Shown: positions 1-32,142 of the stretch, piece by piece | Layout of the letters: each line of letters opens with the position of its first letter | Numbering within the stretch: the first letter of the stretch is position 1 | Origin: Akkermansia muciniphila | Lineage (GTDB): Bacteria > Verrucomicrobiota > Kiritimatiellia > RFP12 > UBA1067 | Length of the DNA stretch: 32,142 bases | Assembly: GCA_945870145.1 (NCBI GenBank) | Contig: CAMBQV010000012.1 | Location: forward strand, 1 to 32,142 | Direction: 5' to 3' | Translations under genes and position numbers: made by a program | Notes under the pieces: generated by a model | Database searches by the model: none | Seen by the model: only the letters and a program-made list of their open reading frames with translations | Told to the model about the DNA's origin: nothing

Positions 1-198
1 GAAGGACCAGGGGATATCCAGGTGCTGGCCTCGGCGGTTTCCAAGGTGGATCAGAAGACATATCCGCTGGCCTTTGTGCTGAAGCCGGGCAAGGGGCGTA
101 CCTTCCATTGCGCGCTGGGCCATTGTCCGAAGGCGTTCAACGAGCCGACGAAGCAGCTGTTCCGGCAAGGGGTGTTGTGGTCAGTAGGGTTGGAGTAA
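1..198 (+). CDS. C-terminal fragment of ThuA-like (trehalose utilization-type) domain protein
   Basis: Frame 1 is open from base 1 to TAA at 196-198; translation ...YPLAFVLKPGKGRTFHCALGHCPKAFNEPTKQLFRQGVLWSVGLE* resembles the ThuA C-terminal pattern (GR.F...LGH...F....GV.W..G). 5' end lies outside the window. Confidence 0.65.
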   Translation, partial: EGPGDIQVLASAVSKVDQKTYPLAFVLKPGKGRTFHCALGHCPKAFNEPTKQLFRQGVLWSVGLE

Positions 199-216
199 TA
201 AACAGGAGAATGGTTC

Positions 217-1086
217 ATGAAGATCAGTTTTCATACAGATGCGTTTAATACGAGCTTTCGAAGTTTCGAATCCTGCCTGCAATGGGCCCAGAAGAATGAT
301 GTGCACAACATTGAATGCGGCCTGATTGACGGCGTGAGCTGGATTCATGGACTGGGTTATCAGCCGCATGTGGCGCTCTACGAAGACCCGCTGATGCTCA
401 AGAATAAGATGGCGACGTATGGCGTCAAGTTCTCGCAAGTGGATGCCGCCTTCCCCCTTTCGGGCAAGGACGGTCCGACGTACGGTGTTCCTTATGTGCT
501 GAAGACGTTGCCGTGGGCCAAGCTAGCAGGGTGTACGAATATCGCGACCACGGACGGCTTGCACAAGCCGGAAGGATTGACCGACCAGGAGGCCATGGAT
601 CTCATGAAGCGGTCGTATGAGCAGATTTTGACTGTGGCTGAAGTTTATGAAATCTATATCAATATCGAAGTGCACGGCTATTTCACAACCAAGCCTGACA
701 TGCTGGAAAAGATGCTGGCCTTCTGCGATTCCAAATGGCTGGGGCTGAACCTTGATACGGGGAACAGTTTCATCGCCGGACAGAGTCCGGTGGAATTTGC
801 GAAGCGCTTTATCAAGAAGATCCGTCATGTGCATGTCAAGGACGTCTCGGAATCCCTTGCTGCCCTTGTGCGAGGGAATGCGACTGGTATTGCGCTCAGC
901 CATTGCGCGATCGGTGACGGGGTGAATGCAGACAACATCAAGACGGTGATCAGCATCCTCAGAGATAACGGTTATACAGGCACACTCAGCATGGAGTGCG
1001 AAGGCGCAGGGGGTCCGATGATTGAAAAGTCCCTGGGGTGGATGCGGAGCACCTTGAAGGAACTGGGTGTACCGGAGGAGAAGTAA
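217..1086 (+). CDS. Sugar phosphate isomerase/epimerase (xylose isomerase-like TIM barrel)
   Basis: 289 aa ORF; motifs NIEVHGYF, LGLNLDTGNSFIAGQSPVEFAKRFIKKIRHVHVKD typical of the AP-endonuclease-2 / sugar isomerase TIM barrel; AGGAGA RBS upstream. Confidence 0.85.
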   Translation: MKISFHTDAFNTSFRSFESCLQWAQKNDVHNIECGLIDGVSWIHGLGYQPHVALYEDPLMLKNKMATYGVKFSQVDAAFPLSGKDGPTYGVPYVLKTLPWAKLAGCTNIATTDGLHKPEGLTDQEAMDLMKRSYEQILTVAEVYEIYINIEVHGYFTTKPDMLEKMLAFCDSKWLGLNLDTGNSFIAGQSPVEFAKRFIKKIRHVHVKDVSESLAALVRGNATGIALSHCAIGDGVNADNIKTVISILRDNGYTGTLSMECEGAGGPMIEKSLGWMRSTLKELGVPEEK

Positions 1087-1091
1087 GGCTC

Positions 1092-1946
1092 ATGAAAATT
1101 GGCATCAATCTACTCTTGTTTGCGACACGGATTACGAAGGAAGATATTCGGTTATTGCAGGTGATGAAAGATGCAGGGGCGGATGGCATCGAGATTCCCA
1201 TCATGGAAGGCACGGTCGCTGACTACGTCGACTTGGGAAGGGTACTCGATGATCTGGGGCTTGCCCGGACCTCCTCTATGGCATTCGTCACACCGGAGCA
1301 GAATCCGGTCAGTGAGTCGTCGCTGCAGCGCCAGGGCGCGGTGGACCATCTGAACTGGCTCCTCGACTGCGCGCACGCCATGGGCTCGACCGTGATCTGC
1401 GGGCCGATGTTTCAGACGATCGGGCAATTCTCAGGGAACGGTCCTACAGAGGCCGAGCTTGCACGTGCGGCTGAGGTCCTCTTGGCTGTGGCTGACAAAG
1501 CGCAGGCGTGCGGCATCACGCTCGCGCTGGAACCGCTAAACCGTTTTGAGTGTTATCTACTCAACACCCTCCAGGATGCTGCGGTCTTCACGCGGCGGGT
1601 GAACCATCCCGCCGTGGGCGTCCTGTTCGACACCTTTCATGCGAATATTGAAGAGAAAAATATGGCCAAGGCTATCCTTGGGCAGGGGAGAGGGGTCATC
1701 CGTCATGTCCATTGCAGTGCGAATGATCGGGGCATCCCTGGAGAGGATCACATTCCCTGGCAGGAGGTTTTTGCCGCCTTGCACGACATCGGCTATGAGG
1801 ATTGGTATGTCCTGGAGGCCTTTGGCCGCTCCCTGCCCGGGCTGGCGGCAGCGACGAAGATCTGGCGTGATCTCTTTGCTGACCCGCTCGACGTGGCTCG
1901 TAAAGGAATTCCCTGGCTGCGTACCAGCCTCCGTCCGCAACTTTAG
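1092..1946 (+). CDS. D-psicose/D-tagatose 3-epimerase-like sugar isomerase (TIM barrel)
   Basis: ORF track starts at 1038, but ATG 1092 (MKIGINLLLFATRITKEDIRLLQVMKDAGADGIEIP) is the natural start after the previous stop. ALEPLNRFECYLLNT, VGVLFDTFHANIEEKN, HVHCSANDRGIPGEDHIPW are epimerase-family motifs. Confidence 0.85.
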   Translation: MKIGINLLLFATRITKEDIRLLQVMKDAGADGIEIPIMEGTVADYVDLGRVLDDLGLARTSSMAFVTPEQNPVSESSLQRQGAVDHLNWLLDCAHAMGSTVICGPMFQTIGQFSGNGPTEAELARAAEVLLAVADKAQACGITLALEPLNRFECYLLNTLQDAAVFTRRVNHPAVGVLFDTFHANIEEKNMAKAILGQGRGVIRHVHCSANDRGIPGEDHIPWQEVFAALHDIGYEDWYVLEAFGRSLPGLAAATKIWRDLFADPLDVARKGIPWLRTSLRPQL

Positions 1947-2003
1947 AATTTTAGAACTGTAGAACTGCCCCCTTGTCACCTCTTTTGTCACCTCTTTTTG
2001 AAA

Positions 2004-2032
2004 TTGCCTTTTACCGTCGAATCCTTCATACT
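2004..2032 (+). promoter_or_regulatory. Putative sigma70-type promoter (TTGCCT-17-CATACT)
   Basis: -35-like TTGCCT 2004-2009, 17-nt spacer, -10-like CATACT 2027-2032, upstream of the esterase CDS at 2081. Confidence 0.35.
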
Positions 2033-2080
2033 AATACACTTTGGGGATTGTAATTTTAAGACATAAAAGAGGATAATGAC

Positions 2081-5035
2081 ATGCAGAAGCAGAGGACCCG
2101 ATTCATCCGCGTTGCGTTCGTCGCTACCGCGGCAACCGTATTGAGCTTGCCCGCCTTTCTACAGGCGCAGGAAAATGAAGAGGCCGAGAGCGCTAAATTG
2201 GAGGCGACGGTCGCGGTGGCAACCACTAAACTGGCGATTGAATTGGGGGCGCCATTCTGTGATAACGCGGTCTTGCAGCGCGACATGAAGGTTCCGGTTT
2301 GGGGCTGGAGTAAGCCAGGCGTTGAAGTGACGGTCGAGTTCGCTGGACAGAAAAAGAGCGCTAAAACTGGCAAAGATGGCAAGTGGATGGTGGAACTGGA
2401 TCCGCTGAAGGCGAGTTTCGAGCCGGCAGAGATGGTGATCCAGGAGCCTGGTAAAAAGGTGGTTCTCAAGAACATCCTGGTGGGCGAGGTCTGGTTTGCC
2501 TCTGGCCAATCGAACATGCAGTGGGTAGCAGCACCCAAGTCAGATGTCGCCCTGTTACAGAAGCAGATCGCCGAGCGCGTCGCGGCAGGTAAGGAGAAGG
2601 ATCCTGTTATTCGTGAGGCAAAGATCAATAATATGTACGCGGTCTTGCATCCGGTTGAACATGCTACAGCCGAATGGAAGTCTGTGGCTGGCGACATGAG
2701 TGCCATCGCCTATTCCTTTGCCTACCATGTATTCAAAGAAGTGAATGTGCCGATCGGCATCTTGAATTGCTCGTTCAGTCAGACCTCTATCCAGGCTTGG
2801 ACCCCCCGCGTCGGGTTTCGCGATGGAAAGGATGACTATACAAAGGCTATTTACCAAAAGGTGCTGGAAACCGATCCGAACTCGCCTGAGCATAAGGCTG
2901 CATGGGGAAAATATTATGCCGAGGTGGAGACTGATGTGAAGGCAGGCAAGGCGATTTCTAAAAAAGTTCCTGGCAATATGGAAGGCAATCGCGATGCGAC
3001 GTGGCTTTTCAATGCACGTCTAAATCCGATGATCCCGTATGCGTTGCGCGGTGGCATCTGGAATCAGGGCTATGCCAATATGGGCGAAGGACTCGTGTAC
3101 TACAACAATCTGCACAGCATGATTCGTGGTTGGCGCCTCATGTGGAACCGGCCGGAGATGCCTGTTTACTTCAACCAATTCTATTGTCCAGGTAATGGTA
3201 CTGCCACTGAGCCGAGCATCGACGGGACGGCCGAGATGCGTCTGGGTACGTGGCTGGCACGGGACATTCCGAATACAGGTATGGCGAGCCAGATTGATAT
3301 CCAAGGGGCGATTCATTACGCCAACAAGACACTTTCCGGTCAACGGCTTGCCCTGCACGCACTGAAGAACGACTATGGCAAGAAGGTGGTTGCAGATGGC
3401 CCGATGTTCAAGTCCTATACCGTAAAGGGCGATCAACTGATTGTCGAGTTGGAAAACGCTGAAGACGGATTGGTCGTCGCAGAAACGGGTAGCAATTCTA
3501 AGGCTGGTCTTGCTCTGCCGAAGGTTGTTCCTGAAGGCGAGAAACAGGTGAAGCTCTTCTTCCTGGCCGGTGAAGACCGGGTCTGGTGTCCGGCTACGGT
3601 GAAGATTGAGGGTAGTAAGCTGATTGTCACCTCACCCAAGGTGAAAGCCCCGCGTGGCGTTTCGTACGGTACCGGCGGCATTGGCTTCCAGCCGAACATT
3701 TACAACCATGCGATGGTTCCTTTGACGCCCTTCATCTATTTTGACAATCAATTGGTCACCTCGACGACCTGGCCGGGTGGCGTTTTGGCTGTGGATGGCA
3801 AGAAGGTGGATCCGAACTCGATCGGACTGACGTACGAGTATCGCAAGATGCCGTTGCTCAGCAGCGTGTTTGTCCATAATGTGGTGCTTCAGGCTGATCA
3901 GCCCGTAGTCATCTGGGGTTCTACGATTCATGACTGGGGCTACGAGGCCAAGGGTAAAGCCGAGGTCCAGTTCAGCTTTGCTGGTGTGGAAAAGACGATC
4001 CCCGTGACAGCAGGCATGAAGGAGTGGCAAGTCACGTTACCGCCCATGGCGGCCAGTGCAGAACCCAAGACACTGAAGGCAACCTTCACGATAGATGGCA
4101 AGATCGCCCACACACGTGTCTGCACCAACGTGGTCATCGGCGATCTCTGGTATGTGGCCGCTTTCAGTGCGAGCCCCGCAAAGAAGGAGAACAAGAAGGA
4201 CAAGAAGGAAATCGCAGCAAAAGCCAGTAGCGTCCCCGTTCGGATGATGACGCGCCGCTCCAAGAGCGACCGTCGTTCAAATGGTCCACTCCGCTTTACC
4301 GTGTCGGTCTCTTCGACACCCGAGAACAAGTATGCCTCGCTCTGGGAGGATGCTTCCGACTTCCCCGCGCTTCTGGGTGAACGCATCGCAGCCAAGACTG
4401 GCAAGCCCGTGGGTATTGTCTTTATGCAGACCGCTACCCCTGGCAAGGAGGGCGAAGATCCATCGCTGAAAGGTTGGATGACCCCGGATTCGCTTGCGCT
4501 CGCACCGAGCCTGATGGGGGACTACAAGCAATTAGCCAGCTTGAAGCCCGGCAATCAGTATTATGCTGAGAATGTACAGCGGTATATCGACGCGTGGAAA
4601 AAGTATTGGAGCGAGTATGTCCCTTCTCTAATGGAGATGAAAGCACCGCCGGATGGACGTCCGTGGGGAGGCTACCCTGATTTGAATGGCGAAGTAAAGA
4701 CCGATGCGGTGCAGGTGTACAATACGATGGTCGCTTCCTTTATGCCCAACACCTTCAAGGGTGTTTTGTTTGTGGCGAGCGCAAAGACAACGCTGGAAGC
4801 CAAGGGCGTTCATTATGGCGAGCAGCTCTCTGCCCTCGCGAATGGCTGGAAGACCGGTTTCGCCTGTCCCGATCCTTGGTTTATCTACACAGTTCCCAAT
4901 TCGGCGCTGGGTCCGCAAGTGACGAAACCTCAAGCCATCAAAGGCCAGAGCGCCCCTGTTGAGATCAGCGACTGGAAAGAGGACTCTGTAATGAAAGCCG
5001 CAGCTGATAAGGTTATTGGGACAGTGTACCCGTAA
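2081..5035 (+). CDS. Secreted sialate O-acetylesterase-like protein with a second, degenerate esterase-like half
   Basis: 984 aa; signal peptide; first half has LQRDMKVPVWGW...VLVGEVWFASGQSNMQW, GGIWNQGYAN, AIHYANKTLSGQRLALHAL. Second half repeats the pattern (VVLQADQPVVIWG...VVIGDLWYVAAFSASP) without GQSNM. Confidence 0.85.
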   Translation: MQKQRTRFIRVAFVATAATVLSLPAFLQAQENEEAESAKLEATVAVATTKLAIELGAPFCDNAVLQRDMKVPVWGWSKPGVEVTVEFAGQKKSAKTGKDGKWMVELDPLKASFEPAEMVIQEPGKKVVLKNILVGEVWFASGQSNMQWVAAPKSDVALLQKQIAERVAAGKEKDPVIREAKINNMYAVLHPVEHATAEWKSVAGDMSAIAYSFAYHVFKEVNVPIGILNCSFSQTSIQAWTPRVGFRDGKDDYTKAIYQKVLETDPNSPEHKAAWGKYYAEVETDVKAGKAISKKVPGNMEGNRDATWLFNARLNPMIPYALRGGIWNQGYANMGEGLVYYNNLHSMIRGWRLMWNRPEMPVYFNQFYCPGNGTATEPSIDGTAEMRLGTWLARDIPNTGMASQIDIQGAIHYANKTLSGQRLALHALKNDYGKKVVADGPMFKSYTVKGDQLIVELENAEDGLVVAETGSNSKAGLALPKVVPEGEKQVKLFFLAGEDRVWCPATVKIEGSKLIVTSPKVKAPRGVSYGTGGIGFQPNIYNHAMVPLTPFIYFDNQLVTSTTWPGGVLAVDGKKVDPNSIGLTYEYRKMPLLSSVFVHNVVLQADQPVVIWGSTIHDWGYEAKGKAEVQFSFAGVEKTIPVTAGMKEWQVTLPPMAASAEPKTLKATFTIDGKIAHTRVCTNVVIGDLWYVAAFSASPAKKENKKDKKEIAAKASSVPVRMMTRRSKSDRRSNGPLRFTVSVSSTPENKYASLWEDASDFPALLGERIAAKTGKPVGIVFMQTATPGKEGEDPSLKGWMTPDSLALAPSLMGDYKQLASLKPGNQYYAENVQRYIDAWKKYWSEYVPSLMEMKAPPDGRPWGGYPDLNGEVKTDAVQVYNTMVASFMPNTFKGVLFVASAKTTLEAKGVHYGEQLSALANGWKTGFACPDPWFIYTVPNSALGPQVTKPQAIKGQSAPVEISDWKEDSVMKAAADKVIGTVYP

Positions 5036-5053
5036 GCAGTCGGTAGTGGGCAG

Positions 5054-5080
5054 CCACCTTCGCGGATACGGCTACGGTGG
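5054..5080. repeat. Intergenic palindromic repeat, family CCACCTTCGCCAAGGCTACGGCGG
   Basis: CCACCTTCGCGGATACGGCTACGGTGG; related copies near 18350, 25952 and 26987. Confidence 0.6.
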
Positions 5081-5111
5081 CCAGGGTAGCAGTCGGCAGT
5101 GATCCGTGCTG

Positions 5112-5138
5112 CAAGTCCCATGTCCCACGTCCCACGTC
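5112..5138. repeat. Short-word repeat (GTCCCA words)
   Basis: CAAGTCCCATGTCCCACGTCCCACGTC; the first 23 nt are identical to 22800-22822. Confidence 0.65.
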
Positions 5139-5165
5139 CAAAAATTTTAAAAGGAGCACAAGAAA

Positions 5166-7655
5166 ATGAACATGATGAAATCTATCTTAGCTGGCCTCTC
5201 AATAGCCCTCACAGGCGCGACCCTGCAGGCGGCAACGATTCCGCTCAACCTGCCTAAGCCGGATAATAAGCCAGTTGACGCCAAGAAGCCGGTGAAGGTC
5301 TATATTCTCGCCGGGCAGTCGAACATGGTTGGCATGGGCGATATCACCGGGGCGCGGCCGGAGTTCCCGACCGTATTCCTCTCGGCTGATCCTGCAGTCA
5401 TCCCGGGTGAAATGTCGGCAGGTTCTGGAAGATCGAAGTCCGCCTGCAAGTGGATCTGGGGAGGCGTCTCTGCACTCGCCAAGCATGGTGTCTACGGCGC
5501 AAAGGCGAGTGTCGGCAGTGAGAAGGTCTCCGTGGCGTTGGGGACGGTATCGGAAAAGTTGCCCGCGCTGAAGCCAGGGAAAACCCTCGGTGTCAGTGCG
5601 GAGATTGACGTGCCGGTCACAGGAACCTACACGATGCATGTTGGATTTGAAGAGAGCACGCATGCTGTTGCGCTACTCGAAGGAAAAGAAGTGTATCGGA
5701 AGGATATTGGCGCGAAGCCGGTTATCACAAAGGTGACACTTGAAGCAGGCAAGAAGTATCCGCTCGCGATCACTTACTTGAAGAGCGGATCAGCGGCGCT
5801 CTGGTTGGAACAGGTTGATTTGGTTGGTAAGGGCGATCTCTTGCCGCTGGCCAAGACGAATCCGATGTTTTCGTACCTGATTGATGATCAAGACAAATGG
5901 ACTGTGCGTAACGACGTCTATTTCCAGGAAGCACGTGTTGCTCCGGAGGGAAAAGGATCTCCGTTGAGTGTAGCGTCCAATAATGGTAAGTCGATCGGGC
6001 CGGAAGTGGGCTTTGGCTTTGTCATGGGAACCTTCCATGATGAGCAGGTTCTGCTCATCAAGACGGCGATGGGTAATCGCGCGTTGGGCTTTGACTTCCG
6101 TCCGCCGTCGAGCGGTTACAAGGTGCCAGCCAGCGAGTGGGAAGGGTTGGAATATCGCTTGATGGTGAAGGGTGTTCGCCAGACGCTCGAAAACATTGAC
6201 AAGGTTGTGCCCGGCTACGCAGGACAGGGCTACGAGATTGCAGGCTTCGGCTGGTTCCAGGGACACAAGGACAGCGGCTCGACAAAGGAAGCGTATGAGA
6301 AGAATCTGGTCAACCTGATCACTGATCTGCGCAAGGAGTTTAAGGCACCGAAGATGAAGGCGGTTGTCGCGACCGTAGGCTTCCATGGCTATCGGATCTC
6401 AAAGGGTCCGTGGAATGGCGTCTGGGAGGCGCAGATGGCTGTCGGTGATCCCAAGCAGCATCCGGAGTTTGCCGGTACCGTGGCCTCTGTGGATACGCGC
6501 GATTTCTGGCGTGAGGTATGCGAGTCACCCCGGGGACAGGATTACCACTACAATCGTAATCCGGAGACCTATCTCTTGGTGGGCGAAGCGATGGGACGCG
6601 CCATGGTGAAGATGCTGGGTGGCGAGGCGGAGGTGATTCCGAAAACAGACCGCGAAGCGAAAACCATGGCTGACATGGCTGCCGAGGCTGCGAAGCCCGT
6701 GCCGACAAAAGAGCAGCAGGCGGCCTCACTTGCAGCGATTAAGCCGATGGTGCTGGACGGGCTCATGCCCGCCTTCGTCAGCAATCCGCGTACACAGCCG
6801 TTGTTGCAGGCCACGCTCAAAGGTGGACCCGCAAAGACTGCAAAAGCGTCGGAATATCTGGATGACGTGATTGATGATGTGGTTGCCTATTATCAGGTCG
6901 CAGGCATTCAGGAGTATGACTGGACTGCTATTGGCGCGAACAGCAAGAACGCGGAGTGGCACTATTTTGGTTTCGATGTGAAGAACAATCCGTACAAGCT
7001 CATGCCTGCAGGCGCGCCTGCCAAGGAGGAGGAAGACAGTTCTGCGCTCGAGACTGCACCTGTGGTCGCCGCTGCGCCTAAGGCGAAGAAGGCTGGCAAA
7101 CCTGAACCCACCTTCACCTTCACGGTGCCTGAGGGTTTGGCAAATTGGACTCAGTCTGATTTTGATGTCAAGAAGGCGGGATGGAAGAGTGGGCCTGCGC
7201 CGTTTAGCATGAAAATCGATGAAAATGTGTCGTCAAACCTGACGTGGCTCGCCAAGTATCCGCTCTATCCATTGAAGCGCCCGATGCCTAAGACGATTGT
7301 CGAAAATGATATCCTGCTGATGCGCAAGACGATTGAGGTGCCGCCGTTGAAGGATGGGTATCGCTATCGTATCGTCGTGGAGGGGAGTATCCACGATAAC
7401 TCCGGCGAAGGGTTCGCGCTGTATGTGAATGGCAAGCTGCTGGTCGAGATCAAGGAAGGCGTGGTAGGTTGGCGTAAACAGGGGATTCGTGGCGTGAAGC
7501 TCGAAAATAGTCTTCTGGAATCCCTCAAGGGTGGAAAGATGACGATTGCGGTCGCCAACTTCCCGATGAACAATTGGAAGCCCGATCATTTCATTCCGTT
7601 CTTCAGGCCACTGAACGTCTGGGTGGAAGAGCAGAAGATACCGGTGCTGCAGTAG
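5166..7655 (+). CDS. Secreted SGNH-type carbohydrate esterase (DUF303/sialate O-acetylesterase) with PA14-like insertion and a C-terminal module shared with the two downstream giants
   Basis: 829 aa; signal peptide; VKVYILAGQSNMVGMGD, GPEVGFGFVMG...LLIKTAMGNRALGFDFRPPSSGY, YEIAGFGWFQGHKDSGS, DYHYNRNPETYLLVGEAMGRAM are DUF303 motifs. Confidence 0.85.
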   Translation: MNMMKSILAGLSIALTGATLQAATIPLNLPKPDNKPVDAKKPVKVYILAGQSNMVGMGDITGARPEFPTVFLSADPAVIPGEMSAGSGRSKSACKWIWGGVSALAKHGVYGAKASVGSEKVSVALGTVSEKLPALKPGKTLGVSAEIDVPVTGTYTMHVGFEESTHAVALLEGKEVYRKDIGAKPVITKVTLEAGKKYPLAITYLKSGSAALWLEQVDLVGKGDLLPLAKTNPMFSYLIDDQDKWTVRNDVYFQEARVAPEGKGSPLSVASNNGKSIGPEVGFGFVMGTFHDEQVLLIKTAMGNRALGFDFRPPSSGYKVPASEWEGLEYRLMVKGVRQTLENIDKVVPGYAGQGYEIAGFGWFQGHKDSGSTKEAYEKNLVNLITDLRKEFKAPKMKAVVATVGFHGYRISKGPWNGVWEAQMAVGDPKQHPEFAGTVASVDTRDFWREVCESPRGQDYHYNRNPETYLLVGEAMGRAMVKMLGGEAEVIPKTDREAKTMADMAAEAAKPVPTKEQQAASLAAIKPMVLDGLMPAFVSNPRTQPLLQATLKGGPAKTAKASEYLDDVIDDVVAYYQVAGIQEYDWTAIGANSKNAEWHYFGFDVKNNPYKLMPAGAPAKEEEDSSALETAPVVAAAPKAKKAGKPEPTFTFTVPEGLANWTQSDFDVKKAGWKSGPAPFSMKIDENVSSNLTWLAKYPLYPLKRPMPKTIVENDILLMRKTIEVPPLKDGYRYRIVVEGSIHDNSGEGFALYVNGKLLVEIKEGVVGWRKQGIRGVKLENSLLESLKGGKMTIAVANFPMNNWKPDHFIPFFRPLNVWVEEQKIPVLQ

Positions 7656-7694
7656 CAGTGGCCAGTTGGCAGTAGCAGTTGGCAGTGGGCAGTG
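7656..7694. repeat. GGCAGT word repeat
   Basis: CAGTGGCCAGTTGGCAGTAGCAGTTGGCAGTGGGCAGTG; the 23-mer AGTTGGCAGTAGCAGTTGGCAGT recurs exactly at 31595-31617. Confidence 0.65.
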
Positions 7695-7763
7695 TCGAGA
7701 GAATCGAAAGATTCGAAAAATTCGAACGAATCGATTCAGTCGATTCAATTGATTCAGTCGAAA
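7695..7763. repeat. ATTCGAA/ATTCAGTCG self-complementary word array
   Basis: GAATCGAAAGATTCGAAAAATTCGAACGAATCGATTCAGTCGATTCAATTGATTCAGTCG. Confidence 0.65.
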
Positions 7764-7765
7764 CG

Positions 7766-7785
7766 GGCGAAGTACTCACTTCGCC
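7766..7785 (+). promoter_or_regulatory. Perfect hairpin just upstream of the RBS of the next gene
   Basis: GGCGAAGT ACTC ACTTCGCC: 8-bp perfect stem, 4-nt loop; AAGGAG RBS follows at about 7798. Confidence 0.5.
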
Positions 7786-7812
7786 TCTTTGTAGTTTAAG
7801 GAGATCACGTTG

Positions 7813-10800
7813 ATGAAGAAAAGAAACATGTTGAAGGTATTGTGTAGCGTAGCCATTTGCGGCGTTGTCGGTCACGCTTTCGCCGCCGAGGGGCTCACGG
7901 GTAAATTTGAGGATCCCTACTACAAGGATTATCCGCTCTTTCACAGTTATCCCAGCGCGGCGGATGCGCGGTATCTGATTGACCATATCGGCCCGATCGG
8001 TATTGGCATTGAATTGCGCCAGCCTGCCTTCACCATGCATCTGATGACCATTGAGAAAGGTTCTCCTGCGGAAGCCACAGGTAAGCTGAAGCCGGGCCAA
8101 ATCATCGAGAGCATCAACGGGAAGGTTCTCAAGGAAGTTGATCCGCGAGCGATCCTGGGGAACCTGATTACGGAGGCCGAAGCCAAGGATGGCGTGATCA
8201 AGCTGATGGTCAAGGCGGATGCCAAGGCAAAGGCTGAAGAGGTCATTGTGAAGATTCCGGTGTTGGGTGCCTACAGTGAAACCGGTCCGATCAACTGCCC
8301 GAAGTCCGAGAAGATCGTGCGTAACTTCGCGGATTTCCTCGCGACACATCCCTGCGGCTGGGGCTCCGCGCTCTTTCTCCTCTCCACGGGTGAAGAGAAG
8401 GATCTCGCTGTGGTCCGCGGCTGGTTCAGTGGCAAGCTTTCAGGCGGCAAGAGCGGGGACTCTCCCTGGGGTATCGGTTACAACGGGCCGGCAGTCTGCG
8501 AATATTATCTGCGCACAGGGGATGCCTCCGTATTGCCGGCGATTAAGAGCATGATGGAGCGGCTGAAGGAGACGATATACAATGGTTCCTGGATGGGTCG
8601 TGGCGGCTGCAACTATGATTACATGGCGGGTGGACACATGAATGCGGCAGGTGTGCACAGCCTTACCTTCCTGCTCCTTGCGAAAGAGTGCGGCGTGGAG
8701 GTGGACGAGCACACCCTGCAATCCTGTCTCTATCATTTCTACCGTTATGCCGGGCACATGAACGTCTCGTATGGCGACGGATTGCCGGAAACTGGTGGCG
8801 TGGACAACGGTAAGAATGGCGGATTAGCCTTTGCCATGGCTGCAGCAGCCTCGCTCATACCGGACGGGGAGAAGTCCGTCTATGCCAAGGCGCGTGACAT
8901 CAGCGCGAACAAGAGTTTCTATACGACCTCCTGGCTCTTCCATGGTCACACGGGCGGTGGTATCGGCGAGTTGTGGCGTGGCTCGGCAGCCGGTCTGCTG
9001 GCGGAGAAGCGTCCTGAGATGTATCGTTCGTTCATGAAGGAACGTCGCTGGATGTATGAGCTGGCCCGTCGTTACGATGGCGCCTTTGGTTGGGCGAGCG
9101 GCTGGAATGTCAACTATGGCACAACAGGGCACGGTGGCGGCACATCCTGGGGCAACTTCATTCCGTTGGTCTACACGGTTCCGCGCAAGCAGCTTCGTAT
9201 TTATGGTGCGCCTCCGACGAAGTATTCCAAAACCTATAAGATCCCCGAGCGTCCGTGGGGTACGGCAGCGGACGAGGTCTTCTTGTCGATACAAGCAGGT
9301 GAACACAAGCCAGGCATGAAGCTTGACTTGTCAAAGGAGACGCTCCCGACGCATGCCTCCTGGCCGATGATACGTCGCCTTGGAGATCCGAAGGTGAGTG
9401 ATGCTGAGTTACTCATGAATGCTTATCACCCCGACAGCACTACCCAAGGGAGTACGGCGGGTAGTATTAGCGGACAAAAGCGCAACCATCTTTTTGTTGA
9501 ACTCCTGAAATCGAAAGACCCGCGCGCACGGTTGGTGGGCATTAAGGCCGTGAGCGGTGAACAGAAGGGTGTGCCTGCGACTGGCGTCAACCTGACGGAT
9601 GAGATCATCACGTTGCTCGGGGGTATGATTGGTGATCCGCAAGAGTCCTGGTGGGTTGTGATGGCGGCGATGGACATGATCAGCCACGCACCTGCTGAAA
9701 AGATTGCGCCTTATTTTGACAGTATCGCCAAGTGGATGAAACATGAGGATTGGTGGTTGCGTCAAGCCGCCTTGAAGGCTGTCACACCTCTTGCTACGGA
9801 TAAAGCGTTCTATCAGAAGATTATGCCCATGGTCGGCGATATGGTCGCGAGCAATACACGCGCCGTTGCTTTGAACCCGCTCGGTGGCATCGTGACGCGC
9901 TTACAGGAAGCTGAGCCGACTGTGCAAAATTCCGCCCTTGAGGAGCTGGCCACGGCCTATAATAAGTTCCCTGCAGCCTTTAATGCGCCTGGCGGGCAGA
10001 ATATGTCGGGCTGTGTTGACTACATGCTGAAGGGAATCGCCCGAAAGATGGCCGACCTTCCCGGTGGCTTTGACAAGCTCTATGAGGTCAGCAAGAAACG
10101 CTTCCCGGATCTTGTCCTTCCACACAAGGATCTTTACATGATGGCAGATGCCAGTAAGTTTGGTCCCAAGGTCAAAGAGGCCTTGAAGCCGATTGTGCTG
10201 GGGTATCTCATGCCGCAATATGTGGCTGCCAATAGCGCGTTGCGTTCCGAGGCGACCAGTGAGCCAGTGAAGGGCAAGCCCAGCGAACCCAAGATGGAAG
10301 GCTTGGTCGATCTCTATGACCGTGTGGGGATGAACCAGTATGACTGGCGCGGGTGTGGTCCCGACCTGACAGAGATCGCATGGCTCTATCACAGCTATGA
10401 TCCTGTTGAGGAGAAGATTTGGGAGCCAGGATGGCGCTATCGTAAAGTCAGTCCACCCAAAGGCATGGAGAATTGGTTCAAACCAGACTTTGACGCCGCT
10501 GTAGCTGGTTGGCAGAGGGGTCGCGCGCCCTTTGGTCAGTTTGGAGGCAAGCTGCCGAAGGAGCCGCAGTCCACCTGTAAGCTCCCCTTCTGCCGGTGCA
10601 GCGAACCCCTGAAGACCTTCTGGGATAAAGAGGTGCTCCTGCTCCAGGCCAAGGTTAAATTCCCTGCATTCAAACAAGGGCATCGTTACAGACTTGTCGT
10701 TGGTGGCCTGTCGCATGTTAATGCCGGTGACGGCTTCGAAATCTATCTCAATGGTAAGCAGGTGTTTCAACGTGATGATGGTGTCGGCAAGCGCGCAGGG

Positions 10801-11394
10801 GATAAGCCGATCTGCCTCACCATTGACAAGACCTTATGGTCCGAGTTTCAGAAAGAGGTCGTCATTGCGGCCAAGGGCTTCCTGCCCATCCCTGGCGGAA
10901 AGCGTTCACCGGGCGTGAAGAAGCAGCACTTCTCAATCTTCCTTCAGGAGATGGAGGTCCCGCCGATCACGGACGAGATGATTGAAAAGGGTAAGACTCT
11001 TCAGCCGATGCTCACCAGCGCATGGCAACTGAGCAGGGATGAGGGCGACCGTCTTTTCTATGACGGTGAGTTTGTCGCCAACAAGGCGCTTGTCGGCGAC
11101 TGGATTCAGGTCTCGCAAGTTGCCAGCGTGGAGGCCTTCAAGCCGGGCGAGGCAACCACTGTACCGAAGGCCGTCGCACTCCAGAAACTGACGCTCAAGC
11201 CGGATGGTAAGACGGATCAGTCGCACCTTACGTGGTCAGGTGATACACTGATGGAGCTACAGAAACTACAAGCTCTCAAGATGACCCTCGAGAAGGTCGG
11301 CGGTCAGGAATATCTCTTCGTTGAATGTGGCGGCTTCGACCGTAAGCTGCCAGAAGATTGGAAGACCCCCTATAACGTGATGAAGCGCAAATAA
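7813..11394 (+). CDS. Giant secreted PDZ / alpha-alpha toroid-like / HEAT protein (DUF6288-like), copy 1
   Basis: ORF begins at TTG 7810; ATG 7813 preferred. Signal peptide; PDZ-like IEKGSPAEATGKLKPGQIIESINGKVL; repeated toroid-like region with HGHTGGGIGELWR; HEAT-like FVELLKSKDPRARLVGIKAV. The DUF6288 label is from memory. Confidence 0.75.
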   Translation: MKKRNMLKVLCSVAICGVVGHAFAAEGLTGKFEDPYYKDYPLFHSYPSAADARYLIDHIGPIGIGIELRQPAFTMHLMTIEKGSPAEATGKLKPGQIIESINGKVLKEVDPRAILGNLITEAEAKDGVIKLMVKADAKAKAEEVIVKIPVLGAYSETGPINCPKSEKIVRNFADFLATHPCGWGSALFLLSTGEEKDLAVVRGWFSGKLSGGKSGDSPWGIGYNGPAVCEYYLRTGDASVLPAIKSMMERLKETIYNGSWMGRGGCNYDYMAGGHMNAAGVHSLTFLLLAKECGVEVDEHTLQSCLYHFYRYAGHMNVSYGDGLPETGGVDNGKNGGLAFAMAAAASLIPDGEKSVYAKARDISANKSFYTTSWLFHGHTGGGIGELWRGSAAGLLAEKRPEMYRSFMKERRWMYELARRYDGAFGWASGWNVNYGTTGHGGGTSWGNFIPLVYTVPRKQLRIYGAPPTKYSKTYKIPERPWGTAADEVFLSIQAGEHKPGMKLDLSKETLPTHASWPMIRRLGDPKVSDAELLMNAYHPDSTTQGSTAGSISGQKRNHLFVELLKSKDPRARLVGIKAVSGEQKGVPATGVNLTDEIITLLGGMIGDPQESWWVVMAAMDMISHAPAEKIAPYFDSIAKWMKHEDWWLRQAALKAVTPLATDKAFYQKIMPMVGDMVASNTRAVALNPLGGIVTRLQEAEPTVQNSALEELATAYNKFPAAFNAPGGQNMSGCVDYMLKGIARKMADLPGGFDKLYEVSKKRFPDLVLPHKDLYMMADASKFGPKVKEALKPIVLGYLMPQYVAANSALRSEATSEPVKGKPSEPKMEGLVDLYDRVGMNQYDWRGCGPDLTEIAWLYHSYDPVEEKIWEPGWRYRKVSPPKGMENWFKPDFDAAVAGWQRGRAPFGQFGGKLPKEPQSTCKLPFCRCSEPLKTFWDKEVLLLQAKVKFPAFKQGHRYRLVVGGLSHVNAGDGFEIYLNGKQVFQRDDGVGKRAGDKPICLTIDKTLWSEFQKEVVIAAKGFLPIPGGKRSPGVKKQHFSIFLQEMEVPPITDEMIEKGKTLQPMLTSAWQLSRDEGDRLFYDGEFVANKALVGDWIQVSQVASVEAFKPGEATTVPKAVALQKLTLKPDGKTDQSHLTWSGDTLMELQKLQALKMTLEKVGGQEYLFVECGGFDRKLPEDWKTPYNVMKRK

Positions 11395-11411
11395 GAATTA
11401 AAGAGAAAATA

Positions 11412-14400
11412 ATGAGCAAAAATTTGATTAGTTACTTAGGTCTTTCAGTGTTGATGGTTTCAATAGTGCAGGCTGCTGAGAAGCAGTCCGGACCCGAGAA
11501 GAAAGACCCTTTCTATACGAGTCCTGGGCTCTTTTCCACGCGTCCGAGTTCCATAACCACCCTGGTCCAGTTTGTGGACCGCTTCGGTCCGGTTGGTATC
11601 GGCATTGAGCTTCATCCCCCGGCCTTTGTGATGAAGGTGAAGAATGTCGAGGCTGGTTCGCCCGCAGAAGCCACAGGCAAGCTCAAGGCTGGTCAGATCA
11701 TCGAGACGATCAACGGACAGAAACTGAAGGATATTGACCCTCGCGTTCAATTGGGAAGTATCGTAACAGCAGCGGAAGCGACCGACGGACGCGTGGTCTT
11801 TGCGCTGAGGGATAAAGAAGATAGCCCCGTTCAAGAGGTCGTAGTCACCATCCCTGTCTTGGGAGCGTACAGTAAGACGTGGCCGCTGAACTGTCCGAAG
11901 TCGGACAAGATCGTCCGTGGCCTCGCAGACAGGCTTGCTAAAGAGGGCTGGGATGGCAATGTCGGAATGAACGGCTCGCGAATGCTATTCTTGTTGTCCA
12001 CGGGCGAGGAGCAGGATCTGGAGGTTGTTCGAGGTTGGGTAAAGAAGACGGTCGAAAAGAATCCGAACTTTGGAGATGGCACTTTAGCGTATCAATGGTC
12101 TGTTGGCTGGGGCGCCCCGGCGCTGGCGGAGTATTATCTGCGGACAGGCGATGCGTCCGTGTTGCCGCTCATGAAAAAAATCACCGCTGCCGTGAGGAAG
12201 ACGATGTATCACGATGGATGGGCCGGACGCGGGATGGCCGGTCATCACATGGGTCTTGCCGGAACCTCCACGCTGACCTTTCTCTTGCTGGCCAAGCAGT
12301 GCGGTGTTGAGATGGATGAAGGCATGTTGCAGACGGCATTACAACACTATTACCGCTTTTCCGGCAAAGGGACCAATCCCTACATGGATGAACATCCGGA
12401 GCTTACGTTCACGGATAACGGACGTAACGGGATGCTTGCCTTTTCCATGAAGGCTGCTGCGGCGTTACTGCCAGACGAGAAGAACGACATCTACGAGCAG
12501 GCGAGTGATATCGCGGCTCTGCACAGTTTTCACTCTGCGTCTTACATGTTGCACGGTCATACCGGCGGCGGTATCGGCGAGGTCTGGCGTAGCGCGGCCA
12601 TGGGCTTGCTGTGCGATAAAAAGCCTAATCAGTATCGCGATTTTCTGACGGAGCGTGTCTGGTGGTATGACCTGACGCGCAGATATGACGGTTCGTTTGG
12701 CGTGCTGGGCGGCGGAGGTTATGACGGGAAGAATGGTGGCTGGTGCGGGCCGACGATCGGGATGACCTATACCGCGCCGCGCAAGCAGCTTTGTATTCTC
12801 GGAGCGCCCCGTAGTAAATTTGCTAAATACTATACGATCCCTGAACGTCCGTGGGGTGTGTTGGCGGATGATGATTTCTTGAAGTTTGAGGCTGCTGCGG
12901 ATGAAAACGGGAACGTAAAAAAATATGATGCTGAAACACTTGCGAATGACTCAGGGGTGGCCTTCCATCGCAGGATGGGAACTGCGAACATCAGCGATGA
13001 AGTATTGATGGAATATGCTCGTCATCCTCAGCATGTCTTCAGGTTAGCCGTTTCCGACAAGATTTACAAGGAACGGCGGTTCCATTTAATTCCTGTGCTC
13101 CTGAAGTCCAAAGATGCGCGCGTCCGTTACACAGGCGTCTTTGCGATGAAGAAACCGCGTGTCAGCTCGATCAAGGAAAATTGTGATCCGGGATTTCCGA
13201 TGGAGAAGATGACCGATGATGTGAAGGCGCGTCTCTACGAGATGCTGGAGGATCCGAAGGAGTCATGGTTTGTGGTAGATCACATCCTCGGGCTGATGAG
13301 CCGGCGTGAGGCTGCAGAGCTGGCTCCGCATATCGACCGCATCATTTATTTTTTAGGGCATGACGAGCAGTGGCTGCATCAGTCGGCCCTTGAAGCCATC
13401 ATTCCGTTGGCAATCGACAAGCGAACCAGCAAAAAGGCCTTGGCGGCCATTGAGCAATATGTGCCGAACTTTATCCGGAGTCCCTCGACACTTAAGGGGT
13501 TGGCCGCCAAGCTGTCCGAGGCTGACTCGGAAATACAGAAGGCTGGACTGGATACGCTGGGCAAAGTATATTTAGCCTATCCTGGGAAAAATGCCAATCC
13601 ACCGGGTGGACTGCATCCGCAGTCCGCAGGCTGGTATCTGGATACAGTCGCAGTGGCGATCAGTTCAATGCCAGGTGGATTTGAAAAGCTCTTTGTCGTA
13701 TCGCAGAAGCGTTACCCCAATTTGGCTCTGGCGCATAGTCAGACCTTCTTGAGCACATCAGGCAAAGATCAATATGGCGACACGCTGCAGAAGGCGGTCA
13801 ATGAGGCGATCCTGAATGACCTGATGCCAAAATTTATTGTGAGTAACCGTCAGCAGCTTCAGGTCGATGCCGCAGGGGAGAAGATCCAGCCTGCGGTCAG
13901 TACGTTGGGCGGAGGTGGAATGAGGCAAGGTCTCTCGGATCTCTACAGCAAGGCGGGCGTTAAAGATTACGACTGGCAGGGCTTCGGTCCGAAACGGGAT
14001 GAGATCCTCTGGGACTATTTCAGTTTCGACCCCGAGGAGAAGCAGAACTGGGAAGGCGCTGAACCCCGCTTCCGCAAGGTGAAGTTGCCCGCTGAAATGG
14101 ATAAATGGATGACGAAGGAGTTTGATGCGAAGAAGGCCGGATGGAAACAGGGAAGGGCTCCGATCGCAAGTATAGCGGGTGCGTTGAAACCGCAGTCGTC
14201 CGAGTGTACCATGTCGTTCTGCAGGTGCGGCGATCAGCCCAACACGTTATGGGAGAAGGAAGCTCTTCTCCTGAGGAGCGTATTCAAAGTTCCCGAGATC
14301 AAGGAGGGGCATCGTTATCGCCTCTTGTTGGGTGGCCGTAGCCATGTAGGTGCCGGCGATGGTTATGAAATTTACTTTAACGGCAAAAAGGTATTTGACG

Positions 14401-15041
14401 CCCCGCAGGGAACTGGCAGACGGGATGGCGGATCACCGAAGGGGTATCTGCTACCGAAGGCGATGATGAAGGATTTGAGTGGTAAAGAGCTGGTGGTCGG
14501 CGTGAAGACCTTCCTGACGAAGCATCCGAGGAGCGGTGAAAAACGGGGTTACTTCACGCTCTTCATGGAGGAGATGAAGGTTCCGCCGTTGGAAGGCGAG
14601 AAACTTCGGGAGGCGATGCAACGTATCCCGATGTTCTCCGCGGACTGGCAAGCGCTGCAGGATCCGGAGAGCGAGGTCGATCCGGACGATGGCAAGTTTT
14701 CATACGATGGCAAGTTTAAGCCGAATAATCTTGTGGTGGGCGATTGGAAGGTTGTCGGCTATCTGGCGGATGGTGATGATCTTGCCAGCGTGAAGCCGCT
14801 GAGCAATAAAATACGCCCACTCTTCACGGCCATCAGTTTCAAGGAGAATGGCAAGACCGAATCACCGGATCGTGTCTGGTCCGGTGACATCCTCATGGAG
14901 CTGAATACTTCTCAGGCACTCCGGATCACAGCCAAAAAGATGAACGGCGAAGAGGTGCTACTCATCGAGAACGGCGGCTTCAATGTCAAGGGCGGCGCCG
15001 ACTGGAAGGCACCTCTGCTGGTGCTTAAGCGGAAGATGTAA
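11412..15041 (+). CDS. Giant secreted PDZ / alpha-alpha toroid-like / HEAT protein (DUF6288-like), copy 2
   Basis: 1209 aa; collinear with the upstream gene: VEAGSPAEATGKLKAGQIIETINGQKL, PVLGAYSKTWPLNCPKSDKIVRGLAD, HGHTGGGIGEVWRSAAMGLL, IPERPWGVLADDDF. Confidence 0.75.
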   Translation: MSKNLISYLGLSVLMVSIVQAAEKQSGPEKKDPFYTSPGLFSTRPSSITTLVQFVDRFGPVGIGIELHPPAFVMKVKNVEAGSPAEATGKLKAGQIIETINGQKLKDIDPRVQLGSIVTAAEATDGRVVFALRDKEDSPVQEVVVTIPVLGAYSKTWPLNCPKSDKIVRGLADRLAKEGWDGNVGMNGSRMLFLLSTGEEQDLEVVRGWVKKTVEKNPNFGDGTLAYQWSVGWGAPALAEYYLRTGDASVLPLMKKITAAVRKTMYHDGWAGRGMAGHHMGLAGTSTLTFLLLAKQCGVEMDEGMLQTALQHYYRFSGKGTNPYMDEHPELTFTDNGRNGMLAFSMKAAAALLPDEKNDIYEQASDIAALHSFHSASYMLHGHTGGGIGEVWRSAAMGLLCDKKPNQYRDFLTERVWWYDLTRRYDGSFGVLGGGGYDGKNGGWCGPTIGMTYTAPRKQLCILGAPRSKFAKYYTIPERPWGVLADDDFLKFEAAADENGNVKKYDAETLANDSGVAFHRRMGTANISDEVLMEYARHPQHVFRLAVSDKIYKERRFHLIPVLLKSKDARVRYTGVFAMKKPRVSSIKENCDPGFPMEKMTDDVKARLYEMLEDPKESWFVVDHILGLMSRREAAELAPHIDRIIYFLGHDEQWLHQSALEAIIPLAIDKRTSKKALAAIEQYVPNFIRSPSTLKGLAAKLSEADSEIQKAGLDTLGKVYLAYPGKNANPPGGLHPQSAGWYLDTVAVAISSMPGGFEKLFVVSQKRYPNLALAHSQTFLSTSGKDQYGDTLQKAVNEAILNDLMPKFIVSNRQQLQVDAAGEKIQPAVSTLGGGGMRQGLSDLYSKAGVKDYDWQGFGPKRDEILWDYFSFDPEEKQNWEGAEPRFRKVKLPAEMDKWMTKEFDAKKAGWKQGRAPIASIAGALKPQSSECTMSFCRCGDQPNTLWEKEALLLRSVFKVPEIKEGHRYRLLLGGRSHVGAGDGYEIYFNGKKVFDAPQGTGRRDGGSPKGYLLPKAMMKDLSGKELVVGVKTFLTKHPRSGEKRGYFTLFMEEMKVPPLEGEKLREAMQRIPMFSADWQALQDPESEVDPDDGKFSYDGKFKPNNLVVGDWKVVGYLADGDDLASVKPLSNKIRPLFTAISFKENGKTESPDRVWSGDILMELNTSQALRITAKKMNGEEVLLIENGGFNVKGGADWKAPLLVLKRKM

Positions 15042-15115
15042 TATACAAGCTAAGGAATTTTGTCCAGCCATGTCAGTGAAGGCCGGCGTGGACGTTAATG
15101 AAAAAGGGGGATGAG

Positions 15116-16348
15116 ATGAAAAAGGTAAATGTATCCAGGAGGGCGTTTCTAAAAGTGACGGGGGCGGCGGTCGCATTGCCCAATATTATTACATCCAGTG
15201 CGCTGGGCGCGAACGGTAGACCGCCAGCAAGCGAGCGGATCGTCATGGCCGGCATCGGCATGGGCGGCCAGGGCTCAGGCGATCTGCGGCAGTTCATGGG
15301 GGATCCCCGGATCCAGGTGGTGGCGGTCTGTGACGTCAAGAATCAGAATCTTGAGCGGGGCTTGAGCACCGTGAATGCTCATTATAAGAACAAGGACTGC
15401 AAGCCCTATGTCGATTACCGCGAGGTGATCTCGCGTAAGGATATCGATATGGTGATGTGTGCGACACCGGATCATATGCATGCGCAAATTTCAATCGACG
15501 CGATGAAGAGCGGTAAAGATGTGTATTGCGAAAAACCCCTGACGCTGACCATCGCCGAGGGACGCAAGATGGTCGACACCGCACGCCGGTACGGACGCGT
15601 TCTCTCCTCCGGCAGTCAGCGGGTCATCGGTGACTTCGGTGCCCTGGCCTGTGCGGCCCGGAGTGGCAAATACGGTAATATTCTCGAAACGTACGCGACG
15701 CCCGGCGGTCCTCCGCGGCACTGTTATTTGCCTGGCGAGCCGATTCCGCCAAACACGATTAATTGGGACTTGTGGTTGGGACCGGCGCCGATGGTGCCGT
15801 ATCATCCCTTCCGTTGTGGGCAGGCCTATGGGCTCGGTGGGCAGGGGTTTCGTTCCTGGTACGACTACTCCGGCGGTATGATGACCGACTGGGGCGGACA
15901 CAAATTCGGTGCCGTGCTGCACGGCATGGGGCTGGATCATACAGGGCCCACGGAAATTCTTCCGCCCGATGGCGGGGAGAATCAGTACCTCACCTATGTC
16001 TTTGCCAATGGCATGAAGCTGCACGTAGGCGGTGGCGGCCCGAAGTACATCTGCGAAAAGGGTGAGGCAACGCCTTTACGCGAGTTCAAGGTTCCGCCGG
16101 GCTTGCGTTGGTATGAGGATGGCGCCAACACGCCGATCAAGGATTTGGTGAATTGCGTGATCTCTCGGAAGCGGCCGTTCCAGGACGTGGAGTATGCCCA
16201 CCGTACGGCGACGGTCTGCCATTTGGGCAATATCTGTTACAGTCTGAACCGGAAGCTCAAGTGGGATCCAGTGAAAGAAGATTTCATCGGCGACCCGGAA
16301 GCCAGCAGATTGGTGGACCGTCCGCGGCGCGGACCTTGGCAAATTTAA
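15116..16348 (+). CDS. Gfo/Idh/MocA family oxidoreductase with Tat signal
   Basis: ORF from 15098; ATG 15116 has the better RBS (GGGGGATGAG). VSRRAFLKVTGAAVALP twin-arginine signal; CATPDHMHAQISIDAMKSGKDVYCEKPLTLTIAEGRKMV; GGMMTDWGGHKFGA. Confidence 0.92.
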   Translation: MKKVNVSRRAFLKVTGAAVALPNIITSSALGANGRPPASERIVMAGIGMGGQGSGDLRQFMGDPRIQVVAVCDVKNQNLERGLSTVNAHYKNKDCKPYVDYREVISRKDIDMVMCATPDHMHAQISIDAMKSGKDVYCEKPLTLTIAEGRKMVDTARRYGRVLSSGSQRVIGDFGALACAARSGKYGNILETYATPGGPPRHCYLPGEPIPPNTINWDLWLGPAPMVPYHPFRCGQAYGLGGQGFRSWYDYSGGMMTDWGGHKFGAVLHGMGLDHTGPTEILPPDGGENQYLTYVFANGMKLHVGGGGPKYICEKGEATPLREFKVPPGLRWYEDGANTPIKDLVNCVISRKRPFQDVEYAHRTATVCHLGNICYSLNRKLKWDPVKEDFIGDPEASRLVDRPRRGPWQI

Positions 16349-16367
16349 TGTGAGAGGTTTTAAAAGT

Positions 16368-18329
16368 ATGAAAAAATGTTTAATGATGATGGCGGTTTGC
16401 TTCGCTGCGGGGATATCGTGTGGCGATGTCTGGCAGGACTTGGCAACGTATACGTATGGCAAAGGAACTGCTGCAGGTGATGCGGAACAACTTCTGCAGA
16501 AGACACCGGTAGACCAACACGGGGCGATTGAAGATTCGCTCATCGCAGTGGTCTCGGCGAAGGACGCGACTCAGGACGGAAAGGCTATCGCCTGTCGCAT
16601 GCTACAGCAGATTGGTACCGAGAAGTGTATCCCCGCGGTGGCGAGTTTGCTGAAGGATGAGGTGCTTTCGGATTACGCCCGGCTGGTCCTGGAGCGGATT
16701 AAAAGTCCGACGGCTGATGCGGCGATGTTGTCTGCGCTGGAGAGCGCGCCTGACAAGGCCAAGGTGGGTATTATGGGAAGCCTGGGCGTGCGGCGGAATG
16801 CCAACGCTGTTGAGGTGGTTGCCAAGCTGGTTGCGCACAGCGATCCTGCTGTGGCCGGAGTGGCACTCGCGGCACTGGGTAAGATCGGAGGCGCGCCCGC
16901 GGCCAGCATCCTCGGCAAACTGAAGCCGGCGGCGTGTTTGGAGTCCGTTTATACGGATGCCCTTCTGGACTGCGGGAGGAGCCTCACGGGGGCGCCAGCC
17001 GTAGCCCTTTATGAACAGGTCCTCGCGGGTAAGTCAACGCAACGTATCTGCGCCCTAAGCGGGCTGTTGGCTGTAGACGAGAAGTTGGCCATCGAGAAGA
17101 TGGTGGGCTTCCTCACAGGCGATGACGACCAGATGCTGGGGGGCGTGCTGACGTTGGTCTGTGAAGCGCCAAGCGCAGCACTTACGAAAGCCATGACAGG
17201 CGCCTTGCCCACGCTTCCTGACGGGAAGAAGGTTGGCTTGCTCATCGCGCTCGGCGCACGCGGGGATAAGGAGGCGTTGAGTAGCATCTGCGGGTGTTTG
17301 GCCAGCACGAACGAGGCTGTCCAAAAGGCCACGTTGGCGGCCCTTGGAAAACTTGGAGACGCGAGCACGGTGAAGCTTCTGTTGGAGACCGGCGGGAGCG
17401 CCACAGACGTGCTGACAAAGATGTCAGGTCCCGGTGTCGATGACACGCTTATTCAAGCCCTGTCGGACAACAAGCTCAAGAAGGCTGCAATACAGGCTCT
17501 TGTCTCTAGAAGCTGCGTGAGCGCAGTACCGGCTCTCATGAAGCTTGTGACAGACGAAGATGCTGCTGTGCGAAAAGCGGCATGGACGGGTCTTGGCTCG
17601 CTGGCATCAGAGGCGGATATCGCCGCCATGGCCAAGGCCGCCTTCTCAATCAAGGATGAAAAGGAAATGAGTGAGGCGGTGGGAATGGCCAGGAGAGTGT
17701 GCGCCCAAGCCACTGATAAAGCCGCGTGCTTTGACGCCATCGCCGCGTATTACGAGAGCACGACGGATATCGGTAAAGCAGCGATTATCACGCTGGCCTC
17801 ATCCGCCGGAACCCCTCATGCTTTAGACATTGTGAAGAAAACCCTGGGTTCTGCCAATCAGGAGTTGGCAGGGAGCGCGCTACGTTCGCTCGCCGCATGG
17901 TCCAATGCAGACGCTGCTGATACGCTACTCGAAATGGCGAAAACCGCGACCAAAGGAAAAGAATCTATTCTGGCACTACGCGGGTATATCAACATCGCGG
18001 GTCTGGATAATAGCGGGCTGAAGCCGGAGCAGAGATGCGCGATGCTCAAGACAGCAGATCCGCTGGCGACTCGCCCAGAGGAAAAGCGGTTGATTATTGG
18101 AGCTCTTCGAACAGTGCGTCATGCGGATGCCTTCGCGATGATGAGCGCATATATGGATGATCCCGCCCTACGGGAGGAGGCTGAGCAGTCTGCCGTGGAG
18201 ATGATATCTAACTTCCGCAAGGACAAGACACTTGCCGCGGAGGTCAAGAAGCTGACGGACAAGCTGCCGGACAGCAAGAAGGCAGACATTGTCGACAAGA
18301 AAAAGCAACCGCGTAAAAACGCAAAATAA
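16368..18329 (+). CDS. Secreted HEAT-repeat protein
   Basis: ATG 16368 gives signal peptide MKKCLMMMAVCFAAGISCGDVW (GTG 16350 is the track start); many HEAT units such as AVAGVALAALGKIGGAPAASIL and AVQKATLAALGKLGDASTVKLL. Confidence 0.8.
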   Translation: MKKCLMMMAVCFAAGISCGDVWQDLATYTYGKGTAAGDAEQLLQKTPVDQHGAIEDSLIAVVSAKDATQDGKAIACRMLQQIGTEKCIPAVASLLKDEVLSDYARLVLERIKSPTADAAMLSALESAPDKAKVGIMGSLGVRRNANAVEVVAKLVAHSDPAVAGVALAALGKIGGAPAASILGKLKPAACLESVYTDALLDCGRSLTGAPAVALYEQVLAGKSTQRICALSGLLAVDEKLAIEKMVGFLTGDDDQMLGGVLTLVCEAPSAALTKAMTGALPTLPDGKKVGLLIALGARGDKEALSSICGCLASTNEAVQKATLAALGKLGDASTVKLLLETGGSATDVLTKMSGPGVDDTLIQALSDNKLKKAAIQALVSRSCVSAVPALMKLVTDEDAAVRKAAWTGLGSLASEADIAAMAKAAFSIKDEKEMSEAVGMARRVCAQATDKAACFDAIAAYYESTTDIGKAAIITLASSAGTPHALDIVKKTLGSANQELAGSALRSLAAWSNADAADTLLEMAKTATKGKESILALRGYINIAGLDNSGLKPEQRCAMLKTADPLATRPEEKRLIIGALRTVRHADAFAMMSAYMDDPALREEAEQSAVEMISNFRKDKTLAAEVKKLTDKLPDSKKADIVDKKKQPRKNAK

Positions 18330-18346
18330 GCGCTGGCCTTTAACTT

Positions 18347-18376
18347 CACCCGCCTACGCCAAGGCTACGGCGTGGC
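18347..18376. repeat. Intergenic palindromic repeat, family CCACCTTCGCCAAGGCTACGGCGG
   Basis: CACCCGCCTACGCCAAGGCTACGGCGTGGC. Confidence 0.6.
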
Positions 18377-18420
18377 AGGTTGGAATGTTGGAATATTGAT
18401 GAAAGACTGCGCGCTATACT

Positions 18421-18472
18421 GGTGTGCAGGCGTCCTCGCCTGCATAAGTACGGGCGAGGACGCCCGTACACC
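18421..18472. repeat. Double-hairpin intergenic element, copy E1
   Basis: GGTGT-GCAGGCG(TCCT)CGCCTGC-ATAAGT-ACGGGCG(AGGA)CGCCCGT-ACACC: outer stem plus two 7-bp stems with complementary 4-nt loops. Confidence 0.75.
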
Positions 18473-18612
18473 GATTTTTAAGCACCCCATTCTTCCAATA
18501 TTCCTCTATTCCATTCTCCCTGTTATTCGCTCAGTTTATTCCTGGCACCCCGGTCGGTTGGCTTGTCCATAATTAGAACATCTTAAGACAAATGCTTGAC
18601 GTCAGATGCGGG

Positions 18613-18641
18613 TTGTACTGAAGTCCAAATCATGGTATAGT
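18613..18641 (+). promoter_or_regulatory. Putative promoter (TTGTAC-17-TATAGT) with a ~140-nt leader
   Basis: -35-like 18613-18618, 17-nt spacer, -10-like 18636-18641; hairpin TCGAAGG TGTG CCTTCGA at 18660-18677 would lie near the transcript 5' end. Confidence 0.35.
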
Positions 18642-18789
18642 TTGCCCATGCTTGAAGCGTCGAAGGTGTGCCTTCGATAAGCAAGCAGAACAGATATGAT
18701 CATGAGAAGATTTTTTATCACAGAGTAAGAACCCAATCGTCAATATTCTGTTAATTTTGTCAGGGGAATTGAAGTTATAAATTATAGGA

Positions 18790-21228
18790 ATGTACGAAAT
18801 GATGAAGAAACAAATGAGAAGCGCCTCATGTTTGGTTTGTATCGCCTCTGTTCTCTTGCCGGCCTTTGGGTTTGCCGCAAGCGGTCAGCCCCATCCGAAG
18901 GCGGGTGCGGACCAGACGACGCCTGCGAAATCCCAGTATTTTTCGTGGATCAATAACACCAATGAAGGTCCGACCGAGGAACAGACGCTTGCGAATCTCT
19001 CTTTCTTCAGGTGGCTCCATGACGAGTATGGCATGACACTGGACATCTATGCCTTTGACGCCGGCTTTGTGGATGGCAAGGGGTTCAGTGGCATCATGAA
19101 CCAATCTGACCGCTTCAAGAAACAGTTCCCGCGCGGTTTGGATAAGGTTGTCAAGGTGGCGGCAGACATGGGCACGCGTCTCGGACACTGGGGCGGCCCT
19201 GATGGGTTTGGCAATACCCCTGAAGAGGAGCAGGCCCGTATTGACATGATGGCCGGACTTTGCCGGGACTATAACTGGGCGCTCTATAAATTTGATCAGG
19301 TCTGCGGCAATCTGCGTCCTGAGAAAGAGGGTGCCTTCATTCGTATGATGGAGGCGTCACGCGTCCATAGTCCGGACCTGATCGCTCTTAATCATCGCCT
19401 GCCACTGGGCCCCGAGGGGCTCGCGCTCATGACGACCCAGCTCTGGGATGGGCAGGAAACCTACATCGACGTTCACATTTCCAACAGTACAACCGCACCT
19501 CACCATCGTGCCGGCGCCATCAGCCGGGGTAATACGAAAGATTTCAGCCGCCTCTATGAGGATCATGGTGTCTGCATCTCGTCCTGTGTGGATTACTTTG
19601 ATGATGACATGATTCTGCAAACCTTTGGCCGTAACCTCATCCTGGCTCCTGAGGTCTATGGGAATCCCTGGCTGTTGCGCGATGACGAGTATCCGAAATT
19701 CGCCCGCATCTTTAATCTGGCGCGCCGCTATCGTGATATCCTCATCAACGCGACTGCGCTGCCTGTTGCGACCTTCGGCACGAATGCCGTCGCACGGGGA
19801 GATTCGACAACTCGCCTGTTGACGTTGCGTAATCTGACGTGGGAGCCGATCACGTATACGATGTCTGTTGCGGAGATGGGACTGGCGTTAGGCAAGAAGG
19901 TCGAGGTCCGTCAATTGCATCCCACGGAAAAAATTCTGGGGACCTATCAATCCGGCGAAAGCTGTGTGGTCACCATTCCAGCCTTCCGCGCCTGCCTTTT
20001 GCTGGCCACCACAGCGAAGTGCCAGGAGGTCGGTATTTCAGGTTGTGACTATGAAGTGGTTCGCGATACGCCTGACAAACCGGTCCTCATCCGTTTGCTG
20101 GGACGTCCCGGGACGTCATTGCCGCTGACCCTTCAGCCGGGCACCCGCAAATTTTCAACAGCTACGCTCAATGGCAAGCCGTTGAAGGACTTCGCAAAGT
20201 GTGAGCCTGTCTCGGTCTCCTTCGAGGGTAGAAAACTGAAAAGCCCCTGGCATCGTAAACTCGCGACCCTCTCCGCAGCCAAGCTGCCCGAGGATGCAGA
20301 GGCGCTTTATGAGGCGACCTGTTTTGCCGCGGACAGTAATGCGTTGGAAGCGCGTTCTGAGGTCCGTTCCGGCCCAACCAAGATCCCTGCAGTCAAAGCT
20401 GCCCGCGATGCCTTCTTTAATCAGCGCACCTTTGTCGGACGCGGACTCTGGGACCGTTACTTGTTTGATGGTGATCCGGAGACGACCTACTATGTGAAAG
20501 GCCGGCGTGGCCGTGATAGTCGTGTGACGGAGGATGCGCCTCTCCGCCTTGATTTTGGAGCAGTGATCGCTCCTGAAATCATTGAGCTTGTTGCTCCTAC
20601 CCAATTCGCCTTAGGTGATTTGCTGGAAGGGGAAGGGGGCTCGCAGGCTGAAGTCTCGGCTGACTTGAAGAGCTGGACAACAATCCCCTATATTCACGGG
20701 GAGAAGAGCTGGATCAGACTGCCGAAGGGGATGAAGGTCCGCTACGTGCGGATTCCCAAGTTCGGGTGTGTTCTCTCCGAGGTGAATGCGTATGTCGGCG
20801 AGAAGTCCCTTCCGCGTGACACCTGGAGAGCCTCCAACCTCTTCGGTTCCTTCACAGGAATGAAATTTACCAAGGCTTGGTCAGGCACGATCCAGGTGGA
20901 AGAGTTCGTGAAGGGGGGCTATCTCTGCGTCGCCTTGAACGGGAAGCATGGACCTGAGGGTGCTTACGTTGCCCTGCGTACGAAGGACGGCGGAACTATC
21001 GGAGCGCCGGATCGCGCGCCCTCCTTCCCCTGCAATGGCTTTGAGAACAGCACCGGCAAACGCTCCGGCAACACCACCTATTACTTCCCGCTCACATCCG
21101 AGATGGTTGGGAAAGAGCTGGAGGTCGTTGTCCTCGCCAAAGCCGAAGCGGATGACAAGTTGCGCCCCGATGTCTGGCAAACCGCCCCTGCCGAGCCCTT
21201 TGTTGAAAAGATTGTGGAGTTGAAGTAG
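18790..21228 (+). CDS. Secreted glycoside-hydrolase-like protein (alpha-galactosidase/GH-D clan-like) with C-terminal discoidin-like region
   Basis: 812 aa; signal peptide (start could be 18799); TLDIYAFDAGF, WALYKFDQVCGN resembling a K-x-D catalytic strand; C-terminal LFDGDPETTYYVKG...LRLDFGAVIAPEIIELV resembles F5/8-type C. Confidence 0.5.
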   Translation: MYEMMKKQMRSASCLVCIASVLLPAFGFAASGQPHPKAGADQTTPAKSQYFSWINNTNEGPTEEQTLANLSFFRWLHDEYGMTLDIYAFDAGFVDGKGFSGIMNQSDRFKKQFPRGLDKVVKVAADMGTRLGHWGGPDGFGNTPEEEQARIDMMAGLCRDYNWALYKFDQVCGNLRPEKEGAFIRMMEASRVHSPDLIALNHRLPLGPEGLALMTTQLWDGQETYIDVHISNSTTAPHHRAGAISRGNTKDFSRLYEDHGVCISSCVDYFDDDMILQTFGRNLILAPEVYGNPWLLRDDEYPKFARIFNLARRYRDILINATALPVATFGTNAVARGDSTTRLLTLRNLTWEPITYTMSVAEMGLALGKKVEVRQLHPTEKILGTYQSGESCVVTIPAFRACLLLATTAKCQEVGISGCDYEVVRDTPDKPVLIRLLGRPGTSLPLTLQPGTRKFSTATLNGKPLKDFAKCEPVSVSFEGRKLKSPWHRKLATLSAAKLPEDAEALYEATCFAADSNALEARSEVRSGPTKIPAVKAARDAFFNQRTFVGRGLWDRYLFDGDPETTYYVKGRRGRDSRVTEDAPLRLDFGAVIAPEIIELVAPTQFALGDLLEGEGGSQAEVSADLKSWTTIPYIHGEKSWIRLPKGMKVRYVRIPKFGCVLSEVNAYVGEKSLPRDTWRASNLFGSFTGMKFTKAWSGTIQVEEFVKGGYLCVALNGKHGPEGAYVALRTKDGGTIGAPDRAPSFPCNGFENSTGKRSGNTTYYFPLTSEMVGKELEVVVLAKAEADDKLRPDVWQTAPAEPFVEKIVELK

Positions 21229-21246
21229 AGACCTGCAAGCGTTCTT

Positions 21247-21297
21247 GGGAGCGGCGCAGGCCTCTGCGCCACAGGCACGCAGGCGCGTGCCCCTCCC
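21247..21297. repeat. Double-hairpin intergenic element, copy E2
   Basis: GGGAGC-GGCGCAG(GCCT)CTGCGCC-ACA-GGCACGC(AGGC)GCGTGCC-CCTCCC; 51 nt identical to 29317-29367. Confidence 0.85.
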
Positions 21298-21412
21298 CTT
21301 AGTTGTTAGCCACGCTTGAAAAAGAGATTTTTAGCATCCGAATGGCACGAAAAGCACGAATGGAAGAGAGAACATCGAACATTCAACATCGAACAGCCAA
21401 CGTCCAAATTTG

Positions 21413-21444
21413 AATAAGGCAATAACGCAATAAGGCAATAAGGC
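21413..21444. repeat. Four-unit 8-bp tandem repeat (AATAAGGC)
   Basis: AATAAGGC AATAACGC AATAAGGC AATAAGGC. Confidence 0.8.
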
Positions 21445-21467
21445 AATTCTATTGAAGTTATAAACAC

Positions 21468-22727
21468 ATGCAAAGCGACAATAAAATTCCGGGTTTCCGC
21501 TGGACGGTCTGCGGATTGATCTTCGCTGCGACGACGATTAACTACATGGACCGTCAGGTGCTGGGGCTTCTGGCGCCCACACTCGAAAAGTCGCTGGGCT
21601 GGAGCGAGATGGAATATGCCCGTATCGTCATGGCGTTCCAAGCTGCGTATGCCCTCGGCCTGCTAGGTTTTGGAAGGATAATCGATCGCATAGGCACACG
21701 TCATGGTTATGCACTCTCCATCTTTGCGTGGAGTGTGGCTGCGATGGCCCATGCTCTGGCGCGCGGCGTTTTGGGTTTTGGCGTTGCACGGTTTGCCCTG
21801 GGCTTGGGCGAGGCAGGTAACTTTCCTGCTGCGGTCAAGGCTGTGACAGAATGGTTCCCCCGTCGTGAACGTGCACTGGCAACAGGCCTTTTCAATTCAG
21901 GCGCCAATGTCGGCGCGATTCTTGCGCCGCTCTTGGTTCCCTGGCTGACCTTGCAGTATGGCTGGCAGGGGGCGTTTATTGTGCTGGGTGCGACAGGTTT
22001 TGTCTGGCTGATTTTCTGGTACGGACTTTACGCGTTACCGCACGACTCGAAATATGTTTCAGCAGAGGAGCTGCAGCATATCCAGAGCGATCCGCCTGAG
22101 CCGGCCCAACAGAAGATCTCTTGGGCTGCGTTATTGCAATATCCCCAGACCTGGGCGTTTGTTGTGGGCATGTCCTTGAGTGCGCCGATCTGGTGGTTCT
22201 ATCTCTACTGGTTGCCAAAATTCCTGCACAAACAACATGGACTCGACCTTGCGACCATGGGTCCGCCGCTGGTGGTGATCTACACGATGACCACGGTCGG
22301 CAGCATCGCAGGAGGCTGGTTGTCAGGCTCGCTCATTAAACGTGGTTGGTCCGTCAATGCAAGCCGTAAAACAGCACTCCTCATCTGCGCCCTGGCTGTT
22401 CTGCCCGTGGTCTTTGCCGCGCAGGTGTCCAACCTGTGGCTGGCCACCTTTATCATTGGCTTGGCAGCCTCTGCGCATCAAGGCTGGGCTGCGAATCTTT
22501 TCACGCTTGTTTCCGACCTCTTTCCGAAACATGCCGTGGCCTCGGTGGTCGGGCTAGGGGGGATGTTCGGTTCGCTTTCGGCCCTGGCCTTCTCGCAGGC
22601 TGTCGGACTTAATCTCCAGTCGAGCGGCAGTTACACAGTACTCTTTATTATGGCCGGCAGCGCCTATCTGTTGGCACTGATTATCATGCAACTGTTGATC
22701 CCGAAGATGAAGCCGGTGGAGGTTTAG
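21468..22727 (+). CDS. MFS transporter, anion:cation symporter/hexuronate transporter-like
   Basis: 419 aa polytopic protein; INYMDRQVLGLLAPTL, RFALGLGEAGNFPAAVKAVTEWFPRRERALATGLFNSGANVGAILAPLLVPWL typical of the ExuT/GudP group. Confidence 0.9.
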   Translation: MQSDNKIPGFRWTVCGLIFAATTINYMDRQVLGLLAPTLEKSLGWSEMEYARIVMAFQAAYALGLLGFGRIIDRIGTRHGYALSIFAWSVAAMAHALARGVLGFGVARFALGLGEAGNFPAAVKAVTEWFPRRERALATGLFNSGANVGAILAPLLVPWLTLQYGWQGAFIVLGATGFVWLIFWYGLYALPHDSKYVSAEELQHIQSDPPEPAQQKISWAALLQYPQTWAFVVGMSLSAPIWWFYLYWLPKFLHKQHGLDLATMGPPLVVIYTMTTVGSIAGGWLSGSLIKRGWSVNASRKTALLICALAVLPVVFAAQVSNLWLATFIIGLAASAHQGWAANLFTLVSDLFPKHAVASVVGLGGMFGSLSALAFSQAVGLNLQSSGSYTVLFIMAGSAYLLALIIMQLLIPKMKPVEV

Positions 22728-22729
22728 CA

Positions 22730-22830
22730 GGACTTGGGACATTGGACGTGGGACTTGGGCTATTGACCTAAGGACAGCAGGACGCAAGGACTCTGTTTCC
22801 AAGTCCCATGTCCCACGTCCCAAGTCCAAG
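22730..22830. repeat. Long imperfect inverted repeat of GGGACTT/AAGTCCC words
   Basis: Left arm GGACTTGGGACATTGGACGTGGGACTTGGG; right arm reverse complement GGACTTGGGACGTGGGACATGGGACTTGGA; about 26 of 30 positions match. Confidence 0.75.
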
Positions 22831-22844
22831 TGGCAAAATTCCGC

Positions 22845-22873
22845 TTGCGCTGAATTTTGAGCCGTCTTATACT
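22845..22873 (+). promoter_or_regulatory. Putative sigma70-type promoter (TTGCGC-17-TATACT)
   Basis: -35-like 22845-22850, 17-nt spacer, -10-like TATACT 22868-22873, upstream of CDS 22925. Confidence 0.4.
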
Positions 22874-22924
22874 TGCCACAGATTGTAAAACGCAATCGTT
22901 CGATCAAAAAAAGGGGAAAAACAA

Positions 22925-23581
22925 ATGAAAGTAGAAGTACAGTATTACGTGATCATTTTAGCAGCAGCATTGATAACAGGATGTACGATGCCATCGTCGG
23001 ACAACGACTACGCCAGTTTTAGTGGGGAAACATACAAGAGTGTCGCCCCGAATGGGAGCTTTTTGGTCCAAGCACACCAGGAGAAGGGATATTACAAGTT
23101 TCAAGTGGAACTCGTCGAGCTTCCTTCTGGCGCGCCACTCTTGTCTTTTGATCCGCAAGCAAGGTTTATTGGCGCGGCCTGGAGTCCGGACAGCAAGCGT
23201 GTCGCCATTGAGCAAAACAAGAGCACGCATGACAGCGCGGTTTCGGTATTCTCTGTAGATAAGAAGGCAGCCAAGCGAATCAGTTTACCCAAAGAATGTG
23301 ACAGTGAAAGCTCAGCCGTATTTGAACCTGCAACACGGAAGCATGCGAAAAAAGCGGACGCTCTGAAGTTTCATTTCACCTCCGAAGGACTTCAGGTCGT
23401 CAAGTGGTTATCTCCAGACGAACTTGTCCTTTCCGCTTCGGGAATGGGATGGTGGGGAGGGGCGCCGGCCAAAGACAACGACCCTCGCTTCCTGGCGGAG
23501 TATGAAGTCACCATCCACTTCGCAGCTGACGGCAAGGTTTCCCTTGGAACCATTGTGTTGAAAAGATACACAGAAATGTAA
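22925..23581 (+). CDS. Small lipoprotein of unknown function
   Basis: 218 aa; lipobox AALITGCTMPSSDND; WSPDSKRVAIEQ resembles a beta-propeller-like strand. Confidence 0.65.
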   Translation: MKVEVQYYVIILAAALITGCTMPSSDNDYASFSGETYKSVAPNGSFLVQAHQEKGYYKFQVELVELPSGAPLLSFDPQARFIGAAWSPDSKRVAIEQNKSTHDSAVSVFSVDKKAAKRISLPKECDSESSAVFEPATRKHAKKADALKFHFTSEGLQVVKWLSPDELVLSASGMGWWGGAPAKDNDPRFLAEYEVTIHFAADGKVSLGTIVLKRYTEM

Positions 23582-23602
23582 TCATCGTTTGGGCAAAATG
23601 GC

Positions 23603-23631
23603 TTGTCCAGCCCAGTCGCAACAGATACAAT
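23603..23631 (+). promoter_or_regulatory. Putative sigma70-type promoter (TTGTCC-17-TACAAT)
   Basis: -35-like 23603-23608, 17-nt spacer, -10-like TACAAT 23626-23631, upstream of CDS 23661. Confidence 0.4.
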
Positions 23632-23660
23632 TCCCAGCATGAAATACGTGGAGGCTTCTC

Positions 23661-24845
23661 ATGACTGACTCAACTTTATCTTCTAAACAACAGCATAAAA
23701 GCTCGGCAGCCAGTCATCGTGGCTGTGTGAGCGCAGTGCTTCACCGCAAGACACCGGCCCGCATGGTCTATGCACCGAATTATTGGCAGTGGTTCGCGCA
23801 CCATCAGAACCACGGCCTGTTGCCCCAGGAGATTGCGCATTGCAACAGCCAGCTCGAGGTGATTCGTCATCTGGGTTTGGATGTCTTCAGCCGCAACATT
23901 TATTCGGATCAGAAAAAAGGGTGGTTCGGCGGATTGTCGGAAGAGGTGTGGGATGGTGTGACGGTTGAAGAGAACGTCGTTATGGAGGGCCGCGACCGCG
24001 TGACCACCCGGACCTATCATACGAAACGCGGCACGTTTACTGAACGTCAGCGGTACGTCTTTGCAGAGTCCACGCTTGTCCAGGAGGTTTTTGTGCTAGA
24101 TAACGCGCCAGATCCCTTTGTTGCGCTCGAAGAGTTGCTGCAGGCCCGGCGTTGGCGTTTCCTGCCGGAACATTATGCGCAGGAACAGGGGCTTGTAGGG
24201 GATGACGGGTTTGTAGTGGCAGGCGAGCTGTACAGTCCGCTCAAGGTCCTTCATTTGATGGCAGGCGCAATCAACACGACCTATATGATCGCGGATGACG
24301 AAGACCGTGTGAAGAAACTGCTCGGACTCCATGAGGCGGCACAACTTGATCTGGTCTCGCAGATGGCCCAGTCCGGTGTTCCGGCTATGATGGCGATGGA
24401 TAATCTCGATGCCGCCTTCCACACGCCGACCTACCTGGAAAATTTCTCCGCATCGTATTATGAGCAGGCCAGTCGGATCGCCCATGCAAAGGGCAGCACC
24501 TTTTTCATCCACGCCTGCGGCCACCAGCGTGTTAATCTGAAGTTCATTGATTCGCTCGGGGTCGACGGCCTTGAAGGCGTGGCATTCCCGCCGCTTGGCG
24601 ATGTACAGCTGGATGAGGTGATGGGGTTGACAAGTGACCGCTTCCTGATCACCGGCGGCATCAGTCCCATCGAGACAGAGAAGTTTAAGAGCGCAGGCGA
24701 GGTGCGCGCGTATGTCAAGGATCTGCTGACACGGATGCGGCCCTATTCGCATCGCTTTATGCTCGCGGCAAGCTGTAACACCTCCATCCGCACCCCCTGG
24801 AATGTCATACAGTGGTTCCGCGACGCGTGGCAGGAATTTGCATAA
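23661..24845 (+). CDS. Uroporphyrinogen decarboxylase-family protein (methyltransferase-like)
   Basis: 394 aa; FIHACGHQRVNLKFIDSLGVDGLEGVAFPPLGDVQLDEV... resembles the UroD/MtaA fold. Confidence 0.75.
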   Translation: MTDSTLSSKQQHKSSAASHRGCVSAVLHRKTPARMVYAPNYWQWFAHHQNHGLLPQEIAHCNSQLEVIRHLGLDVFSRNIYSDQKKGWFGGLSEEVWDGVTVEENVVMEGRDRVTTRTYHTKRGTFTERQRYVFAESTLVQEVFVLDNAPDPFVALEELLQARRWRFLPEHYAQEQGLVGDDGFVVAGELYSPLKVLHLMAGAINTTYMIADDEDRVKKLLGLHEAAQLDLVSQMAQSGVPAMMAMDNLDAAFHTPTYLENFSASYYEQASRIAHAKGSTFFIHACGHQRVNLKFIDSLGVDGLEGVAFPPLGDVQLDEVMGLTSDRFLITGGISPIETEKFKSAGEVRAYVKDLLTRMRPYSHRFMLAASCNTSIRTPWNVIQWFRDAWQEFA

Positions 24846-24850
24846 AAAGT

Positions 24851-24955
24851 GGGAGCAGGGACATGAGGGACGATAGGGACGTGAGGGACAGACACGCTCA
24901 AGCAGAGAAAGTCCCTGCTGTCCCTCAGGTCCCTCTTGTCGCTTCCGTCCCCTGA
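24851..24955. repeat. Inverted arrays of GAGGGAC/GTCCCTC words
   Basis: GGGAGCAGGGACATGAGGGACGATAGGGACGTGAGGGACAG ... AGTCCCTGCTGTCCCTCAGGTCCCTCTTGTCGCTTCCGTCCCCTG. Confidence 0.75.
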
Positions 24956-24976
24956 TCTCGTTTTAAGAGAAAAACT

Positions 24977-25912
24977 ATGCACAAAATCATTTTGGCGGGC
25001 GGGACAGGCTTTATCGGCGGGGCATTGGCCCGTCATTTTAGCGCGTTGGACTGGGAGGTGGTCGTGCTGACTCGGCACCCGAAGGCGCGCGCAGACCAGG
25101 TGCGTGAGGTCGGCTGGGACGGAGAGACAGTCGGTGACTGGGTTCGGGAACTCGAAGGCGCGGAGGCAGTCGTGAATCTGTCGGGCAGGTCCATTGACTG
25201 CCGCTTCACGCCTGCCAATCGGAAGCTGCTTCGCGATTCGCGAATTCAGTCCACGCAAGCCATCGGCCAAGCCATCGCGCAGTGCAAAGCGCCGCCCCGT
25301 ATATGGCTTAACTCCAGTTCGGCCTCCCTGTACAAGCACACCTTTGACACGGACATGGACGAGTCGGGCGTTCAAGGGGCGACCCCTGAGGCCAAGGATG
25401 AATTTCTCATGGAGCTCATTCATCAATGGGAGGAAGCTTTTGATTCGGTGCAGACCCCTCAGACGCGCAAGGTGGCCCTTCGCACGACGATGGTATTGGG
25501 CATGAGTAGCAACAGTGTAGTGCCTGTCTTGCGCAGGTTGACGCGGCTGGGGCTTGGGGGCTGGATGGGGAGCGGCAGGCAGTTTGTCTCCTGGATACAC
25601 ATCGAGGATTTCTGCCGTGGGGTGGAGTGGGTGATCGAACATGAAGACTTAAAAGGTCCTGTCAATTTCGCCGCGCCAAAGCCACTGCCGAACGCCGAGA
25701 TGATGCGTCTCTTCAGGGAGGCCTGCGGCATGCCCTTTGGGTTGCCAGCCATGGCCTGGATGCTGGAGATCGGCGCCTTCTTCCTGCGGACCGAAACCGG
25801 CCTCATCCTCAAAAGCCATCGCGTCGTACCTGGCAAGTTGCTGGCAAGCGGCTTCACCTTCCGCTTCCCCTCCTTCCGCGAAGCGCTTGCCAATTTAATT
25901 GAGTGTCAGTAA
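24977..25912 (+). CDS. TIGR01777-family NAD-dependent epimerase (YfcH-like)
   Basis: 311 aa; IILAGGTGFIGGALARHF Rossmann motif, VVNLSGRSIDCRFTPANRKLLRDSRIQST, SSSASLYKH, QFVSWIHIEDFCRGVEWVIE, PVNFAAPKPLPNAEMM. Confidence 0.92.
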   Translation: MHKIILAGGTGFIGGALARHFSALDWEVVVLTRHPKARADQVREVGWDGETVGDWVRELEGAEAVVNLSGRSIDCRFTPANRKLLRDSRIQSTQAIGQAIAQCKAPPRIWLNSSSASLYKHTFDTDMDESGVQGATPEAKDEFLMELIHQWEEAFDSVQTPQTRKVALRTTMVLGMSSNSVVPVLRRLTRLGLGGWMGSGRQFVSWIHIEDFCRGVEWVIEHEDLKGPVNFAAPKPLPNAEMMRLFREACGMPFGLPAMAWMLEIGAFFLRTETGLILKSHRVVPGKLLASGFTFRFPSFREALANLIECQ

Positions 25913-25951
25913 GTGTCAATAAGTCTTCAACTTCAATGCATTTAATCTGCC

Positions 25952-25980
25952 TGTCCGCCGTAGCCTTGGCGAAGGTGGAT
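25952..25980. repeat. Intergenic palindromic repeat (CCTTCGCCAAGGCTACGG family)
   Basis: TGTCCGCCGTAGCCTTGGCGAAGGTGGAT, the reverse-complement orientation. Confidence 0.65.
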
Positions 25981-26040
25981 CAATTAGTCAATCCGTCAAT
26001 CCGTCCTCAACTGCTGATACCTTTTTAAGAAATCCGTCGG

Positions 26041-26069
26041 TTGACAGAGTGTACAGAATTCTGTACACT
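26041..26069 (+). promoter_or_regulatory. Toxin-antitoxin promoter with embedded 22-bp perfect palindrome operator
   Basis: TTGACA (26041-26046), 17-nt spacer, TACACT (26064-26069); AGTGTACAGAATTCTGTACACT (26048-26069) is a perfect palindrome. Confidence 0.75.
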
Positions 26070-26093
26070 AATGCACATATCGGAGAGATCATC

Positions 26094-26333
26094 ATGAAAA
26101 CAGTCACGTTAACAGATTTCAGGAGCCACGCATCAGGGATGTTGAGCGAAGTCGAAAAGGGAGAGACCCTGCTTGTCATGCGCCATGGCCGGCCTATTGC
26201 AGAGATATTCCCTGTTGGAAACGAAAAAAGCGGGCAGCCCTCCTGGAAAAGGCCAGGGCTGAGACTTTCGACAAAGGGAGTTAGCCTTTCTGAAATTATT
26301 TTAGCGGAGCGCAATCGTGAAAGTGTATCTTGA
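26094..26333 (+). CDS. Type II antitoxin, Phd/YefM-like
   Basis: ATG 26094: MKTVTLTDFRSHASGMLSEVEKGETLLVMRHGRPIAEIFPV, the Phd/YefM N-terminal pattern. Confidence 0.85.
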   Translation: MKTVTLTDFRSHASGMLSEVEKGETLLVMRHGRPIAEIFPVGNEKSGQPSWKRPGLRLSTKGVSLSEIILAERNRESVS

Positions 26334-26730
26334 TTCATCGGCCTTTGCAAAACGCTTTATTGAAGAGCTTGGAAGCGATAAAGTCGAAGCGCTCTGTTTG
26401 TCAGCCACAGAACTAGGCTTGAGTGTTCTGTGTGTGCCAGAGCTAATCTCCGCGTTGAACCGTCGTCTTCGTGAGCATCAATTGACCCAGAGCCAATACA
26501 AGGAAGCGAAGCGACGTCTTTTGTCAGATGTCCGCGATGCCGATATCATCACGCTCACAACCTCTGTTGTCGGCTCAGCTATCCAGGTGCTCGAGGCGAG
26601 TCCTGTCCGAGCCATGGATGCGTTGCACGTGGCTTGTGCACTCGAGTGGGATGCGGAACTGTTCGCCTCCGTGGATGCGCAGCAACTGACAGCAGCCCGT
26701 CGAGCGGGATTAAAAACTGTTCAGATATAA
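26317..26730 (+). CDS. PIN-domain toxin (VapC-like)
   Basis: GTG start, 17-bp overlap with antitoxin; MKVYLDSSAFAKRFIEE..., VRAMDALHVACALEWDAELFASVD. Confidence 0.88.
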   Translation: MKVYLDSSAFAKRFIEELGSDKVEALCLSATELGLSVLCVPELISALNRRLREHQLTQSQYKEAKRRLLSDVRDADIITLTTSVVGSAIQVLEASPVRAMDALHVACALEWDAELFASVDAQQLTAARRAGLKTVQI

Positions 26731-26776
26731 GCCCGAAGGTGGCGGGAGCGGCACTGCTCTTCTAGGCTTCCTAAAA

Positions 26777-26808
26777 GCGGCGTCGCACGGAATACCGTTT
26801 GCCGCCGC
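26777..26808. repeat. Intergenic hairpin GCGGCG...ACGG AATA CCGT...CGCCGC
   Basis: 6-bp outer stem, 4x4 internal loop, 4-bp inner stem, AATA loop. Confidence 0.5.
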
Positions 26809-26978
26809 ACTCCAAATCAACCACATCCTCTGCGCCCCCGCGCCAGGGTGCAATACTGGGGTACTGCGTAACAAATCCTCAAAATCCTGTTCATCCTGTC
26901 AAAAATGAATTTCGTCCGGTCCGGCACCCAGCGCGTGACTCTCCCTCACTTTAGAACTCTCGAACTTTAGAACTTCTT

Positions 26979-27011
26979 CGGCACAGCGTAGCCTTAGCGA
27001 AGCCGGCTAGC
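26979..27011. repeat. Divergent copy of the CCTTCGCCAAGGCTACGG family
   Basis: CGGCACAGCGTAGCCTTAGCGAAGCCGGCTAGC. Confidence 0.45.
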
Positions 27012-27214
27012 ACTTCTCCCACCCTGCATTCTTCCCAATGCGGAGATGCGTACAACTGTACTGTAAGCATGTCGCAAAATTCCTCAAAATGAGTTCAAAA
27101 GGACTATTTGGCTTGTTTTCCGGTTGGACTTCTGTTGAAATGAGCCACGATATGTTTGGCATGGTATCTGCTTTATTAATAAGTAGAGTCTAAATTCGGA
27201 GGGGGAGTGAGCTT

Positions 27215-28234
27215 ATGAATGAAGGAATCAACGATATCGAGGGCATCGAGAAACTGGGACAGGCACGGGATTTAGTCCTGGCTGAACTGAGGAAGACGGT
27301 CGTGGGCATGGAGGACGTGATCGACGAAATGATGATCGCTATCTTCTCTCAGGGACACTGTCTGCTGGTCGGTGTGCCTGGCCTTGCCAAGACGCTCTTA
27401 GTGAGTTGTTTGGCGCAAACCCTTGCACTCTCCTTTAAGCGCATCCAATTCACGCCTGACTTGATGCCCTCGGACATCACCGGCACCGAACTGCTACAAG
27501 ATGACCCGGAGACGCATGTCCGAAGCTTCAAGTTTTTGAAGGGACCTGTTTTTACCAATCTGCTGCTGGCGGACGAAATCAACCGTACACCGCCGAAGAC
27601 CCAGGCTGCGCTCCTCGAAGCCATGCAGGAGAAGAAGATATCCTCCGGCGGTAACGACTATGTACTTGATAAGCCCTTCTTTGTGCTGGCGACCCAGAAC
27701 CCGATCGAGCAAGAGGGCACCTACCCCTTGCCAGAGGCCCAGTTGGACCGGTTTCTCTTCAACATTGTTGTCAACTATCCGAGCCATCAAGAGGAGCTCG
27801 ATATCATGCGCCGTATCACGGCAGCAGAACAGCCGGAGATTAAGAAGGTGGTGGATGGCCCGACCATCATCGCATTCCAGCAATTGATCCGGCGTTTGCC
27901 TGTGGCCGATCACATCTTCGAATACGCTGCAGCGCTGGTCCGCGCTACGCGTCCGGCACAGCCAGAAGCTCCAGAATTCGTAAAGAAGTATATGGCGTGG
28001 GGTGCGGGTCCTCGCGCATCGCTCAACCTTATCCTTGCTGGTAAGGCTCGTGCGGCACTCCGTGGAAGGTGTCATGTGTCTATTGAAGATATCCAGGCAC
28101 TCGCCCTTCCCATTCTGCGCCACCGTATCATTCCCAACTTTGCGGCGCGTTCGGAAGGCATCACCTCGGATACGATCATCAATCGGCTTCTGAAGGAGCT
28201 GCCCTCTGACGAGAAACTGTACGCGAAGAAGTAA
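27215..28234 (+). CDS. MoxR family AAA+ ATPase
   Basis: 339 aa; GHCLLVGVPGLAKTLLV Walker A, LLADEINRTPPKTQAALLEAMQEK Walker B, FVLATQNPIEQEGTYPLPEAQLDRFLF. Confidence 0.97.
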   Translation: MNEGINDIEGIEKLGQARDLVLAELRKTVVGMEDVIDEMMIAIFSQGHCLLVGVPGLAKTLLVSCLAQTLALSFKRIQFTPDLMPSDITGTELLQDDPETHVRSFKFLKGPVFTNLLLADEINRTPPKTQAALLEAMQEKKISSGGNDYVLDKPFFVLATQNPIEQEGTYPLPEAQLDRFLFNIVVNYPSHQEELDIMRRITAAEQPEIKKVVDGPTIIAFQQLIRRLPVADHIFEYAAALVRATRPAQPEAPEFVKKYMAWGAGPRASLNLILAGKARAALRGRCHVSIEDIQALALPILRHRIIPNFAARSEGITSDTIINRLLKELPSDEKLYAKK

Positions 28235-28235
28235 C

Positions 28236-28325
28236 CGGAGATCAGAGGACGGAGATCAGAGATTTCTGTCCTCTGCCCTCTGTCCTCCGATTTCTGACTC
28301 CTGACTTCTGACTTCTGAATTCTAA
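28236..28325. repeat. Inverted word arrays (GATCAGAGGAC / TCCTCTG, CTGACTTCTGAC)
   Basis: GGAGATCAGAGGACGGAGATCAGAGATTTCTGTCCTCTGCCCTCTGTCCTCCGATTTCTGACTCCTGACTTCTGACTTCTGAATTC. Confidence 0.7.
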
Positions 28326-28330
28326 TACCC

Positions 28331-29260
28331 ATGTCCGAACAACTGCCACAAACGTTTTATCTGGAGCCTGAGCTTCTGCAGAAGCTAGGTGACTTGGAAC
28401 TTATCGCCCGTGAAGTGGTCGAAGGGTTGCGCGTGGGCAGTCATCGGAGTCCGTTGAAGGGGTTCAGTACGGAGTTCGCCCATCATCGGCAGTATGTGCC
28501 CGGGGATGCGATCCGTCACATTGACTGGCGCGTATTTGCGCGGACTGACCGTTACTACACGAAGCTCTACGAGGCAGAGACAAATTTCGATTGTTATATC
28601 CTGCTGGACGTCAGTTCGTCCATGACCTATGGTTCAGGCAAGGTCAGCAAGCTGGAGTACGCGAAGTTTTTGGCGGCGTCGTTGGCTTACTTGGTGCTCA
28701 AACAGCGTGATTCAGTCGGCTTATCCATCTTTGATTCAGAGCTCCGCACCTATTTGCCGCCCCGCTCCGCCATGAGCATTATCCTTCAGATTGATAAGTT
28801 GCTACGCGAAATCCGGCCGACCCCGAAGAGTGCCATAGCCAAGCAGTTATATGACATCGGACTCATGATCAAGCGGCGTTCGGTTGTTATTCTTATCTCG
28901 GATCTGCTCGCTGAAACCGATGATATTTTGGCGGGGCTTGACCATCTGAGGTTCGCTGGTCATAACGTGAATGTGTTACATACACTCGATCCTTACGAAT
29001 TGGAGTTTCCGTTCAAGGGCACTTGGCGCTTTGAGGGGCTTGAACAGGAAGAGCATCTGACGACCCAGCCCGAACGGATTCGGGATGATTATCTCGCCAA
29101 CATGAAGGCCTATCTGGAGCGGTTGCGTACGGGCTGTGCCGCCAGCATGATGGACTATATGACAATCGACACCTCACGTCCCTTGGACGCGGTGCTCAGT
29201 GAGTTCTTCTTCAATCGGGAATCCACGTTGTCAGGAACGTCCGTGGGAGCGAGGTTGTGA
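28331..29260 (+). CDS. DUF58 domain-containing protein
   Basis: 309 aa; GSHRSPLKGFSTEFAHHRQYVPGDAIRHIDWRVFARTDRYYTKLYEAETNFDCYILLDVSSSMTYGS. Confidence 0.96.
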   Translation: MSEQLPQTFYLEPELLQKLGDLELIAREVVEGLRVGSHRSPLKGFSTEFAHHRQYVPGDAIRHIDWRVFARTDRYYTKLYEAETNFDCYILLDVSSSMTYGSGKVSKLEYAKFLAASLAYLVLKQRDSVGLSIFDSELRTYLPPRSAMSIILQIDKLLREIRPTPKSAIAKQLYDIGLMIKRRSVVILISDLLAETDDILAGLDHLRFAGHNVNVLHTLDPYELEFPFKGTWRFEGLEQEEHLTTQPERIRDDYLANMKAYLERLRTGCAASMMDYMTIDTSRPLDAVLSEFFFNRESTLSGTSVGARL

Positions 29261-29267
29261 GTTTTGA

Positions 29268-29423
29268 GGAATAATGGAATGATGGAATACTGGAATATTG
29301 GAAGAAGGTACTCTTGGGGAGCGGCGCAGGCCTCTGCGCCACAGGCACGCAGGCGCGTGCCCCTCCCATGCCAACAATCTGTCTTTCCCCAACATTCCAC
29401 CATTCCCATATTCCAACATTCCA
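29268..29423. repeat. Composite intergenic element: TGGAAT-word inverted arms flanking double-hairpin copy E3
   Basis: Left GGAATAATGGAATGATGGAATACTGGAATATTGGAAG, core E3 29317-29367, right CCCCAACATTCCACCATTCCCATATTCCAACATTCCAG. Confidence 0.75.
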
Positions 29424-29453
29424 GTTTGAAGCTAGCGACACGTCAGTAACATT

Positions 29454-31592
29454 ATGAGTTTTCTCAATCCATTAATACTTTTGGCTGGACTTGGGCTTGC
29501 GCTGCCGATCCTCGCGCATCTGCTGAACCGCTATCAGGTCAAGCGCACGGACTGGGCTGCGATGCAGTTTCTGAACAAGAACGTCCGCGTGCGTTCCCGA
29601 CAGCTTCGGCTCCAAGATATTCTTCTCTTGCTTTTGAGGTGCCTGGCGCTCCTGCTGATCGTCTTTGCCTTGGCACGGCCTGTTTTGAATCAGGCGAAAG
29701 GATTTGCTGCACGTTTGGGTGAACCGCGCGCGGCCGTAGTCATTGCCCTCGACGCCTCCTTCAGCATGCAGCATAAGGAGGGGAGTGCCACGCGTTTTGA
29801 CAAGGCACTTGAAAAGATCAGATCGCTTCAGCAGAGTTTCCGATCAGGGGATCCTGTGACACTCGTCCTGCTGGGGGCTGAACATAGAGTTGTGGCACGG
29901 AATATCGCTTTTGACCCCAAGGCCTTTGAAGAGCTCCTGAGCGCACAGAAGGCAACCGTCGAAGGGCTGGATCTCGACAACCTGCCACGGTTCCTGAAAG
30001 AACTTGCCAGTGAGATGAAAGCCCCTCAGAAAGAGATATATCTGTTCACGGATCTGCAGGAAAAGGACTGGAAGTCGCGTTCCGTCTGGCTTCAGGAAGC
30101 TTTTAAGGATCTTTCAAAGACGACCTCTTTTTTTGTGATCCCAGTTGACACGGGGGCTGAGAACCTAGCGCTGACCGGGCTTGACCTGGTCTCGGGTGTT
30201 CTTCGCAAGGGTTCGATTGCGCGCTATCGTGCGACGGTCCGAAATTGCGGGACTGTGGTTGCTCAGCAGGTTAAGGTCTCTGGCCTTGTGAACAATATCA
30301 GTGTGGATGTGAAGGTGATTCCCATGATCGCGCCGGGTACGGCTGAATCAGTTTCCCTCTTTCTTCCCTTCCGTGATACGGGTCCAGTACGGATTTCTGC
30401 AGAGCTCGCTGACGATGCGCTTCCTGTGGACAACGTGCGTCGGGCAGTTGCCGTGATTCAGGACAAGGTCTCGGTTCTCTGTGTGGAGGGCAGTACAGGC
30501 GGCTCTGATGGGGCAGGGGCTCTAATTGCGGCGGCGCTCCGTGCGCGTGGTAATAGTAAGGGGCAAGAGGATCTCGTCGTCCAGCAGGTGTCGTGGGTGG
30601 ATCTCCCCAGCCAGGACTTGAAGCGTTTTAATGTGGTGATCTTGTCCGATGTGCCAGACATCACCTCTGAGCAGGCGCGTACGTTTGAGTCGTACGTACG
30701 GTCAGGACATGGCTTGATTTGGTTTGGCGGTGAGAATGTGAAGGCGGATGTCTGGAATCAGCGTTCAACACTGGAGGGGACTCGGTTGCTTCCTGCGGTG
30801 ATTGAACGAACGATGCGTACAAGCGATGCGATGGGGGTGGGACGCCCTCTGGATCCTGCATTGACGGACCATCCTGTCAGTCGAGCGCTCCTCTCCCTGC
30901 AGAAAGATCTTCTGAACGAAACCACGTTCCGCACCTTGCTCCGTGTGAAGCCTGTGGCCACGAGCGTGAAGGTACTGACCCTTGCGGGCCGGGAGGCGCC
31001 TGTGTTGTTGGAGCATGCGCTGGGGCGCGGACACGTCTTCATGTTTACCACGACAGCCGGACCCTCCTGGAACAACATGGCCGTGACGCCGGTCTTTCCC
31101 ATGCTACTCCAGCAGATGGTCACTTATCTGACGGCTCGTGAGTTTGAGACCCCGCGCCAGGTCGGCGATGCACTCTCCCTCTCCTATACCGACCAGCCAG
31201 ATACAACAGAGGCTCTCTTTGATACTCCGTCCGGGGAGACAATCTCAGTTCCGGTTCGCGACTATCGGGAACAGTATGTCGCCCTTTTGGGAAACACCCG
31301 TGAAGCAGGCTTTTACCTGGCTCGAGTGAACTTGCAGGCGGAGAGCAAACCAATCGCCGTCAATGTGGACACGCAGGAATCCTTGGTGAAGAGCCTGTCG
31401 GCGGCGGAAGCTGCAAAAGCGCTCGAGGGTTCAGGCCTTCGGCTGGTGCGTTCCGAAGCGGAGTTGCTCGCCAGCGTGGAAGAGACGCGCACATCGCGTT
31501 CCCTGTCGCATCTTTTGCTTTGGATGGGATTAGCCTTTCTCGTGATTGAGAGTCTCTTTGCGTTGGGGCTTCAGCGGGTGAGGAAGCAGTAG
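29454..31592 (+). CDS. BatA N-terminal / vWA domain membrane protein
   Basis: 712 aa; MSFLNPLILLAGLGLALPILAHLLNRYQVKRTDWAAMQFL (BatA leader), VVIALDASFSMQHKEG (MIDAS), C-terminal TM helix. Confidence 0.9.
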   Translation: MSFLNPLILLAGLGLALPILAHLLNRYQVKRTDWAAMQFLNKNVRVRSRQLRLQDILLLLLRCLALLLIVFALARPVLNQAKGFAARLGEPRAAVVIALDASFSMQHKEGSATRFDKALEKIRSLQQSFRSGDPVTLVLLGAEHRVVARNIAFDPKAFEELLSAQKATVEGLDLDNLPRFLKELASEMKAPQKEIYLFTDLQEKDWKSRSVWLQEAFKDLSKTTSFFVIPVDTGAENLALTGLDLVSGVLRKGSIARYRATVRNCGTVVAQQVKVSGLVNNISVDVKVIPMIAPGTAESVSLFLPFRDTGPVRISAELADDALPVDNVRRAVAVIQDKVSVLCVEGSTGGSDGAGALIAAALRARGNSKGQEDLVVQQVSWVDLPSQDLKRFNVVILSDVPDITSEQARTFESYVRSGHGLIWFGGENVKADVWNQRSTLEGTRLLPAVIERTMRTSDAMGVGRPLDPALTDHPVSRALLSLQKDLLNETTFRTLLRVKPVATSVKVLTLAGREAPVLLEHALGRGHVFMFTTTAGPSWNNMAVTPVFPMLLQQMVTYLTAREFETPRQVGDALSLSYTDQPDTTEALFDTPSGETISVPVRDYREQYVALLGNTREAGFYLARVNLQAESKPIAVNVDTQESLVKSLSAAEAAKALEGSGLRLVRSEAELLASVEETRTSRSLSHLLLWMGLAFLVIESLFALGLQRVRKQ

Positions 31593-31594
31593 AA

Positions 31595-31737
31595 AGTTGG
31601 CAGTAGCAGTTGGCAGTAGATTTGGAGTTTTTACCGCATAGAACGCATAGAACACAGAGGAAAGAGATGCAGAACAGATTTCAAAAACAAAGAATTTAGA
31701 AATTGATCTTTGCGATCTTTGTGTTCTTTGTGGTTAA
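31595..31737. repeat. Word-repeat intergenic region (GGCAGT; CATAGAAC; CTTTGTG)
   Basis: AGTTGGCAGTAGCAGTTGGCAGT, ACCGCATAGAACGCATAGAACACAGAGG, GATCTTTGCGATCTTTGTGTTCTTTGTGGTTAAAAA. Confidence 0.6.
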
Positions 31738-31758
31738 AAATGATTGATAAGGTTAACG

Positions 31759-32142
31759 ATGAATTGGCTTTTAAATAGTATCGGGATCAAGGAACTGATG
31801 TGGGGACGCCCCGCATCTGCGTTCGTGGTCATGCTGGCCGTCGCGGGCATCCTGCTGCTGGTTGCGATTTTGTATCGGCGACAGGCAGGGGTGCCCAATC
31901 GCATCCGCCTTGGCTTGGTTGTCGCACGATTGCTAGTTCTGGGTCTGTTGGTGGCTGCGTTATTTGAGCCCATCGCTGTACGCGAACGCACCCAGCAGAT
32001 CAAGCGTCGCTTGCCCGTACTCATTGATGTCTCGGCGAGCATGTCGATCAAGGATCAACGGAAGCGTCCTGCTGATGTGATTGACGCTGGAGTTGCACTG
32101 GGTATTCTGCCCTTATCTGCGACGACGGATGTCAACCGGGCG
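31759..32142 (+). CDS. N-terminal part of membrane vWA-type protein of the MoxR/DUF58/BatA cluster (truncated by window end)
   Basis: Frame open from ATG 31759 to the window end: MNWLLNSIGIKELMWGRPASAFVVMLAVAGILLLVAILYRR...LPVLIDVSASMSIKDQRKR (two TM helices and MIDAS DVSASMS). Confidence 0.8.
   Translation, partial: MNWLLNSIGIKELMWGRPASAFVVMLAVAGILLLVAILYRRQAGVPNRIRLGLVVARLLVLGLLVAALFEPIAVRERTQQIKRRLPVLIDVSASMSIKDQRKRPADVIDAGVALGILPLSATTDVNRA

Follow-up and report, generated by a model that had tools for sequence, protein, structure and literature searches.

A jelly-roll-type module shared, apparently more than once, by SASA esterases and giant DUF6288 proteins

Sequence comparisons and trees indicate that two unrelated protein families, the SASA esterases and the giant proteins defined by the DUF6288 domain (PF19805), have come to share a jelly-roll type of domain at least twice independently. 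One form of this domain (type A) is carried by three neighbouring genes of the window, by which we mean the whole stretch of 32,142 nucleotides analysed here; the other (type B) recurs in the same two families at a different place in the esterase chain. Both the jelly-roll fold and its occurrence in esterases have been described before; the twice-over sharing with DUF6288 giants is new to us.

The three genes of the window, P0001 (5166-7655), P0002 (7813-11394) and P0003 (11412-15041), lie in the same direction on the + strand, and all three products have signal-peptide-like N-termini by a simple hydrophobicity rule. P0001 is a member of the SASA/SGNH family PF03629 (58.2 bits against a cut-off of 24.8, E 1.2e-15), with a weak PA14-like insert and a C-terminal type A module. 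By motif, its Ser block GQSN (5313-5327; GQSNM at residue 50) and its His block DYHYN (6540-6554; residue 459) both stand ahead of the module, which comprises a helical lead-in (6732-6923, placed by homology, coordinates and helices in the model) and a jelly roll (6948-7652, placed by homology, model and Foldseek). P0002 and P0003, the two giants, have the same architecture: a PDZ domain at the start, DUF6288, HEAT-like repeats (faint in sequence searches, evident in the model), the module and an all-beta tail that the esterase does not have. Both are clear members of PF19805 (401.9 and 363 bits against a cut-off of 26.3; E 4.6e-120 and 2.9e-108), with the DUF6288 domain itself at 8032-9210 (1.5e-121) in giant 1 and at 11628-12806 (9.6e-110) in giant 2. 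The AlphaFold2 model of P0002, built from 22 sequences with a mean pLDDT of 81, shows beta elements at residues 53-147, helical hairpins to ~460, repeats to ~763, helices at 785-837, the strands of the jelly roll at 856-1048 and a final beta domain from 1095. Together with profile and BLASTP matches, this model places the lead-in of giant 1 at 10177-10347, its jelly roll at 10372-10968 and its tail at 11050-11391; the equivalent parts of giant 2, placed by coordinates, profile and BLASTP, are at 13791-13976, 14001-14591 and 14694-15038. An open frame of 255 aa at another locus (L019:3588-4352) seems to be a remnant consisting of the end of a module and the tail. Beside the cluster, the window also contains a Gfo/Idh oxidoreductase with a TAT-like signal (15098-16348) and two xylose-isomerase-type TIM barrels (217-1946), a combination that recalls loci for the oxidative cleavage of sugars; a similarity to NCBIfam BT_2158_fam scored under the cut-off of that family. 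The secreted-like P0007 (18790-21228, 812 aa) gave no significant Pfam match; by eye it resembles a glycoside hydrolase with a TIM barrel and beta domains.

The C-terminal part of P0001 matches both giants in BLASTP (residues 504-766 against P0002, E=3.5e-25; residues 479-829 against P0003, E=7.5e-28), and by sequence the module of ~270-330 aa is homologous in the three proteins, far beyond chance. This bears out the central claim of an initial annotation of this DNA, that one homologous module is joined to two unrelated N-terminal machineries; the twelve landmark peptides on which it relied were all found, at 6738-7442, 10183-10764 and 13797-14393. Several of its details need revision. Three consecutive genes do carry the module, in two architectures rather than three independent ones, since P0002 and P0003 are full-length paralogues (41% identity across 1,235 columns). 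What had been described as a single unit is shared, but it is bipartite, with the helical lead-in followed by the jelly roll, and relatives have the jelly roll without the full lead-in. It ends the esterase, whereas the giants run ~115-150 aa beyond it into the small tail. Finally, the description of the giants as PDZ/HEAT proteins is accurate for those parts and undersells the central DUF6288 domain, which it left unnamed and which defines the family.

The model of the module is of low confidence (pLDDT 49), and its top Foldseek matches are almost all GH2 and GH35 beta-galactosidases and beta-glucuronidases. Matches to Pfam profiles of the GH2/beta-galactosidase type all fall below the gathering cut-off: Glyco_hydro_2_N (PF02837) at 0.011 for type A, and BetaGal_ABD2 (PF13364) at 0.0013 and Bac_rhamnosid_N at 0.0047 for the type B jelly roll. 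A search of the module profile against the PDB found no solved structure at a convincing E-value. From the weak model and the sub-threshold matches, several of them independent, we infer that the module is an alpha-helical lead-in joined to a jelly roll of the GH2/beta-galactosidase (galactose-binding-like) kind. A second weak match of the module profile, within the SGNH domain of P0001 (residues 323-410), was judged to be a chance alignment. The Cys-rich loop C-x(3-6)-C-x-C, common among the relatives, does not define type A, as it is present in only 31 of 56 copies and absent from P0001.

One scan of genome contigs found type A relatives at 46 loci in Verrucomicrobiota, Planctomycetota and Kiritimatiellota. 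The distribution is patchy, since the module was present in only 2 of 97 sampled genomes of the window's GTDB family, both of one genus. In a tree of 58 module rows a single branch with support 100/100 splits the esterase copies from the giant copies. An adjoining DUF6288 gene accompanies 11 of 33 type A esterases (10 at the 32 loci, and that of the window), and the closest kin of giant 2 (L011:747-4424) sits immediately before an esterase of P0001's kind. Most module-bearing members have signal-like N-termini by the hydrophobicity rule. Among the 86 neighbour proteins scanned with Pfam, the 25 most frequent of 73 families include SASA esterases (18), sulfatases (5), GH29 (4), GH95 (4) and Gfo/Idh proteins (2), a set that fits with polysaccharide degradation.

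The type B jelly roll is ~25% identical to type A. In the esterases it is inserted between the Ser part of the SGNH domain and the His block; in the giants it is C-terminal, after the HEAT part (L011:8456-11584, L059:2410-6591). The genome of the window has a type B esterase at L008/L057 (contig C32), and so does its sister genome (L058). In local alignments the type B esterase and giant copies are 42-52% identical to each other and 24-38% identical to type A. In a survey of 35 genomes, in which only strong matches were fetched and classified, all 40 classified proteins belonged to the same two families (17 SASA esterases and 23 DUF6288 giants), and 7 of the 17 esterases adjoin a type B giant (pairs L093, L095, L096, L097, L101, L105 and L114). 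Two of the type B proteins have further parts: the giant L059:2410-6591 carries an additional C-terminal DUF6807 domain (2.3e-60), and the esterase L100:1136-4720 an additional N-terminal part of ~600 aa that matched no Pfam family.

The similarities follow module type and not host. Mean identities are 42% between the esterase and giant copies of type A (EA and GA) and 46% between those of type B (EB and GB), against 26% between EA and EB and 24% between GA and GB. A tree that unites all esterase modules in one clade was rejected (delta lnL 202, AU p=3e-43), ruling out one sharing event followed by divergence of A and B. A clade of the EA and EB esterase domains, to the exclusion of their module-less kin, was likewise rejected (delta lnL 164, p=2e-51), in a tree that has long branches and in which the EB domains had been pieced together by a rough rule. 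In the DUF6288 tree, GA, GB and a small third set, Gx, group together, apart from the module-less members sampled; the Gx giants (L121:1228-4221, L122:122-3118 and L123:3524-6739) carry a jelly roll of their own type. The simplest account of these sequence relationships would be that such a domain was present early in the giants and came to be shared, on separate occasions, by two lineages of esterases. A quick tree placed EB within GB, yet a GB clade was not rejected (p=0.71), so that neither direction of transfer between giant and esterase is established.

DUF6288 itself gave up to 38 matches per genome (G127, among genomes G000-G129), and open frames of 4,472, 3,532 and 3,342 aa carry it in G124 and G126. 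A literature search found no paper naming DUF6288 and no characterised member. In the model the domain possibly forms helical hairpins, perhaps as an alpha/alpha toroid. A Foldseek search with the whole giant was dominated by HEAT/armadillo proteins and was uninformative for DUF6288, and in a profile search against the PDB the matches listed fall on the PDZ part. In the window's own genome, a frame of 1,307 aa on the - strand of contig C28 (L056:9037-12957) naturally joins a CE20-like domain to PDZ-DUF6288 and a further C-terminal jelly roll; its N-terminal 600 aa match CE20-type esterases (2e-31) and have lost the GQSN motif, and an intact CE20-type esterase gene (L056:13089-14978) adjoins it.

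That the same two families share such a domain twice independently suggests a polysaccharide target common to both. We lean towards reading the module as a substrate-recognition module that places esterase and giant on one polysaccharide, and not as a dedicated dock between the two. In the esterase it would shape or feed the SGNH active site, as the ancillary domain of CE20 esterases does, and so help acetylated polysaccharide to reach it; in the giants it would bring the secreted DUF6288/HEAT body to that polysaccharide. Both proteins might then act on a shared substrate, either periplasmic or at the cell surface. The common extracytoplasmic system proposed in the initial annotation gains plausibility from the signal-peptide-like N-termini, the recurrent gene adjacency and the second sharing. 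The homology, the architectures, the two separate sharings and the frequent adjacency of the genes are shown; glycan binding by the module, one ligand for both proteins, their partnership and any role of DUF6288, as enzyme or as scaffold, are what we infer. As counterpoints to recognition, only a minority of esterases adjoin a giant, where any adjacency probability depends on rough background rates set by hand, and jelly rolls of the GH2 type may have no more than a structural role. We are rather doubtful of a more far-reaching version, in which esterase and giant would be obligate partners in a polysaccharide-degrading machine, selection having driven the gain of matched domains twice, by a C-terminal and an inserted route, and module type A or B would specify the pairing.

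We think dedicated docking rather unlikely; here the modules would bind to one another, or to a scaffold protein common to both, and so join esterase and giant, with HEAT and PDZ as the scaffold. The two independent sharings, the adjacency of the genes and the natural fusion of an esterase-like domain to DUF6288 are all in keeping with it, as is the correlation of esterase and giant module distances in adjacent pairs (Mantel r=0.40, p=0.017 for type A; r=0.96, p=0.0008 for type B), although such a correlation is expected of any linked genes inherited together. Against docking, no DUF6288 match at E<=1e-10 was found in five genomes that have a type A esterase (G102, G104, G107, G110 and G111; their completeness is not stated, though one of them, that of L024, comes from a record titled 'chromosome'), and in at least one genome, G125, the single type A module match is borne by a giant. 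The initial annotation had listed docking with glycan binding and surface assembly; these genomes demote docking as the main reading, and glycan binding, suggested by context and a carbohydrate-type fold, is kept.

We judge it unlikely, more so than docking, that there is no shared function and that a common mobile beta-sandwich was recombined between neighbouring genes and merely tolerated by both families. GH2-type jelly rolls are indeed widespread, and the type B profile has weak matches in GH2-like enzymes, in their C-terminal jelly roll, and in a lamin-tail-type protein (assigned by eye); but the close subtypes A and B are confined to these two families among the classified proteins, the module is retained across three phyla, and the tree divides esterase copies sharply from giant copies, without any trace of continuing exchange. 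A signal for export or surface sorting, placed C-terminally and common to secreted proteins, which the position of the module in the window proteins and the signal-like N-termini of most members might suggest, is very improbable, as the type B esterase jelly roll is internal and ahead of the His block, further domains follow the module in the giants and some relatives (the tail; DUF6807 in L059), and a sorting tag would be smaller and less restricted in its hosts.

Through its link to acetylesterases, DUF6288, a large and uncharacterised domain present in multiple copies in many of the genomes searched, gains a first testable functional context. Types A and B also provide two parallel natural cases in which to study why an enzyme and a partner not homologous to it should have an accessory domain in common. 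Within the DUF6288 family at large many genes lack the module, and the giants that bear it form one clade set apart from the module-less members sampled.

Among known domains, the jelly rolls of GH2 and GH35 enzymes (PF02837, PF13364) are alike by fold search and sub-threshold profile matches; they differ in their host proteins, and the module adds a helical lead-in and scores under the Pfam gathering cut-offs. The nearest known arrangement is that of the CE20 esterases, whose ancillary domain (X448) is reported to be a GH2-like beta-sandwich, set into the SGNH domain by way of an alpha-helical linker, and to form part of the active-site cleft (PMC12313940), as in the structures XacXaeA (7KMM), Fl8CE20_II (9H4U) and PpCE20_II (9EGA) (PMC12313940, PMC8245568). 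A CE20-type acetylesterase without the module, P0004 (2081-5035, + strand; phmmer to 9EGA, 1.9e-63), lies upstream of P0001. No sequence match was found between the modules and the CE20 structures, and in phmmer the esterase region of P0001 matched only 1ZMB-type esterases, weakly, and not the CE20 structures; the esterase domains studied here may lie nearer to 1ZMB-type acetylxylan esterases. As in CE20, an SGNH esterase bears a beta-sandwich, here probably GH2-like, and the type B esterases also insert it ahead of the catalytic His. Unlike the CE20 domain, that of P0001 is C-terminal, after the His block and outside the SGNH domain, and the modules described here are also carried by DUF6288 giants.
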